64,000 nucleotides of DNA, from positions 1 through 64,000 of the forward strand of contig JAUNBF010000010.1 in NCBI GenBank assembly GCA_030527185.1, given 5' to 3'. The notes under the pieces are model-generated. The model had not been told where the DNA came from. It did no database searches and saw only the letters and a program-made list of their open reading frames with translations. This document shows positions 1 to 64,000 of this stretch, piece after piece (positions within the stretch are counted from its first letter, which is position 1; each line of letters opens with the position of its first letter). Source of the DNA: Planctomycetia bacterium (GTDB lineage Bacteria > Planctomycetota > Planctomycetia > Pirellulales > Thermoguttaceae). A program made the translations under genes and the position numbers.

Positions 1-31
1 TGCAAGTGCGAGAGTAGGTTTCGCCAGCACA
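1..31 (+). rRNA. rrf: 5S ribosomal RNA, 3' end only
   Basis: The first bases read TGCGAGAGTAGG followed by a GCCAG element, the conserved 3' end of bacterial 5S rRNA. The rest of the gene lies before the window. It is followed at once by a strong intrinsic terminator, as expected for the end of an rRNA operon. The exact 3' end is estimated. Confidence 0.8.
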
Positions 32-43
32 ATTCATTAAAAA

Positions 44-74
44 GGACGTGAGTTAATTCTTACGTCCTTTTTTT
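44..74 (+). terminator. Intrinsic terminator of the rRNA operon
   Basis: A 9-bp stem (GGACGTGAG at 44-52 with CTTACGTCC at 59-67, one G-T pair) with a 6-base loop is followed by seven T (68-74). It lies just after the 5S rRNA end. Confidence 0.85.
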
Positions 75-151
75 GATGAGTTCATGCTCCTTTGATCAAC
101 ATTTTGGACGAAAAACGGGAATATCTGCGTAAACAGACCTGTTAACTGTCA

Positions 152-438
152 ATTATCGCTCCAGCCCCAGCATGACGGAGTTGATTCCAGAGCCGATGCC
201 CAGAAGGGCTATTTTATCGTGCGGCTGGCAGATGCCTTGTTCCAGGCCGATGGAGAGAGCGGTGGGAAGTGCGCAGGAGCCGGTGTTGCCGGTGTATTCC
301 AGCGTGGAAAAATCCCGCGTGGTGTCGAGTTCCAATTCGTCGTAAAGCCTTTTTTGATGAGCTTTTCCGACCTGATGGCAGAAAAAACGTCCGATTTCGT
401 CCCGTTGCCAACCACGCTCTGAGAGGAAAATGGGGAAG
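152..438 (-). pseudogene. Truncated duplicate of the 3' end of the KAS III-like gene
   Basis: These 287 bases match 3399-3685 at 286 positions; the only difference is C at 165 against T at 3412. They encode, on the minus strand, about the last 94 residues of the ketoacyl-ACP synthase III-like protein at 3400-4434, including the catalytic His and Asn region and the natural stop, but not the active-site Cys or any start region. Similarity stops sharply at both edges. It is therefore a non-functional 3' fragment. Together with the intact copy it forms a direct repeat around the cassette at 439-3398. Confidence 0.9.
152..438. repeat. Long direct repeat, left copy (partner 3399-3685)
   Basis: 287-bp direct repeat with one mismatch to 3399-3685, offset 3247 bases. 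The copies enclose 2960 bases carrying three secreted-protein genes. The arrangement (intact gene on one side, 3' fragment on the other) resembles the ends of an element that entered the 3' end of a gene, or a single-crossover integration. No integrase is visible inside. Confidence 0.9.
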
Positions 439-562
439 TGTTTTCCCGTGCCCCCCCTGCCTGCTCTGGAAGAGGGGAATCGGAGAATCCCAAAAACTCA
501 AGCAAAATCCGTATAACCCAACTCTCTTCGAGAAAATTATCTTAAAGTTTGTAATGGGGGTA

Positions 563-591
563 TTGACATTCTAAAATTTCGTAAGTATAAT
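563..591 (+). promoter_or_regulatory. Consensus housekeeping promoter
   Basis: TTGACA (563-568), a 17-base spacer and TATAAT (586-591): a perfect match to the sigma-70 consensus. It lies about 65 bases upstream of the PEP-CTERM gene at 657, inside the cassette rather than in the flanking repeat. Confidence 0.85.
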
Positions 592-656
592 AAAATTTCA
601 GGAAAATAATGTAAGCGTTTTTCTGTTCGTTGAACCAAAAGAAGAAGGAGTGTGTG

Positions 657-1996
657 ATGAAAATGAAAACCTCGGTATTGTTTGTTCTGGCGATGTTAAT
701 TTATGCAGGGGGGGGGGGATAGGAAGTCTTTATGGCGCTGACAAGACTTGGAATGGAAATGATGGAAATTGGACGGATGCTAATTCCTGGAATCCTACAG
801 GGATACCGGGAGCGGAAGATGATGCTTATATCTCATCGGGAACGGTTACTTCTGATTCCCTTACTCTGAATGTAAAATCTGTGACTATTTCTGGTGGAAA
901 GCTTCTTTTGCCTACCTCTGATAATGTCAACTATACGTCGGGAACTTGGAATATTTCTGGTGGAACGGTAGGTTCGACGGACAAAAATCTTTATTTTGGA
1001 AATTCTACCATTACCATGACAAATGGGAATATCGACGCAGATCAATTTCGTCCTACAAGTTCGGGGACGGGTAGTATGGATCATTCTGGTGGAGTGGTGA
1101 CGACGCAGTCCTGGATGGCGGTTGGAGAACTGGCAGGAGCGGAGGGAACCTACACACTTTCTGGAGAGGGGACGTTAAATCAGGGATTGAGTCTGGGCCA
1201 TAACGCTTTTGTTTTAGGTGGATATGGGACGGGAACGCTGAAAATGACAGGAGGAGAGATGAACCTCTCTGGCAACCACGGAGGGTATTCGGCAATTTTG
1301 GGCTACCACGGCACTGGAATAGGGTATGCGTATGTGTCGGGCGGAACCATAACTTCCAAAAATGGTATCCTGTTAGGGTTTAGCAGTACCCTGAGCAGTT
1401 CCTTCAAGCAAAGTGGCGGCACGGTCAAGGTCGAGAACGGGGAGATTTACATCAAAGCCAATAATTCGTATCTGTTGGAAGGTGGGACGCTTTCTGTGCC
1501 GAAAATTACGAATAATGGCACGTTCTCCATGACAGGTGGAACGTTGAATGTGGCGGAAACGAATTTCGCGCTGAATCAGGGTGGTGGGAATTTGTCGCCG
1601 GGTGGAGATGGCATTGTAGGAAATTCGAAACTATTGGGACTGGAAGTGACGGCGGGAAAATGGACGCTCGATTTTACGGAAAACTCCATGGATATGATCG
1701 AAATTGGTACGGGCGGGTTGGTGATTACCAGTTTGGAAGAGATTTTGTTGGTGGGGAACGAGTTGGCGGAAGAGCCATTATCGTTTTTAACGTTTACCGA
1801 GACGAAAACGGAAGGTTTGGCGGAAACGCTCAGTTCTCTGTTGAAAGGGACGATGGCCTCTTATTATCATGTGATAGACACTGTCGAAGGCTATGCTCTG
1901 GCTGTGAATTCGACCGATGTGCCGGAACCGTCGAGTTGGTTATTACTTCTGGCGGGGTTGGGATGTTGTTTCGCATGGCGGCGAAAGAGAGGGTGA
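657..1996 (+). CDS. PEP-CTERM beta-repeat surface protein, frameshifted in a G11 tract
   Basis: Predicted exported protein of about 447 residues. The ATG at 657 has a good ribosome site (AAGAAGGAG, 6 bases upstream) and starts a signal peptide, MKMKTSVLFVLAMLIYAGG. In that frame a TAG at 720 ends translation after 21 codons. The long downstream frame (GSLYGADKTW onward to 1996) is one base out of step. The switch point is a run of eleven G at 708-718; nine or twelve G would join both parts. The open frame alone would need a GTG at 650 that overlaps the ribosome site and gives no signal peptide. The body has repeated SGGT/TGGT beta-helix motifs, and the C-terminus (VPEPSSWLLLLAG, then WRRKRG) is a PEP-CTERM sorting signal. 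The lipoprotein gene starts two bases after the stop. The break may be phase variation or a base-calling error in the homopolymer. Confidence 0.85.
708..718 (+). repeat. Mononucleotide tract G11
   Basis: Eleven consecutive G inside the signal-peptide codons of the PEP-CTERM gene at 657. The count puts the rest of the gene out of frame. Such tracts are typical sites of slipped-strand change and of sequencing error. Confidence 0.95.
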
Positions 1997-1997
1997 A

Positions 1998-2405
1998 ATG
2001 ACGCGATTTTTGCAAGTTCTCTGTTTCGTGTTGTTGGCTGGATGTGACAAACCGCAAGCCAATGGTCCGACGGTGATTTGGGAGGGGACGGTAACGATTC
2101 AGGGAGAGTCTTTGCCAGAAAATTTGAAGGAGGCATATATTCAGGTGCGTCCCGCCAACGCTCGAAAAACAGGCCAGGCCAGTCCGACACAAGCGACTAT
2201 CCAGAATGGAAAATATCGTTTGGAGCAGGTACCGCGTGGGGATGTGACGGTCTATTTCGTGCTGAATCAGTTTACCGGCAAGAAAATCCAGGAACGGGAG
2301 GGGCTGGAATATGACGAGACGCGGAATCTTGTCCCGAAGTCGAAACGAGGGGGGATTTCTCTCAAGGCCACGGAAAATCATCGGGAACAAAATTTTGACC
2401 TTTAA
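1998..2405 (+). CDS. Small lipoprotein, carboxypeptidase-regulatory-like fold
   Basis: 135 residues. The ATG at 1998 is one base after the stop of the PEP-CTERM gene, which suggests translational coupling. The N-terminus MTRFLQVLCFVLLAGCDK is a lipoprotein signal peptide with lipobox LAGC, so Cys16 should be lipidated. The body (VIWEGTVTIQGESLP, then a GKYRLEQVPRGDVTVYF stretch) resembles the small beta-sandwich 'carboxypeptidase regulatory-like' proteins that in planctomycetes are very often found beside DUF1559 genes. Function is not known. The DUF1559 gene follows 16 bases later, so the three genes probably form one operon from the promoter at 563. Confidence 0.8.
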   Translation: MTRFLQVLCFVLLAGCDKPQANGPTVIWEGTVTIQGESLPENLKEAYIQVRPANARKTGQASPTQATIQNGKYRLEQVPRGDVTVYFVLNQFTGKKIQEREGLEYDETRNLVPKSKRGGISLKATENHREQNFDL

Positions 2406-2421
2406 CGAAAGGAGGAATATC

Positions 2422-3381
2422 ATGAAACGTGCCGGGTTTACGTTGGTAGAATTACTCGTCGTGATTGCGATTATCGGGATGTTGGTGGGATTGTTGCTGC
2501 CAGCCGTGCAACAGGCTCGCAGTGCCGCGCGACGGATGAGCTGTGCAAACAATCTGCGGCAATTGGGGCTGGCCATGCTGAATTACGAGTCGAACAACCG
2601 TGGTTTTCCGATTGGTATGTATACTTTTGCTGGAGACGACATCTCGATACGGGGTGGAGAACATTGGCGGAACGACCATTGCTGGTACTCCCAGATGGGA
2701 CCGTACATCGAACAGATGGCATGGTATCAAATGATGGATTTCAACCTTTCTTTTTCTCACAAGAACAATCTTGAGCCACGCCGTATCAAAATCCCGACGT
2801 TTGCCTGCCCGGAAGATATTGGCTTGACGGAGAACGAGTGGAATTCGGTAACGTGGGCCAGAGTGCGGCATAATTACGTCGTCAATTGGGGAAATACGGA
2901 TTATTCTCAAAAAGAGAAGGAGGGGGTGGCTTTTCGAGGTGCCCCGTTTCAACCGAGAGAAAAAACCGCCCTTTCCGTCGTGAAAGATGGTTTGAGCAAT
3001 ACGCTTCTGATGAGTGAAGTCCGAATCATTCCCCATAACGGTGATGGTTGGGGCGGTTCGATTTCCGACGGATCCATTTCGCTGGGCTGCGCGTTTACTG
3101 GCTGGAATCCGCCGAATTCAGGAATTGCCGACGAAACATGGCAGGGTTGCCTTAATAATGCTGATTACCCCGCGATGGGAATTCCCATACCGATCAGCGT
3201 TCTCACCGAAGTTCAAGTCATTGTCGCCCGAAGCCACCATACCGGTGGTGTCAATCGAGTCCACTGCGACGGTTCAGCAGACTTTGCCAGTAACAGTATT
3301 GACGCGGCGATCTGGCGTGCCATGTCCACGGCGTGGGGTGGAACGGAGGAACTCGAAGAAACCACCCCCCTCAACCATTAA
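2422..3381 (+). CDS. DUF1559 prepilin-like exported protein
   Basis: 319 residues, ATG at 2422 behind an AAAGGAGG ribosome site. The N-terminus MKR-AGFTLVELLVVIAIIG is a type IV pilin/pseudopilin leader: prepilin peptidase would cut after Gly5 and the following hydrophobic helix anchors the protein. A long soluble DUF1559 domain follows, and near the C-terminus a His-X9-Asp-Gly motif (HTGGVNRVHCDG), the family hallmark. The family is greatly expanded in planctomycetes; its role is not settled, though pseudopilin or surface-fibre functions fit the leader. It ends 18 bases before the convergent KAS III-like gene, at the inner edge of the right repeat copy. Confidence 0.92.
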   Translation: MKRAGFTLVELLVVIAIIGMLVGLLLPAVQQARSAARRMSCANNLRQLGLAMLNYESNNRGFPIGMYTFAGDDISIRGGEHWRNDHCWYSQMGPYIEQMAWYQMMDFNLSFSHKNNLEPRRIKIPTFACPEDIGLTENEWNSVTWARVRHNYVVNWGNTDYSQKEKEGVAFRGAPFQPREKTALSVVKDGLSNTLLMSEVRIIPHNGDGWGGSISDGSISLGCAFTGWNPPNSGIADETWQGCLNNADYPAMGIPIPISVLTEVQVIVARSHHTGGVNRVHCDGSADFASNSIDAAIWRAMSTAWGGTEELEETTPLNH

Positions 3382-3398
3382 TCATTAACTCATGAATC

Positions 3399-3685
3399 AT
3401 TATCGCTCCAGTCCCAGCATGACGGAGTTGATTCCAGAGCCGATGCCCAGAAGGGCTATTTTATCGTGCGGCTGGCAGATGCCTTGTTCCAGGCCGATGG
3501 AGAGAGCGGTGGGAAGTGCGCAGGAGCCGGTGTTGCCGGTGTATTCCAGCGTGGAAAAATCCCGCGTGGTGTCGAGTTCCAATTCGTCGTAAAGCCTTTT
3601 TTGATGAGCTTTTCCGACCTGATGGCAGAAAAAACGTCCGATTTCGTCCCGTTGCCAACCACGCTCTGAGAGGAAAATGGGGAAG
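3399..3685. repeat. Long direct repeat, right copy (partner 152-438)
   Basis: Right copy of the 287-bp direct repeat. It is the 3' end of the intact KAS III-like gene, including its stop codon. Confidence 0.9.
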
Positions 3686-4434
3686 AGGGCTTTGGCGGTG
3701 GCGACGCCTTGCAGGAGGAGTTGTTCGGAGTCGGTTTTCATGCTGTCGCCGGTTTGGACGGTTTCGTCACTGCGGCAGAGATGGCAAAACGCGGTATTCG
3801 CAAGGTAATTGCCCCCTGCCAGTCGCCATTGGGTCTGGCTGATTTTACGGTGGGTGAGGAGAATCGCGGCACTCGAAGAGCCAATCGTCAAGGAGGCAAA
3901 AAATGGTTTGATACTTTGACGGGTGAGTGTGGTGTCCTGATTCATCTGCTCGATGGTCGTTTCGAGAAGCGAACGGGAATCTTCCGTCCCGACGACGATT
4001 CCTGCCTCAATCTGTCCCAACTCAATCATGTTGGCAATCTGCAAAGCTCCTGTCAACAACCCCAAACAGGCATTGGAAACGTCGAAAATCTGGCATTCCG
4101 GCGGCAGACCCGCACCATGATGAACACCGCAGGCCGTGGCTGGCTCCAGGTAATCCCGACAGACGGAGCCATGAATCAGGCAACCGATTTTCTCTGCCGG
4201 AAAAGCCGCTTTTTCCAAAATTTTACGAACGGTCTGGATACTCTGCGTGCCGGGGAGCGTTCCTCGTTTCCAGAGTCGACGCTGGCGAATACCGGTCATC
4301 CATTCCAGCCGGCCGGGGGAAAGGTGCAGACGATCGTACACAGGCTGCAACCATTTTTCGATTTCTTCTGTCGTAACGACTTCGGGTGGTAAAATGTGCG
4401 TCACCGCTTCGATACAAACATTTTGATAATTCAT
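3400..4434 (-). CDS. 3-oxoacyl-ACP synthase III-like enzyme
   Basis: 344 residues from the ATG at 4434 (MNYQNVCIEAV). The thiolase-fold condensing enzymes of this family join an acyl-CoA or acyl-ACP to a malonyl unit. The catalytic triad is visible: Cys123 in SNACLG, His271 in CHQVGKAH and Asn301 in YTGNTGSC. It is slightly longer than FabH of fatty acid synthesis (about 320), and nothing around it is a fatty acid cluster, so the substrate is uncertain; it could be FabH itself or a FabH-like enzyme of hydrocarbon or secondary lipid synthesis. The open frame extends further upstream to 4836, but that stretch overlaps uppS on the other strand. It diverges from uppS. Its 3' end is duplicated at 152-438. 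Confidence 0.85.
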   Translation of the reverse strand: MNYQNVCIEAVTHILPPEVVTTEEIEKWLQPVYDRLHLSPGRLEWMTGIRQRRLWKRGTLPGTQSIQTVRKILEKAAFPAEKIGCLIHGSVCRDYLEPATACGVHHGAGLPPECQIFDVSNACLGLLTGALQIANMIELGQIEAGIVVGTEDSRSLLETTIEQMNQDTTLTRQSIKPFFASLTIGSSSAAILLTHRKISQTQWRLAGGNYLANTAFCHLCRSDETVQTGDSMKTDSEQLLLQGVATAKALFPIFLSERGWQRDEIGRFFCHQVGKAHQKRLYDELELDTTRDFSTLEYTGNTGSCALPTALSIGLEQGICQPHDKIALLGIGSGINSVMLGLER

Positions 4435-4560
4435 ACAGGATTCCCTCGATTTCTGGGAAATTACCAACGGAAACTGTTTATTATGTCCATTTTGAAAATT
4501 TTTGCAAGGGATGGATTCCCGTTTTTTACGAATCTGGTAGAATGAGAGAGGAACTGGGGA

Positions 4561-5301
4561 ATGTTGACGCGATTGAAAGAGAGGAGAAAAAATTTGGGAA
4601 ATCCACTGGAACATATTGCCATTATTATGGATGGAAACGGACGGTGGGCCAGGGAACGTGGCTGGGTGCGTGCGGAAGGACACCGCCAGGGTGCCAAAAC
4701 GGTCCGAAAAATTGTCGAAGAATCGGTACGAATCGGGCTGAAACAATTGACGCTCTACTGTTTTTCTCATGAAAACTGGAAACGTCCGCAGGATGAATTG
4801 CAGGCTCTGATGTTGTTGCTGGAGAATTTCATGCATTCGGAGCGGCCTCGGATGATTCAGGAAAATATTCGGCTGAAAGTGATTGGTCGACGGGAAGGGA
4901 TTCCTGAGTCGGCATTGCGGGAAATGGAAGAATCAATCCGTCAGACGGCCAATAATTCCGGTTTGACGCTCTGTTTGGCGATCAATTACGGCGGTCGGCA
5001 GGAAATTGTGGATGCGACGAAACAGATTGCTCAAAAAATGGTGACGGGGGAATATTCGCCGGACGCGGTGGATGAAACGTTGATTTCCCAGCATCTTTAC
5101 ACGGCAGATTGCCCTGATCCCGATTTACTCATTCGGACGGCAGGGGAAATGCGGTTGAGTAATTTTCTACTTTGGCAACTGAGTTACGCGGAACTGTGGG
5201 TGACGGAAAAATATTGGCCGGACTTTGAAATCGAAGATTTTCACGCAGCCATGGAGGATTTTCGACATCGGGAACGACGCTACGGCGCGGTCACAACATG
5301 A
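4561..5301 (+). CDS. uppS: Isoprenyl transferase (undecaprenyl diphosphate synthase)
   Basis: 246 residues, normal for the family. Cis-prenyltransferase that extends farnesyl diphosphate with isopentenyl diphosphate to make the C55 lipid carrier for wall and surface polysaccharide synthesis. Family motifs are clear: IIMDGNGRWA with catalytic Asp24, HRQGAK, YCFSHENWKRP, and the C-terminal LLIRTAGEMRLSNFLLWQ, where Ala replaces the usual Ser of RTSGE. It is followed 16 bases later by the dehydrogenase gene. A DUF368 lipid-carrier transporter is encoded elsewhere in the window (39822-40742). Confidence 0.95.
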   Translation: MLTRLKERRKNLGNPLEHIAIIMDGNGRWARERGWVRAEGHRQGAKTVRKIVEESVRIGLKQLTLYCFSHENWKRPQDELQALMLLLENFMHSERPRMIQENIRLKVIGRREGIPESALREMEESIRQTANNSGLTLCLAINYGGRQEIVDATKQIAQKMVTGEYSPDAVDETLISQHLYTADCPDPDLLIRTAGEMRLSNFLLWQLSYAELWVTEKYWPDFEIEDFHAAMEDFRHRERRYGAVTT

Positions 5302-5317
5302 AAAGGAGAAAAAAAGA

Positions 5318-6274
5318 ATGAAAATCGTGTTGTTGGATGGTCATGCGTTGAATCCAGGCGATTTGGACGATTCCGCGCTGCGGGAATTGGGTGATTGTAC
5401 GGTTTACGAACGTTGTTCCCAGGAGGAAATTCCTGAATTGGCACGAGACGCGGAAATCGTTCTGGGAAACAAAATCGTCCTGGGAGAAAAGGAGTTTTCG
5501 CAACTCCCCAAACTGAAATATGTCGGCGTTCAGGCGACAGGATACAATTTGATTGATGTGAAAGCGGCTGCCCGACGTGGTATTGTGGTGACAAACGTTC
5601 CGGCCTACAGTACGCCGTCGGTGGCTCAGTTGACATTTGCGCACCTGCTCAATCTGACGTTCCACCTCAGTGACCATGCCACCGGTGTGCGGGCAGGGGA
5701 ATGGACGAAATCTCCCGATTTTACCTACTGGAATTTTCCGTTGGTGGAATTGGCTGGTTTGACGATGGGACTGGTCGGTTTTGGCAGTATTGCGCAACAG
5801 GTGGCGCGGATCGCGCTGGCGATGGATATGCGAGTGCTGGCTTGTCGGCGTCATGGTGGAAATGAGGGGATGGCGGTGGAAATGGTCGATTTGGAGACGA
5901 TCTTCTGCCAGAGTGATGTCGTTTCGCTCCACTGTCCAGCAACGCAAGAGACGGAAAAACTGGTCTCCCGCAAGCGCTTGCGGCAAATGAAAAAAACGGC
6001 TTTTCTCATCAATACCGCCCGTGGTGTGTTGGTGGATGAAGCGGCGTTGGCGGAAGCTCTGAATGAAGGGTGGATTGCTGGAGCTGGATTGGATGTTCTT
6101 TCTACGGAGCCACCCCGTGCGGACAATCCACTTTTACGAGCCAAAAATTGTTTCTGCACCCCCCATTTTGCCTGGGGAACGCTGGCGGCACGGAAACGTT
6201 GTCAGGAAGTGGTGGTCGAAAATATCCGCGCCTTTCTGGCTGGAAAACCCCAAAATGTCGTTTCCGGTTTTTAG
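5318..6274 (+). CDS. D-2-hydroxyacid dehydrogenase (glycerate dehydrogenase-like)
   Basis: 318 residues, ATG at 5318 after an AAAAGGAG ribosome site. NAD-dependent oxidoreductase that interconverts a 2-hydroxy acid and a 2-keto acid. The Rossmann motif is GLVGFGSIAQQVARI near residues 148-162; the catalytic Arg (NTARGVLVDE), Glu (DVLSTEPP) and His (CTPHFAWG) are all present. Overall pattern and length match hydroxypyruvate/glycerate reductases, but the substrate cannot be fixed from sequence. It is downstream of uppS in the same direction and convergent with the TolC-like gene 18 bases on. Confidence 0.9.
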   Translation: MKIVLLDGHALNPGDLDDSALRELGDCTVYERCSQEEIPELARDAEIVLGNKIVLGEKEFSQLPKLKYVGVQATGYNLIDVKAAARRGIVVTNVPAYSTPSVAQLTFAHLLNLTFHLSDHATGVRAGEWTKSPDFTYWNFPLVELAGLTMGLVGFGSIAQQVARIALAMDMRVLACRRHGGNEGMAVEMVDLETIFCQSDVVSLHCPATQETEKLVSRKRLRQMKKTAFLINTARGVLVDEAALAEALNEGWIAGAGLDVLSTEPPRADNPLLRAKNCFCTPHFAWGTLAARKRCQEVVVENIRAFLAGKPQNVVSGF

Positions 6275-6292
6275 GAAGAGTTTTAGAAGATA

Positions 6293-7630
6293 TTAAAGCA
6301 TTCCTGTGGCACGACGCAGACGGTACGTCGCCAGGATGGCATCGTAGGCCGCATTGCAGTAATTCGTCCGAGCTTGCGTGTAAAGCGCCACGGCATCCAA
6401 CACTTCCGTGTGCGTCACCAGACCGACCTGAAACTGATGGTTGACGACACGCAGGTTTTCCTCCGAACGCTCAATCGCTTTTTTCGTCACTTCCACCCGT
6501 TCCCGCGACTCCTGTTCTTCCAGCCAGTTTTTCCGCACTTCCAACTCAATCATCGAACGGGTATCGTCGTGAATCTTGTTGAGAGCGGTGGCCTGATGTT
6601 CGGCAGCACGCTGTTTGGAGCGACTCACACCACCGTCGATCGGCGTCCAGATCATCGCCACCGATGCCGACCAGTAATCCTCATTGTTGAGGGACTCGTT
6701 TTGGACATACGTGTATCCTCCCAACGCCGCGATATTGGGGAGACGCTCCGAACGGTACTCTTTCGATTTCGACCAGATTGCCTGGGATTCGGCGGCAAGG
6801 ATGTTCAATTCTGCCCGATGGGTCATGGCCAAATCGGTCAGATTCTCCAGTTCGCCGGAAAGTGGCGGAATCGGCATCAGTTCCAACTCCACCGCCGCGG
6901 TCAGGGGACGCCATAAAAAACGATTGTAGGCCGCTTCTGCCACCTGAAGATGATTCGAGGCCTGCAAAACTTTCTGGTCGATGTCCGCCTTGGCAACCTG
7001 GGCCGCGAGAAGGACGTTTTTCGTCACCAGACCTGCCTTGAACATGTTTTGCACATTTTTTTCGTGGGCGGCAATCGCCTTTTGCGAATCCTGCAAGACC
7101 TCCACCAGTCCTTGAATCCGCAAAACGAGGAGGTAATTCTCCGCCACGTTCATTTTCAGATTCTGCAAACTGGTGATTTCTCCCGAAGCGGCCGCTCGCG
7201 ACTGTGCCTCGGCCTGTTCTACCAGACTGGAAATTTTTCCACCGGTATAAAGCGGCAAAATGGCTTGTGTCGAAGAAACCCAGAAATCTTTGTCCAGAAC
7301 CGGAACGTTTATTTCCATCGAAGGAACCTGAATCGGTCCCAGGTTCATCCCCGGCGTATGCGCCACATACTCCGGCCTTTCCGAAAGGACGGTATATGCG
7401 GTCGCATTCACCACTTTGGGCATTCGTGCCGATTGCGCCGCCATTACCCCGGAATCCGCCGCCGCCCGCGTGGAACGGTTGGCCTGTAACTGTCGGCTTT
7501 CGCGAATCGCAATTTCCCATGCCTGCTCCATATTTTCGGCGCTCCACAAAGGAACCTGGGCAAAAATATATCCCAGCGTCATTCCCAGGCAAAGGAAGCG
7601 AATTCTCATCAGTGATAAAATAGGACTCAT
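6293..7630 (-). CDS. TolC-family outer membrane efflux protein
   Basis: 445 residues, start at 7630 with GGAGG seven bases before ATG. The N-terminus holds an export signal ending near SAEN. The rest is long amphipathic helices with the two-fold repeated pattern of outer membrane efflux proteins: first half around GGKISSLVEQAEAQSRAAAS, second half around PIDGGVSRSKQRAAEHQATA. Such proteins form trimeric channels through the outer membrane for type I secretion or drug efflux. No membrane fusion protein or inner-membrane pump is next to it, so its partner is unknown. An internal ATG 21 bases downstream is a less likely start. Confidence 0.88.
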   Translation of the reverse strand: MSPILSLMRIRFLCLGMTLGYIFAQVPLWSAENMEQAWEIAIRESRQLQANRSTRAAADSGVMAAQSARMPKVVNATAYTVLSERPEYVAHTPGMNLGPIQVPSMEINVPVLDKDFWVSSTQAILPLYTGGKISSLVEQAEAQSRAAASGEITSLQNLKMNVAENYLLVLRIQGLVEVLQDSQKAIAAHEKNVQNMFKAGLVTKNVLLAAQVAKADIDQKVLQASNHLQVAEAAYNRFLWRPLTAAVELELMPIPPLSGELENLTDLAMTHRAELNILAAESQAIWSKSKEYRSERLPNIAALGGYTYVQNESLNNEDYWSASVAMIWTPIDGGVSRSKQRAAEHQATALNKIHDDTRSMIELEVRKNWLEEQESRERVEVTKKAIERSEENLRVVNHQFQVGLVTHTEVLDAVALYTQARTNYCNAAYDAILATYRLRRATGML

Positions 7631-7786
7631 TTCCTGTCCTCCGAATAGCTTCGGTTTCTACGGATTTTTTGTATCGTATGGGGAGTGTGTAATCACTTTC
7701 AGAATTATCGGCCAGAATAATCGTTTTAACAAGAATAAAAAGAATAATCGAAAAACTTTTGCCTGTTTTCCCATCTTAAAGCAGTG

Positions 7787-7816
7787 AAGAACCTTACCTC
7801 CCTGGCAAGGTTCTTT
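7787..7816. terminator. Probable terminator hairpin
   Basis: Perfect 9-bp stem AAGAACCTT (7787-7795) with AAGGTTCTT (7807-7815) and an 11-base loop, located just downstream of the PfkB kinase stop and upstream of the TolC-like gene. There is no long T run on the minus side, so its strength is uncertain. Confidence 0.55.
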
Positions 7817-7826
7817 TCAACGGTTT

Positions 7827-8759
7827 TCAGACCCCCATTTCTTTTCGCAAAATTTCCAGTTCCTCCCGGAGAATCGGCATCCCTCCGGCACGTGTCGCGA
7901 CGAGCGTTCCCACGGCATTGGCGAACATTGCCTGAAGTTTCAGGGGAGCCTGGTGCAGAAGGGCATCGATCCAGGCGGCGGTAAAAGCATCTCCACTTCC
8001 AATCGTGTCGGCCACCTCCACCTTTTCACCAGGAACTTCGATAACGTGAAACGCTCCTTCCTCAGGATTCGACTCGACCATCAGACATCCGTCCCCTCCC
8101 CGCGTGATACAGATTCGGGGAATGCGAAACGTTTCACTCAGCCATTGACAGAACGGAACCATGGAATCCCGCTTTTGTTCAAAAAGTTCAGCCACCACAA
8201 GCCATTCCTCGTCGTTCATTTTCACCACGTCCGCTTTTTGGAAGCTCGTTTTCAGAATTTCCCGCGAATAGTCGTTTTGCCGCAGATTGACATCGTAAAC
8301 CCGCAAACAGGAAGGGGGGAGGGCATCGAGAAAACGGTGAATCGTCTGGCGTGTCGTGGGACTGCGTTGGGCCAAAGTGCCAAAGCAGACAGCCGCTATT
8401 TTTTCGGTCATTGCCTGCAACGAATCGGTAAATTCCAGAAATTCCCAGGCTACGTTGCGGTGAATCGTGTAGACCGGAGCGGTGGAAATCGACTTGTCGA
8501 CCGTGACTGTTCCGGTGGGATGGGAGGAGTCGTGTTGGATAAGATCGGTGGAGAGACCCTGGGATTGTAGAAAAGCCAGGAGTTCTTCTCCCAGTGCGTC
8601 GTCTCCAATTCGGGAAACAATCCGTCCGTCGAGTCCCAGTTGATTGGCCTGAAACGCGACGTTGGCAGGCGCTCCACCCGGCTTGCGTCCCTCTTCAAAA
8701 CAATCCCAAAGGACTTCGCCAAGTCCTATCACGATTGGTTTTTCCTTTTTTTCTGTCAT
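7827..8759 (-). CDS. PfkB-family carbohydrate kinase (fructokinase-like)
   Basis: 310 residues from the ATG at 8759 (MTEKKEKPIVIGLGEVLWD), preceded by GAGGAAG. Ribokinase-fold enzyme that phosphorylates a sugar or related alcohol with ATP. The N-terminal GEVLWD and GGAPANVAF elements bind the sugar; the C-terminal DTIGSGDAF motif carries the catalytic Asp and the anion hole; ITRGGDGC is the nucleotide region. Best general match is fructokinase-like sugar kinases. It stands alone between the TolC-like gene (same strand, after a hairpin) and a divergent transglutaminase gene, with its own promoter at 8804-8832. Confidence 0.9.
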   Translation of the reverse strand: MTEKKEKPIVIGLGEVLWDCFEEGRKPGGAPANVAFQANQLGLDGRIVSRIGDDALGEELLAFLQSQGLSTDLIQHDSSHPTGTVTVDKSISTAPVYTIHRNVAWEFLEFTDSLQAMTEKIAAVCFGTLAQRSPTTRQTIHRFLDALPPSCLRVYDVNLRQNDYSREILKTSFQKADVVKMNDEEWLVVAELFEQKRDSMVPFCQWLSETFRIPRICITRGGDGCLMVESNPEEGAFHVIEVPGEKVEVADTIGSGDAFTAAWIDALLHQAPLKLQAMFANAVGTLVATRAGGMPILREELEILRKEMGV

Positions 8760-8803
8760 TGGATTTCTTCCTCTTTTTTCCGATATTTTTAAAATCCACA
8801 TTC

Positions 8804-8832
8804 ATTATAACGCGAATCCTTCCTTCTGTCCA
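8804..8832 (-). promoter_or_regulatory. Promoter of the PfkB kinase
   Basis: On the minus strand TGGACA (8827-8832), 17-base spacer, TATAAT (8804-8809), about 45 bases upstream of the ATG at 8759. Confidence 0.75.
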
Positions 8833-8924
8833 GTAGACTTCCACGATCCTGGAAATTTTGGAGAGAAAGAGGAAAAAAGGGAGAAAATCTGTCCCCGCGG
8901 TCTGTGTTTTTTTAAAATATGTTG

Positions 8925-8930
8925 TATAAT
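8925..8930 (+). promoter_or_regulatory. Likely -10 element of the transglutaminase gene
   Basis: TATAAT in an AT-rich stretch 47 bases before the ATG at 8977. No good -35 hexamer is seen at the right distance. Confidence 0.5.
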
Positions 8931-8976
8931 CGAAGAAAAGATGAAAAATCGTTGAAAAAAGTAGAAAGGTTTTCCT

Positions 8977-9951
8977 ATGAATAAAACATGGAACAATTTT
9001 TTAAGAGGATTTCTGGGTTGTTGGCTTCTCACCTTTGCCACTGCCGGTTGGGCACAGTTCAAGGATAATGAGGAAAATGCCCCACTTCCGGGAGGGGTGA
9101 CGCTGGGCGAGAGCCTGAAACAGTACTGGGAATGCGGTTTTACGATTCAGGCTCGTGGCGGTGCGTGTGAAAAAATCATCGGAACGGTTCCGGTTCCTGT
9201 CAACTGGAACGAACAGAAAGTTCGGCTGGTGAAGGAGAATATCTCTCCCTACGCGAAGATTTCGTTTAAGAAACAACCAGGCGGGTCGCAGTTGATGGTC
9301 GTTCGGATCAATACGCTCCCTGCGGGCGAAAAGGCGGAAGTGGTCGTTCGGTATGAAGTAGAGTCCGCCATCCAGAACCCCCCGGAAGATACGACCCGTT
9401 TCCGTAAAGCTACCGCCGGGGAAATTCCGCCGAATCTGCGGCAATACCTCAAACCGAGTATCGGGATCGAGTGCAAGGATAAGGAAATTGTCAAACTGGC
9501 CAGAGAATTGGGTGCCGACGCGCCGAACGCGTGGAAAGAGGTGGAGGAGGTTTACGACTGGGTGCAGAAAGAGATTCGCTATGAAAACGGGCCGATGAAA
9601 GGTGCGTTGGCAGCCTTACGCGATCGGACAGGGGATTGCGAAGAACTGGCGTCTGTTTTCATTGCCGTCTGCCGAGCCAAGAAAATTCCTGCACGCGTGG
9701 TTTGGGTGCCGGATCATTGCTACGCGGAGTTTTACCTGGTGGACGACGAGGGAAATGGTTTCTGGTTCCCGTGCCAGGTGGCTGGCGACAAGGCTTTTGG
9801 AGAGATGCCGTTCCAGTATATTATTTTGCAGAAAGGGGACAACTTCCAGTCGCAAATCAAGCGTTCGCAATATTACCGCTATTTGCCGATGGAAGTCAAG
9901 GGACAGGGGAAACCGTCGGTACGGGAGATTGCCCGTAAGGTGGAGGAGTAA
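8977..9951 (+). CDS. Exported transglutaminase-like domain protein
   Basis: 324 residues with a signal peptide (MNKTWNNFLRGFLGCWLL, cleavage after GWAQ or nearby). A beta-rich N-terminal domain is followed by a transglutaminase-core papain-like fold at about residues 180-270: nucleophile Cys221 in TGDCEELAS and His247 in VPDHCYAEFYL, with the expected spacing. Bacterial members act as cysteine proteases or amidases, often on wall or surface material; the substrate is unknown. It is four bases from the Ppx/GppA gene and probably co-transcribed with ppk, rsmG and ribD. Confidence 0.85.
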   Translation: MNKTWNNFLRGFLGCWLLTFATAGWAQFKDNEENAPLPGGVTLGESLKQYWECGFTIQARGGACEKIIGTVPVPVNWNEQKVRLVKENISPYAKISFKKQPGGSQLMVVRINTLPAGEKAEVVVRYEVESAIQNPPEDTTRFRKATAGEIPPNLRQYLKPSIGIECKDKEIVKLARELGADAPNAWKEVEEVYDWVQKEIRYENGPMKGALAALRDRTGDCEELASVFIAVCRAKKIPARVVWVPDHCYAEFYLVDDEGNGFWFPCQVAGDKAFGEMPFQYIILQKGDNFQSQIKRSQYYRYLPMEVKGQGKPSVREIARKVEE

Positions 9952-9955
9952 GGTC

Positions 9956-11494
9956 ATGGAAGAAATTCCTCCCAAAATGATTGCGGTGATAGACATCGGA
10001 GCCAACTCCATCCGTTTTGCCATTGCGCAGGCATATTCGGATGGCAAGGTGGAGATGGTGGAATACCTGACTCAGGGTGTCTGGTTGGGGAAAGATACGT
10101 TCCAACATGGCCGTTTGAGCGCTCAGACCATGCGGGCTGGTTTGGAAATTCTGAAACGGTTCCGTAAATTGCACGATCAGTATCGGGTGGAACTGTTACG
10201 TGCCGTGGCCACCGCGTCGATTCGGGAAGCCTCCAACGCGGATATTTTTATTGACAGGATTCGGCTGGCAACGGGAATTGATGTGGAAATTATCGATCCC
10301 CCGGAAGAGATTCAGTATTCGGTGGCTGCCGTGCAGGATTCGCTGGAGACGGATTTTCAGCAGCCGGGGAAAAATATCCTCATTGCGGAAGTGGGGGGAG
10401 GGAATACACTCCTTTCGATTTTGTGCGATGGAACGGTGGTCAATTCGCAGAGCCTGAATATCGGAGCGATTCGGATGCGGGAGTTTTTCGCCAGCCCTGA
10501 AGAGTCCTCCCAAAGTATGACCGCTCTTTTTCGGCACCATATTTCGGAGGTGCTGAATTCTGCCGAGACCTATTTTCCTTTTTCCGGCAACGATTATTTC
10601 ATTACCATGGGAGGAGATACCCGTCTGGCAGCAGATCAGATTGGTCGTCCTTCGGCATTTCAGAATCTGACGGAGGTTCGGACGGAAGATTTTGACTTTT
10701 TTGTGGAACGCTGTTCCCAGATGGATTCCCCGCAGATTTCCAGAGAATTCGGCGTTTCGTTCCAACGTGCGGAGACGACGGTTCCCGCCTTGTTGGCCTA
10801 TCAGGAGATGCTTCACCGGAGTCGCTTGTCCAGTTTTCTGGTTTCGCGAGTTTCGATGCGTCACGGTTTGCTGGCCGATTTGGCACGGGAAGCGTGGGGC
10901 ATGGAAAACAGTTACTTCCAGAAAGATGTCCGTGACTCTGCCCGATCGCTGGCACTGCGTTTTCGGGTCGATTTGGAACACGCTCATCAGACGATGGAGT
11001 TGGCAGGCCGTATTTTCGATGCCATGAAAGCGGAACATGGTCTGGGGCAGCGTTACCGACTCCTTTTGCAAGTCGCGGCTTTGTTACAGAATTGTGGCAA
11101 ATTCGTCAATAATCGATCATTTCACAAACATTCGTATTACCTGATCAGCCATTCCGAAATTTTCGGTTTAAGCCAGACCGATACGGAGATGATTGCGCAG
11201 ACCGCCCGATACAGCTATCACAGCGGTCCGAAGTCTTCGCACACCGCTTTCATGTTCCTGTCGCGGAAATCACGAGTCATTATCAGCAAACTGGCGGCCA
11301 TGCTGCGGATTGCCGACGCGCTGAATCAGGGGGAAGCACCCCGCCCCGACCAGATTCGTTTTGAGCGGATTGGGGATGAGTGGACGCTTTACCTGCCACC
11401 CAACGATGGCTTTTTGCTGAAATGCCGTGCCCTGGAGACGCAGGGGAAGATGTTTGAAGAGATTTTTGGAATGCGCATCTATTTTGAGATATGA
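9956..11494 (+). CDS. ppx: Ppx/GppA-family exopolyphosphatase
   Basis: 512 residues, about the length of E. coli exopolyphosphatase. The enzyme removes phosphate from polyphosphate ends (or from pppGpp). The N-terminal actin-like half shows the phosphate-1 loop IDIGANSIRFAIA and the phosphate-2 motif AEVGGGNTLLSI; the C-terminal third is an HD-type helical domain (QVAALLQNCGKFVN, HKHSYYLISHSE). The ATG at 9956 lies four bases after the previous stop. The open frame extends upstream, but that overlaps the transglutaminase gene. Adjacency to polyphosphate kinase supports a polyphosphate role rather than a pppGpp one. Confidence 0.92.
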   Translation: MEEIPPKMIAVIDIGANSIRFAIAQAYSDGKVEMVEYLTQGVWLGKDTFQHGRLSAQTMRAGLEILKRFRKLHDQYRVELLRAVATASIREASNADIFIDRIRLATGIDVEIIDPPEEIQYSVAAVQDSLETDFQQPGKNILIAEVGGGNTLLSILCDGTVVNSQSLNIGAIRMREFFASPEESSQSMTALFRHHISEVLNSAETYFPFSGNDYFITMGGDTRLAADQIGRPSAFQNLTEVRTEDFDFFVERCSQMDSPQISREFGVSFQRAETTVPALLAYQEMLHRSRLSSFLVSRVSMRHGLLADLAREAWGMENSYFQKDVRDSARSLALRFRVDLEHAHQTMELAGRIFDAMKAEHGLGQRYRLLLQVAALLQNCGKFVNNRSFHKHSYYLISHSEIFGLSQTDTEMIAQTARYSYHSGPKSSHTAFMFLSRKSRVIISKLAAMLRIADALNQGEAPRPDQIRFERIGDEWTLYLPPNDGFLLKCRALETQGKMFEEIFGMRIYFEI

Positions 11495-11520
11495 CTTGAA
11501 ATAAAGGACAGGAAAGAACG

Positions 11521-13695
11521 ATGGCGAAAAGGAAACTGATCGATTTGTACAATTCGCAGTATTACATTCCGCGAGATTTGAGTTGGCTGGAATTCAATCG
11601 GCGAGTTTTGCAGGAAGGTCTGGATGCGAACGTTCCTCTGGCGGAGCGGTTGAAATTTTTAGCCATCACCAGTTCCAATCTGGATGAGTTTTTCAAAGTC
11701 CGTGTAGCGGGCGCCCGTCAACAGGCGGCCTCGTCCCAGGAGTCGAAAGCGGCGGAGGCTGCCGATTTGCTGGATAGGATTTCCAAACGTGCCCATCAAC
11801 TGGTGGAAAGTCAGAGTAAAGGGATTCTGGAGGTCTTTTCGCAATTGCGGCGATTCGGGATACGAATTCAGCATTCCCAAGAACTGGACGACAAGTCGAA
11901 AGAATACCTGCGGTCGCATTTTGAGAAAGATATTTTGCCGATTCTCACCCCACTGGCGGTGGAGGATATGACTCCCAGTCCGCTTCTGCCGGCGTTGCAA
12001 CTGCACATTGCGCTGCTGTTGCGGATTCCCGCTCATTTCGAGTTGTCGAAAACGTTTTTCCAGACTCCGCAAGTCCCTTCGGAAGAGGAGGAATATTTGG
12101 AGAAACTGGCGGTTATTCCCGTTCCGACGCAACTTTCTCGATGGATTCTCCTCTCCCAGACAGAGGAGCAATCGGAGTATGTCTTTCTGGAACAGATGAT
12201 TGCGGCCAATGCGGATTTACTGTTTCCGGGATGTGAGATTTTGGCCAGTTCGGTATTTCGGATTACGCGCGACGAGGATGTCCTGATTCAGGAGGACTTT
12301 GAGAATTACGCGAAAGTGGTGGAAGACGCGGTGCTGTCGCGGAGGCGTCGGGAAGCGGTTCGTCTGGAGCTTTTGGCCAAGTCCGATTCCCGTATCGTGT
12401 CGATTTTGTTACGGCAACTGCATTTGCGAAAAGAGGATGTGTACGAACAGACCGCCCTTCTGGATGCCACGGTTCTCATGGAATTGGCCGACCATCCCCG
12501 ATTGAAAAAAGAGCGTTACGAAGAGTGGTTTCCCGTCACGCCGCGAGATTTGATGGATTGCGAAGATATTTGGGATCGCGTTTCCCAGGAAGATGTTTTG
12601 CTGTTCCATCCCTATGAGAAATTCACGCCGGTGGTGGAACTTTTGGAAAAAGCGGCTCTCGACCCGGACGTTCTGGCGATTAAACAGACGTTGTACCGTA
12701 CCAGTGGAGATTCGCCGATCGTCAAGGCGCTGACCAAAGCGGCCAAGATGGGGAAAGAGGTTTCCGTTTTGGTGGAATTGCGGGCACGGTTCGACGAGTC
12801 GCGGAACATTCAGTGGACACGGCAGTTGGAAGACGCGGGATGTCACGTCATTTACGGCATTTCCGGCTACAAAACCCATGCCAAGGCGATGTTGATCATC
12901 CGTCGGGAGCGGGGGCGGATTCGGCGTTACGTCCATCTGGCAACGGGAAATTACAACGATAAAACGGCACGGATTTATTCCGATTTGGGTCTGATGACCT
13001 GCCACCCGGAAATGACGGCGGATGTCGCGGCGTTTTTCAATCTGCTGACCGGCTATTCGGAAGCGGTGGGATGGAAACGGTTGACGGTGGAACCGGTTTT
13101 GCTGAAACGACGGTTCATTGAACTGATCGAGCGGGAAATGGCTGTTTCCACCCCGGAACAACCGGGACGGATTCGCGCGAAGCTCAATGCGCTGGAAGAT
13201 AAAAACGTTATTGAGGCGCTATACCGTGCCTCCCGCCATGGTGTCAAAATTGCGTTGAACATCCGTGGAATCTGTTGCCTTCGACCTGGATTGAAGGGGA
13301 TTTCGGAGAACATTACGGTTCGTTCCATCATCGATCGTTATCTGGAACATGCCCGCATTTTCCATTTTCACAACGGCGGTTCCCCAGAAGTTTATCTGGC
13401 CAGTTCCGACTGGATGACGCGGAATCTGGAACACCGTCTGGAGATTCTGTTTCCGATTCTTTCGCCGGGAATCCAGCAGCGTATCCTGCACATGTTGGAT
13501 GTTTACCTTTCGGACAATCAAAAATCACAACAGTTAAAAAGTGACGGTCGGTGGAGTAAAGTCATGCCACAGGAAGGTATGCCGCCGATTCGTGCGCAGG
13601 AGATTTTTCACTGGGAAGCCGAGGAACAGGCGATGCGTCCCAGTCATCCTCCGTTGCGCTACATTCCCCTGAAACGCCCTGATAATGATGAATAA
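11521..13695 (+). CDS. ppk1: Polyphosphate kinase 1
   Basis: 724 residues, normal for PPK1. Reversible synthesis of polyphosphate from ATP at the membrane. The N-terminal helical domain (YIPRDLSWLEFNRRVL, SNLDEFFKVRVAG) and two phospholipase-D-like catalytic domains are intact. The autophosphorylated His is His453 in the YKTHAKAM motif, and LATGNYNDKTARIYSD is the conserved ATP-site region. It follows the Ppx/GppA gene by 26 bases with an AGGACAGGAA ribosome site; together they make and degrade polyphosphate. Confidence 0.96.
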   Translation: MAKRKLIDLYNSQYYIPRDLSWLEFNRRVLQEGLDANVPLAERLKFLAITSSNLDEFFKVRVAGARQQAASSQESKAAEAADLLDRISKRAHQLVESQSKGILEVFSQLRRFGIRIQHSQELDDKSKEYLRSHFEKDILPILTPLAVEDMTPSPLLPALQLHIALLLRIPAHFELSKTFFQTPQVPSEEEEYLEKLAVIPVPTQLSRWILLSQTEEQSEYVFLEQMIAANADLLFPGCEILASSVFRITRDEDVLIQEDFENYAKVVEDAVLSRRRREAVRLELLAKSDSRIVSILLRQLHLRKEDVYEQTALLDATVLMELADHPRLKKERYEEWFPVTPRDLMDCEDIWDRVSQEDVLLFHPYEKFTPVVELLEKAALDPDVLAIKQTLYRTSGDSPIVKALTKAAKMGKEVSVLVELRARFDESRNIQWTRQLEDAGCHVIYGISGYKTHAKAMLIIRRERGRIRRYVHLATGNYNDKTARIYSDLGLMTCHPEMTADVAAFFNLLTGYSEAVGWKRLTVEPVLLKRRFIELIEREMAVSTPEQPGRIRAKLNALEDKNVIEALYRASRHGVKIALNIRGICCLRPGLKGISENITVRSIIDRYLEHARIFHFHNGGSPEVYLASSDWMTRNLEHRLEILFPILSPGIQQRILHMLDVYLSDNQKSQQLKSDGRWSKVMPQEGMPPIRAQEIFHWEAEEQAMRPSHPPLRYIPLKRPDNDE

Positions 13696-13708
13696 ATGAG
13701 GAGTACCG

Positions 13709-14674
13709 ATGACCGAGAATCTTATCGAAGAACCGAGAATGGATCAGCCGCAGACGCTGGCGGAGACGTTGCAAAAGTACCATCTGGAAATTCCTGACGA
13801 GACGCGGGAACAGTTGGAGAAATTCTGTTCGCTTCTTTGGGAGTGGAACACGAAAATCAACCTGACACGGCACACGGATTATGAGAAATTCGTGACGCGA
13901 GATTTGGTCGATACGCTTGCATTTGCCGAGTTTCTGGCTCCTGGCGAGCGGGTTCTGGACGTCGGATCGGGTTGCGGCGTGCCTGGAATCGTGCTGGGAA
14001 TCGTGCGTCCCGATGTTTCCGTGGCACTGGCGGAGTGCGTGGCGAAAAAAGCCAAAGTTCTGGCGGAAATCATCCATGAACTGCAACTTCCGATTCCGGT
14101 TTACGAAGCGTTGGGGCAGGATATTCTGGGGCAGTGGGAATTTCACACACTCACTTTTCGTGCGGTGGCCTCGATGAAGAAACTGCTGGAGTGGTTTCGC
14201 GGCAAATGGGTCCACTTCGATCGTATGTTGCTGGTGAAAGGGCCGCGTTGGGTGCATGAACGGGGTGAGGCACGGCATTATGGCCTGTTCAAGGGGCTGA
14301 GTCTTCGTCGTTTGAAAGAGTATACGATTCCTGGCACGGAAACGGAGCTTTTGGAGGAAAATCAGGAGGAAACGGACGATTCCTCCAATCCGACGTTGGG
14401 AACGGGGGCGGTGAGTGTGATTTTGCAAATCTGTCCGACGGAGAAACTGGGGAGTGACAATTTGTGCCAGTTGTCGTCGCTGGAGACATCCAAGTCCCGC
14501 AATAAGTACGATTCCACCCGCCGTCGTCATTTGTCACGAGCCGGTGATTTACCGTCGGAAAAACAGGAGACGAAAAAGAAGAGAGTGGCAGCCAGCCATA
14601 AAATCAATCGAATCCGCAACAACGTTCCCGACCGACGCGGCAAACGCAAATCCGGCTCCACGGAAGAGGAATGA
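13709..14674 (+). CDS. rsmG: 16S rRNA (guanine-N7) methyltransferase RsmG with basic C-terminal tail
   Basis: 321 residues against a usual 205-240. It methylates G527 of 16S rRNA using S-adenosylmethionine. The core is normal: INLTRHTDYE, the SAM loop LDVGSGCGVPGIVLGI and the FRAVASMKKLLEW motif. After about residue 235 comes an extra tail of some 85 residues, rich in Lys, Arg and Ser (for example KQETKKKRV, RRGKRKSG), of no recognised fold, which could help bind RNA. It starts 13 bases after ppk1. Codon use in the tail looks like the rest of the gene. Confidence 0.9.
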   Translation: MTENLIEEPRMDQPQTLAETLQKYHLEIPDETREQLEKFCSLLWEWNTKINLTRHTDYEKFVTRDLVDTLAFAEFLAPGERVLDVGSGCGVPGIVLGIVRPDVSVALAECVAKKAKVLAEIIHELQLPIPVYEALGQDILGQWEFHTLTFRAVASMKKLLEWFRGKWVHFDRMLLVKGPRWVHERGEARHYGLFKGLSLRRLKEYTIPGTETELLEENQEETDDSSNPTLGTGAVSVILQICPTEKLGSDNLCQLSSLETSKSRNKYDSTRRRHLSRAGDLPSEKQETKKKRVAASHKINRIRNNVPDRRGKRKSGSTEEE

Positions 14675-14738
14675 GGCGAAAAAACGATGTTGGGGAGTGA
14701 TTGAAAACCAGGCGGAAGAAGGGAGCAGCGGAACCATC

Positions 14739-15908
14739 ATGAAAACTCTGGATCAATTTTGGATGTGGCGAGCCATGGAGTTGGCTCAGAAGGGACGCGG
14801 TTGGGTCGAGCCGAATCCTCTGGTGGGATGTGTGATTGTCCGGGATGGCGAGTGCGTGGGAGAAGGGTATCACGAACGCTTTGGCGGAAATCATGCGGAG
14901 GTGAACGCCCTGCAACAGGCAGGAACGGCAGCGGAAGGTGCGACGGTTTACGTGACGCTGGAACCATGTTGCCATTTTGGAAAAACGCCACCTTGCGTCC
15001 AGGCACTGATTCGTGCCCATGTGGAACGTGTGGTGATTGCCATGCAAGACCCGTTTCCCAAGGTAGCCGGAGGAGGCGTCCAGCAACTCCGTGACGCGGG
15101 AATTGAGGTGGAAATGGGCGTTTTGGAGAATGATGCGTTGAAACTCAACGATCCCTATTTGAAACTCCAGCTCTGCCGTCGTCCTTACGTGACGGCCAAG
15201 TGGGCGATGACGCTGGATGGAAAAATTGCCTCACGGGAATATTCCAGCCGATGGATTTCGGGAACCAAGTCGCGAGCCAAGGTACATCAACTCCGTTCGC
15301 GGATGGATGCGATTCTGGTCGGAGCGGGAACTGTCACGTTCGACAATCCAATGTTGAATGTCCGTCTAAACGATTTTGCGGAATTGGGACGGGGAAGGAT
15401 CGCTCCACGGACACCGATACGGGTGATTGCCGATGCTTCTTTGCAAACGCCCCTGGCGGCTCGCGTGGTGGAGACTGCCAGGGAAATTCCCACCCTTTTA
15501 CTGATTGGGCCGAACGTTTCCGAAGAGCAGAAAATCCCGTATTTAGAGAGGGGATGTGAGTTTTTCCGCTCCGAAAAGACGGATCACGCGGAACAACTTC
15601 TCGATTTGCTCGACGAACTGGGAAAACGGCAGGTGACGAATCTTCTGGTGGAAGGGGGGAGCAAAGTTCTGGGAGCGCTGTGGGACGTGCAGGAAATAGA
15701 CGCGGTGCATGCTTTCATTGCTCCGAAATTGCTCGGCGGCTCGGCGGCAGTCACCCCTGTTGGCGGGCATGGCATCGGCCAAATCGATTCGTTTGCCGGG
15801 CTGCTGGATGTGGAAATTGAGGTTTTGGACAGCGACATTCACTATTCCGGTCGAGTTTTGCACCAGGATACGAATGCCCGTTACGGACAGTGGATTGCGG
15901 ATGGCTGA
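14739..15908 (+). CDS. ribD: Bifunctional riboflavin deaminase/reductase RibD
   Basis: 389 residues from the ATG at 14739. Two steps of riboflavin synthesis: deamination of the pyrimidine, then reduction of the ribosyl side chain. The N-terminal cytidine-deaminase-like domain has the zinc site NHAEVNAL (His52, Glu54) and EPCCHFGKTPPC (Cys77, Cys86). The C-terminal dihydrofolate-reductase-like domain runs from about residue 150 (YVTAKWAMTLDGKIA) to the end, with LLVEGGSKVLGAL. It is the last gene of the rightward run and converges on the giant membrane protein gene 15 bases later. No other rib gene is in the window. Confidence 0.94.
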   Translation: MKTLDQFWMWRAMELAQKGRGWVEPNPLVGCVIVRDGECVGEGYHERFGGNHAEVNALQQAGTAAEGATVYVTLEPCCHFGKTPPCVQALIRAHVERVVIAMQDPFPKVAGGGVQQLRDAGIEVEMGVLENDALKLNDPYLKLQLCRRPYVTAKWAMTLDGKIASREYSSRWISGTKSRAKVHQLRSRMDAILVGAGTVTFDNPMLNVRLNDFAELGRGRIAPRTPIRVIADASLQTPLAARVVETAREIPTLLLIGPNVSEEQKIPYLERGCEFFRSEKTDHAEQLLDLLDELGKRQVTNLLVEGGSKVLGALWDVQEIDAVHAFIAPKLLGGSAAVTPVGGHGIGQIDSFAGLLDVEIEVLDSDIHYSGRVLHQDTNARYGQWIADG

Positions 15909-15923
15909 AAAAGGAGCCGGGAA

Positions 15924-18900
15924 TTACCGGGAACCTTCTCCCGCAATGCCGCGAGAATAGGCTTCGAGCGTCTCCCGCCACTTTTCCGGTGGTGGTGTTT
16001 GTAACGTATTGTGCAGGAAGACTTTCCGTTGATCCTGCTGCGCTTCTCGCTCCAGTTCCCTCCGTGGCGAAAGTCCCAGGCTGCGAAACGTTCTTTCCAG
16101 TTGCCGCTGTTGCTGTGTGGAAAGATTTTTTCCTTCGGCAGTTTGGTGAATCTGCCGCCATTTTTGGAGGAATGCCATTGCCTCTTCCCGACTCCAGCCC
16201 AACTGCTTCAGGAGCGTCTCGTCGCCACGAGCCAGCATATCCTGCAAATGGTTCAGAGCCAGAAGCGTCTGTTGTCTGGCATATTCCGCATTGGCCTGAT
16301 CTGCCGTGTTTTCGTCGGCCCCATCGGGACTTCCCGGCTGGTCGGATTTCCCGTCACTCCAGCCGCTACCCCGTTCGGTGTGTTGGGAACGTTGAGCGGA
16401 GGGGGCGGTTGCGGAAGAGGGGTTGGACGCTGACGAGGGGGATTGCGAAGTTTCCATCGTGTTTCCCGGTCCTTTTTGTGACCCTTCCTGGCTGGGACGG
16501 GTGGCATCGCTGTTTCCAGCCTGTTGGGGATTGGAAAAACCGGTTTTTTCATCGGTGAGTTGCCCTTCGCCACCGTGGGAATCGAGAGGGCCGTCACCAC
16601 CACTGCCGGAAGGATTTCCCTCCTCATTCGGCGTATGATTTCCCGCACGTCCGATTCCCTGTTGCTGCGAATTTTCCTGTCCCCCTTTTTGCGTTCCGGG
16701 GTTCTTGTCTCTTTCCCGTGTCGTTCCTTCCGTGGAGAGGTCCCGCATCGATTCCGGGCGTGAGGAGGCATTTCCCTTCTGCGTATCGTTTCCGCTACGC
16801 TGAGACGATTTCCCCGATTCCTGCGAATGGGAGGCGTTTTCGGAAGGGGTTGGTGCCTCTTGGTTTTCCATCTCCCAGTCGCCTCCATCCTCATCCGCTT
16901 TTTCGGGGGGAGCGGAAGATTCTTGCCCTGTTCCTTTTCCGGTTGACTGATCCTGGTGTTTCAGAATTTCCTCAAACACTCCGCCAGGATCACTTTCGCC
17001 ATCTTTCGGTTGGGAAGCCGCATTTCCCCCACCATCCGACGAGTTGTCGACAATCCCGGGACGATTTTTCTGGTGCAGATTTTCCGATTCCCGCAAATTC
17101 TCTTTCTGAAAATCCTCTTTTTCACCTCCCGGTTGAGAAAAGTCATGCTGCGAAGAGGTGCCTTCCTCACTTCCCGGCCGGGCATCTTCCGGTGAGAGGG
17201 AATCGGCAGTCTCTTTTTCCCCACTTCCCTGCGGCGCAGCGTCGGGAGATTCCTCTTCACCGGGAGACGTTTCTTCCGAAACCGGGGAAGCTCCGGCAGA
17301 AGGATTTTCAGCACCATCTTCCCGCGTCTGGGACGGATTTTCCTCGCTGGAGGGTTGGGACGAATCGTTTTGCCCGGAATCATTCTTCGGATCAGAACTT
17401 TCGCGATTTCCCTCCTCATTTTTCTCTCCCTCTTCCGAAGATTCCTCACCATCGGTAGACGGGACTTCCCGCGACGAAGCGTTTTCCGGCGAAAGCGGGT
17501 CAAAATCCAGGGGAGCGACATTCGGTTCCGCCTCTCCCTCCTGATTTCCCGTCCCGGCATTTTCTTCCCCCGCTTCCGTTTCATCCTCCCCCTCCCCTTC
17601 AGGGTTTTCACGCGATGTTTCGGGCGATTCTTCCGCACCTGTCTGCGTCTCCTCCTGACTTCCTTCCCGACCATCTTCCTGCGTGGCAGAATCTTCCGCC
17701 TTTTGAGAAGAATCTACCCCGGAAGCCTGATTTTCATTCTCCTGGTTTTCGGCAGAATCGGCATTTTCCTCCTGTTTTTCCGAAAGTTCCGCCCAATGAA
17801 GTGTCCTCCAGGGGGTGGCGGCACGATTCGCCTGGGGAAGACGATTGTCGACCGCTTCGACCCACCACTGGATGGAATCTCCCGGTTTCAGATTCGCCTC
17901 GGCAGGATTCCAACGATAGTGTGTCCGAAAAGTTCCCGAAAAACCTGTTTCGGTGGTGGGCAGGAGAAATATCGGCGGAATATCGAGATTTTTCCCATTC
18001 CAACGTGCCCGAAAAGCCACTCCCCGCAGCGCAAAATCGGTATCTTCCACCTCCAGAACCACCTCCACCGACTTTCCCCACGGTAAAACGCTCCCCTCCT
18101 CAGGAAAGGTAATCAGCCGGATTTGCGGAAATCGGTCGGGCAAAACGGTGATTGGGTGCTGAGGTGGGGTAGGGCTGGATGTGTGGTTTTCGTGCGTAAA
18201 GTGCAAGGTATAAAAAAACGTTTCCGGTGTCGCTTCTTCTGCCGTGGGACGGTTCCAGGGAGAAAATTGCAGGGGCACGCGAACCGAGGCCTGGTGCGGA
18301 TTCTGCTTTGCCACTTCCAGCTTCCAACGCTTTTTTTCCGATGGATTCTGTTCCGGCCACATTTCGAGATACCCTTCGTGAATCGTGTGGCTGGCCTGAA
18401 TCTGGAGCGTCGCCTCCGTCCCCTCCCACCCCTGAAAATCCGGGCTACTCCCTTTTTGAACGGGTAATTGCATGTACGCGGGGGGGGTGAGAATCACCTC
18501 TTTCACCTCCATTCGTAACGGCGGTGCCACGTCCACCTGAAACGTTTCCGAAAAGGCGTCGCCCGCGTGAATTTCCCACGCCAACGGCGTTTGGATTCCG
18601 GCAGGCCAGTCCCCCAGAAGTGCCTCCCACCGATCTTCCGAAAGTGGCTTCATCGGCAACGTCCGGTTCACCACCTGGCGGTCGTGTGTGCTGTAAAGGA
18701 GCGTGACTTTTTCATCTGATCGCAAATGGACAATTCGGGCAGAAATCGTCAACGTTTCCCCTGCCAGTACCGTACAATTTCCCGGCAAAATCTCCTCCAG
18801 TCGAACACGTGTCGGAGCGGCGATCGTCTCCCAGGGAAAAAGTACCCGTTTCACCGATGTCCACGAACTTTTTGGCGAAAAAAAAGTATAGAAAAACAAA

Positions 18901-19466
18901 GTCAGTAAAAGAATACCCAGAAAAATTCCCTGCCGCAGGAGGTGTCTTGCCCCCTGAAAAGAGGAGGATTCTCCCTGGCTCAAATGCTGGAGCGTCTGTT
19001 GTTCCAGCGACGTGAGAATGACCGCTGATCGTTTCCCGTTTTTCCGAAAAGAAGGCTCTTTTTTCAAGAAAAGGAGGTTCAGAAGGCGATTTTTCAGTTG
19101 TGGATTTTCTCTTTCCAGCGCATGTGCCGCGTAGAGAGGATGAATCCGGTTGCGAAGCAGTGGAAGAAGGTTTCTGAAAAAGAAGAGAAAAAATCCGCCC
19201 CAAAAAAGACCCCACAAAGTAAACCGTACCGCCATCCCCGCCTGGCACCAGTGATCCAGCAAAAGTACCACCCCCAGAAATACCGTTCCCCAGCAACTGA
19301 GCTTCAAAAGCTGCGTCGCCCACTCCTGCCAGTAAATTTGCTGGCGGGTTTCTTCCAGTTTTCTCTGAATCATCAGGAAATTTTTTTCAGGTACGATGGA
19401 TGGCGGTATTTTGGACATGGGGGATATAATGGAAAAAAGGATGAGAACCGAATTTTCTCCCTCCAT
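15924..19466 (-). CDS. Giant membrane protein with long low-complexity region
   Basis: 1180 residues. I do not recognise a named function. Three membrane segments lie at about residues 53-71, 79-97 and 179-196, so most of the chain is outside the cytoplasm. Residues 200-565 form beta-rich, Ig-like modules. Residues 570-1020 are almost entirely Glu, Ser, Gly, Asn, Gln, Asp and Pro, with few hydrophobic residues, so probably a disordered acidic spacer. A helical C-terminal segment (about 1055-1180) has regular heptads. The plan resembles large planctomycete proteins loosely related to the DUF4175 group, usually near MoxR/BatA genes, but those genes are not here. The start at 19466 has an AGGATAAAATG ribosome site; the ATGs at 19418 and 19373 lack one. 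Divergent from dnaK. Confidence 0.75.
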   Translation of the reverse strand: MEGENSVLILFSIISPMSKIPPSIVPEKNFLMIQRKLEETRQQIYWQEWATQLLKLSCWGTVFLGVVLLLDHWCQAGMAVRFTLWGLFWGGFFLFFFRNLLPLLRNRIHPLYAAHALERENPQLKNRLLNLLFLKKEPSFRKNGKRSAVILTSLEQQTLQHLSQGESSSFQGARHLLRQGIFLGILLLTLFFYTFFSPKSSWTSVKRVLFPWETIAAPTRVRLEEILPGNCTVLAGETLTISARIVHLRSDEKVTLLYSTHDRQVVNRTLPMKPLSEDRWEALLGDWPAGIQTPLAWEIHAGDAFSETFQVDVAPPLRMEVKEVILTPPAYMQLPVQKGSSPDFQGWEGTEATLQIQASHTIHEGYLEMWPEQNPSEKKRWKLEVAKQNPHQASVRVPLQFSPWNRPTAEEATPETFFYTLHFTHENHTSSPTPPQHPITVLPDRFPQIRLITFPEEGSVLPWGKSVEVVLEVEDTDFALRGVAFRARWNGKNLDIPPIFLLPTTETGFSGTFRTHYRWNPAEANLKPGDSIQWWVEAVDNRLPQANRAATPWRTLHWAELSEKQEENADSAENQENENQASGVDSSQKAEDSATQEDGREGSQEETQTGAEESPETSRENPEGEGEDETEAGEENAGTGNQEGEAEPNVAPLDFDPLSPENASSREVPSTDGEESSEEGEKNEEGNRESSDPKNDSGQNDSSQPSSEENPSQTREDGAENPSAGASPVSEETSPGEEESPDAAPQGSGEKETADSLSPEDARPGSEEGTSSQHDFSQPGGEKEDFQKENLRESENLHQKNRPGIVDNSSDGGGNAASQPKDGESDPGGVFEEILKHQDQSTGKGTGQESSAPPEKADEDGGDWEMENQEAPTPSENASHSQESGKSSQRSGNDTQKGNASSRPESMRDLSTEGTTRERDKNPGTQKGGQENSQQQGIGRAGNHTPNEEGNPSGSGGDGPLDSHGGEGQLTDEKTGFSNPQQAGNSDATRPSQEGSQKGPGNTMETSQSPSSASNPSSATAPSAQRSQHTERGSGWSDGKSDQPGSPDGADENTADQANAEYARQQTLLALNHLQDMLARGDETLLKQLGWSREEAMAFLQKWRQIHQTAEGKNLSTQQQRQLERTFRSLGLSPRRELEREAQQDQRKVFLHNTLQTPPPEKWRETLEAYSRGIAGEGSR

Positions 19467-19810
19467 TTTATCCTATTTTCGGGAAAAAATCCATCCTGAA
19501 ATGCGAAAATCGGGTAAAAAAAGCAAAAAACTGACAAAATGTCAGCCGGAAGAGGGGTGGAGAAAGTGAGGGTGTTCTTTTTAAGTGTTTGAAAAATAAC
19601 AACTTGCGGAAAATTTGGAAGGAATATTGAATTGGAACAGGATTTGCTACTCTGAAAGGTACAAGCCATTTTGGCATAACAAAATTTGGCAAGGATGATA
19701 GAATTACCGGAAATTTCCATGAAACGTCCGAGGCATGACGCGAATCGATCTCATGAGAAGTTCGGGAAGGAAATTTCAAAGGGAAGAATATACTGAAGGA
19801 GAAACTTATT
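19467..19810. other. Divergent intergenic region before dnaK
   Basis: 344 bases between the giant membrane protein gene and dnaK. No open frame of note, no RNA gene and no CIRCE inverted repeat was seen. A weak promoter for dnaK may lie at 19671-19699 (TTGGCA, 17 bases, GATGAT). Confidence 0.5.
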
Positions 19811-21727
19811 ATGGCACAAGGCGAAAAGATTATTGGAATTGATCTGGGAACCACCAACTCGGTCGTTGCGGTGATGGAAGGCAAAGAAGCGAAAGTCATC
19901 CCGAACGCGGAAGGGAATCGTTTAACCCCCAGCGTGGTGGCCTTTACCGACAATGGCGAAGTCCTGGTTGGGGAATTGGCTCGTCGTCAGGCGGTGACGA
20001 ACCCCCACCGGACGATTAGTTCCATCAAGCGTTTTATGGGACGTCGGCATGGTGAAGTGAGCGACGAAGAAAAGACGGTTGCTTATAAAGTTGTGGGCGG
20101 ACCGGAAGATTACGTGAAAGTGGATGTGGATGGCAAAGACTATACTCCACCGGAAATCTCCGCGAAAACGTTGCGGAAACTGAAGGAATCGGCAGAAGCC
20201 TATCTCGGCCACAAAGTGAACAAGGCGGTGATTACCGTCCCGGCTTATTTCAACGATGCTCAGCGTCAGGCCACCAAAGACGCAGGCCAAATTGCCGGTT
20301 TGGAAGTGATGCGAATCATCAACGAACCGACGGCGGCTTCGCTGGCGTATGGGCTGGATAAGAAAGCGGCGGAAAAGATTGTGGTGTTTGACCTGGGTGG
20401 TGGAACGTTTGACGTTTCCATTCTGGAAGTGGCGGACGGCGTTTTCCGCGTCATCAGTACCAGCGGCGACGGGCACCTCGGCGGCGACGATTTTGACAAT
20501 GCGTTGGTCAATTACGTGGCAGACAATTTCCAGAAACAAAACGGAATTGACTTGCGAAAAGACCCCATGGCATTGCAACGTTTGCAGGAAGCGTGCGAAA
20601 AGGCCAAAAAAGAGTTGAGTTCGGCACAAATGACCGACATCAATCTCCCCTTCATCACGGCGGACGCGTCGGGACCGAAACACTTGATGGAAAAGATTAC
20701 CCGTGCCCAGTTTGAGCAGTTGGTGGATCACCTGATCGAACGTTGTCGCGGACCGGTGAATCAGTGTTTGAAAGATGCCCATTTGACGCCGAAAGATATT
20801 GACGAAGTGGTTCTGGTTGGTGGTTCGACGCGAATTCCGAAAGTGCAGGAACTGGTAAAGTCCATCTTCGGAAAAGAGCCACACAAGGGTGTCAATCCCG
20901 ACGAAGTGGTGGCGATCGGTGCCGCGATTCAGGGTGGTGTTTTGGCAGGTGAGGTGCAGGATATTCTGCTGTTGGACGTGACGCCGCTTTCGCTCGGAAT
21001 CGAGACGTTGGGTGGAATCATGACGAAGCTGGTGGAACGCAATACGACGATTCCCACCGAGAAGAAACAGGTTTTCAGCACTGCCGACGACAACCAGAAT
21101 GCCGTTACGGTCAAGGTTTATCAGGGCGAACGGGAAATGGCCGCGGACAACCGTCTGTTGGGTCAGTTCAATCTGGATGGCATTCCGCCGGCGCCGCGTG
21201 GTGTTCCGCAGATCGAAGTCTGTTTCGACATCGACGCGAATGGAATTTTGAACGTTTCGGCCAAAGACCTCGGAACGAATCGGGAACAGAAGGTTCGGAT
21301 TGAGCAATCGGCCGGGCTTTCGGAGGACGAGATCAAGAAAATGCAGCGAGACGCGGAGTCCCATGCGGCAGAAGACAAGAAACGTCGTGAATTGGCGGAA
21401 TTGCGGAACCATACCGAGTCGCTTTGCTGGCAGTTGGAGAAGTTGGTGAAGGAAAACGAGTCCACCATGTCCGACGCGGATAAAACAGCCATCAACGGGG
21501 CAATTGAGAATGCCCGAAATGCCGCGAAGGGGGAGGATGTGGAAGCGATCAAGTCCGCGTTGCAGAATTTGGAACAGACTTCCCATGCGTTTGCCCAGAC
21601 GTTGTACCAGAAACAGCAGACTGCCGGAGCCACTCCAGGTGCGGAAAATACCGCGAATACGGCGGATAGCAATCCATCTTCGTCGCAGGACGACGATACG
21701 ATCGACGCGGAATTTGAAGTGAAATAG
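19811..21727 (+). CDS. dnaK: Chaperone DnaK (Hsp70)
   Basis: 638 residues, full length. ATP-driven chaperone working with DnaJ and GrpE. The ATPase domain begins [35 protein letters not shown] and [14 protein letters not shown] are the phosphate and adenosine motifs. The peptide-binding domain starts near residue 385 ([17 protein letters not shown]), and a helical lid ends in an acidic [12 protein letters not shown] tail typical of DnaK. Ribosome site GAAGGAG. No grpE or dnaJ is adjacent, so it is a stand-alone gene here. It ends in a strong terminator at 21761. Confidence 0.98.
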
Positions 21728-21760
21728 TTTTGAGGAGGAATCTTCTCCTTCAACCTTCGA

Positions 21761-21793
21761 CGGCAGGCAGAGTTTTCTACCTGCCGTTTTTTT
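21761..21793 (+). terminator. Intrinsic terminator of dnaK
   Basis: Stem CGGCAGG (21761-21767) with CCTGCCG (21780-21786), then seven T (21787-21793). It lies between convergent dnaK and the glycosidase gene. Confidence 0.85.
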
Positions 21794-21799
21794 GTTTCT

Positions 21800-23287
21800 T
21801 TATTTTTCTGGCATGACGAGCCGTTTTTCGGTGATGTAAACCGGAGCGTCGTAGACAGGCATCTCTTTCAGAGTGAGCGTATCCCCCTCTTTCACCATCC
21901 GCTCGGCAGGAATTTCATAAATGGCACACGTTACCGTATCGACCCAGACTGGCTCCTCGAAAGTGACCCCTTGCAACGTCAAATTTCCCGGCGTGGTGAG
22001 ATTTTCATTCTCAGGATAGCTGGAACAATCCCAGTACGCCACCAGTGGAATGTTGGTCTCCTTCTGGCGGAAGGTATAAACGGCCGTCTTTTTCGCACAA
22101 TCAAGTTGGGCATCCATTTTTTCAGGCACAATCGACGCGTCGAAAACGGACGCGATTCCCTGCAAGGAATAATACGCCGGTTTGATTTTCAGCACCTGAA
22201 AATCTTCGTTGCACTTGATCAGTCCCATCCGCTTCATGAAACGGTCGTCGCGCGTCCGAATCCAGATCGGATCGACGAATTTGGTATAACGATGTGGCTG
22301 GTCGTAGGCAGGATCGTAGAACGTGAAAACGAGCGTCTCGATTCCGTGCCCCAAATCACCAATCACACGACGGGCGTTCCATTTGCACTGCGTCAGTTCA
22401 CTGTTCCATTTGCCGGACGAAATGGGATGTGTGTTGTGAGCCTGGGAAGTCGCGCCCGATTCACCCTGCCAGATTTTGGCATTGGGAGCATACTTTTTCA
22501 CAAGGGCTTCCCATTTCTCAACTTGCGGATAGCATTCGTCGGGATTGACGCGATAATCGTGGTAAATGAACCAGGTGAAAAGGTCGATTTTTCCTCGTTT
22601 CTGGAGTTCCTGTAGATATTTTTCAGTAAACTTCATGTTCGTCCAGCAAAGTACCAGACCGGCAACGCGTGCGTCCGGGATATTCTTTTTGATCATTTCT
22701 GCGGTTCGGATGTTGTTGTCCGCCACTTTTTCCGGCGTATTTCCACGAAAACCATCCGGTTCGTTCCAGCAAGACCAGTCTTTAACATGCGAATAATGTT
22801 TGGAAAGGGCATCGACGTACCTGTCCCACGCCGCCAACGCTTCTTCGCCATGGGGAAGTCCGTCTGACAACGACGCACCGCCACCACCGGGATAAATCGG
22901 GTTCCCGTACGACGTTTCCAGCAAAACATCCATCCCCTGTTCGACCAGATAATTCACCTGTTTGTCGAGCCACTCGAAATCGTAAACCCCTTTTTGCGGC
23001 TCAATTTTGGCCCATCCGGCATGGAGCCGAATCCGCTTCACTCCCAACGGGGCAATGTACATTTTGAACTGCTCAAAGTCGCCATAATCTCGCGGAAGCA
23101 TCTCACAGCCAATGGCAATATTACTCCTGCCAACCTCTTTGGCACTGCGTGGAGTAACCGTGCCAATCCGTTGGAAACCAGGGTCGAGCGAAGACTGCAC
23201 CCGATCGTGCGTGTAATCAATCGGGATTTGTGCCGAAAGAACACCTGCCGTCAAGCAAACCAAGCCAGCCATCATCCATTTTGTCAT
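21800..23287 (-). CDS. Secreted clan GH-A glycoside hydrolase (GH39/GH5-like)
   Basis: 495 residues from the ATG at 23287, ribosome site AAAGGA. Signal peptide [20 protein letters not shown]. The barrel fold of retaining clan A glycosidases is suggested by [20 protein letters not shown] (first strands), the acid/base Glu176 in SCWNEPDGF and the likely nucleophile Glu276 in [10 protein letters not shown] small beta domain follows at the C-terminus. Family assignment (GH39, GH5 or an unclassified clan A family) is not possible by eye; the substrate is probably a plant or animal polysaccharide or oligosaccharide. It stands alone with its own promoter at 23339-23367. Confidence 0.75.
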
Positions 23288-23338
23288 GAAATTTCCTTTC
23301 TTTTTATAAAACGTTCCTTCAATTTCCCCAAAAATTCC

Positions 23339-23367
23339 ATAATAACCTTTTCCCCCTCCCATGTCAA
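23339..23367 (-). promoter_or_regulatory. Promoter of the glycosidase at 21800-23287
   Basis: Minus strand TTGACA (23362-23367), 17-base spacer, TATTAT (23339-23344), about 45 bases before the first expected transcribed codons. Confidence 0.75.
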
Positions 23368-23776
23368 GGAGCCAACATGGGTAACGATTTCCATTCCAAC
23401 TAATTAGGTTAGAAGATGAAAATGCTATTTGAAAAGGTCTCATTGGGCAGGCGTTTGCGCGACTCACGTCGAAAGCCGAGAGTGGCTTTCCCGACGACGA
23501 TGGAAAAACCGCATTATTCATTACGTGGCAGGCTTCAGCAACGCGACGCGAACTACTGTGAACGGTGCGGTAGCACCACGTCGCTCCCGGTCACACGGTG
23601 TTCAAAGATTTTTACTTGTGGCTACACCGCGATTGCTTTTGTATCGTACGATGATTTATTCATTTTTGCATCTTTAACACAGCACAAAAAAACAATATGG
23701 AGATGGTATTTTTTGCAAAACCACTCAAATTTCACTTAAAACCTCTAAATTTTCAAGAAAATTTTTCAGGAAATGG

Positions 23777-23805
23777 TTGCAATTTTGGGTAAAAGAGGTT
23801 ATACT
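23777..23805 (+). promoter_or_regulatory. Promoter of the leader and repeat protein
   Basis: TTGCAA (23777-23782), 17 bases, TATACT (23800-23805). Transcription from here would give a leader of about 270 bases before the ATG at 24085. Confidence 0.7.
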
Positions 23806-23851
23806 GTAAAATAGTTTTGTGAGAAGGCAGTAGCGGCATTCAAAAAAATGG

Positions 23852-23966
23852 CTATTTTACCCCCCCCCCCCAGCTTTTCCTGTTTTGACTTTCAATAACG
23901 AGAACGCTTTTTTCCAGATGAAAAAAGTGGGGGGGGCTTTGTGGGGTAAAAAAATAGTCTTTTTTT
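23852..23966 (+). promoter_or_regulatory. Putative attenuator hairpin with C12/G8 tracts
   Basis: The left arm CTATTTTACCCC with twelve C (23860-23871) can pair with the right arm: eight G at 23929-23936 and GGGGTAAAAAAATAG at 23943-23957. Seven T follow at 23960-23966, as in a factor-independent terminator. Just before, a short frame at 23848-23889 would encode MAILPPPPQLFLF, its four prolines made by the C tract. The structure lies between the promoter at 23777 and the gene at 24085. Function is inferred. Confidence 0.45.
23860..23871 (+). repeat. Mononucleotide tract C12
   Basis: Twelve consecutive C in the leader of the PEP-CTERM repeat protein at 24085. Matching runs of G (eight at 23929-23936) lie 57 bases downstream. 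Confidence 0.95.
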
Positions 23967-24084
23967 CTCTCTTTCATGCCTGTTTTTTGGAAATTTCTAA
24001 AAAGAATCCATGCGAATATCTTTCCGCCGTGCTGAAGTATGGTTATCATCAGAGTACCTCTCTTTTTGAATAGGAGTAGAAGTC

Positions 24085-27000
24085 ATGTCAGAAATTCGAT
24101 CCATTTTTTGTCAAAATGCCTGGAAAAAGGGTTTTCAGGGATGGAGTTGTGCAGTAATTTTGGGAATGGTGGTGGCGGTGCTGCTGGGTGAGAATCTTTC
24201 CGCCGCAATTTATACGGTGAATACGGCAGCCAATTATTCGAGCCTGTCCCCCACCCCTCAAACCGGAGACAGTATTCAGCTAAACGCCGCTTTAACTATT
24301 GATTCGGCCAATCCGCTGGCAGATATTCAGACGTCTGGGAGTGCGTCTCTGTTGTTTTCAACGGGATCTCTTGTCGTGGGGAACATTACTCAGGGGTCAC
24401 ACATGCCGTTGAATACGAACGCGAATACCGTGACACTTTCCGGCAACATCGTTCAACCTTCTATAGTTGGGGACCTCATCACCCTGGCCAAACAGGGAAC
24501 CGGGACGCTCATTCTGACGGGGAATAATAATGGAATGGCGGGGCGATTTCGGATCAGCGAGGGAAACATTCAGTTGGGGGATGGGACGACGAATCCCACG
24601 TTTGCCAATTTGCAGTATTTCCACTTGCAGGAAGGGACCAATCTTGTGTTTAACGTCCAGTCTTCCGCGGACAATCCTTATATTCACACAACGACAACGA
24701 CGTACAATACGTTGAATGATTATACGGTGAGAACTGGGGCGAAGATCCAGATTGCCAATGGTTACGTTCAGTGGCAGGCAGGAGCGACCGATGTGGATAT
24801 TCAGGTCGATGCTGGAAAAACGTTGGATTGGAACGTGGCGACAGAGGGGACGACCGAAACGTTTGGAAAGTCGATTTCCGGCGAAGGAGCTTTCGTGAAA
24901 AGTGGCGATGGGGAATTGGTGCTTACGAACAAAAGTAGCTATACAGGTGGGACGACGGTGAAGGAAGGAACCCTGACGTTAAAACCTACCAGTGGAACGG
25001 TTTTGCCTGGATATACGAATTCTGAAGGGACGCGGGTGCAATATCCGGTTACTGTCGAAGAAGGTGCCACGCTGAATGTTGCCACGAATGGCGCGTTCGG
25101 AAACAATCAGGAATGCCCCTCTCTGTTGACGCTCAATGGCGGGACGCTGCGAAATTCTTCCGCCGCTCATATTACGGTTGGCAACATCACCATGAACAAC
25201 GGAACGCTTATCAGCAATACCACTTCCACAACAGACTATGGGAACTTCATTCTCGACGCTCGTGTGGTGGCTTCTGGCACGAACAACCTTATCCAGGCCA
25301 ATTCGCTTACGGCTGGTTTTCGGTTGAGCAGCGGTATCGATGTTGGTGAAAATGCCTCTTTGACGATCGACGCGGTGATTCAGCAAACCAGTACAGGTAC
25401 CGCACCGAGCAAGATCATTACCAAAACGGGAGTGGGGGATCTGATTTTTACGAAAGCCAATACCTACGAGCCTGGCACGGTCATTCAGGCTGGGCGGCTG
25501 ATTTTGCGAGAGGAAGGGACGCTGGGAACCGGGGATGTGACGATCGCTTATTTAGGTGCGCTACAACTGGAAAATGGGGAGACGCTAGCCAATAACATGA
25601 AGCTTACGGGGGGAGGGACGACGTTTGTTCCCGATGTGCAGAATCCCGAAGATGGGAGAAATTCGGGAGTGATCTATTTTCGAAAATCGGCGGAACTGAC
25701 CGGAACTCTCACCAGTACCGATGCGGTGGGGATCCGCGTGGCCAACGGGGAAACCGGGACAATTTCGGGCAATTTTTCCCACCAACCAACGGAACTAGCA
25801 ATCCAACCGTTTGCGAAATATGGTCTCGGAACGTTGATTTTATCGGGCGAGAATAATTCGTTGACGGGGGATGTTCGTGTCTATGCCGGAACGCTGCAAA
25901 CGAACGCGAAATCCCTTTCGCAGGCCAACCAGATAATGGTGGACGCAGACAGCATGCTGAATTTGAACGTTGCCGGAAATATTTCCGAAACTTTGAATAA
26001 AGTGGTTACGGGAGCAGGGACTCTGGTGAAAAGCGGTGCGGGAGAAGTGATTTTGGGAGCGAAAGGGACGTACACTGGTGGAACGGAGGTTCGGGAAGGA
26101 ACCCTGACGCTCACTCACACGGCAAACAATATGGGCACTCTCCCAACTCTCCAACCAGTGACCGTGTATCAGGACGCGGTGTTGAAAGTTTCGGTAAATG
26201 GAGCCATGGGACATGCCTCGCATTTCCCCTCTGCCATCACGTTGTATGGTGGAACGCTGCTCAATGCGTCGACGTCCCACATCACCACGACCGCCACGAA
26301 TCTGCATGGTGCCACGCTGCGGGGGAATGGGACGGCAAGTACGTCGGAATATGGCGATTTTCTCATCGACAATACCATGACGGTGGATGTTTTGTACGAT
26401 GCCGACGGGAACGTTGTGGAACGGGTCAGCAAAATTGAAAATGGAAGCATCTCCATTCGTTTTGTGAATAACCAGAATGGAAAAATTACGGTAAAAGAGG
26501 GTGCCACGCTGGAAGTCAACGCGGATATTGTCCAAGCTCCTCAGTCGACTGCCCTTCCTGTTACCAAAGATGGAATGGGGAAGATTCTTTTTGGAGGAAA
26601 TGTGAACCATGCGGTACAGGTTACGGAAGGTTCGGTGGAGATGACTCCGACATCCGTTTTTGAGCAGCCGCTAACCATTGAGACAGGTGTTGAGGCAATG
26701 TTGGGCGGGACGAGTAATCGTTTGCTAAGCATGGATGGGCTGTGGCTGGGGCAGGAAGGATATACGCTGAAAGTCAACAGTGGAGATTTGATTTTGGGCG
26801 ATGATTTGAAACTGGCCTTGCCTACAGAAGATGTTTACTCCGGTCTGTCGTTGGATATTTTCAGCTTGGGAGACGACGCTTCGCTGAAAGATGCTTCAGG
26901 AGAGCTTCTCGATCCAGAAGCGTTTGATTGGGAACGGCTTTTGAGTTCGGATGCCATGCGACAGTTATGGAATCTCGGATTTGAGGATGGAACGTTGACA

Positions 27001-27099
27001 GCAACCGTCGGTTCCACCGCCGTTCCAGAGCCGGGAACCTGGTGTTTGCTCCTGTTGGGAATGGCGTGGTTACTGCGTCGGCGATATTCCCGAAAATAA
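24085..27099 (+). CDS. Autotransporter-like beta-strand-repeat protein with PEP-CTERM anchor
   Basis: 1004 residues, ATG at 24085 after AGGAG. The N-terminus has an export signal with a hydrophobic core (WSCAVILGMVVAVLLG) ending near LSAA. The chain is made of autotransporter-associated beta-strand repeats: for example VKSGDGELVLTNKSSYTGG and TTVKEGTLTL near residue 270-295, and again VKSGAGEVILGAKGTYTGG and TEVREGTLTL near 650-680, so a right-handed beta-helix is expected. It ends VPEPGTWCLLLLGMAWLLR plus a basic tail, the PEP-CTERM signal cut by an exosortase. There is no beta-barrel domain, so it is not a true autotransporter. Probably a surface or extracellular matrix protein; binding partner unknown. 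The leader carries the C12 tract. Confidence 0.88.
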   Translation: MSEIRSIFCQNAWKKGFQGWSCAVILGMVVAVLLGENLSAAIYTVNTAANYSSLSPTPQTGDSIQLNAALTIDSANPLADIQTSGSASLLFSTGSLVVGNITQGSHMPLNTNANTVTLSGNIVQPSIVGDLITLAKQGTGTLILTGNNNGMAGRFRISEGNIQLGDGTTNPTFANLQYFHLQEGTNLVFNVQSSADNPYIHTTTTTYNTLNDYTVRTGAKIQIANGYVQWQAGATDVDIQVDAGKTLDWNVATEGTTETFGKSISGEGAFVKSGDGELVLTNKSSYTGGTTVKEGTLTLKPTSGTVLPGYTNSEGTRVQYPVTVEEGATLNVATNGAFGNNQECPSLLTLNGGTLRNSSAAHITVGNITMNNGTLISNTTSTTDYGNFILDARVVASGTNNLIQANSLTAGFRLSSGIDVGENASLTIDAVIQQTSTGTAPSKIITKTGVGDLIFTKANTYEPGTVIQAGRLILREEGTLGTGDVTIAYLGALQLENGETLANNMKLTGGGTTFVPDVQNPEDGRNSGVIYFRKSAELTGTLTSTDAVGIRVANGETGTISGNFSHQPTELAIQPFAKYGLGTLILSGENNSLTGDVRVYAGTLQTNAKSLSQANQIMVDADSMLNLNVAGNISETLNKVVTGAGTLVKSGAGEVILGAKGTYTGGTEVREGTLTLTHTANNMGTLPTLQPVTVYQDAVLKVSVNGAMGHASHFPSAITLYGGTLLNASTSHITTTATNLHGATLRGNGTASTSEYGDFLIDNTMTVDVLYDADGNVVERVSKIENGSISIRFVNNQNGKITVKEGATLEVNADIVQAPQSTALPVTKDGMGKILFGGNVNHAVQVTEGSVEMTPTSVFEQPLTIETGVEAMLGGTSNRLLSMDGLWLGQEGYTLKVNSGDLILGDDLKLALPTEDVYSGLSLDIFSLGDDASLKDASGELLDPEAFDWERLLSSDAMRQLWNLGFEDGTLTATVGSTAVPEPGTWCLLLLGMAWLLRRRYSRK

Positions 27100-27158
27100 G
27101 GAACGTTATCCCCTTTTCCAGACAAGGGAAACAATCAAAAGTCGTAGGGGGAAGTACC

Positions 27159-27186
27159 TTGTCAAAAAAAATAATGGAAGTACAAT
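27159..27186 (+). promoter_or_regulatory. Promoter of mnmG
   Basis: TTGTCA (27159-27164), 16 bases, TACAAT (27181-27186), 43 bases before the mnmG ATG. Confidence 0.6.
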
Positions 27187-27229
27187 GGAGGGCTGTTATC
27201 GGAAGCGTTTTTTCAAGTAGAGTGGGTTT

Positions 27230-29056
27230 ATGGGAATGGATTTTGACGTTCTTGTCGTCGGAGGGGGACATGCCGGAGTGGAAGCAGCCGCGGCCGCAGC
27301 CCGACTGGGAGCCAAAACCGCGCTTTTAAGTGCGAACCTCGACACGATTGCGGCGATGAGTTGCAATCCCGCTATCGGTGGTGTGGCGAAAGGGCAGATT
27401 GTCCGCGAAGTGGATGCTTTGGGCGGGTTGATGGGGGAAGTGATTGACGAAACGGGGATCCAGTTTCGGATGCTCAACCGCAGCAAAGGCCCAGCCATGC
27501 ACGGTCCCCGGGCGCAGGCGGATAAAAAAGCGTACCAATTTGCCATGAAACATCGGTTGGAACAGCAGCCGAACCTCTTTTTGCTACAGGAATCGGTGGA
27601 AGCATTGCTGGTGGAGACGCGGGGAGAGGAAAAACGTGTCGCTGGTGTCCGAACGCTTCTGGGGCAGACGTACCACGCACCGCGAGTCATCCTGACGACG
27701 GGAACGTTTTTGCGGGGAATTCTGCACTACGGAAATGTGACTTTTCCCGGTGGGCGGAGTGGCGAATCGGCGGCCGATCGATTGAGTGAGAGCCTTCTTC
27801 AGAATGGAATCCAGCTCGACCGTTTCAAAACCGGCACGCCAGCCCGACTGCATGGCCGGACGCTCGATTACTCCCGCATGACGCTCCATCCGGGGGACGA
27901 TGTTCCTGTGCCGTTTTCTTTTTTGAACGACTCGATTGCCACGGAACAGATTCCCTGTTGGCTGACGCGGACGAATGCTCGCGTTCATGAAATCATTCGG
28001 GAAAATCTCCATCGTGCCCCGATGTATTCCGGCCAAATCCAATCGACCGGGCCGCGGTACTGTCCTTCGATCGAGACCAAAATCGTCCGCTTTTCGGAAA
28101 AGGAGAGCCACCAGATTTTCCTGGAGCCGGAGGGACGCCATACGGTGGAAGTTTATGTCAACGGCCTTTCCACCAGTTTGCCGTGTGATGTGCAGGAAGC
28201 GATGATCCATGCCATCGAGGGGTTGGAAAAAGCCCACATTATGCGGTATGCGTACGCGATTGAGTACGATTACGCACCGCCGCAACAGTTACAGCCCACG
28301 CTGGAAACGAAACGCATCCACGGTCTCTTTTTTGCCGGGCAAATCAACGGCACGACTGGTTACGAGGAAGCGGCGGGGCAAGGACTTCTGGCGGGGCTGA
28401 ACGCGGTGCGGACGTTGGGAGGGGAGACGCCCTGGATTCCTGGCCGGGAGGAGGCGTATCTGGGAGTCATGGTCGATGATCTGGTGACACGCGGCGTCGA
28501 TGAGCCGTATCGGATGTTCACCAGCCGTGCGGAACACCGGCTCCATTTGCGGGGCGACAATGCCGACCGCCGTTTGACGGAAATCGGCTACCGTTTCGGG
28601 CTGGTTTCCGCAGCGCGATGGCAACGTTTTTCCCAAAAGATGGAAGATTTGCAGACTTTGAAACAACTCTTAAAATCTCTGAAAATCCGTATCGAAACGG
28701 GAAAAATCACGCTGGAAGATTACCTGAAACGTCCCGAAACGACGTGGGAAACCCTCGCCCAACCGTTTCCGCAACTCCAGTCTTTTTCCCCGTTTGTGGC
28801 GCAACAAGCCTGTTATGATGCCAAATATTCCGGCTATTTGCAGCGTCAGGAAGAGGCGGTCGCGCGGCAGCACAAATTGCAGAAAATCCAGATTCCTGAA
28901 ACGTTCGACTATTTTTCTCTCAATCAACTGCGGATGGAGGCCAAGGAACAACTCTCCAAAATCCGTCCCCAGACGATCGACCAGGCGTCGCGGATTCGGG
29001 GAATTACGCCTGCCGACCTGGCGGTGTTGGTGGTAGCCATTCGCGGGAAGAAATAA
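27230..29056 (+). CDS. mnmG: tRNA uridine-5-carboxymethylaminomethyl modification enzyme MnmG
   Basis: 608 residues. With MnmE it modifies U34 of several tRNAs using FAD and methylene-tetrahydrofolate. The FAD loop DVLVVGGGHAGVEAAAAAAR is at the N-terminus, followed by SCNPAIGGVAKGQIVREVDA and RMLNRSKGPAMHGPRAQAD; the redox Cys region (CPSIETKIVRF) and GYEEAAGQGLLAGLNA are conserved. The helical C-terminal domain is complete. No mnmE is adjacent. FolD, which supplies methylene-tetrahydrofolate, is encoded at 45476. Confidence 0.97.
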   Translation: MGMDFDVLVVGGGHAGVEAAAAAARLGAKTALLSANLDTIAAMSCNPAIGGVAKGQIVREVDALGGLMGEVIDETGIQFRMLNRSKGPAMHGPRAQADKKAYQFAMKHRLEQQPNLFLLQESVEALLVETRGEEKRVAGVRTLLGQTYHAPRVILTTGTFLRGILHYGNVTFPGGRSGESAADRLSESLLQNGIQLDRFKTGTPARLHGRTLDYSRMTLHPGDDVPVPFSFLNDSIATEQIPCWLTRTNARVHEIIRENLHRAPMYSGQIQSTGPRYCPSIETKIVRFSEKESHQIFLEPEGRHTVEVYVNGLSTSLPCDVQEAMIHAIEGLEKAHIMRYAYAIEYDYAPPQQLQPTLETKRIHGLFFAGQINGTTGYEEAAGQGLLAGLNAVRTLGGETPWIPGREEAYLGVMVDDLVTRGVDEPYRMFTSRAEHRLHLRGDNADRRLTEIGYRFGLVSAARWQRFSQKMEDLQTLKQLLKSLKIRIETGKITLEDYLKRPETTWETLAQPFPQLQSFSPFVAQQACYDAKYSGYLQRQEEAVARQHKLQKIQIPETFDYFSLNQLRMEAKEQLSKIRPQTIDQASRIRGITPADLAVLVVAIRGKK

Positions 29057-29069
29057 GCGCCAAAACAAA

Positions 29070-29101
29070 AGGGAGCGACACGTTTTTCATGTTCGCTCCC
29101 T
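29070..29101 (-). terminator. Terminator hairpin between convergent genes
   Basis: Perfect 9-bp stem AGGGAGCGA (29070-29078) with TCGCTCCCT (29093-29101). On the minus strand a T-rich tail (TTTTGTTTT) follows, so it mainly ends the leftward gene at 29125, and may also stop mnmG transcription. Confidence 0.75.
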
Positions 29102-29124
29102 GGATTCAACATTCCCTGAAAAAA

Positions 29125-30561
29125 CTACTCTTCATCCAGTTCGTCTTCATCCTCATCCTCCCAATCTTCATCGATGAGAATGTCATCCTCATCCGATTCG
29201 GCTGTTTGAGCATTTTTAGCAATGGTGACGATCGATTTCAGAAAATCGTTTTCCAGATTGATCCAACCGGTGGTGGACGTTCCGTCTTCGGAGGTGACTC
29301 TCACGGTTACTTTTCCATCCAAATCCGCAATTTTGGCCAAATGGGGGATTCCTTCAGCCAAATCCATGTCGAAATGGCCTCGGAAGAGCGTTTTCGGGCT
29401 TTTTATCTTCAACGTTTTGGCAATCGTTTCTTTCAGCGTTTCCACCGCATCCTCTTTTTCCACCGCGATAAAGACGAACTTGGAATGGATACCTACAGCC
29501 ATTTTCCAATCTTCACGACTGATCAGATGGATGGAAATGGACTTGCCAACCTTGTCCACGTCCCATTGTGCCGTGACTTCCTCGTTGGCATCCACGATTT
29601 CCTGCAATTCTTTCAGAAGTTCTTTCCCTTTCGTAACCGTAAAGGCCAGAACCATCTCTATCTCGTTGTCCTCCACGTCAAACGAGCCGGCTGCCTCAAG
29701 AACGTCACAAGCCATCAGCGAACGGAGCATCGGTACCATGGGAGCATCGGGAAACAGTTCGATCTGTTCCTCCAAAATTTGTACCGCGGCAGGAGGCATA
29801 CCACAGATCAGATGAAAACCTGCGTCGGCACTCGCTTCATAAAAACCACCCAGCATTGATTTTGCCGCAAACGCTTTCTGAAGCTGCTTTTCCGCGTCTG
29901 TGCCAGGAACGGCTTTCGAGAAAGTCTCTATTTGAAAGTTGCCTTGGGAATCAATGTTCAGCCCCAACTGTAACTGTTCGCACTCGTTCAACGATTTTTC
30001 AAATTCTTCCGTGTTATCGTCCATCTCAGGAATCATCTGCGAAAGTTCTGCGGCCTGTTCCGCAATCGCGGCAGGATTCAAATCGACCGCCAAAAGGTAT
30101 TTCGACGGCAAATCTCCCAACAATTCCACCGGATTGGCAGGGAGTTTCACCGCACTTTCTTCCTGCTGGAGAACGAAATTTTTCCCATTTTCCTTCAAAA
30201 CGGCGGCCTCGGCAAATCGACCGGAATCTTTGGCGGCCTTGAACCAGGCGTCCAGCATCTTAAAATTGGAAACTGGACCAAAAGCCACCATATCGGGTGC
30301 TTCCTCACTCACATTCCCCACAATCCCTACCGGAGCGTCCACCCCCATACCAGGCGGAATAATCGGACCACCCGGAGCCAGAAAAACCTGTACCATCATT
30401 GCCGATTGGGGGTCAATTTTCTGGATGGCATTGAGCAGACTCTTCTGAACCTGATCCACCCGGGAAATCGACACCACCACATCCGGTTTTTCGGCATACG
30501 TCCCAGCCACCCAGCCAAAACCAACCGCCAAAATCACCGCCATACACACTTTTTTAAGCAT
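29125..30561 (-). CDS. Exported protein of unknown function with acidic tail
   Basis: 478 residues from the ATG at 30561, ribosome site AAGGAG. Signal peptide MLKKVCMAVILAVGFGWVAG, cleavage near TYA-EK. No known catalytic motif is seen. The chain is alpha/beta with two similar halves of about 200 residues (each has a hydrophobic start followed by a KAAKDSG or KELLKEL helix), so an internal duplication is possible. The last 27 residues are mostly Asp and Glu (DEDDILIDEDWEDEDEDE), which could bind metal ions or keep it soluble. Promoter at 30613-30641; the cyclophilin gene lies upstream on the same strand. Confidence 0.7.
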   Translation of the reverse strand: MLKKVCMAVILAVGFGWVAGTYAEKPDVVVSISRVDQVQKSLLNAIQKIDPQSAMMVQVFLAPGGPIIPPGMGVDAPVGIVGNVSEEAPDMVAFGPVSNFKMLDAWFKAAKDSGRFAEAAVLKENGKNFVLQQEESAVKLPANPVELLGDLPSKYLLAVDLNPAAIAEQAAELSQMIPEMDDNTEEFEKSLNECEQLQLGLNIDSQGNFQIETFSKAVPGTDAEKQLQKAFAAKSMLGGFYEASADAGFHLICGMPPAAVQILEEQIELFPDAPMVPMLRSLMACDVLEAAGSFDVEDNEIEMVLAFTVTKGKELLKELQEIVDANEEVTAQWDVDKVGKSISIHLISREDWKMAVGIHSKFVFIAVEKEDAVETLKETIAKTLKIKSPKTLFRGHFDMDLAEGIPHLAKIADLDGKVTVRVTSEDGTSTTGWINLENDFLKSIVTIAKNAQTAESDEDDILIDEDWEDEDEDELDEE

Positions 30562-30612
30562 TTCTTTCTCCTTGCACACTTTCTCAAACGCTTTTGCTGA
30601 AAACCAGCCCTT

Positions 30613-30641
30613 CACTATACCATTTTATGCAGCCCAAGGCA
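30613..30641 (-). promoter_or_regulatory. Promoter of the acidic exported protein
   Basis: Minus strand TTGCCT (30636-30641), 17 bases, TATAGT (30613-30618), about 50 bases before the ATG at 30561. Confidence 0.65.
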
Positions 30642-30663
30642 AGCCCGAATCCTTCCCTGGGTT

Positions 30664-30783
30664 GGAATTGATAATTGATAATTGATAGTTGATGAAACAA
30701 ACCGTTATCGACATGGAAAACCACGCAACAACTCAGAAAACGGTTTGAACAAAAATAATTATCAATTATCAATTATCAATTCC
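30664..30783. repeat. Nested inverted repeat built from tandem heptamers
   Basis: The 25-base left arm (30664-30688) and right arm (30759-30783) are inverted copies matching at 24 positions; each contains three tandem copies of ATTGATA or its complement. Inside, CAAACCGTT (30698-30706) pairs perfectly with AACGGTTTG (30739-30747). The whole 120-base unit could fold into one long hairpin. The right arm runs into the cyclophilin gene and supplies its last three codons and stop. It may be a small non-autonomous mobile element or a structured terminator. Confidence 0.8.
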
Positions 30784-31971
30784 ATAAGCTCCTGTTTTTT
30801 TCCTGGACTTTTTCGTTTGGGAGGAATCGCTTTCTTTTTTGGGTCTGATAATTTTGGGACGGTAGGCGTGGTCACGTTTCCGAATCACTTCTGCCGAAAC
30901 GATCGTGTCGGGCATGGCGGCAGGGTCGGGATTGGCAGGGTCGACTCGCTGAAGTTTGGTTAGAACGTCCATCCCCTCGACGATCCTGCCGAAAACGACA
31001 AATTCTCCATCCATTTCTTTGGCCGGAGCAAAAGAGAGGAAAAACTGCGAACCAGCAGAATCGGGTTCCGAGCGAGTCATGCTGATCGTGCCGCGAAAAT
31101 GCTTCCGCGCGTTGCGGTGTTCCAGCTCGTCCTTGATCGTGTAGCCCGGCCCACCATCGGCGGTCATGGGAGAGCGTCCACCCTCGGCAAAGAGTCCGGG
31201 AACGACGGAAAAAAACTCCGTGCCATCGTAGAAGCCCTTTTCCGCCAGATAGATAAAATTCGCGACGGTATTGGGTGCCTCGTTTTCATACAGTTCCAAA
31301 ACCATCTCCCCCTGCGACGTTTCCAGCTTCACTCGTGGCAGGTCATTCGCGGTCGCTTCCTGATCCCGCAAACGTTTCTCCTTGGCCCACGCCACACGAT
31401 GATACGGAATCGCCTTCCGCAGCGCTTCCCCCTTCTCGGAAAGCACCTCCTCCTTCTCCGCTTTGGCATAAAATCGCTCCGATGCCTCAAACTGATTGAG
31501 CATGAAGCAGGTTTCCCCCGCAATATCGTAAACATCGGGCAAAATCTGCGGAATTCTCCCGGAAAGTAGCCCTTTCAACAAGGCATACACCGCCTCGTAG
31601 TTGTCCTCCACCAGCCGGATTTCCAAAACCTGCACGATAAACGTCAGCAATTCCGGGTCTTCGCTCGGTTGTTCCAGCCAGGCTCGCTCCGCCAGTTTCA
31701 CCAACCGGGGATGGACTTCCCCCACCTCCTCCGAAAGTTCCGCCAGACGAAGGCCGATTTCCTCCTTTGCCTCTTCAGGAACGGCGGTGGAGAGGAATTT
31801 CTGCTGCAAATTGCCCGCTTCCTTCACCATTTCGGTATATTCCTTCAACGCTTTTTTGAAACGGCTCATTCCCGGAGAAACATCCTCCGTTCCCGTGTTT
31901 TGTGCCCACAGAAAAGCGCCTGAAAACCATGCCAGACCAAGAATACCTAACGTGAAAAGTCTTTTTTTCAT
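30769..31971 (-). CDS. Exported cyclophilin-type peptidyl-prolyl isomerase
   Basis: 400 residues. Signal peptide MKKRLFTLGILGLAWFSGAF, then an extra helical domain (about residues 35-205, tetratricopeptide-like pairs), then a cyclophilin domain at about 212-370 that catalyses cis-trans isomerisation of proline bonds: ETSQGEMVLELYENEAPNTV, FYDGTEFFSVVPGLFAEGG, FRGTISMTRSEPDSAGSQFF and GEFVVFGRIVEGMDVL are family motifs. The usual FHRV active-site segment reads FFSVV, so the catalytic Arg is missing and activity may be weak. The C-terminus is basic (RPKKESDSSQTKKSRKK). Its last codons are made by the inverted repeat at 30664-30783. Probably an extracytoplasmic folding helper. Confidence 0.88.
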   Translation of the reverse strand: MKKRLFTLGILGLAWFSGAFLWAQNTGTEDVSPGMSRFKKALKEYTEMVKEAGNLQQKFLSTAVPEEAKEEIGLRLAELSEEVGEVHPRLVKLAERAWLEQPSEDPELLTFIVQVLEIRLVEDNYEAVYALLKGLLSGRIPQILPDVYDIAGETCFMLNQFEASERFYAKAEKEEVLSEKGEALRKAIPYHRVAWAKEKRLRDQEATANDLPRVKLETSQGEMVLELYENEAPNTVANFIYLAEKGFYDGTEFFSVVPGLFAEGGRSPMTADGGPGYTIKDELEHRNARKHFRGTISMTRSEPDSAGSQFFLSFAPAKEMDGEFVVFGRIVEGMDVLTKLQRVDPANPDPAAMPDTIVSAEVIRKRDHAYRPKIIRPKKESDSSQTKKSRKKTGAYGIDN

Positions 31972-32114
31972 ACCTGAACCTCTTTTTTACGGAAACGATA
32001 CCGAAACGGAAAATTTTTGGGAACTATAAAATAAATATAGGCAAAATCCCGGAAATTTGCAAGGATTGGGAGATTTTTCTTCCTCAGAAAAAGGCTTTTT
32101 TCAGAAATATTGTC

Positions 32115-32153
32115 AAAAAAGAAGGGAAAATCCCTCGGCAGGCTCTTCCCTTC
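32115..32153 (-). terminator. Intrinsic terminator of glnN
   Basis: Stem GAAGGGAA (32121-32128) with TTCCCTTC (32146-32153); on the minus strand six T follow the stem (32115-32120). Confidence 0.8.
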
Positions 32154-32171
32154 GTGAAAAAATTTCCCATC

Positions 32172-34364
32172 TTACCGCATGAACAGCAGTTCCAAATACG
32201 ACGGCAACGGCCACAAACCATCGTCCGTCATTCCCTCCAGGTAATCCACAATCACCCGCAACGCATACATCGCCGACAACACCGAATCGCGGTAATACGT
32301 CGCTTTTTCCAGCAGCGAAACCTCCGACCGCACGCCGGAAACACATGCCTTGAGTTTCTCGATTCCGGTAATCATCAAGTCGATTTTTTCGTCCAGTTCC
32401 CGCAAAACTTTTTTCTGAACGGGGGTCGTCAAAACGTTTTGGAGATTGGCTTTGTGTTGCAAAACCGCCGGAAGAATCATCGTTTGCGACATCTTCAACA
32501 TCGTCGCTGCCTCAATCGCAATGGTGGTGCAATAAATCTCCGCCAGAATTTCCTGCCGACCATGCAGTTCCGACGCGGAATAAACGCCGTATTTTCCGAA
32601 CAATTCCACCGACTCCGGCGAAGTCAAAACCGGAAGGCAATCGACCGTATTTCGCAAATTCGGCAATCCCCGACGCTGCGACTCCTCCAGCCACTCCAGC
32701 GAATAATTGTCCCCGTCGAACAAAATCGGCTGAAATTCCCGAATCAGCTCCACCAACAACCGTCGCACCGCCGTCGGAAAATCTTCTCCGTCCGCTTTCG
32801 CCGTTTCGAGACGAGTGGCGATAAAATCGAGACTTTCCGCCACAATCGTGTTCAGGATCGTGACCGCCCCGGAAGAATTCTGACTCGACCCGACAGCCCG
32901 GAACTCAAACTTGTTCCCCGTAAACGCGAAAGGACTGGTACGATTGCGGTCGCCATTGTGTCTTGGGAAACGGGGAATCATCGGCAGCCCGATATGGACG
33001 GAAACCTCCACTTCCGAATTGCGGCGGCTCCTCGTCTTTTTACCCGTCGCCACAGGTTTGTCATTTTCCAGAAGAAGCTGAAAAATATTCGACAAAACGT
33101 GCCCCAGATGAATACTCATAATCGCTGGCGGCGCTTCCGCAGCACCCAGCCGAAAATCATTTCCCGCCGATGCCACCGAAAGTCGCAGTAACTCCGCGTG
33201 ACGATGCACCGCCCGGCAAACCGCCGCGCAGAAAATCAAAAACTGCGTGTTTCGCTCCGGCGTACTTCCCGGTTCCAGCAGATTTTCGCCGTCGTCCGTG
33301 CCAATCGACCAGTTGTTGTGCTTTCCCGAACCATTCACCCCCGCAAAAGGCTTTTCATGAAGCAGACACAAAAAACCATGCCGTTGAGCAACCTGCTGCA
33401 ACAACTGCATGATCAGCATTTGGTGGTCGAGTGCCAGATTGGTACTTTCAAACGTCGGTGCCAATTCGTACTGCCCCGGAGCGACTTCGTTGTGCCGCGT
33501 TTTGATCGGAACCCCCAGAAGCATCAATTCGTACTCCACTTCCGCCATAAACGCCAACACACGTTCGGGAATCGCTCCGAAATAATTGTCGTCCAGTTCC
33601 TGCCCTTTCGATGGTCGCGCCCCGAAAAGCGTCCGCCCCACCACCATCAAATCGGGTCGCAGTGCCGCCAACCGTTTGTCCACCAGAAAGTATTCCTGCT
33701 CCACTCCCAATGTACATTCCACCCGTGCCACCCGCATGTTGCCCAACACCCGCAAGACCCGCAGTGCCTGCCGGTTCAGCGCGTCCATCGAACGGAGCAT
33801 CGGCGTTTTCTGATCCAGCGACTCGCCTGTCCAACTGACGAACATCGTTGGAATAACCAGCGTCGCTCCGTTGGGATTCTTGAGAAGAAAAGCCGGGCTG
33901 GAAGGATCCCACGCCGTGTAGCCGCGTGCCTCAAACGTCGCTCGCAAGCCACCAGACGGGAAACTGCTGGCGTCCGACTCACCACGAATCAGTTCGCTTC
34001 CGCTGAAACGTGCCAGGGCGCGAGTCTCCTCGTGAGGCGAAAGAAAACTGTCATGTTTTTCCGCCGTACTTCCGGTCAATGGCTGGAACCAGTGGGAGTA
34101 GTGCGTCGCGCCATGTTCCATCGCCCAATCCCGCATGGCGGTGGCCACCGCGTCGGCAATGTTGCGATCCAGTTCTTCCCCTTTTTTGATGGTCTGCTGC
34201 AACGATTCAAAGACTTTGACGGGAAGACGCTGTTGCTGGATTCCTTCGTGGAAGACGTGCGTCGCGTACAAATCCACAAAAGAATGTTCCCGATAATCGA
34301 CCGTTCCACCTCGAACGGTATTTTTACTGCTGATCGACTCAATCGCCTTTCCGCGTGCGTTCAT
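32172..34364 (-). CDS. glnN: Glutamine synthetase type III
   Basis: 730 residues, the length of the GSIII class, not the 450-470 of GSI. It makes glutamine from glutamate, ammonia and ATP. Class motifs are present: THYSHWFQPLTGSTAEKHDSF near residue 87, VIPTMFVSWTG, LGVEQEYFLVDKR (metal-binding Glu), IKTRHNEVAPGQYELAP, LLHEKPFAGVNGSGKHNNWS (ATP and ammonia site) and FRAVGSSQN. GSIII is common in Bacteroidetes, cyanobacteria and planctomycetes. The gene is alone with its own promoter (34447-34474) and terminator. No PII or amt gene is close. Confidence 0.95.
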   Translation of the reverse strand: MNARGKAIESISSKNTVRGGTVDYREHSFVDLYATHVFHEGIQQQRLPVKVFESLQQTIKKGEELDRNIADAVATAMRDWAMEHGATHYSHWFQPLTGSTAEKHDSFLSPHEETRALARFSGSELIRGESDASSFPSGGLRATFEARGYTAWDPSSPAFLLKNPNGATLVIPTMFVSWTGESLDQKTPMLRSMDALNRQALRVLRVLGNMRVARVECTLGVEQEYFLVDKRLAALRPDLMVVGRTLFGARPSKGQELDDNYFGAIPERVLAFMAEVEYELMLLGVPIKTRHNEVAPGQYELAPTFESTNLALDHQMLIMQLLQQVAQRHGFLCLLHEKPFAGVNGSGKHNNWSIGTDDGENLLEPGSTPERNTQFLIFCAAVCRAVHRHAELLRLSVASAGNDFRLGAAEAPPAIMSIHLGHVLSNIFQLLLENDKPVATGKKTRSRRNSEVEVSVHIGLPMIPRFPRHNGDRNRTSPFAFTGNKFEFRAVGSSQNSSGAVTILNTIVAESLDFIATRLETAKADGEDFPTAVRRLLVELIREFQPILFDGDNYSLEWLEESQRRGLPNLRNTVDCLPVLTSPESVELFGKYGVYSASELHGRQEILAEIYCTTIAIEAATMLKMSQTMILPAVLQHKANLQNVLTTPVQKKVLRELDEKIDLMITGIEKLKACVSGVRSEVSLLEKATYYRDSVLSAMYALRVIVDYLEGMTDDGLWPLPSYLELLFMR

Positions 34365-34402
34365 ACGTTCTGGAATCCTCTCACCAAATAATAAATGAGA
34401 TA

Positions 34403-34416
34403 GTGGTTAGTGGTTA
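34403..34416. repeat. Tandem heptamer repeat
   Basis: Two exact copies of GTGGTTA followed by a partial third, just upstream of glnN. Similar 7-base tandem repeats occur at 30667-30694 and 40750-40763, always between genes. Confidence 0.6.
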
Positions 34417-34446
34417 GTGAGGTTGGGGACAACTTTACAAAAAATC

Positions 34447-34474
34447 AGTATACCACAAACTGAAAAAATAACAA
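34447..34474 (-). promoter_or_regulatory. Promoter of glnN
   Basis: Minus strand TTGTTA (34469-34474), 16 bases, TATACT (34447-34452), about 80 bases before the start codon. The heptamer repeat lies in the transcribed leader. Confidence 0.6.
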
Positions 34475-34652
34475 GCAAGGAGAGGAGGCTTTTCAAGACT
34501 TTCGACGTTCGCGGCTTTCCTGTCCGGCTATACTTGGGTAAGTAGAGAATGTTTTACGTTTCCAGGGAGTTTTCGGGTTAGGGAAATAACGTCTGCTCCC
34601 TCTCTCCCGACTCTCGTATCCTTCATTATTCCCAATCGATAAGGAGAAAATC

Positions 34653-34877
34653 ATGTCTGCCATTATTGCCAGTGAGACCGAAATTCGCGCTCGGAATATT
34701 CTCAATGCCAGTCCCATTCCCGAATTGCGAAATTTGACCATCGAAGAAGCCGCCGGGACGTTATGCGTTTCTGGGACACTTTCCAACTATTATCACAAAC
34801 AATTGGCACAGGAGACGTTACGACGCATCTGCCGGGAAGCGAAAATTGCTCTGAAAAACCTGACGCACGTTCAATAA
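34653..34877 (+). CDS. Small BON-domain-like protein
   Basis: 74 residues, ATG at 34653 after AAGGAGAAAATC. The pattern LRNLTIEEAAGTLCVSGTLS, then YYHKQLAQETLRR, fits a single BON domain (a small alpha/beta fold thought to bind phospholipid or surface ligands): a strand-turn-strand with Gly in VSGTL, then a helix. There is no signal peptide, so it is cytoplasmic or membrane-associated. Short, but with a good ribosome site, a TATACT element upstream at 34529 and protein-like composition. Small proteins of this type are frequent in planctomycetes. Confidence 0.7.
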   Translation: MSAIIASETEIRARNILNASPIPELRNLTIEEAAGTLCVSGTLSNYYHKQLAQETLRRICREAKIALKNLTHVQ

Positions 34878-34984
34878 TCGACCTTTTTGGATAGATAATC
34901 CCTTCCCCGGAGGGCGGAAGGCCATCCATACCATCTCTTTTCCTTCCGTCCTCTTTATCTGTCGTTTTTTTTCCAAAAATGCCC

Positions 34985-35013
34985 TTTACAGAAATGGCAA
35001 AAGGGATTAAAAT
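34985..35013 (+). promoter_or_regulatory. Promoter of the LRR protein
   Basis: TTTACA (34985-34990), 17 bases, TAAAAT (35008-35013). It lies inside the longest possible reading frame of the LRR gene, which favours the downstream start at 35099. Confidence 0.65.
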
Positions 35014-35098
35014 AACATTCCGGCAGTGGATTCTTTCTTTCGGGAAAGACTTTTCCGGCCGATTGGGAAGAATACCTTTGTTCACCGGAACGGCATGT

Positions 35099-36373
35099 AT
35101 GAAACGGGATTATCTCGAATTAAAGCAAAAATTGATGCAGCGTTTTTTGGATAACGCCATTGATAAAGAAACCTACGACACAATGTTGACGGAAATCGAC
35201 CGGATGATCGTTGAGGATCAGGAATTGAATTCCCGTATCGACTTTTCCCCATCCTCTTTGCCCGTTTCGCAGGAACATTTTCATCACCTGTCGGGTTCCC
35301 ATCCTCAGGTACAGGTCATTCCCATTCCCTATCCCTATCCGCCGCAGTCTGTCGCCACTTTCCCTCCTGCCGCCCCTCCCTCTTTTCCAGAACCGGTGGT
35401 AATGCCGGAGGAAGAGCCTTCGCCGGAAATTGACGAGGCCGTTTTGAAGAGTTTGCAACCGGGACAGTCGCTGGAAATCTGGTGGCATCATGCACTGACG
35501 GAAGAGTGCGCGGCGGCCTGGAGAAGAGCCAACGTGCCGATTAAATTGAGCCTGAATCTCAATGGTTCCATTGACGACGCGTCGCTGAAAGTTTTGGGAA
35601 ACGTTCCTCACCTGCGGGAAATCAACCTCACGAGTACGGCCATTTCCGACGATGGTTTACGACATCTCGCTCCGCTGAGCGAATTGGAGTCGCTCATCCT
35701 CATTTCCACACGTGTCCGGGGAACGTCCTTCCAGTATCTGGAAAATTTGAGGTCTTTGCGGGAATTGACGCTCACTTCCTCCGAATTTGGCGACGAGGGG
35801 ATGGAACGGATTGGGACGATGACCTCACTGGAGGAATTGCGTCTGGACGATACGGCAATAACCGATCAGGGAATGCCGTATCTGGAAAAGTTACACGAAT
35901 TGAAGCTCCTCAATTTGCAGGGGTCGCTCATTTCCGATCAGGGGCTGGAAGCTATTGCGGGGCTGGACCAGTTGCTGGAACTGTATTTGGGGGGGACGAT
36001 TCCCTACGATGGATTGGTGTATGAAAGTCCCATTTCCGACGCGGGGCTGAATCTTTTGCAGGATTTGACCGAATTGCGAATTTTGCACCTCAACGATACG
36101 CAAATTTCCGATACGGGGATTCCCTTTTTAAAGAAAATGAAAAAACTTCGGGAATTGAATCTTGCCGACACCTACATTACCGACGCGTCGCTCCCCGCGT
36201 TGCGGCGGCTGGAGTGTCTGCGGGAAGTGATTGTGGATGGAACCGAGATTACTATCTCCGGGATTCGCAAAATTTTTGGACGTGGCAAGGAAGAATATTT
36301 TCACGGTGGCCGGGTCGGTGCCTGGAGCCGTCTGGGAAGATTTCTGGCCAGTCCGTGGAGTCGAAAAAACTGA
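35099..36373 (+). CDS. Leucine-rich repeat protein, planctomycete type
   Basis: 424 residues from the ATG at 35099 (MKRDYLELKQKLMQ). The N-terminal 45 residues resemble a short SHOCT-like helical module (QRFLDNAIDKETYDTMLTEI). A Pro-rich stretch (residues 75-115) leads to about ten 24-residue leucine-rich repeats with the pattern LxxLxLxxTxISDxGL, for example LREINLTSTAISDDGLRHL and LRILHLNDTQISDTGIPFL. Such repeats make a curved surface for protein binding. There is no signal peptide. The frame is open back to 34979, but a good promoter at 34985-35013 falls within that extension, so I prefer 35099; its ribosome site is weak. panB starts 42 bases later. Confidence 0.82.
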   Translation: MKRDYLELKQKLMQRFLDNAIDKETYDTMLTEIDRMIVEDQELNSRIDFSPSSLPVSQEHFHHLSGSHPQVQVIPIPYPYPPQSVATFPPAAPPSFPEPVVMPEEEPSPEIDEAVLKSLQPGQSLEIWWHHALTEECAAAWRRANVPIKLSLNLNGSIDDASLKVLGNVPHLREINLTSTAISDDGLRHLAPLSELESLILISTRVRGTSFQYLENLRSLRELTLTSSEFGDEGMERIGTMTSLEELRLDDTAITDQGMPYLEKLHELKLLNLQGSLISDQGLEAIAGLDQLLELYLGGTIPYDGLVYESPISDAGLNLLQDLTELRILHLNDTQISDTGIPFLKKMKKLRELNLADTYITDASLPALRRLECLREVIVDGTEITISGIRKIFGRGKEEYFHGGRVGAWSRLGRFLASPWSRKN

Positions 36374-36415
36374 CGTTTTCAAGAGGATTTCCCCAACAAT
36401 TAAGGAACAGAAACC

Positions 36416-37180
36416 ATGTCGATGACGATTCCCCAATTCACCGCCATTAAAAAAACCGGCCGCAAAATCTCCATGCTCACCGCCTACGATTTTCTGACGG
36501 GTCGATTGGCGGAAGAGGGAAAAATGGATGGGATTTTAGTGGGGGACAGTTTGGGAATGGTCGTTCAGGGACGAAAAAATACCCTCTCCGTCACGCTGGA
36601 ACAAATGATCTACCACACGGAAATGGTCGTTCGTGGCGCTCCCAACACGATCGTCATTGCAGATTTGCCGTTTCCTGGCGGACATCAGAGTGAGGAGGAG
36701 ACGCTGCGGGATTGTGCTTTGATTCTGAAAAAAACCGGCTGTCATGGGGTGAAACTGGAATCTTCCTCGCGTCAAAAAATCATCGTCGAGCGGCTCGTGC
36801 AGGCCGGAATCCCTGTTTTGGGGCATATCGGACTTTTGCCGCAGCAGATTCAGCAGTTGGGAAAGTATTCCCTCCAACGACAACGGGAACAACTTCTGGA
36901 AGATGCTCTGGCAATTGAGAACGCCGGGGCATTTGCCGTCGTCATGGAATGTATCGCTCCCGAAATTGCCGGGGAAATCAGCCAGACGCTCGCCATTCCC
37001 ACCATCGGAATCGGCTCGGGAAAAGGTTGCGACGGGCAGATTCTCGTCATGCACGACATTCTGGGACTCTCCGGTCGCACACCCCGTCATGCCCGCCAGT
37101 ACGTGGATTTGGGGACGCAACTGGTGGAAGCTATCTCGCGGTACAAAACTGATGTGGAGAACGGTTCTTTTCCTGAGTAA
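36416..37180 (+). CDS. panB: 3-methyl-2-oxobutanoate hydroxymethyltransferase PanB
   Basis: 254 residues. First committed step of pantothenate synthesis: adds a hydroxymethyl group from methylene-tetrahydrofolate to ketoisovalerate. Motifs: KISMLTAYDFLTGRLAEE, DGILVGDSLGMVVQGRKNTL, VRGAPNTIVIADLPFPGG, GIPVLGHIGLLPQQ, and the catalytic Glu in AVVMECIAPEIAGEI. Ribosome site AAGGAAC. It probably shares transcription with the LRR gene. No panC or panD is present. Confidence 0.95.
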   Translation: MSMTIPQFTAIKKTGRKISMLTAYDFLTGRLAEEGKMDGILVGDSLGMVVQGRKNTLSVTLEQMIYHTEMVVRGAPNTIVIADLPFPGGHQSEEETLRDCALILKKTGCHGVKLESSSRQKIIVERLVQAGIPVLGHIGLLPQQIQQLGKYSLQRQREQLLEDALAIENAGAFAVVMECIAPEIAGEISQTLAIPTIGIGSGKGCDGQILVMHDILGLSGRTPRHARQYVDLGTQLVEAISRYKTDVENGSFPE

Positions 37181-37288
37181 AACCTTTCTCCAAAGTGTCT
37201 TCCGCACGTATGCCGCTTGAAAATCGGTTCCCCGACTCGATCTTTTCGGCGGATACTGGAGTCCGAGATGGCGTTTTCCCCGGGTGGG

Positions 37289-37317
37289 TTGTAAAAAATT
37301 TCCCCCCAGATTATAAT
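37289..37317 (+). promoter_or_regulatory. Promoter of the esterase operon
   Basis: TTGTAA (37289-37294), 17 bases, TATAAT (37312-37317), 55 bases before the ATG at 37373. Confidence 0.7.
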
Positions 37318-37372
37318 GCGTGGAACGTGATTGGATTTTTGTGTCATCTTTGACTTTGACGAAGGAGTTCCC

Positions 37373-38644
37373 ATGAAACCAAAATATTTTGCGTCCGCAT
37401 TCCTGTTTTTATTCCTCTGCGGTGGATTCCTGCTGGCGGAAAGAGTCATCACGATCGAACTGGATCGTCCCTCCCAGGTTTACCATCTTTCCGAAAAGGC
37501 CGTTTTCACCATGACCGTTTTGGACGAAAATGGTGTACCTCTGCGGGAAGGGACTGCCCAAATCCGTTTCCAGAACGATTTTCGCGACGTTTTGCGGGAA
37601 GAAAAATGGAATCTGGCGGAGAAAAATCCTCTCGTGGTGGAAGAATCGCTCCGCCAACCAGGTTTTCTGAGCCTGACCGTCACATCGGAAAAGGCGATCA
37701 AGCGTGCCGCCGCAGGTTTCGAGCCGGAAAAAATTATGCCTGCGCAGGATTGTCCGGCTGATTTCTGGGAGTTTTGGGAAAATCTGAAAAAAGAGGTGCG
37801 GGAGCTTCCAGAAGAACTGAAACTGGAGGAAATTCCCTTCCTCTGCAATGAAAAACGAACCGTTTCGCGGCTCTCCATCCGAACACTGGACAATCAGTTG
37901 GCTCATGGATTCCTTTCCATGCCGAAAAATCAGGGAGATGGGCCATTTCCACTCCTCGTCATGGTGCCGGGGGCGGGGCCAGGTTGCGGACCGGATACCC
38001 ACTGGTGTACGCAAGGTTTTGTCGTGCTGCACATGAACGTTTTCCCCTACCCCTGTCCTCTTGATGGTGCCGAGCGGAAGAAAGTTTACGACGCGTTTCA
38101 TCAAAACCTGCCACTGCGGTATTGCTATGACGGAGCCCCCGACCGAAACAAATATTTCTTCCGCAATGCCTATCTCGGAATTGATCGGGCAATCGACGCG
38201 GTACTGCGGATGCCACAGGTCGATGCCACGCGAGTGGGCTACCATGGAGTCAGCCAGGGTGGGGCTTCAGGATTGATTTTAGGTGGTTTGAACGGCAAAT
38301 TCCACTACATCGTCGCCAGCGTCCCGGCTTTGTGTGACCATGGTGGCGGATTGTTGGGACGTTCTCCCGGCTGGCCGAAACTTTACGACACGGTGAAAGA
38401 CCCGCAGGTTCAAGTGATGGGGCCGTATTTCGACGGCGAAAATTTTGCCCGCCGAATCACCTGTCCCATTCAGGTCACGGTTGGATTCATCGACACCACA
38501 TGCAGTCCCAGTTCCGTCTATGCCGCTTACAACAGCATTCCCTCCACGCGGAAAGTCATGCTGCATGAAGTCAAACGTGGACATGATACTGGTGAGAAGC
38601 ATTCGCAGGCGTTTGGGTGGTTGGTCGAAAATTTGAAGAAGTAA
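37373..38644 (+). CDS. Exported acetyl xylan esterase-family (CE7-like) hydrolase
   Basis: 423 residues, ATG at 37373 with GAAGGAG. Signal peptide MKPKYFASAFLFLFLCGGFL. An N-terminal beta-sandwich (residues 22-120) precedes an alpha/beta hydrolase domain related to acetyl xylan esterase. The triad can be read: Ser in YHGVSQGGASG, Asp in TVGFIDTTCSPS (the CE7 signature region) and His in VKRGHDTGEKH. It should remove acetyl or similar groups from carbohydrates outside the cytoplasm. The SMP-30-like gene follows 23 bases later, so the pair is an operon that may act on plant-derived sugars. Confidence 0.85.
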   Translation: MKPKYFASAFLFLFLCGGFLLAERVITIELDRPSQVYHLSEKAVFTMTVLDENGVPLREGTAQIRFQNDFRDVLREEKWNLAEKNPLVVEESLRQPGFLSLTVTSEKAIKRAAAGFEPEKIMPAQDCPADFWEFWENLKKEVRELPEELKLEEIPFLCNEKRTVSRLSIRTLDNQLAHGFLSMPKNQGDGPFPLLVMVPGAGPGCGPDTHWCTQGFVVLHMNVFPYPCPLDGAERKKVYDAFHQNLPLRYCYDGAPDRNKYFFRNAYLGIDRAIDAVLRMPQVDATRVGYHGVSQGGASGLILGGLNGKFHYIVASVPALCDHGGGLLGRSPGWPKLYDTVKDPQVQVMGPYFDGENFARRITCPIQVTVGFIDTTCSPSSVYAAYNSIPSTRKVMLHEVKRGHDTGEKHSQAFGWLVENLKK

Positions 38645-38667
38645 GTAAAAAATAAGGAGGAAACAAC

Positions 38668-39741
38668 ATGAAAAAATTAGCCATGACTTTATGGATTTTG
38701 GGACTTTGCGTTCAGGGAAGCTGGGGCGAAGAGGGAAAACCGGCGACCGAACCGCTCACGAAGGCAGAGCTTTTCTGCGCGTTGCCGGAATTCTGCCCGA
38801 CACCGGATGGTTTTGCCCGTGCGCCATGGGGCGATATTTTGCTATCGTGCCCGAACTATGCCGATCCGTCGCATCCAGCGGTGATTTTGCGAATCACCCC
38901 GGATAAAAAAGTGCGTCTGTGGGCAATTTGTCCCATCGACCCGGCGACTGGATTTGCGGGTCCGATGGGGATGGAGTTTGGCCCGGATGGGAATCTCTAC
39001 ATTGCCGACAATCAGGGCTGGCAGTACACCGAGCGGATGGGACGTGTTCTGCGGATTCTTGTCAACGAGCAGCACCGCCCGGTCGGTTGCGAAGTGGTGG
39101 CTTACAACTTTGCCCACCCCAATGGCATTCGGATTCGCGACGGCTACATTTACGTCTCGCACAGCATGATTGAAAAAGATGCCGACGGGAAACTCCTCTC
39201 CGGCGTGTATCGTTTTCCGTTGGATGCCAAAGATGTGAAGGTGGAAAACTCCGTTCGTGACCCGCACGTTTTCGGCGTCCTCAAAACGGAAAATCCCGAC
39301 TGTCAGTACGGGCTGGACGGGATGTGCTTCGACAAAGAGGGGAATCTCTATCTGGGAAATTTTGGCGACGGCTCGATTTTCAAAGTGACGTTTAATGAAA
39401 AAGGGGAACCGTCTGAACCGACGCTCTTTGCCAAGGGGACGGAGATGATTTCCAACGACGGCATGATTTACGGCGACGATGGCAATATCTATTTGTGCGA
39501 CTTCTCGCAAAACGCGGTATTGGCGGTGACACCTGAAGGAAAAATCATCACGATTGCCAAAAATGGCGATACCGACGGTGCCGATGGCTCGCTCGACGAA
39601 CCGGGCGACCTGATTCAGGATGGAAAAACGCTGATCATCTCCAATTTCGACAACGTTCCCGGCCCGCCGCACGTCAATCAGAAGCACGACAAGCCCTACA
39701 CCCTCTCGATTATCTCGCTCGAAGGGCTGGAAATTCGGTAG
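38668..39741 (+). CDS. Exported SMP-30/gluconolactonase-like beta-propeller
   Basis: 357 residues, AAGGAGG ribosome site. Signal peptide MKKLAMTLWILGLCVQGSWG. Repeated blades with GxDGNLYIAD, DGMCFDKEGNLYLGNFGDG and YGDDGNIYLCDFSQ match the six-bladed propeller of SMP-30/gluconolactonase proteins, which open sugar lactones or bind metal. Residues of the metal site (Glu in the first blade, Asn and Asp later) are plausible but not certain. Operon with the preceding esterase; a hairpin follows at 39774. Confidence 0.8.
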   Translation: MKKLAMTLWILGLCVQGSWGEEGKPATEPLTKAELFCALPEFCPTPDGFARAPWGDILLSCPNYADPSHPAVILRITPDKKVRLWAICPIDPATGFAGPMGMEFGPDGNLYIADNQGWQYTERMGRVLRILVNEQHRPVGCEVVAYNFAHPNGIRIRDGYIYVSHSMIEKDADGKLLSGVYRFPLDAKDVKVENSVRDPHVFGVLKTENPDCQYGLDGMCFDKEGNLYLGNFGDGSIFKVTFNEKGEPSEPTLFAKGTEMISNDGMIYGDDGNIYLCDFSQNAVLAVTPEGKIITIAKNGDTDGADGSLDEPGDLIQDGKTLIISNFDNVPGPPHVNQKHDKPYTLSIISLEGLEIR

Positions 39742-39773
39742 TTTGGGGAAAGTGGCGTGCAAGGAATGCGAAA

Positions 39774-39809
39774 CCGGGAATCGGGAAATCGATTTTTTCC
39801 CACTCCCGG
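39774..39809. terminator. Hairpin between convergent genes
   Basis: Two stacked stems: CCGGGA (39774-39779) with TCCCGG (39804-39809), and inside them GGGAAA with TTTCCC. It lies between the SMP-30-like gene and the convergent DUF368 gene. There is no T tail. Confidence 0.55.
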
Positions 39810-39821
39810 CGCATTCGGTTG

Positions 39822-40742
39822 TCATGAGTGGCTCGACAGCTTGCTCGCCAGATATTCCAACACAAAGATCAACGCCAGACCACCCACCAGTGCCACCGCC
39901 ACATGCCCGACCAACATCGGCGTTATCGCTTCGGACGGAAGTGCCACAAACTCTTTTTTTCCAGCCACTTCCAGCATTTTCTGAAACGGCCAGAGGCATT
40001 TCAGCGAACCGAGCATGAAACCGCACATCACGGCCATCGTCTGGTTGTGGAAGTGTTTCAGCAGCCAGCGCAGCAACTTCGCAAAAGAGACCAGCCCAAT
40101 CACGCACCCGCACGCGAAAACGACCAGCACCGTCAACTCGTTCAGATTCGTTTTCAGGTGTACCACATTACGCACCTTCTCGATAATGTACGCGTATTCG
40201 CCCAGCAGCAGAAGGACATACGACCCGCTGATTCCTGGCAAAATCATCGCACAAATCGCAATCATGCCGCATAAAAAGACGTATCCCAGGTGGGTACTCC
40301 CCGACATCGTGTTCAGGCTCACAATGCCCCAGGCCGCTACCGCTCCCAAAACGAGCGAAAGGGTCGTGACGAACGTATGTTTCGGTATCCGGCGGAACAG
40401 AATCCATACAGAACCCAAAATCAGTCCGGTAAATGCCGCGAATGTCACGGGGAGGTGATTCTCCAGCAGGTGCAGCACCGGAACCGTCGAAGTCACGATT
40501 CCGAAAACAACTCCGGCAACCAGCGTTACCATGAAAAGAAGGTCGATTCGTGCGGCCGCCTCCTTCCACTTCCCCGACAAAACCAGGGAAAACGTCTGCG
40601 TATCGCAGTGGCTGATGGCCGTAACCAGTCGCTCATAAACGCCGACGATCATGGCGATCGTTCCACCTGAAATGCCGGGAATCGTGTCCGCAACGCCCAT
40701 CAGAGCGCCGCGTATAAAATGGGATATTTTCGGGATGTTCAT
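39822..40742 (-). CDS. DUF368 polyprenyl-phosphate transporter-like protein
   Basis: 306 residues with about eight membrane segments. DUF368 proteins (PopT in Gram-positive bacteria) are reported to return undecaprenyl phosphate across the membrane. The duplicated family motif is clear: GVADTIPGISGGTIAMIVG near residue 17 and MILPGISGSYVLLLLGEY near 163, each with PGISG at a helix break. It complements uppS (4561), which makes the lipid carrier. No clear ribosome site precedes the ATG. A heptamer repeat (TGATTGA twice) lies 8 bases upstream. Confidence 0.88.
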   Translation of the reverse strand: MNIPKISHFIRGALMGVADTIPGISGGTIAMIVGVYERLVTAISHCDTQTFSLVLSGKWKEAAARIDLLFMVTLVAGVVFGIVTSTVPVLHLLENHLPVTFAAFTGLILGSVWILFRRIPKHTFVTTLSLVLGAVAAWGIVSLNTMSGSTHLGYVFLCGMIAICAMILPGISGSYVLLLLGEYAYIIEKVRNVVHLKTNLNELTVLVVFACGCVIGLVSFAKLLRWLLKHFHNQTMAVMCGFMLGSLKCLWPFQKMLEVAGKKEFVALPSEAITPMLVGHVAVALVGGLALIFVLEYLASKLSSHS

Positions 40743-40749
40743 AAAATAA

Positions 40750-40763
40750 TGATTGATGATTGA
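40750..40763. repeat. Tandem heptamer repeat
   Basis: Two copies of TGATTGA immediately upstream of the DUF368 gene; see the similar repeats at 30667 and 34403. Confidence 0.5.
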
Positions 40764-40830
40764 CTAAAGTTGTATTTATACCGTACTCTCTAATTACAAA
40801 CCCCCAAGGTTGTTTTTTATTGACAGGTCT

Positions 40831-42654
40831 CTAGTTCGCAAAGCGCGAAACCGTTTCCGCGAAGGGACGTAAATCCGCTTCCACAGCCGCGAGTCGTTGG
40901 GAAAGATTTTCCGCGCTGCCGGGTGGGACAGACGCGAAAAGGTAAAATTTCACTTTCGGCTCGGTGCCGCTGGGACGCACCGCGACCGCATTTCCCGGCT
41001 CTTCCAGTTCCAGAAAAACCAGTTTCCCTTTCGGACCTGCCAGAGGTGTTTTTCTCCCGGTCGCCAGTTCGAGTGTCGTGCCGGAATCGTAGTCGTGAGC
41101 GTACAGAACCCGTTGCCCACCCAACACGCGGGGCGGATCATTCTGGAAGAGTTCCATCAGTTGCGTCATCCGAATCATTCCGTCGGAACCAGCCATTTGT
41201 ATGGAAAACGCATCTTCCGCAAACGTTCCGTAACGGGCAAAAATGTCGGCCAGTTTTTCGTAAAGCGTTTTTCCTTCAGCCTTTGCGGCCGCGGCAATTT
41301 CACACAATACCAGCGACGCCACCGCCGCATCCTTATCGCGGGCATGGGTTCCGATGAGAAAACCGTACGATTCCTCCGCTCCCAGGACGAATTTTTCCGG
41401 CCCGAAAGTTTCGATCGCACCGCCGATGTATTTGAATCCGACCAGCAAATCCCGTACCGTCCGAATTCCGTAGGCATCGGCAATTTGCTTCAAAAGCGGC
41501 GTGGTGACCAACGTTTCCACCAGATAATGATCCCGCGTCAGGGTCTGGTTCCGCTCCATTCGGTGGAGGAGATACTCGGCCATAATCGCGGCCATCTGGT
41601 TTCCGGTGAGCGTCGTCCATTCGTCGGGGGTCTGGAACGATTTCGGCACAGCACATCCCAAACGGTCGGCGTCGGGATCGGTAGCCAGAATCAGATCGAC
41701 GTTTCCTTTTTCTTTGGCCTCGGCCATAATTGCGTCGAAAACGGCTGGATTTTCCGGGTTCGAGACATGATTCGGCACGTTGGGAAAGTCACCGCTCGGC
41801 TCCGCATGGAGGGCAAAAAGCTCCACATTTTCAAAACCTGCCCGTTCCAGTACCGGCAAAACGCAGCTTCCCCCCACACCATGAAGCGGGGAGTAAATCA
41901 CGTTCAAATCCCTCGGTCCCGGTTGGCTCACTTTCAGAACCGCCTCGAAAAATGCCTCGTCCACTTCGTCCTGGCAATATTTCACCTTCCCAGCCGCAAG
42001 TGCATCGGCAAAAGGTGTTTTCAGAACTTTCTCGCAGTGCATCACCCGGTCGATGATTCTCGCGTCGTGTGGCGGCAAAACCTGCCCACCGGTTGACCAG
42101 TAAACCTTCACCGCGTTGTCGCTGGGAGGATTGTGGCTGGCGGTGACCATGATTCCGCAGTCGCATTTTTTGTAGCGAACCATGAACGACATTTCCGGCG
42201 TGCTGCGATAACCGTCGAGAAACCAGACCTGAAATCCATTGGCTGCCATGATCGACGCACAAAGTTCCGCAAACTCCCGCGAACGGTGGCGTGTGTCGTA
42301 CGCAATGGCACAACTGGGTTGGTGCGAAGCCCCTTCTGCCGCCAGGTATTCCAGAACATACGACGCCAGCCCCTGGGCACTTTGGCCGATCGTCACATCG
42401 TTGATGGCATTCGTACCCACCGGAAACATTTTCCCGCGTCGTCCACCTGTGCCAAACGGAATAACCGTCCAGAAAGCATCGTCCAGTTCCTTCCAGCTTC
42501 CCTTCTCGATCAACGCCCCCAAAATCGGGAGATAACCCGCATATTGCTCATCCGTCAGCCAAAGTCGGAGATTGTTTCCCGCTCCGGGGGTGATTTTTTT
42601 CGTTTCAACCGCTTCTTCGACGGTCTGTAACCATGCCTGCTGTTGGGAGTCCAT
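40831..42654 (-). CDS. Phosphoglucomutase/phosphomannomutase
   Basis: 607 residues; ribosome site AAAGGAT before the ATG at 42654. Alpha-D-phosphohexomutase that moves phosphate between C1 and C6 of glucose or mannose, feeding sugar nucleotide synthesis. Motifs: phosphoserine loop MVTASHNPPSDNAVKVY, metal loop LATDPDADRLGCAVP, sugar loop VLGAEESYGFLIG and the C-terminal phosphate site AVRPSGTEPKVKFYLF. The length is of the long PGM2-like form. Promoter at 42696-42724, divergent from alkaline phosphatase. Confidence 0.94.
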   Translation of the reverse strand: MDSQQQAWLQTVEEAVETKKITPGAGNNLRLWLTDEQYAGYLPILGALIEKGSWKELDDAFWTVIPFGTGGRRGKMFPVGTNAINDVTIGQSAQGLASYVLEYLAAEGASHQPSCAIAYDTRHRSREFAELCASIMAANGFQVWFLDGYRSTPEMSFMVRYKKCDCGIMVTASHNPPSDNAVKVYWSTGGQVLPPHDARIIDRVMHCEKVLKTPFADALAAGKVKYCQDEVDEAFFEAVLKVSQPGPRDLNVIYSPLHGVGGSCVLPVLERAGFENVELFALHAEPSGDFPNVPNHVSNPENPAVFDAIMAEAKEKGNVDLILATDPDADRLGCAVPKSFQTPDEWTTLTGNQMAAIMAEYLLHRMERNQTLTRDHYLVETLVTTPLLKQIADAYGIRTVRDLLVGFKYIGGAIETFGPEKFVLGAEESYGFLIGTHARDKDAAVASLVLCEIAAAAKAEGKTLYEKLADIFARYGTFAEDAFSIQMAGSDGMIRMTQLMELFQNDPPRVLGGQRVLYAHDYDSGTTLELATGRKTPLAGPKGKLVFLELEEPGNAVAVRPSGTEPKVKFYLFASVPPGSAENLSQRLAAVEADLRPFAETVSRFAN

Positions 42655-42695
42655 CGTACTCTATCCTTTCCTTTGCCAAAACACTTCTTATTTCC

Positions 42696-42724
42696 ATTAT
42701 AACAAAAAAGTTCCTTTCCGGCAA
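42696..42724 (-). promoter_or_regulatory. Promoter of the phosphohexomutase
   Basis: Minus strand TTGCCG (42719-42724), 17 bases, TATAAT (42696-42701). Confidence 0.75.
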
Positions 42725-42776
42725 GGTGCTGGGAAAATGATGCCGTGGAGAGATGAGAAAGTGAGAGGGGCGTTCC

Positions 42777-42805
42777 TTTACCATTTCAAGAAAAAATGGT
42801 ATAAT
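42777..42805 (+). promoter_or_regulatory. Promoter of alkaline phosphatase
   Basis: TATAAT (42800-42805) with a weak -35 TTTACC (42777-42782), 17-base spacer. No clear Pho box was recognised. Confidence 0.6.
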
Positions 42806-42858
42806 GTTTTCTATTGTTTTCAAGATATGCCAACGTTAAGTATCGAGGAGAATGGAAA

Positions 42859-44265
42859 ATGAGAGGGTTTTCGGGATGTTTTCAGTGGATTTTGCTCGCT
42901 GTTTTGACATCGAGTGCCTGGGGGAGTGAGAATCCGCCTGTCGCCAAGTATGTTTTCCTGTTCATTGGAGACGGCATGTCCGTTCCCCAAAGGATGATGG
43001 CCGAAGAGTTTCAACAGGAAGTCCATAAAAAAGGGTTGGTCATGAACTCCTTCCCCTACCAGGTTCTGACAAAAACCCCTTCCGCCAACTCCTTCATTAC
43101 GGACTCGGCTGCCAGTGGAACTGCCATTGCGTGCGGTGAAAAGACGAACAACGGACGCATTGGAACCGATCCCACCGGCAAACGTCTGGAATCCATTGCC
43201 CGGACAGCTCACAAAAGTGGTCGCCGGGTCGGAATCCTCACCAGCGTGACGCTCAACCATGCCACTCCCGCCTCTTTCTATGGTTACAACGACAGCCGGG
43301 GGAACTATTATTCCCTGGGACTCGATTTGATTCACTCCGGTTTTGAATTTTTTGCCGGGGGTGCCATCGACCGCTATAACGACGAAAAAGATGGTAAATT
43401 CCAGGGAAATATCTATGAATTGGCTCAAAAAGAAGGATACCAGGTCTTTCATGAAAAGAGTGACCTGTCCAAAATCGAACCGGGAATGGGAAAAGTGATT
43501 CTCTGCCGGAAAGATGGGGCACTCCCCTACGCCATCGACGCGGAGGAGGGGGATTTGGAGCTTGTGGAGCTGACCCGGAAAGGAATCGAAATGCTCGACA
43601 ATCCCCAGGGCTTTTTCATGATGGTGGAAGGTGGAAAGATCGACTGGATGTGCCACGCCAACGACGCGGGAACGGTACTGCGCGAAACGATTCATCTCGA
43701 CGAGGCGATTCAGGTCGCTTACGAATTTGCCCAGAAACATCCTGATGAAACGCTGATCGTGGTGACGGGCGACCATGAAACCGGTGGGTTGACGCTTGGC
43801 TTTGCGGGGACAGGCTACCAGTCCTACATCCATCGTCTCCAGTTTCAGAAATGTTCGCAGGATGTTTTCCGAAGTCGGTTGCAGAAAGAGTTGGAAAAAC
43901 TGCCGAAAGACGCGAAGTGGGAAGCGATCCAGCCGCTGTTGACCGAATCGTTTGGGCTGGCCTTTACCGAGGATCGGGAAAATCCGATGCGGGTCCGCTC
44001 CGCCGAACGAAAAATGCTGGAAGAGGCGTTTCAGAACTCCTTTCAGGAAAAGAAAATTTCCGCCTCCCCCCTGACGACCACCACGGTCCGACTTTTCAAC
44101 AATAAAGCTGGCTTGGCCTGGACGACCAACGCACACACCGCGTTGCCTGTCAATACCACGGCGTATGGCGTCGGAGCGGAAGTTTTTTCAGGAATGATCG
44201 ACAATACCGACATTGCCAAAAAACTCCGTCCGATTCTCCAGCAGCCTGCCGTTTCGTCCAAATAA
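42859..44265 (+). CDS. Secreted alkaline phosphatase
   Basis: 468 residues, ATG at 42859 after GAGGAG. Signal peptide MRGFSGCFQWILLAVLTSSA, cleavage near WGS. Phosphomonoesterase with two zinc and one magnesium ion. Nucleophile Ser83 in ITDSAASGTAIACG, N-terminal metal Asp in FLFIGDGMSVPQ, further metal ligands in VEGGKIDWMCHANDAGT and VVTGDHETGGL. It frees phosphate from organic sources outside the cell, which fits with the nearby GDPD phosphodiesterase and polyphosphate genes. The YibE/F gene follows 19 bases later. Confidence 0.94.
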   Translation: MRGFSGCFQWILLAVLTSSAWGSENPPVAKYVFLFIGDGMSVPQRMMAEEFQQEVHKKGLVMNSFPYQVLTKTPSANSFITDSAASGTAIACGEKTNNGRIGTDPTGKRLESIARTAHKSGRRVGILTSVTLNHATPASFYGYNDSRGNYYSLGLDLIHSGFEFFAGGAIDRYNDEKDGKFQGNIYELAQKEGYQVFHEKSDLSKIEPGMGKVILCRKDGALPYAIDAEEGDLELVELTRKGIEMLDNPQGFFMMVEGGKIDWMCHANDAGTVLRETIHLDEAIQVAYEFAQKHPDETLIVVTGDHETGGLTLGFAGTGYQSYIHRLQFQKCSQDVFRSRLQKELEKLPKDAKWEAIQPLLTESFGLAFTEDRENPMRVRSAERKMLEEAFQNSFQEKKISASPLTTTTVRLFNNKAGLAWTTNAHTALPVNTTAYGVGAEVFSGMIDNTDIAKKLRPILQQPAVSSK

Positions 44266-44284
44266 TTTCGCAAGAGGAACGACC

Positions 44285-45430
44285 ATGCCACTGCCGCCGC
44301 TTCGTAACGCTTACCCGAAAAGTACCTGGAAAGACTCCCTTGCCGTGGGGGTGATTGCCACGTTGTGCGTTGGGCTTTATTGCTGCGATTGGGGGCCGGA
44401 ATATCCTCAGGAAGCGGGGAGTAAAGAGCGTGCCAGGGTACTTTCGGTCGACAATCGGGATTTGATGCAACTCGGACTTCTGACGCAAGGTTCGCAGAAT
44501 CTGAAGGTGGAAATCCTCTCTGGGGAATATCGCGGGGAGGTCTTTGCCGCCACGAATCAACTGCGGGCACAGATGGAACTGGATAAAATCTTCGTTCCGG
44601 GGGATACCATTCTCGTCGGCGTTTACGAAGGCGCGGAACCGGGAAAATCGACGCTGAACGCTCAGGATTATTATCGATTGGGCTGGATTTGGCTCCTTTT
44701 TTCCATCTTCGCCATCCTCCTGATTCTCTTCGGCGGTATTACCGGCTTCAAGGCGTTGCTCTCCTTTTTGTTCAGTTGCATGATTCTCTGGAAAGGGCTG
44801 GTGCCCCTGGCATTGCAGGGTTGGAATCCGATGTTTCTGGCGTTGGGAATCGTTTTTCTCCTTTCCGCCGTCATTATTTTTCTCGTGGCCGGATTCAACC
44901 GCAAAGGGGTGACGGCCTTTTCCGGGACGATTTTGGGGGTCTCCGCCAGTTGCCTCATGGCATGGATTTTTACGCACCTTTTTCAAGTCAACGGTGCCGT
45001 CATGCCCTTTTCGCAGGCGTTGCTTTACTCCGGCTTCGAGTCGCTGAATCTGGTGGAGATTTTCATCGGCGGAATTTTTATCGGGTCGTCGGGAGCGGTG
45101 ATGGATTTGGGGATGGATGTCGCTGCGGGGATGACCGAAGTGGCGGCAGAAAATCGGCAGATTTCCCGTGGAAACCTCATCCTCGCAGGCTGGCGAATCG
45201 GGCAGAGCGTCGTGGGAACGATGACGACAACGCTTCTGTTGGCTTACTCCGGTGGATACCTTACGTTGATGATGGCCTTTACCGCTCAGGGAATCACGCC
45301 GACCGACTTCCTGAACAGTCCGTATGTGGCCTCGGAAGTGGTGAAAACGCTCGTCGGAAGTTTCGGCCTCGTCCTCGTCGCCCCTTTCACCGCCCTGGCA
45401 GGAGGCTTTTTCCTCCTTCCGTCGCGGTAA
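44285..45430 (+). CDS. YibE/F-family membrane protein
   Basis: 381 residues, ATG at 44285 with AAGAGGAA. One N-terminal membrane segment (about residues 20-38), a short extracytoplasmic domain (about 40-130), then six or more membrane helices, as in YibE/YibF proteins. Motifs FGGITGFKALLSFL, and GSSGAVMDLGMDVAAGMTEV with AVMD near the middle, are typical of the family. Transported substrate unknown. Being 19 bases after alkaline phosphatase it may share its transcript, but a phosphate role is only a guess. Confidence 0.85.
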   Translation: MPLPPLRNAYPKSTWKDSLAVGVIATLCVGLYCCDWGPEYPQEAGSKERARVLSVDNRDLMQLGLLTQGSQNLKVEILSGEYRGEVFAATNQLRAQMELDKIFVPGDTILVGVYEGAEPGKSTLNAQDYYRLGWIWLLFSIFAILLILFGGITGFKALLSFLFSCMILWKGLVPLALQGWNPMFLALGIVFLLSAVIIFLVAGFNRKGVTAFSGTILGVSASCLMAWIFTHLFQVNGAVMPFSQALLYSGFESLNLVEIFIGGIFIGSSGAVMDLGMDVAAGMTEVAAENRQISRGNLILAGWRIGQSVVGTMTTTLLLAYSGGYLTLMMAFTAQGITPTDFLNSPYVASEVVKTLVGSFGLVLVAPFTALAGGFFLLPSR

Positions 45431-45475
45431 CTTCGGAGAGGGAATAATTCCATTACATTTTCAGGGAGATAACAA

Positions 45476-46330
45476 ATGACTACGATTCTCGATGGCAAAT
45501 CACTATCCCAAACCCTTCGTCAGGAGATTGCTGAGGAAGTTGCGTTCTTCGTCGCTCAGACAGGAATCACGCCCTGTTTGGCCGCCATTCTGGTGGGAGA
45601 AGACCCGGCCAGTCAGGTCTATGTCCGAAATAAAGAACGAGCCTGTGCCAACGTGGGGATGAAAAGCGTCCTTTTCCGACTCCCTGCCGAAACGACTTCG
45701 GAAGAGTTGTTGACGCTGGTCGAAAAACTGAATCACGACGCGACGGTACACGGAATCCTCGTCCAGCTCCCCCTTCCGCCGCAGATTGACGAAAAAACGA
45801 TCCTCGACGCGATTTCCCCCGACAAGGATGTCGATGCCTTTCACCCGGCCAACGTTGGGCTGATTTTGCAAGGCCGACCGCGATTTCTCCCCTGCACCCC
45901 GTTCGGTATCCAGGAAATGCTCCGGCGGTATGGAATTGAAACGGCAGGAAAGCATGTCGTCATTCTCGGACGCAGCGATATTGTCGGAAAACCGATGGGA
46001 GCGATGATGGTGCAGCGCAGCCAGGGCGCGGACGCCACCGTCACGATCTGCCACAGCAAAACCGCCAATCTTCCTGCCGTGACACGTCTGGCCGATATTC
46101 TGATTGTCGCCATCGGACGTCCCCGTTTTGTGACCGCCGAGATGGTCAAACCGGGAGCGGTGGTGGTCGATGTGGGAATCAATCGAACGGAGGAGGGGTT
46201 GGTGGGTGACGTCGATTTTGAGGCGGTAAAAGAGGTTGCGTCGGCCATCACCCCTGTTCCTGGCGGCGTGGGACCACTGACGATTACCATGCTTTTGGGC
46301 AATACGCTCAAAGCAGCTCGCGGAATTTGA
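45476..46330 (+). CDS. folD: Bifunctional methylene-tetrahydrofolate dehydrogenase/cyclohydrolase
   Basis: 284 residues. Converts methylene-tetrahydrofolate to formyl-tetrahydrofolate in one-carbon metabolism. Catalytic YVRNKERAC with Tyr and Lys, VQLPLPPQID, PDKDVDAFHPANVG, PCTPFGIQEML, the NADP loop VILGRSDIVGKPMGAMM, and the C-terminal PVPGGVGPLTITMLL are all conserved. Ribosome site AGGGAG. It ends in a strong terminator. Confidence 0.97.
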   Translation: MTTILDGKSLSQTLRQEIAEEVAFFVAQTGITPCLAAILVGEDPASQVYVRNKERACANVGMKSVLFRLPAETTSEELLTLVEKLNHDATVHGILVQLPLPPQIDEKTILDAISPDKDVDAFHPANVGLILQGRPRFLPCTPFGIQEMLRRYGIETAGKHVVILGRSDIVGKPMGAMMVQRSQGADATVTICHSKTANLPAVTRLADILIVAIGRPRFVTAEMVKPGAVVVDVGINRTEEGLVGDVDFEAVKEVASAITPVPGGVGPLTITMLLGNTLKAARGI

Positions 46331-46335
46331 CTTTT

Positions 46336-46388
46336 TCAGGAACATCTGCCGAAAGTTTTTCAGAAACAGACCGGGCGGATGTTCCTGA
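46336..46388 (+). terminator. Terminator of folD
   Basis: An 11-bp perfect stem TCAGGAACATC (46336-46346) with GATGTTCCTGA (46378-46388), extended by three more pairs after one mismatch. A T-rich stretch follows. Confidence 0.7.
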
Positions 46389-46535
46389 ACTTATTTTGAT
46401 TGCGAAACATTTTTTATATTTGTCGTGACGGTATTCTTCTGTGTGTGCTTCGACTCTTTCCTTCCATTTTTTTCTGTAAAAAGCGATTCATGGCTCTTTT
46501 TTTACAATTTTTTTACTTTTTAGTGAACAAAACAC

Positions 46536-46563
46536 TTGCATTTCCTGTGAATTTAAGTAAAAT
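46536..46563 (+). promoter_or_regulatory. Promoter upstream of the glycosyltransferase remnant
   Basis: TTGCAT (46536-46541), 16 bases, TAAAAT (46558-46563), inside an AT-rich stretch about 180 bases before the coding remnant. Confidence 0.55.
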
Positions 46564-46740
46564 ATATCTTTGTAAGTAAAATTAAAGAGAATACCGCAGA
46601 CCATTCCGTTTTCTTTTCCAAATTTTCTTTTCAGACGAAGAAAAACTATTTTGTGTTTTTCTTATTTTTGTGAAAAGAGAATTTTATTACCTACGAAATG
46701 GCCTTTCCAACAACGGAACTTCTTCCCCCAAAAATATATT

Positions 46741-47467
46741 ATGAGAATTGTCTGTTTTCGTCATTTTGAAGATGCAACACAAAGTCACTCCCCTTTCTGC
46801 AAGGTTCTGGATAATAACGACATTGATTACTACATTTTTTTCGACGGCCATCAAATCCATCACCGACGTCGGTTCCGGCTCTATTTTTTCGAATGGCCGC
46901 GGCTTTTTTTCCTGACCCTTTTTCGTACTTGCTGGCTCCTTTTTGGAAAAAAACAATACGATTACGCGGTGGCATGGACGCATCTGGAAATTCTGCCGAT
47001 GGTTTTGCTGAAGAAAATTTTCTGGCGGCAATTGCCACGAACCATTCTTTCCGGTTTCATTTTCACACCACGTCGAAGTTCCCTTCGACACTGTATTCGC
47101 TACACCTATTTCCGACCATCATTATCTGAACGAATTGAAAGACGCGACGTTGGTGGTCGTCACCCTGGAAGCGGAACACATTTCTGCCGGGCAGATGGTG
47201 CTGATCGAGTCGATGGCATTGGGAAAAACAGTCTTGATCACAAAAACGGACACGACGCTTGATTACGCGGAACATGACCAGACCGCGTACTTTGTGCCGC
47301 GTGGCGACAGGGCGAAGTTGCAGGAAGCGATCCGATTTTTCATGGAACATCCCGAAGAACGTACCCGTATTGGAGAACAGGCACGGAAGAAATTCCAGGA
47401 AACCTTTTCGATGGAGGCATACACGCAGAATATGCTCCAGATTTTGCGGGAGCGGTTGGAATCCTGA
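46741..47467 (+). pseudogene. Glycosyltransferase with internal deletion and frame change
   Basis: The first frame starts with the ATG at 46741 (MRIVCFRHFEDATQSH) and reads as the N-terminal half of a GT4-like glycosyltransferase (YDYAVAWTHLEILPMVLLKK, then SGFIFTPR). From about 47057 the natural sequence continues in another frame: HHVEVPFDTVFATPISDHHY, LNELKDATLVVVTLEAEH and the nucleotide-sugar end QMVLIESMALGKTVLITKTD, to the stop at 47467. A full protein of this kind would need about 100 more residues between these parts, so the gene lost about 300 bases and its frame. Enzyme activity is very unlikely. Its promoter still looks intact. Confidence 0.75.
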
Positions 47468-47573
47468 AACGTCGTGTCGGTGGACAATTGCCGGAAACCC
47501 TTCTGTCGCACGGAAAAACACCGCAAAACATACATTTTTACTTGATTTAAAATTGATTTGAGAGGTGTTATCC

Positions 47574-48989
47574 ATGAAACATTGGTTTCCTTTGTTCCTG
47601 ACGAGTTGGACGCTTTGCCTGTCCGTCTGGAGTGCTGAAAATGTTGTGAAAACGTGGCCCGCCCCGGAGGGTGAGAAGGTGACGGGGGTTTATACCGTCA
47701 CGGTGGATGGAAAACCGGTCGATGTGTATGCCGCCCAGAGCGAGTATTTCGAGGGGGATTACTATTTTGCCTACTTCGATTTTTCGGGCAAAGTGACGGT
47801 GGAGGTGAAGTCGTCCTTCCCCATGGTGCAGACCGAACTTCTTCCGCAGCGGTTTGGTTTTTTGCTCCAAAAATCGGCGGATTCCGTTCAATTCGTGGCG
47901 GACAAGCCGTTCCGTGTCTCGATAGAGCCAAACGGACGAATCAAACCGTTGCTTCTGTTTGGGAATGCGTTGGAAACCGACGTTCCCCAGCCGAACGATC
48001 CGAACGTCCGTTACTTTGGCCCCGGCGTTCACAAGGCGGACAAAATCACGCTTTCGGATAACCAGACGCTCTACCTCGCGGGCGGAGCGGTCGTTCATGG
48101 CTCCATTCAGGCCACCGGCAAAAACATCACCATCCGTGGCCGCGGGATTCTGACTGGAGAGAGTTATCCCCGTTTTTCCGGGCCGGGGCGGTATCCGCTG
48201 GATTGCCAGAACTGCGAAAACGTCGTCATTCGGGACGTGATTCTGCGAAATCCATGGAATTGGGCCGCCGTGATATGGAACTGCGACGGTGTTTTGATCG
48301 ACGGGTTGAAAATTTGTGCTTCACGGATGATCAACGACGACGCACTCGATCTGGTCAACACGCGAAACGCCGTGGTACGGAATTGTTTCTTCCGTTCGCA
48401 GGACGACTGCATTGCGATCAAGGGAAAAGAGACTTCCCGCCAGCCGTGTGAAAATATCCTGATCGAAGACTGTCAATTTTGGGTGGATGTGGCGAACATT
48501 TACCGAATCGGCTACGAATGCGACACGGAAACGATGAAAAATATCGTCTCACGCCGAATCGACGTTCTCCACTACAGCAAAAACTTCCATCCGCTCGACT
48601 ACTATTGGGTCACCGCGATTTTCTGGCTCCAGCCCAACCTGAACATGCTGATGGAGGAATGCCACTTTGAAGATGTCGTGATCCACTCCAATGGCTCCCC
48701 GATTCACATGCTCATGGCCAAGCCGATGCGATGTTTCTATGGCCCTTATAAAAAGGACAAGAATTTCGAGCCGGGGATGCTCCAGAATTGTTCGTTCAAA
48801 AATGTGCGAGTTGTCGGGAAAAAAGAGAATTTCCTCGGAACGATTTTCATTCAGGGGGATAGTCCGAAACATTCCGTGGAAGGGCTGAAATTCGAGAACA
48901 TCACGTATTTCGGCACTCCGATCACGAAAGATTCGGAATGTGTTCAGATCGGTAACCATGCGCGGGAGATTGAGTTTAGCGCCCCGTAA
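47574..48989 (+). CDS. Secreted GH28-like beta-helix enzyme
   Basis: 471 residues, ATG at 47574 with AGAGG. Signal peptide MKHWFPLFLTSWTLCLSVWS. After a small N-terminal beta domain (to about residue 135), the repeat pattern IQATGKNITIRGRGILTGES, NVVIRDVILRNPWNWA, VLIDGLKIC, AVVRNCFFRSQDDCIAIKG shows a right-handed parallel beta-helix. The DDALDLVN and SQDDCIAIKG pair places three Asp as in polygalacturonases, but the usual GHG histidine motif is not seen, so substrate and even activity are open. Related families act on pectin, rhamnogalacturonan or other polysaccharides. Confidence 0.75.
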   Translation: MKHWFPLFLTSWTLCLSVWSAENVVKTWPAPEGEKVTGVYTVTVDGKPVDVYAAQSEYFEGDYYFAYFDFSGKVTVEVKSSFPMVQTELLPQRFGFLLQKSADSVQFVADKPFRVSIEPNGRIKPLLLFGNALETDVPQPNDPNVRYFGPGVHKADKITLSDNQTLYLAGGAVVHGSIQATGKNITIRGRGILTGESYPRFSGPGRYPLDCQNCENVVIRDVILRNPWNWAAVIWNCDGVLIDGLKICASRMINDDALDLVNTRNAVVRNCFFRSQDDCIAIKGKETSRQPCENILIEDCQFWVDVANIYRIGYECDTETMKNIVSRRIDVLHYSKNFHPLDYYWVTAIFWLQPNLNMLMEECHFEDVVIHSNGSPIHMLMAKPMRCFYGPYKKDKNFEPGMLQNCSFKNVRVVGKKENFLGTIFIQGDSPKHSVEGLKFENITYFGTPITKDSECVQIGNHAREIEFSAP

Positions 48990-49020
48990 TGGGACGCGTC
49001 TGTCGCAAAACCTGCCTTCT

Positions 49021-49046
49021 ACCCCTTCCCGAGAGGAGGAAGGGGT
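49021..49046. terminator. Hairpin between convergent genes
   Basis: Perfect 9-bp stem ACCCCTTCC (49021-49029) with GGAAGGGGT (49038-49046), loop of eight. It separates the beta-helix enzyme gene from the convergent FNT gene. There is no T run. Confidence 0.55.
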
Positions 49047-49067
49047 CCTTCTCAATCTGACAAACCG

Positions 49068-49685
49068 CTAGCGTACCCTATCCATCAGGGGGAGAAACAT
49101 CCCTCCGACACCATTCCCCACCACCATCACGGCCAGACACTTCATGGACAGGGGATGAATCTGTCCGGCGGCGGCAAAATAGTACATGTTGGCAATACAG
49201 TGTTCAAAACCAGCCAGAATAAAAATACTGACGCATAGAAAAACCATCAGCACGCGGAAAATATCGGGGCGGGAACTGCGAAACGTCTCCACCGCCAGAT
49301 ACATCAGAATGCCGCACAGAAACGAGAGAAGGAAAAGGCTGAGCATCTCGTCCTGCATCTTGGGAAGGCAGAGTGCGTTGGCTCGTTCCACTACGTTTTC
49401 CAGCCGCGTATGCCGAATCACCCATCCCAGAAAACTCGTTCCGGCAAAATTTCCCAACAGGATGATGAGCAGTGTGCCGCCGTAGGAAAGAAATTTCCAT
49501 CCCTGGAGAATCCAGTAACCGACGGCACCGGTATATAGCTTAAAATCGTAGCACAAAATCCAGAAAAGCCCAAAACCGAAGAGAAACGCTCCGACGACAC
49601 GATTCTCTACCGAAAGATTGACCGTCCCGGCAATTCCCAGGGCTATTCCGGCTAAAAGCGCATTGAAAAAGGTTTTCACGACCAT
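49068..49685 (-). CDS. Short formate/nitrite transporter-family protein
   Basis: 205 residues, about 60 fewer than typical FocA/NirC proteins (250-280). The two FNT half motifs are there: LAGIALGIAGTVNL near residue 10 and ILAGFEHCIANMYYFAAAG near 155, and about six membrane helices can be drawn with very short loops. It should form a pentameric channel for formate, nitrite, hydrosulfide or another small anion. It is the last gene of a leftward operon, three bases after the GDPD gene. Confidence 0.8.
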   Translation of the reverse strand: MVVKTFFNALLAGIALGIAGTVNLSVENRVVGAFLFGFGLFWILCYDFKLYTGAVGYWILQGWKFLSYGGTLLIILLGNFAGTSFLGWVIRHTRLENVVERANALCLPKMQDEMLSLFLLSFLCGILMYLAVETFRSSRPDIFRVLMVFLCVSIFILAGFEHCIANMYYFAAAGQIHPLSMKCLAVMVVGNGVGGMFLPLMDRVR

Positions 49686-49688
49686 CGT

Positions 49689-50525
49689 TTACTTTCCGAG
49701 GGCGGAGAGGTTGTCGGTCAGGACGAAATCGACCCCCGCGTCGAAGAGTTTTTTCGCAGCTTCGGCGGTTTCGGCGTGGAAAAAATTGACTTTAACTCCC
49801 GCTTTTTTCAGCATTTGCAGTTCGGCATAGGTCATCGGAGGGACAGTTTCCCCGGTTTTGGGAGAAGTGATTTTGTACCCGACGATCTCCTCCCCGTTTT
49901 CCAGAGCCATGTGGGTGGGCTGGAGGAATTGGCAATTCCAGGCAAGGGTTGTTTCGGCGTAGGTCTTGTCAGGCGTCCAGCGCTGCATGTTGCAAAGGAG
50001 GATTTGCGGGTATTGGGCTTGGACAGCTTGCTGGGCATCGCGGCCGCAGGCGAGGAAGGCCTGGTGGACGCGGCCTGTTCGGACGACTGTTTCCGCCACT
50101 TCCAGCGCGAGTTGTTTCCCACCGCCGAGGTGAAGGTTGATCCAGATATTCCTGGGCAGTACGGCGAGAGCTTCTTCGAGTGTGGGAATTCGGGTTCCCT
50201 GGAATTCTTCCCCCCGTTTGATACCGAAATCAAGAGTACGTACTTCGTCGAAGGTGAGATCGGCAATTTTCCCGGTACCGTTGCTGGTGCGATCGACAGT
50301 CAGGTCGTGGAGGATAACCAGTTTTTTATCTTTCGTGTACCGAATATCCATTTCGACCATTTCAACGTTCCGTTCCACCGCGGCAACGAAGGCGGGCACG
50401 GTGTTTTCCGGGCAACGTGAGTGATCCCCCCGGTGAGCGCAGACCCCTTTCTGAGGCATGACGATTTCCTGAGCCGGGGCAGAGAGGGCGAGGAGGATGA
50501 AAACGACTGTTAACAAATGTTTCAT
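49689..50525 (-). CDS. Exported glycerophosphodiester phosphodiesterase
   Basis: 278 residues. Signal peptide MKHLLTVVFILLALSAPAQ. Splits glycerophosphodiesters to glycerol-3-phosphate and an alcohol. Catalytic HRGDHSRCPENTVPAF (two His-region residues and Glu), MVEMDIRYTKD (metal Glu and Asp), LVILHDLTVDRTSNGTG (catalytic His) all fit the GDPD TIM barrel, and INLHLGGGK lies where family members have ExK. The start overlaps the end of the PEP-CTERM gene by four bases, so translation is probably coupled. It may salvage lipid-derived phosphate outside the cell. Confidence 0.92.
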   Translation of the reverse strand: MKHLLTVVFILLALSAPAQEIVMPQKGVCAHRGDHSRCPENTVPAFVAAVERNVEMVEMDIRYTKDKKLVILHDLTVDRTSNGTGKIADLTFDEVRTLDFGIKRGEEFQGTRIPTLEEALAVLPRNIWINLHLGGGKQLALEVAETVVRTGRVHQAFLACGRDAQQAVQAQYPQILLCNMQRWTPDKTYAETTLAWNCQFLQPTHMALENGEEIVGYKITSPKTGETVPPMTYAELQMLKKAGVKVNFFHAETAEAAKKLFDAGVDFVLTDNLSALGK

Positions 50526-52495
50526 GGCTGGAATCCTGTTTTAAGGGAAGGATGTGTGAAAAAACGACGGCAGAGGCAAAGCCCCAAAAGCAGAAGCAGC
50601 CAGGTGCCCGGTTCGGGAACTTTGGAGCCATCGACGCTCAAAATGAGCGAAGTACCATCCACGTAGGGAACCCAGATGTCGTCCAGCAGACCGGCAGCGA
50701 CCGACGCGCTGTAAATCTCGGCCAGGGAACGACTTCCGAAATCCAACGAACGGGCATTCAGGATATAACTCATGGCGATACTGGGTTCGTCCACCAAAAC
50801 GCTCAAAAACGCATCGTCCCCGAACGTGACATCTCCAGAGACGCTCCCCGTTGGAGTGAGGTCGTTTATAAAGTCTACGGTGAAAATGCCGTTAAGGTTC
50901 AAATCTCCATCAATACGACCCTCCAGAATCAGCGACGGAGCCTCGTCCCCTGTACCGGCATTGACCGTGACGCTCGACGCGACGCTTCCGGTGTCGGCAA
51001 TTTTCAGCGTTCCACCCGCGACGGTGGTGCCGCCAGTGTAGGTGTTTTTCCCGGAAAGCGTCCACATGCCGGGACCGATTTTTTCAACCGCGAGCGTCCC
51101 TCCAGTGGGACGATCCGCAAGTGACCCGGAGAAGATGTTTTCCGCGTCGGAAAGGAGTGCCTTATCGCTGTTTCCAACGGTTAAAGTGACCGCCATTTCC
51201 GTACTTTGGTTGTTGCTGATGATGATGGCTCCACTTCCCGTGAGGGTGCCAAAGGCAAAGCGGGAATTTCCGCCATGGGTGGCGAAAGCAAGTCCCTGGC
51301 TGCCGTTAATATTCCAGACCGTGGTATCGCTGCCAGCGTCGAACAGTTCGATCCATCGGTTTCCCGGCGTGGTTATGGTTCCAGAAAAGTTGGAAAAATC
51401 GGCTCCCTGGAGGAGTAGTTTGTGGGTACCCGATTTGGCAAAGGTGCCTGTCCCGGATACGGTTGCGTTAAACGTGGTGTCGGACGAAAACGTCAACGTC
51501 AGTGTGGCATCTTCCGCGATTCGGAAATCCCGGCTGGCAAGATTGGCGTAATTGGAGGAAAGCGTTCCCCCCTTCACTTCGGTGTATCCAGAATAATCAC
51601 TGGCTACCGAGACGGTGAGCGTACCGGAACCCTCCTTCACGAGATTTCCCGTGCCGGTAACGACGCGGTTCAGATTGTCGTTGCTATCCTTGTTGATACG
51701 GAAAATACCATGGTTGGTGATGGTGTCGTTCCCAGCCACCGAATTGGAAGCCGTCAGGTTTCCGGTTCCGCTCAACTCAAGCGTTCCTCCCGCGTTAATC
51801 ACGATACTGTTTTCCAGGATGGAACCGGTGACACGCAGCGTTCCGCCGGAAATGGTTGTGCCCAGCGAGTAGGTATTCGTCCCGGAAAGCGTCCACATGC
51901 CGGGTCCGACTTTTTCAATCCCCAGCCCCAATGGGTTGTTATCGACAATTTTTCCGGCAAAGACATTCACCTCGTCCGAAACGAGCGCACCGTTCGTATT
52001 GCCAACCACCACCTTCACAGGAGCTTTGGAACTGCCACCGCTGGAACGCACTTCGGTTGTGGAAACACCCCCATAAAGCGCCCCCAGATAAAAGGTGTAG
52101 GGATCATTACTTACCTGAGAAGCACAAAACGCAACGGCGTTTCCTCCCGCCACTTTCCATGCGGTGTTCGTAAAATCAGGGGTGAAAACCTCCGTCCAAT
52201 TTACGCCTGTGGTGTCGTAGGTTCCCGAAAAACCAGACCAATCGCCACGCAGTACAACTTTGACTCCCCCTGTGGTATTCGCGTTGATAACCTTCCCGCT
52301 ACCCGTTACGGTGCTGTACAAGTCAATCTGAGCCGAAGGGGTGATCGTCACCGTCTGCCCTGTCGCGTTGGAAACATCGATTGCGTCGGAATACGTTCCG
52401 CTTCCAGTCATGTTCGTGCCGTCAAACACCACATCCGCCATGGCAAAACCAGCACAACTCACCAGTATGCCCCAAAAGAAAAACCGTTTTATCAT
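50522..52495 (-). CDS. Beta-strand-repeat PEP-CTERM surface protein
   Basis: 657 residues. Signal peptide MIKRFFFWGILVSCAGFAMA. The body has autotransporter-associated beta-strand repeats; one unit is duplicated almost exactly (VEKIGPGMWTLSGKNTYTGG, TTVAGGTLKI near residue 470, and EKVGPGMWTLSGTNTYSLG near 195; DNA 51050-51087 against 51881-51918). The end VPEPGTWLLLLLGLCLCRRF is a PEP-CTERM signal, followed by an unusual extra 12 residues (ending SLKTGFQP) created by the overlap with the next gene. Expected on the surface or in the matrix. It follows a DUF1559 gene by 17 bases, the same partnership as at 657-3381. Confidence 0.86.
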   Translation of the reverse strand: MIKRFFFWGILVSCAGFAMADVVFDGTNMTGSGTYSDAIDVSNATGQTVTITPSAQIDLYSTVTGSGKVINANTTGGVKVVLRGDWSGFSGTYDTTGVNWTEVFTPDFTNTAWKVAGGNAVAFCASQVSNDPYTFYLGALYGGVSTTEVRSSGGSSKAPVKVVVGNTNGALVSDEVNVFAGKIVDNNPLGLGIEKVGPGMWTLSGTNTYSLGTTISGGTLRVTGSILENSIVINAGGTLELSGTGNLTASNSVAGNDTITNHGIFRINKDSNDNLNRVVTGTGNLVKEGSGTLTVSVASDYSGYTEVKGGTLSSNYANLASRDFRIAEDATLTLTFSSDTTFNATVSGTGTFAKSGTHKLLLQGADFSNFSGTITTPGNRWIELFDAGSDTTVWNINGSQGLAFATHGGNSRFAFGTLTGSGAIIISNNQSTEMAVTLTVGNSDKALLSDAENIFSGSLADRPTGGTLAVEKIGPGMWTLSGKNTYTGGTTVAGGTLKIADTGSVASSVTVNAGTGDEAPSLILEGRIDGDLNLNGIFTVDFINDLTPTGSVSGDVTFGDDAFLSVLVDEPSIAMSYILNARSLDFGSRSLAEIYSASVAAGLLDDIWVPYVDGTSLILSVDGSKVPEPGTWLLLLLGLCLCRRFFTHPSLKTGFQP

Positions 52496-52512
52496 CGCTA
52501 TACTCCTGAAAT

Positions 52513-53676
52513 TTACTCAAATGGTTTGGACGAAGCGGGACGACCGTCCGCACGACACCCCTTGGCATAATGAACTTCTGAATCAATACTGTAACTCAGC
52601 CGATGAACCGACCCGTCCGCCATGGCCATCCCCATGGCACCGGCATGACAACTCCCAAAACGATTGCTGTAGGTGTCCTCCGAAACACCATCCCGATCCT
52701 GCATCGGCATAAACGGAGCATCGGCCTGCGTAAAAACTCCCGAAGCGTTGTACGTCCCCGTATAGCAGGTTCGCAGATTGTCCCGATCCCCCCCGCAAAA
52801 CGGACTGTAATCGTCTGCCGAGGTATTCGACGTGTCCTCATAGTACGCTGGTACCGCAAATTTTTCCCCCACCAGATACGTATTCGAAGCCCCATCCCGA
52901 ATCTGCCCCATCGTCACCCGCGACATGTAAAACAGAATCCCCGTATTCTTCGACGAATAGTCCGGCCAACGATTGTTCTGGGCGTACTCCTTCAGTTCCG
53001 AAACACTCGGAAGTTGATGACGCGGACACATATTGGCGAAATTCCAGCCCGTGACCCCTTCCGTACAATGCCCGCAATTCCCCGCGTAATCCGTCTTGTT
53101 GCACGGGTTCGAGGATTTGAGAGCAAAATTATTCATGGTACGATCCTTCGTCGGGTACGTCTTCACCGACCGACGCGACGGACAATGGAATACCGAAAGT
53201 GGCGTGGAAAGTAACGTCAACATGCCCGAATTGGAGGGATCCGCCTTCTGATCTGCCGTGGAACCGTCCGCCGGAAGCTGGTACAACGCGTTTTGTTCCA
53301 GCATGGGAAGAATCGCGTACATCCACGAACCTGGCTGTTTGTAACCCAGCCCATTCTCGGGATCGCCACTCCAACTATATCCAAAACCACCGTTGGGAAA
53401 AGAGCGAGTGGAACTTTCCACGTTCAGAATAGCCAACGCAAGATTCCGAAGATTGTTGTTGCACTGCATCTGTCGGGCAGCCTCTCGCGCCTGCTGAACT
53501 GCCGGCAAAAGAAGCCCCACCAACATCCCAATAATCGCAATCACAACCAGCAACTCGACAAGTGTAAAGCCTACACGAGCAGGTGAACCCAGGGATTCAG
53601 ATTTTTTCAGAAAGTGCCTGGAAGAACGAGAGAAAACAAGAAATAGAGGGTTATCCACCCCCCCCCCGTTACGCAT
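52513..53676 (-). CDS. DUF1559 prepilin-like protein with G10 tract at its start
   Basis: 387 residues if started at the ATG 53676. The prepilin leader is long: cleavage is expected after Gly36 in RVGFTLVELLVVIAIIG, where most DUF1559 proteins have only 5-15 residues before the site. The C-terminal H-X9-DG motif is present (CHAGAMGMAMADGSV). Codons 4-6 are three GGG from a run of ten G (coding strand, 53658-53667), so a change in tract length would put the rest out of frame. No other in-frame ATG exists before the hydrophobic segment; the ribosome site GGAAGG is 15 bases from the ATG, rather far. First gene of the operon with the PEP-CTERM, GDPD and FNT genes, from the promoter at 53788. Confidence 0.88.
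   Translation of the reverse strand: MRNGGGVDNPLFLVFSRSSRHFLKKSESLGSPARVGFTLVELLVVIAIIGMLVGLLLPAVQQAREAARQMQCNNNLRNLALAILNVESSTRSFPNGGFGYSWSGDPENGLGYKQPGSWMYAILPMLEQNALYQLPADGSTADQKADPSNSGMLTLLSTPLSVFHCPSRRSVKTYPTKDRTMNNFALKSSNPCNKTDYAGNCGHCTEGVTGWNFANMCPRHQLPSVSELKEYAQNNRWPDYSSKNTGILFYMSRVTMGQIRDGASNTYLVGEKFAVPAYYEDTSNTSADDYSPFCGGDRDNLRTCYTGTYNASGVFTQADAPFMPMQDRDGVSEDTYSNRFGSCHAGAMGMAMADGSVHRLSYSIDSEVHYAKGCRADGRPASSKPFE
53658..53667 (-). repeat. Mononucleotide tract G10 (C10 on the plus strand)
   Basis: Ten G within codons 4-7 of the DUF1559 gene at 52513-53676. In its present length the gene is in frame. Confidence 0.95.
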
Positions 53677-53787
53677 TTTACTATTTTTCTACCTTCCATA
53701 GGAATCCCCTGGAATCTTCAATTTCTATTGTGCTGTAAAAATAATCGATGAAAACGTTCACCGTAGAGATTTTTTCATCTTCCGTTC

Positions 53788-53816
53788 AGTGTAACATAGG
53801 CAATTTGAATTGTCAA
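53788..53816 (-). promoter_or_regulatory. Promoter of the DUF1559/PEP-CTERM/GDPD/FNT operon
   Basis: Minus strand TTGACA (53811-53816), 17 bases, TACACT (53788-53793), about 105 bases before the first start codon. Confidence 0.78.
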
Positions 53817-53949
53817 GCAATCATAGAAAATTTTTTCCACTTTTTTCCAAAATTCCAGGAAGTGAGAATGCTCCCCTCCGCTAGAGTACTTCTAAAAACA
53901 TTCTCAACCGATTTATACTCCTTCCATTTTGAATTCAGGAAAACGAAAA

Positions 53950-54119
53950 GAAAGCCCCTACCTTTGGGAGGGGTACGCCCGATAGGGCGGGGGGTGGGTT
54001 GGTGAAATGGCAGAACGACGTTCTATTGGGCAAATTACGATAGAACGCTCCTTTGTTATTCCACCCTGCCCACCCCGGTAGCCTAACGGCTACCACCCCT
54101 CCCCAAGGGAGGGGCTTTC
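53950..54119. repeat. Imperfect palindrome, MITE/REP-like element
   Basis: About 170 bases. The ends mirror each other: GAAAGCCCCTACCTTTGGGA on the left and, inverted, CCCAAGGGAGGGGCTTTC on the right. Inner blocks also match: GGGTGGGTTGG with CCACCCTGCCCACCC, and GAACGACGTTCTAT with ATAGAACGCTCC around a 12-base centre. Such palindromes with GC-rich ends next to genes are common as non-autonomous repeats. No transposase is near. Confidence 0.75.
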
Positions 54120-54372
54120 GTGCGGAAAACCGGACATTTCAAGGAACACTGGTATATTTATCTCGGCGACAATCCCGATTTTCAGTATCCGCCGAGGAAA
54201 AAGTGGGAATGGAAATATCTCCATCTTCTGCGGAAAGTCTTCTACACTGCCAAATTTTCAACCGATGTTTTCAAAATGTTATAAACAAATCCTGGAAATG
54301 CTCTCGTGGGAGGGGACTGTCAACAGGGAAACAATCATTCGGAAGGCCACCGCAACAGTCCCTCACAGACAC

Positions 54373-56163
54373 TTATTTCACCACAATGTAGCCCATGGAA
54401 GGAACGTTCTGTCCCTCAAAATCGTAAGCCTGCTCGTTGTAGTTGGTGATGATGGCCGTTCCGTCGGAGAACGTGGTTCGGAAGACGTTTTCAGCAATCT
54501 GGTCGTGCCCTTCCATGAATTCGTACTGGAGGTGCTTCAGTTTTTCAAATTCGTCGTACCCCTCTTTGATGGCCTGGACGGACTTTACCAATTCTTCGTC
54601 CGTCGCGCAGGTAATGTCCGCGTCTCCCATCCAATTTTTCCCATCCGTCTTGAACTTGGAGTAAAAATAGAACATCGGACGGCCGCCGAACTCAATCAGC
54701 TTCAACCTGGCAACCGGGTCTTTGATGGTGTAATTGGCACACTTGGTGTAAGGATTGTTCAGAACGATTCCGTTGTAAACGAGGTGCCAAAACGGAGTGT
54801 GGCGGTCGATCATTTTGTGCGTCGGGTTGCCCGGCGTGAAAAACGAAATGTAGAGGGCATAATCGAGGTTTTCAATGCAGTAGTCGAATCCCCCTTCCGA
54901 ACCGAGTCCACCAAACGTTTTTTGTGCGTCAGCAAAGATTTTCTTCGTCCAGTGCGCATACCCTTCGCGTGTCAGGGGATGTTCCGGGGAGTAGCAGGTT
55001 CGCGGATTGACAGTGGAAAAAACATCCACATAGTGCATTCCCCGGAAGCCGAGTTCCTTCAATTTGGCAAAGTCGCCCGCGACAAAACGTTCGTACATAC
55101 ATTTCGGGCAAGTTTCGTACATGTTTCCGCCCCCCCACGTGGTGTAGGTGTTCGGATGGCCGTCTTTCTTCCGCAGCAGATAATTCTCGTCCCACAATCC
55201 GCCAATCTGCGACGCGCGATACGCATCCGAATTATTCGTGTGGCAGACGATCTGATACCCCTCTTTTTGCGCTTTGGCAATCGTTTCCCGCAGTTTGGCC
55301 TCACCTCCCAGCCGCTCATCGACGGGGAAAATCTGCGGGTAGCGGCCGTCGTGACCACCGATATTCCAGCCCACCAGACAGAATTCCGCTTTGTCCACGC
55401 CTTGTTTTTGGAACTCATCGATAATTTGATTCATCCGGTCGAACGTAATGACGACCTTCATCGGCGGCTCGTTTTCCGCATCCTGCTCACCCACCGGCGA
55501 GGGAACCGGTTTCCAGCCCATCCGCACGCGGACTTCCATCGATTCCGCCGCATATTTCAGCTCAGGATTCTCCTTCACCCGCTCTTTCAACGGTTTGACA
55601 ATCCCTTTTTGAATCTGGAAGTTGCGGTAAATCTTTGCCAGGTCAGCGTAGGTGGCATTTTGCGGAGCCTGGTGGTATTCGATCTGAATATCTTCGTAAA
55701 TCGGGTCTTCGTTGAGGTTAAACCGTTGAAAAACTTCGTAATTTCCCTCTTTCACACGAACCATGGGAGCCTGTTCGTAACGCATTCCCGTCGTGATGAC
55801 GGTCATGGCCGCTCGCGGCGTCTTGACGCCAAACATCGGCATGACACAATTCCCGTCACGATATTCGCCATTCGCCCGTTCCCGGAACGTTCCGTACATT
55901 CCCGAACTGAAGACGTAAAAACCATCTTCCCCCGCTTGGGCCGTGGCGTGCGGATGGCGGATTTCCAGCGTTTTCAAACCGGCAGGAAGTTTTTCCGCTT
56001 CCAGTTTCAGGTACTGGACATTCCCTTCCTGCGTCAGAGGGGCGGTTCGATTTTCGGTCGTGCCGTCGCCATGGACGAGGTAAAGTTTCACTTCCAAATC
56101 GGCAGCCTCTCCCCACGAAGTGAGGCAACATAAGCCTGCCAACAACATTCCGAATCGTTTCAT
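54373..56163 (-). CDS. Exported glycosidase-like protein (possibly DUF5696)
   Basis: 596 residues from the ATG at 56163 (AAAGGA ribosome site). Signal peptide MKRFGMLLAGLCCLTSWGEA. An N-terminal beta-rich domain to about residue 190 is followed by a TIM-barrel-like region: VVITFDRMNQIIDEFQKQGV, FCLVGWNIGGHDGRYPQIFP, RGMHYVDVFSTVNPRTCYSP and LGSEGGFDYCIEN. Asp in HYVDVFS and Glu in GSEGGFD sit where retaining alpha-glycosidases of the GH101/GH36 type have their catalytic acids, and this fits proteins called DUF5696. I am not certain of the family. Last gene of a two-gene leftward operon, 42 bases after the 1134-residue glycosidase-like gene. Confidence 0.6.
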   Translation of the reverse strand: MKRFGMLLAGLCCLTSWGEAADLEVKLYLVHGDGTTENRTAPLTQEGNVQYLKLEAEKLPAGLKTLEIRHPHATAQAGEDGFYVFSSGMYGTFRERANGEYRDGNCVMPMFGVKTPRAAMTVITTGMRYEQAPMVRVKEGNYEVFQRFNLNEDPIYEDIQIEYHQAPQNATYADLAKIYRNFQIQKGIVKPLKERVKENPELKYAAESMEVRVRMGWKPVPSPVGEQDAENEPPMKVVITFDRMNQIIDEFQKQGVDKAEFCLVGWNIGGHDGRYPQIFPVDERLGGEAKLRETIAKAQKEGYQIVCHTNNSDAYRASQIGGLWDENYLLRKKDGHPNTYTTWGGGNMYETCPKCMYERFVAGDFAKLKELGFRGMHYVDVFSTVNPRTCYSPEHPLTREGYAHWTKKIFADAQKTFGGLGSEGGFDYCIENLDYALYISFFTPGNPTHKMIDRHTPFWHLVYNGIVLNNPYTKCANYTIKDPVARLKLIEFGGRPMFYFYSKFKTDGKNWMGDADITCATDEELVKSVQAIKEGYDEFEKLKHLQYEFMEGHDQIAENVFRTTFSDGTAIITNYNEQAYDFEGQNVPSMGYIVVK

Positions 56164-56205
56164 TCGTTTTCCTTTCATGAAAGTCTTTCAAAAAATTAAA
56201 GGGAT

Positions 56206-59200
56206 TTACCAAGCCTTCAAATATCGTGCCGCGTCCTCCAGATTCGTTTCCTCCGGCATCGCGCGGCGTGTGTGCAGCCAGGTATCCATCCCTTCACCAT
56301 CATCATCCCCGACCATCACGTCCATCCGAAAACCTTCCTGCTGGAGTATTTCCGGTGTGAGGCCAAGTTCGTTCCAGGGAATTTCCAGCGTGTAAATGGC
56401 CTGCGTTCCTGTTCGTGTGGGGGTCTGGTTGACGATTTCGTGGAACTTTCCTGCCGGGACGCGAATCAGGAGACGCACCTGGTCTCCCTCGGCTGCCACA
56501 TCATCCTGCACCACCAAGCGTACTTTCAGCACTTCCGCGTCAGCCGCGATTTGGCACTCCGCTTTCAGGTCGTCCGCCCCTTTCCAGAGACGGTGGGCAC
56601 TTCCCGGATCGGCGGGGGTGAGTGCCGTGCGATGAATCAAAACGGGATTCGACGGAGCATTTTCGCGAAATTCCAACTCCAGCCAAAATGCCGCACGCAG
56701 AGGAAGAAAGGCGACTCCCGACCAGTTCGTCCCTTTCAGGCGGTACACCACGGGAAGAATCGACGTTTTTTGAAAATCTTTCTCCACGGAAACAGGAATC
56801 GTCCACTCGGCCTGCGAAAGTCCCTGGCAGGAAACCGTTTGTGGTGCCGTTTCGTATTGCAACCCTGGAACCGGCTGGAGTTGAATCTCAAAATCGGTGG
56901 GTTCGGCAAGCGGATTGAAAAATTGGAACACTATCTGAGCCGTCCGGCCTGGAATCAAGTCCGCAGGCGCGTTGGCACGAAGCAGTTCGCCAATCGGTTC
57001 CGCCCGCGTCGCGTTGCGTAAACAGAGCGTCCGTGGTATCGGCGAAACTTCCAGAACGACATGCCCTTCGCGTATTTCCGCAGGAGTTTCGTTCCCCATC
57101 AGGTCGATCAGAGAGGCCGATTTCGCATCGGTTTTCACGATACATTGCCGTGTCTCCTGATATACCGACTCGTTCCACGCCGCCAGAAGAATCGTGTTGT
57201 CGTTGGAAAAAGCGTAGAGGCAGACATGGGAATCCGGCGACCAGTCCTCCACCTTTTTCATCCCCGCGTAGTGCGTCGTCAACATGTTGTAAACCGAGTA
57301 GACCTCTTTCGGATAGAAATCGTTCGTCACCAGTCCGAAATGGTGTTCGCCGTAAGCCGGATCGTAACCGTCGTTCCGCAGATCGTACCAAGTGTAGCCG
57401 ATCGAACCGCGAACCCACGCAAACGTCAGTTTTTTGAAGAGGTTTTGTGCTTGCCGACGTTCCTGTCCGAAAACCGAAGTCATGGCGGTCTCGTTGCTGT
57501 ACCACGGCACGGAATCGGTTCCGGTCTCCTGGCGAATGGCTCGAAATTTCCCGTCGATCTGTCTCCGATAGGAATCCCACCAACCGTGCGCATGAAAAGC
57601 GTGTACATCAAAATGCCCCTTGGCTGCTGTGAGAAAATCCCGTTGAAATTCGGGATAGATCAGCGTGGGATGCCGATTGAGCGTCGCGAAACCACCCGTC
57701 ATGACGATCATTTCCGGGTCCACCTCCCGCAACGCCTCAAACGTCGCTTTCTGGAGGGAGACGTATTCGTCCAGCGTCATCTGGCTGAAACTTGTCAAAT
57801 CCGGCTCATTCCAGTTTTCGTAAAACCGTACCTTTCCCTGATACCGTTTGGCAACCGCACGGACGTAAGTCTTCCAATCCTCCAGATTTTCCGCACGATG
57901 CTGCCAGTGCTTGAGCGTATCATCGTTTCGGAGATGTTCGGGAAGTGCCCACCGTGGCGTGGAGGAGAGGATGAACTGCGGTTCTATTCCCATTTGGGCA
58001 TAACCCTCCACAATCGCGTCGGTTAGCTCCCAGTCCCACTCCCCACGGCTCGGCTCCACAACCGTCCAGCCCAGCCCCATCCGAACGACTTTGACTCCAC
58101 AAAGTGCCGCGGCAAGCATCTCCCGTTTGCGGTCTTCCTCCTCCCAACGTCGTGTGTGCGTGCAGACACCGAAAAGGAAATTCTCCGCCCGGCCTGGCGT
58201 GGGACCGGAAGGGGTGAAATAGGCCAGAGAACGTGTTTTCGTGCTGATTTCGGCGGGTGGCGTGTGAACCCTGGCTCGCACCGTCCAGTGTCCCAGCGAA
58301 TCGGGACGCCAGGAAGGGGTCAGCACTTTCGTCTCCCCGGCCCGGATTGAAGCGGTCAGACGCTCCGTTTTTTTCTGGCCGAAATAGTTTTCGTACTCCA
58401 TGTCAAACGTGAAGTCGCCATCCCGGTCGCCACGATTGGTGAAACGGAAACGAAGTTGGTCTTCCTCGCCACGTTTCAGGACGTGAATGGGATTTCCCGT
58501 CTCCAAATCAAAATCGACCGCTTCTGCCGCCGACTGTCGCTCCACCAGGCGAATGGAGTGAATGATGAATCGTGCCGGGACTCGCTTTCCCTCCGCGTCG
58601 GGACGGATTTCATGCAGGAAACACGAAATACGCAACGGATCGTTTTCCGCTTTCTCGAGCGTCTTGGCAAGGGGAATCTCCACCCTTCCACGTCCTGCTG
58701 GAATTTCCACAAACGGCGTGGTGAAACGGTCTTTTTTCGTGTCGGTCTGCGCTTTGTCCACATAACCGAACATTGCCCCCAGAGCCGCGTTGCCTTCGAG
58801 AAGCTCTGTCTCAAAAACCAGCGCAAGCGGCTTCTTTTCCCAACGGATGAGGAACAGCTTATTCTCCGAAAATCCTCCGTTCGTCGTGACGTTGGAGAGG
58901 AATATTTTGCCGTCGCGGTATTCCAAATCGGAACGTCCCCAACCTTCCGGTTTGGAGAAGACCGCCGTTCCATCCTCCGGCACAACAGGACGTGACGCAC
59001 GAACCATTGCCGCTTCCCTTTCCTCCTCGGAAACAGGCGAAACGGTCTCCACGCTCATTCCCAACAGCCAGACGTATCCGGTGGGAATCTCCTCTGGATA
59101 ACCAATCGTCAGCGAATGAAGCCGGGCAGGCATGTGGACGATTTTATTGGGGGTCTCTATTCCCCAGGAACCGTTGGCATTGGTGGGAGTCACAAGCCAC

Positions 59201-59610
59201 TCCACTTCCTGAATCCCGCCTTGCAAAAAGTTGGCATCTTGAGAAAATTGAAGAATTTCTCCCTCCGCGTCCCGCAGACGGATGTTGATTTTTCGCAGAA
59301 CACATCCCACCGGTGCCCAAAAACGCGCACGCACCACGGCACGGGAAAACGCGGGAAGTTCCAGAGGTTTCTGGAAGCCCATTTCAATATAGTGGCTCTT
59401 GGCAACATCCCACGTAAACCGCAAGCCACTTAAGGAGGGGGCTTCCGGCAGAGGGGTGGGTTTCACGGGAGGAAGCGATTGCGCACTACGCGGAACGAAC
59501 GTTTTCGCTCCAGGAACGATGTCCAAATGCAGCGTTTCCGCCATTCCGCTTGCAGAAAACAGGAAAGCCAAAACCACGATGGAAAGAAAGCATGGGGGGA
59601 GGGAGTGCAT
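56206..59610 (-). CDS. Large secreted clan GH-A-like glycosidase with CBM9-like end
   Basis: 1134 residues from the ATG at 59610 (MHSLPPCFLSIVVLAFLFSA signal peptide). The first 450 residues are beta-sandwich domains. A TIM barrel at about 455-760 shows acid/base Glu in FYENWNEPDLTSF and a candidate nucleophile Glu in PWYSNETAMTS, with VRMGLGWTVVEPSRGEWDWE as the first strands, like GH39/GH5. Then come further beta domains, and the last 130 residues (YTLEIPWNELGLTPEILQQE, MVGDDDGEGMD) resemble CBM9-type carbohydrate-binding modules. Substrate unknown. A TTG at 59667 would give an unneeded extension. Promoter at 59706-59734. Confidence 0.75.
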   Translation of the reverse strand: MHSLPPCFLSIVVLAFLFSASGMAETLHLDIVPGAKTFVPRSAQSLPPVKPTPLPEAPSLSGLRFTWDVAKSHYIEMGFQKPLELPAFSRAVVRARFWAPVGCVLRKINIRLRDAEGEILQFSQDANFLQGGIQEVEWLVTPTNANGSWGIETPNKIVHMPARLHSLTIGYPEEIPTGYVWLLGMSVETVSPVSEEEREAAMVRASRPVVPEDGTAVFSKPEGWGRSDLEYRDGKIFLSNVTTNGGFSENKLFLIRWEKKPLALVFETELLEGNAALGAMFGYVDKAQTDTKKDRFTTPFVEIPAGRGRVEIPLAKTLEKAENDPLRISCFLHEIRPDAEGKRVPARFIIHSIRLVERQSAAEAVDFDLETGNPIHVLKRGEEDQLRFRFTNRGDRDGDFTFDMEYENYFGQKKTERLTASIRAGETKVLTPSWRPDSLGHWTVRARVHTPPAEISTKTRSLAYFTPSGPTPGRAENFLFGVCTHTRRWEEEDRKREMLAAALCGVKVVRMGLGWTVVEPSRGEWDWELTDAIVEGYAQMGIEPQFILSSTPRWALPEHLRNDDTLKHWQHRAENLEDWKTYVRAVAKRYQGKVRFYENWNEPDLTSFSQMTLDEYVSLQKATFEALREVDPEMIVMTGGFATLNRHPTLIYPEFQRDFLTAAKGHFDVHAFHAHGWWDSYRRQIDGKFRAIRQETGTDSVPWYSNETAMTSVFGQERRQAQNLFKKLTFAWVRGSIGYTWYDLRNDGYDPAYGEHHFGLVTNDFYPKEVYSVYNMLTTHYAGMKKVEDWSPDSHVCLYAFSNDNTILLAAWNESVYQETRQCIVKTDAKSASLIDLMGNETPAEIREGHVVLEVSPIPRTLCLRNATRAEPIGELLRANAPADLIPGRTAQIVFQFFNPLAEPTDFEIQLQPVPGLQYETAPQTVSCQGLSQAEWTIPVSVEKDFQKTSILPVVYRLKGTNWSGVAFLPLRAAFWLELEFRENAPSNPVLIHRTALTPADPGSAHRLWKGADDLKAECQIAADAEVLKVRLVVQDDVAAEGDQVRLLIRVPAGKFHEIVNQTPTRTGTQAIYTLEIPWNELGLTPEILQQEGFRMDVMVGDDDGEGMDTWLHTRRAMPEETNLEDAARYLKAW

Positions 59611-59705
59611 AAGTCTTCTCGGGGAGGGAAAGGAAAAATACGGAAGAAGGAGAACAATTCCTGGCAAACAAGAATTTCCAACGAAAGTTTTCCTCGTAAA
59701 ACTTG

Positions 59706-59734
59706 ATTATAACATGGGGAAATAGGGCCGTCAA
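59706..59734 (-). promoter_or_regulatory. Promoter of the glycosidase operon
   Basis: Minus strand TTGACG (59729-59734), 17 bases, TATAAT (59706-59711), about 100 bases before the ATG at 59610. Confidence 0.8.
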
Positions 59735-59949
59735 GTCATTCCTTCGGAAGAGAGCAATACCTGCGCCAGAATTTTCCTTCCATCTTTTTCCCGGAAACTC
59801 TCTTTCCAGACCAGAAAAGAGGTCGCCCATTTTTAAAAAAATTCTCTCTTCTTATCGGTCTCATCGGTGAAATTTTTTTATTTTGAAACTAGTACGAAAC
59901 TTTTTGGGATTTTCTTTTAAAAAAGTCGAAAAAATTTGCAGGGGAGGAA

Positions 59950-59979
59950 TTGAAATATTGGAAGAAATCTGGTTAAAAT
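59950..59979 (+). promoter_or_regulatory. Promoter candidate of the giant repeat protein
   Basis: TTGAAA (59950-59955), 18 bases, TAAAAT (59974-59979), 263 bases before the ATG at 60242. Confidence 0.55.
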
Positions 59980-60241
59980 AGAGATTGGGCTTGCATGATG
60001 GAAAATTTCCCTCATTTATTATAGTGTGAGGGAGAAGGCTCGGTCTCCTGTGTGGAGACATTACGATAACGATAAAAACACCGTCGAATTTGGAAACCCT
60101 TGTCCTATAGAGATTCCGTTTCGCTGGAGATTTCCGTTAAAATCCTGTTCAGGAGTGGTGAAACAACATTCCGCGACAGAAGATAACCAGGGAATCGACA
60201 GAAGAATCAGGAAGTTACTTGCAATCAGGAGAGAATCGCAT

Positions 60242-63200
60242 ATGCTCTGGAATCGATCTCGATTATTTTACAGAACCCTCGTGGTGGGTTTGTGTCTTGT
60301 CACGTTGGGCATGTTGCCGCAGAGACATTCTACGGTTTACGGTGCGGAAGACGTGCAGAAATTTGTCAATGCTCTTCAACAAAATGGCTATAGTGATCTG
60401 GGAGTTTATTACCTGGAACAACAGAAAGAGCTGGGGAAATTGCCGGAAGCGATGGCTGCCTCCTACGATTTTCAGTTGGCCAAAATGTTGGTGGGAACGT
60501 TTGGTCTGATTCTGGACATGCAGGAACGGATGAAGGAATACGACCGTGCCATCGGTTTGTTTGAGAAATTTATCAAGGAAAAGCCGAATGATCCCAATAC
60601 GGCGGAAGCGATTCTGATCTTGCCGACGGTTTGTCTGGATCGCGCGAACACGTACATGCAGTTGAGCAAACTTCCCAACATCAGCGAGGCGGAAAAGAAG
60701 CAATACGAAGAAAAAGCGAGAGCGGATTTGAATAAAACGGTCGCTTTTCTGGATGAACAGGTCAAACGGACGTTGGAAGAGGCCAAAAAACTCGATCCGA
60801 AATCGGAAAATGAGGAGATTAAAAAGAAGTATGCCGATTCGGTGGCTCAGTTGAATCTGATCCGTTTTTCCAAGGCCGACGCGACGTACGAATTGGCTCG
60901 GACATTCCCGGAAGGGAGCAAGGAACGGAACGAGCAGTTGGACAGCGCGAGCAAACAGTACGCTTTTTTCTGGCGGGTTTACGCGGAGAGTGGTCTTTTT
61001 ATCGCCTACCAGGGACGCTTGCGGGAAGCGCAGGTTCTGATGGAGTTGAAAAAGTACAAGAAGGATGGCAGCACCACGGATGGAGCGATTACCATTTTGA
61101 CCGACTTTATCAATCTGATGAAAGGAATGACGGATCAGCCCGCGACGCTTGATCTCTTTATGAAAGCGTGCGGATCGTACGTGGAATGTTTCACGGTCGA
61201 GGCGAACAAGCCGGACGATGTTCAGAAAACGTATCTGGACGCGGTTTACACCAAGTGGAAGGAATTGTCCCGAGCGGATTCGGAATTGGCGAAAACGCCG
61301 GATGGTCTGAAATTGCAGATTCAGCTCGTCCGCTACTGGGAACGGCTGATCAAGGAAGACCCCAATTCGGAAGCGTCGAAGAAGTTGGACAAGGCGATTC
61401 GGGAGATGGTGAAGCCCTTTGCGCGATGGAAGGATTTGCCGTATTATGAAGAGGAAATGAAAGAGCTGACGAAGCTCTACAATCCTGAAGCGGCCGCGAT
61501 GAAAGAGACGTCGATTACGTTTGAAAACTATCAGGAAACGAAAAAATACAAGGATTTGCAAGTTTTTGTCGACAATCAGTGGCATTTGTTTACAGAATTA
61601 CAGTCTTCTTATACCGCGCAGAGCGATCCTGCCGAGAAGGCCAAGATGCTGGAAGAAATCCGTGCGTTGGCGAAGAAGCTGATTCCGGTTTACCAGACAT
61701 TGGAAGGTTTGAAATTGCAAATGCTTTCGGACGTGGCCAGTGAACAGATTCTCCTGCGGCACCGTTACTGTCGGGCGTATCTCTATTTCTATGCGGAACA
61801 GATGCAGGAAGCGATTATTTTGCTGGACATTCTGGCGCGGAAATACCCGGCGTCGCAGTATGCGGAATCGTCTCTGAATCTGGAGTTACAACTCTATCCC
61901 GGCTTGCTGGACACGGAAACCCGATTTGCCAAAAACGCGGGAAAAACGCCGGACGAGATTGAGGAATATGTTGGTTGCAATCTGGAAGGGATGGGGAAGG
62001 CGATTGATTTGAAAACCCGACGTCTGGCGGACAGTGAAAACCCGGATAACGAGAAGGTGAAGAAAGAAATTGCCAATTCGCTGGCCAGTCTCTGCACCGC
62101 GTACGTTCGTGTGGGAAATATCGACAAGGCGAAGGAATATCTGGAAAAGATTTCCGACACCAGCGATGCCCGAGGAGACGCGGAGGTATCGGTAGGTTTT
62201 GCGCTTTGGAAGATGTACGTTTCGTATATTCGAGCGGATGAGGACCAGAAGCCTTTCAGTAAGGAGCAGGCGGACAAGTATCGTACGGAAGCAATGCAGT
62301 TTTTGTCGGGTGGTGTGAGTCGCTTGAAGAAGTTGGTGGACGGCGGAGCCCCGGTCACGGAACGGATTGTTAGTGCGACAATTACGTTGTGCCAGATTTT
62401 GACGCAGACGGGAGATAACGTCAAGACGCTGGAATGGCTCAACGATCCGAAGATTGGTCCGTATGCGTTGTACAAGGCGGCCAGTCCTGTTATTGCGAAT
62501 TACAAACAACCGATTTTGAACTGTGCGCTTCAGGCATTTGTCGCGGAGAACAATTCCGACGAAGCGGAAAAGGTGATGAATGATCTGGAGAAAATTGCCG
62601 GCGAAGGTGGTGACGGCGAAAGTGAAGAACGGCTGACGATGATTTACGTCAAATTGGGACGTGAATTGGAAGACAGTCTGAAACAGCTCATTGCGGAAGA
62701 AAACACCGAGGCAGTCGCCAAAGTCCAGAAAGGTTTCGAGATGTTCCTGGCGCGTATTAAGGATCGCGACGCGGGGAACACATTTGGTTCGTTGATGTGG
62801 GTGGCTCAGACGTATGTTTCGCTGGCGGACGGAATTGGCGGCAAACGAGACGGGATGGTGGTTTCGGCAGCCGCGAAAAAATATTACGAACAGGCTGCGG
62901 AAACGTATATTGATGTGGGTCGTCGTTGTAAGGAGAATCCCGAATTCAGCGGCCAGACCGATCCTGTCAAGCAGCAGAATCTGGAAAAAGTCCTGCTTCA
63001 GCGAGTGGCCTTCTGCTATGCCCGTCAACAGGAATTCGACAAGGCATTGCAGTGCTATGCTCAGTTGTTGAAAGAGAATCCCAACCGTCTGGTTCTCCAG
63101 ATTGAGGCCGCGGAAACGTTCTGGCAATGGGCCTTGACGACGGAAGAGAAGGCGGAGAGACTGGCCTTGATCAAGAAAACCCGAGTGGGCGACTTCAAAT

Positions 63201-64000
63201 TCCAGAATCCCACCAACAACAAGACGGAAAATGCGGTCTGGGGTTGGGGGCGACTGGCGAAGATGTTGGCGCAGTACGCGCCTGTGGAGACCCCGAACAA
63301 AGAATATCGGGCGTACTATTTCCTTTCCCAGCTTCGTTTTGCGGAAACGTCGCTGGCACGTGCCCAGGCAGGGGAGGAAAAGGAAAAGAATTTGACCTCG
63401 GCATTCAATGTTATCAACCGTATTTTCCAGCTTTACGATGATATGGGTGGAGAGACGTTGGAGGGTGAGGAATACCGGAATAAATATGATCGTGTTTTGA
63501 AGGAGATTCAGGACCTTCGCGGCGAACCCAAACGTGGCGTTGCGGCACTGGTTCGGGACGTGAAGGAACCGGAGAAACAGACGAAATCGTGGTCGGTGGA
63601 TGAGTTGGAGGAAGAGGAACTTCGGCGTTCGGAAGAGAAGTCTCGTTTGGCGGATGAGGAAGAACGGGCACGTCGAGCCATGATGGTGGAAAAGAAAGAG
63701 GCCGATCCCATGACAATCTATATTGCCTGGGGAGTGGGAGGATTTCTCCTTCTGGTGGTACTCTTCATGATAACCCGCCGTCAGAAGACGCTGGCAGACA
63801 AGATTCGCCAGGCGGACATCAGCAAAACGACGTTGACGGAAGTGCCGATAGTCAGTATGGACGCACCGCAGAAGGTGGTTTTGGAAGGGGTTGGTGAAGA
63901 GACGGCGGATGCGGGTGAGGCGATCAACATGTTTGCCAGCATGGGAATCGGCGACAAGCCGGTTGTGTTTAGTAAAGACGCGGAGGAAAATGCGTCGCCG
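60242..64000 (+). CDS. Giant exported helical-repeat protein, C-terminus beyond window
   Basis: At least 1253 residues; the frame is open to the window end. The ATG at 60242 starts a signal peptide (LVVGLCLVTLGMLP core, cleavage near VYGA). The body is almost all amphipathic helices with repeat pairs such as EYDRAIGLFEKFIKEKPNDP and EFDKALQCYAQLLKENPNRL, so tetratricopeptide-like. Near residues 1125-1150 a charged coiled segment (EEEELRRSEEKSRLADEEE) precedes one membrane segment at about 1158-1177 (IYIAWGVGGFLLLVVLFMI) and a basic then acidic cytoplasmic tail. So a long outer domain is tethered to the membrane. Function unknown; a role in organising the planctomycete envelope is only a guess. 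Confidence 0.8.
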   Translation, partial: MLWNRSRLFYRTLVVGLCLVTLGMLPQRHSTVYGAEDVQKFVNALQQNGYSDLGVYYLEQQKELGKLPEAMAASYDFQLAKMLVGTFGLILDMQERMKEYDRAIGLFEKFIKEKPNDPNTAEAILILPTVCLDRANTYMQLSKLPNISEAEKKQYEEKARADLNKTVAFLDEQVKRTLEEAKKLDPKSENEEIKKKYADSVAQLNLIRFSKADATYELARTFPEGSKERNEQLDSASKQYAFFWRVYAESGLFIAYQGRLREAQVLMELKKYKKDGSTTDGAITILTDFINLMKGMTDQPATLDLFMKACGSYVECFTVEANKPDDVQKTYLDAVYTKWKELSRADSELAKTPDGLKLQIQLVRYWERLIKEDPNSEASKKLDKAIREMVKPFARWKDLPYYEEEMKELTKLYNPEAAAMKETSITFENYQETKKYKDLQVFVDNQWHLFTELQSSYTAQSDPAEKAKMLEEIRALAKKLIPVYQTLEGLKLQMLSDVASEQILLRHRYCRAYLYFYAEQMQEAIILLDILARKYPASQYAESSLNLELQLYPGLLDTETRFAKNAGKTPDEIEEYVGCNLEGMGKAIDLKTRRLADSENPDNEKVKKEIANSLASLCTAYVRVGNIDKAKEYLEKISDTSDARGDAEVSVGFALWKMYVSYIRADEDQKPFSKEQADKYRTEAMQFLSGGVSRLKKLVDGGAPVTERIVSATITLCQILTQTGDNVKTLEWLNDPKIGPYALYKAASPVIANYKQPILNCALQAFVAENNSDEAEKVMNDLEKIAGEGGDGESEERLTMIYVKLGRELEDSLKQLIAEENTEAVAKVQKGFEMFLARIKDRDAGNTFGSLMWVAQTYVSLADGIGGKRDGMVVSAAAKKYYEQAAETYIDVGRRCKENPEFSGQTDPVKQQNLEKVLLQRVAFCYARQQEFDKALQCYAQLLKENPNRLVLQIEAAETFWQWALTTEEKAERLALIKKTRVGDFKFQNPTNNKTENAVWGWGRLAKMLAQYAPVETPNKEYRAYYFLSQLRFAETSLARAQAGEEKEKNLTSAFNVINRIFQLYDDMGGETLEGEEYRNKYDRVLKEIQDLRGEPKRGVAALVRDVKEPEKQTKSWSVDELEEEELRRSEEKSRLADEEERARRAMMVEKKEADPMTIYIAWGVGGFLLLVVLFMITRRQKTLADKIRQADISKTTLTEVPIVSMDAPQKVVLEGVGEETADAGEAINMFASMGIGDKPVVFSKDAEENASP

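Follow-up and report, generated by a model that had tools for sequence, protein, structure and literature searches.

The gene at positions 657–1996 of the analyzed window, a stretch of 64,000 nucleotides from a Planctomycetia bacterium, very probably carries a translational phase-variation switch. The proposed switch is a run of eleven G residues that leaves the gene in the OFF state in the assembly; the genome contains about 149 such tracts in all, many of which would act on the repertoire of exported PEP-CTERM and DUF1559 prepilin proteins. Slipped-strand mispairing at replication would alter the run by one G per event, and such a change would link the reading frame of the mature PEP-CTERM protein to its start codon and export signal or uncouple it from them. 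The assembled gene would thus be OFF, with translation ending before the mature protein is reached; switching would presumably be reversible, and the in-frame product would be expressed and located at the cell surface. In other genes the tract would act as the spacer of a sigma70 promoter instead of as a leader tract, and many tracts sit within a common DNA element, TGTTAA/TTGACA-N19-ATAGG. What could be read directly from the assemblies is where the tracts lie, their frame and number, the class of genes they target, their conserved flanks and how related copies differ in length and frame.

Frame change in the window gene

A first-pass annotation of this DNA had placed the leader and the mature body of the gene in different frames, with the change inside the G11 run, and both sequence and translation agree with it to the base (Table 1). 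Translation from ATG 657 yields MKMKTSVLFVLAMLIYAGGGG and halts at codon 22, as had been claimed, and the body (IGSLYGADKTW...) comprises 425 open codons in another frame, up to position 1996. In the assembled state the signal-like leader therefore lies directly upstream of the body and out of frame with it, and an in-frame state would join both. The annotation's further proposal, that nine or twelve G would restore the frame, is borne out by arithmetic (run +1 or −2). It had also favored ATG 657, and this does appear a likelier start than the in-frame GTG at 650, from which no signal peptide would result and which lies partly within the Shine-Dalgarno sequence. At the end of the body the PF07589 profile scored 33.2 bits against a cut-off of 20.7, and the C-terminus presents the PEP motif, hydrophobic stretch and basic end expected for PEP-CTERM sorting. 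The closest paralogue of the gene also contains an intragenic G11, and its frame is broken there too. A megablast comparison of the window gene with phages returned no match.

Table 1. Coordinates of the window gene, its putative control elements and other features of the window.
Feature	Position	Strand	Basis or remark
sigma70-type promoter TTGACA-N17-TATAAT	563–591	+	sequence; regex match, 17-nt spacer; upstream of PEP-CTERM gene
Shine-Dalgarno AAGGAG	645–650	+	sequence; ATG 657 begins 6 nt later
OFF-state frame: signal-peptide-like leader, TAG stop at 720–722	657–722	+	translation
29-bp flank motif GTTAA-N19-ATAGG enclosing the tract	695–723	+	T at 694 completes TGTTAA
G11 tract, point of frame change	708–718	+	sequence
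Mature surface-protein body, second frame	719–1996	+	ORF
PEP-CTERM sorting signal PF07589	1916–1987	+	profile match
Short lipoprotein-like ORF (Cys after hydrophobic N-terminus)	1998–2405	+	no family match
DUF1559 (SBP_bac_10) prepilin-like protein, without tract	2422–3381	+	profile match
Second tract, C12 on the + strand	23860–23871	-	about 210 nt before open frame of second PEP-CTERM gene, motif 27019–27084
Third tract, C10 on the + strand	53658–53667	-	between possible leader and DUF1559-type prepilin body (52516–53655, -)

Both additional runs of at least 10 in the window (C12 at 23860 and C10 at 53658) adjoin surface-type genes. A 287-bp direct repeat (152–438 and 3399–3685, 99.7% identical) flanks a block of three genes (PEP-CTERM, lipoprotein-like and DUF1559). 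The repeat is the 3'-terminal part of a FabH-like gene (ACP_syn_III_C), the full copy of which is found at 3400–4836 on the minus strand, and since this gene end stands on both sides, the block may have been inserted or duplicated recently. The idea that tracts are generally bracketed by repeats was considered and rejected: no other tract is so bracketed, and the repeat is unique to the window locus.

Poly-G runs across the genome and their target genes

That the locus belongs to a genome-wide set with conserved flanks was no part of the first-pass annotation. The host genome (G000; 4.29 Mb in 174 contigs) contains 149 G runs of at least 9, counted as 398 G9 windows minus 249 G10 windows. Run lengths were tabulated in 1.78 Mb of this genome, where 65 runs reached at least 9 (8 runs of 9, 17 of 10, 30 of 11, 7 of 12 and 3 of 13). 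Run counts drop steeply up to length 8 and then climb to a second mode at 11; A/T runs in the same 1.78 Mb showed no second length mode. By geometric extrapolation from runs of 3–7 on the + strand of these 1.78 Mb, about 0.6 G and 0.6 C runs of at least 11 are expected, and 13 G and 27 C runs were observed, which excludes a chance origin of the long G runs. The tracts thus combine above-chance frequency with hypermutable length, as in phase variation by simple sequence repeats (SSRs; general data in PMC5084427).

The host genome had the highest number of G10 windows among eight genomes of its genus; some relatives do not lend themselves to a comparison of raw G-run counts, because very long runs in L359 and in G011/G034 contigs (e.g. 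G74), several of them at contig ends, look like sequencing artefacts. MutS1 (TIGR01070) was not found in the host assembly, which is 91% complete, and is present in 7/7 congeners; MutL is present in the host. The missing MutS1 together with the top G10 count would fit relaxed mismatch repair, with the proviso that one genome proves nothing.

The tracts were strongly associated with one class of genes. Among Pfam-defined PEP-CTERM genes with a readable start, 24/35 had a tract close to it (between −250 and +260 relative to the open frame) as opposed to 23/1173 other ORFs of at least 300 codons (Fisher p = 5e-29), a PEP-CTERM fraction that is perhaps somewhat high since the readable sequence was partly picked for its tracts. 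Overall, the host genome encodes 104 PEP-CTERM matches and one exosortase (PF09721, 163 bits). The 49 long ORFs adjoining a tract include 29 with a terminal PEP-CTERM-like signal and 10 FTLVEL prepilins, DUF1559 prepilins being the second target class; further tract-adjoining genes include an autotransporter and a glycosyltransferase. An autotransporter beta-domain (PF03797) with Chlamydia PMP repeats is found behind a G11 in a planctomycete gene (L028, 10000–15123, minus strand). At another locus, two tandem PEP-CTERM genes share a 278-bp leader region (97%; L107, 388–664 and 3172–3447), and both carry C11 and are out of frame.

Two proposed switch designs and related copies

Two arrangements of tract and gene were found, and in both a change of one unit alters either frame or promoter spacing. 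In the first, to which the window gene belongs, the tract lies in the leader, 12–60 nt downstream of a start codon preceded by a Shine-Dalgarno sequence, and encodes Gly codons in one orientation and Pro codons in the other. Leader tracts have a strong Shine-Dalgarno sequence and start codon upstream, and often a TTGACA-17-TATAAT promoter of their own, some of the start codons having been called by a simple script. In the second, the tract lies between the −35 and −10 boxes of sigma70-like promoters of PEP-CTERM genes, with the layout TTGACA, 14–15 nt including G9–11, then TARAAT or TACAAT. Tracts of this promoter type stand 27–116 nt before surface-type genes that have their own signal peptide, mostly PEP-CTERM. 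In five cases (L025, L027, L037, L092 and L126) the gene that follows after 27–78 nt is a PEP-CTERM gene or a related one, its signal peptide being intact, and in L125 the same promoter form is followed by an ORF only at a distance (+263 nt). Sibling genomes provided further examples: a promoter with a spacer of 17 (G001, L386) and a promoter-type tract before a homologue of the window gene (G005, L165). Two other G005 loci (L169 and L171) carry promoter-type G16 and G14 after a common TTGACAAATAC upstream sequence, with spacers of 21 and 19.

In Neisseria promoters of the porA/opc type, a homopolymer between the −35 and −10 boxes likewise serves as spacer, and tract length sets promoter spacing. 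The spacers found here measure 14–15 in the host genome and 17 in G001, and, unlike in Neisseria, one and the same poly-G element is used in promoter spacers as well as within coding leaders.

One alternative holds that the tracts merely mark pseudogenes of an expanded surface family. Most copies are indeed out of frame in the assembly, but their bodies of 300–1700 codons are open, their PEP-CTERM or prepilin ends, Shine-Dalgarno sequences and promoters are intact, pure tracts are kept across genera, and a second type of switch, the promoter, hits the same gene class. We therefore regard dead genes as an extremely improbable explanation.

The frames of the leader tracts are not evenly distributed. 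Among 43 leader tracts in the host genome, 29 need +1, 9 need +2 and 5 are in frame, the last compared to 14 expected by chance (p = 0.001 for at most 5 of 43 at one third). This OFF bias counts against the phase-variation explanation; contributions to it could come from selection favoring the OFF state, from a side effect of the fixed motif length and from run lengths in the assembly that are systematically off by −1. Homopolymers are error-prone in sequencing, and a base-calling error had been the main alternative in the first-pass annotation. As an isolated error it is contradicted by 149 tracts with common flanks, and what is left of it is a systematic miscount by −1 of long runs, such that the true runs are one longer and most genes are ON. 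The 29/43 leader tracts that need exactly one extra base modulo 3 speak for such a miscount, which would, on the other hand, leave tract number, positions and flanks unchanged.

Related copies bear directly on this question. G016 represents another genus within the same family, and its 17 related prepilin leaders vary in run length: four with G10 are in frame, twelve with G11 need +2 and one with G12 needs +1. Here the modal G11 needs a shift other than +1, and it is the shorter G10 copies that are in frame. Pairs of related copies in sibling genomes differ as well, with G11 in frame and G13 out of frame in G005 (L185 and L187) and G11 in frame and G10 out of frame in G001 (L131 and L139). Overall, length differs in 52/114 homologous tract pairs, most of which, coming from a single G016 family, lack independence; the length variation seen is that between related paralogues. 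An instructive case is a membrane-protein ORF (L065, 7702–8817) that is split mid-gene by G10 and is out of frame at the tract. Its paralogue, about 2.08 kb away, carries the interrupted and hence reliably readable GGAGGGGGGG of equal length. An additional base farther downstream (+1) brings this paralogue back into frame, and it may be read as a locked switch with the frame restored later. These differences between copies make it hard to explain everything by runs that were simply miscounted, and we consider the artefact unlikely.

The same copies bear on programmed frameshifting or transcriptional slippage, whereby the tract would be fixed and the ribosome or RNA polymerase would slip by one, producing some full-length protein. 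The +1 need shared by 29/43 host leaders, the stop codon directly 3' of the tract in many of them and the fixed motif length are in line with this. Programmed −1 frameshifting, however, implies a constant offset and a fixed slippery site in homologues, and here offsets of 0, 1 and 2 occur and lengths vary: 9/43 host leaders need +2 and 5 are in frame, 12/18 in G016 need +2 and 4 are in frame, and close copies differ in tract length. Moreover, copies in the C orientation form poly-Pro codons, which are not of the classic −1 slippery type, and the tract of the promoter class is untranslated. Frameshifting is accordingly quite improbable as a general explanation. Since related copies differ in both tract length and frame, they support slipped-strand phase variation instead. 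The view of the first-pass annotation that the window gene is phase-variable and caught in the OFF state gains from these differences among related leaders, and from the same gene class being repeatedly tract-bearing.

Flank motif and comparison with known systems

Alignment of the tracts revealed a left flank, (A/G)TGTTAAnnT, and a right flank, ATAGG, and the distance from GTTAA to ATAGG is 19 in most tracts. The tract of the window gene occupies the right end of the motif (GTTAATTTATGCA-G11-ATAGG); the more frequent arrangement has the run at the left (GTTAAnnTGC-G10-TARAATAGG), and the total length is identical. Promoter-type tracts share this geometry, except that TTGACA replaces TGTTAA. 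A pattern search with unrestricted gaps on either side of the G run, which does not presuppose the spacing, found 25 places in three genera of one family with spacings of 18 (6), 19 (12), 20 (6) and 21 (1), and the reversed control pattern gave no matches in the same search. The motif, with a spacing of 18–20, was present at 31/65 runs of at least 9 and at 14/2795 control runs of 5–7 (p = 3e-44, an overstated value, because the left and right criteria were set after the data were seen). Since it is found in either orientation with respect to the gene, coding is not by itself a sufficient explanation. A general promoter class was also rejected, as TGTTAA-N19-ATRG was absent from the sample without poly-G at such spacing. 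We know of no common fixed-spacing flank motif described for the poly-G loci of Campylobacter jejuni.

The flanks could be bound by a protein, form a short mobile cassette or result from a constraint that slippage itself imposes. It is possible, if short of probable, that the tracts belong to a dedicated, orientation-independent element of about 29 bp, either a putative protein site setting tract length or mutability or a spreading cassette, which would install switches in surface genes of the family. With respect to empty sites, no close homologue lacking the element had both flanks aligned, except one decayed copy. Viral spread was rejected: pattern matches in IMG/VR look unrelated, and there were no credible viral carriers. 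A motif of about 29 bp with two distinct ends, a uniform center and both orientations would also suit site-specific recombination, in which N-termini would be shuffled at the motif with poly-G as the crossover. However, no clear chimeric junctions were found among 188 tract flanks (unequal leader similarity in the G016 family being ambiguous), no recombinase is linked, and every gene comes with a separate start and, often, a separate promoter. Recombination at the motif is for these reasons very unlikely.

A close parallel is found in the poly-G contingency loci of C. jejuni, which number 18–39 genes, with 81 SSRs in one doylei isolate (PMC6321876). They similarly consist of G runs of about 9–12 within surface-related genes that are turned on and off by frame, mostly at the level of translation. 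In contrast to these 18–39 genes, 149 G runs are found here, and the targets are PEP-CTERM and prepilin proteins themselves rather than mainly surface-modifying enzymes (PMC6321876). Akkermansia muciniphila is a PEP-CTERM/exosortase organism in which long homopolymers were suggested to phase-vary; the excerpted source (PMC3048395) gives 17 genes with tracts longer than 8 bp, with capsule genes as the named examples, and 21 PEP-CTERM proteins, and within that excerpt the tracts are not tied to the PEP-CTERM proteins, unlike here. Phase variation next to PEP-CTERM genes has likewise been described for invertons of gut bacteria, but by DNA inversion between repeats and not by homopolymer length (PMC11892184). 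Our literature search brought up no relevant link of planctomycetes or DUF1559 to homopolymer phase variation, no description of the scale, target class or conserved fixed-length flanks, and no explanation of the flank motif.

Homopolymer phase variation is best known from pathogens and usually involves a few dozen genes. The mechanism proposed here is a familiar one, on an unusually large scale and linked to a sequence motif. In this uncultured planctomycete, poly-G switches appear to control about two thirds of the PEP-CTERM proteins tested, together with some prepilins, and most are OFF in the assembly. Individual cells could therefore display differing combinations of surface proteins, and, if the flank motif is a real element, the creation and upkeep of hypermutable tracts at chosen sites would become testable.
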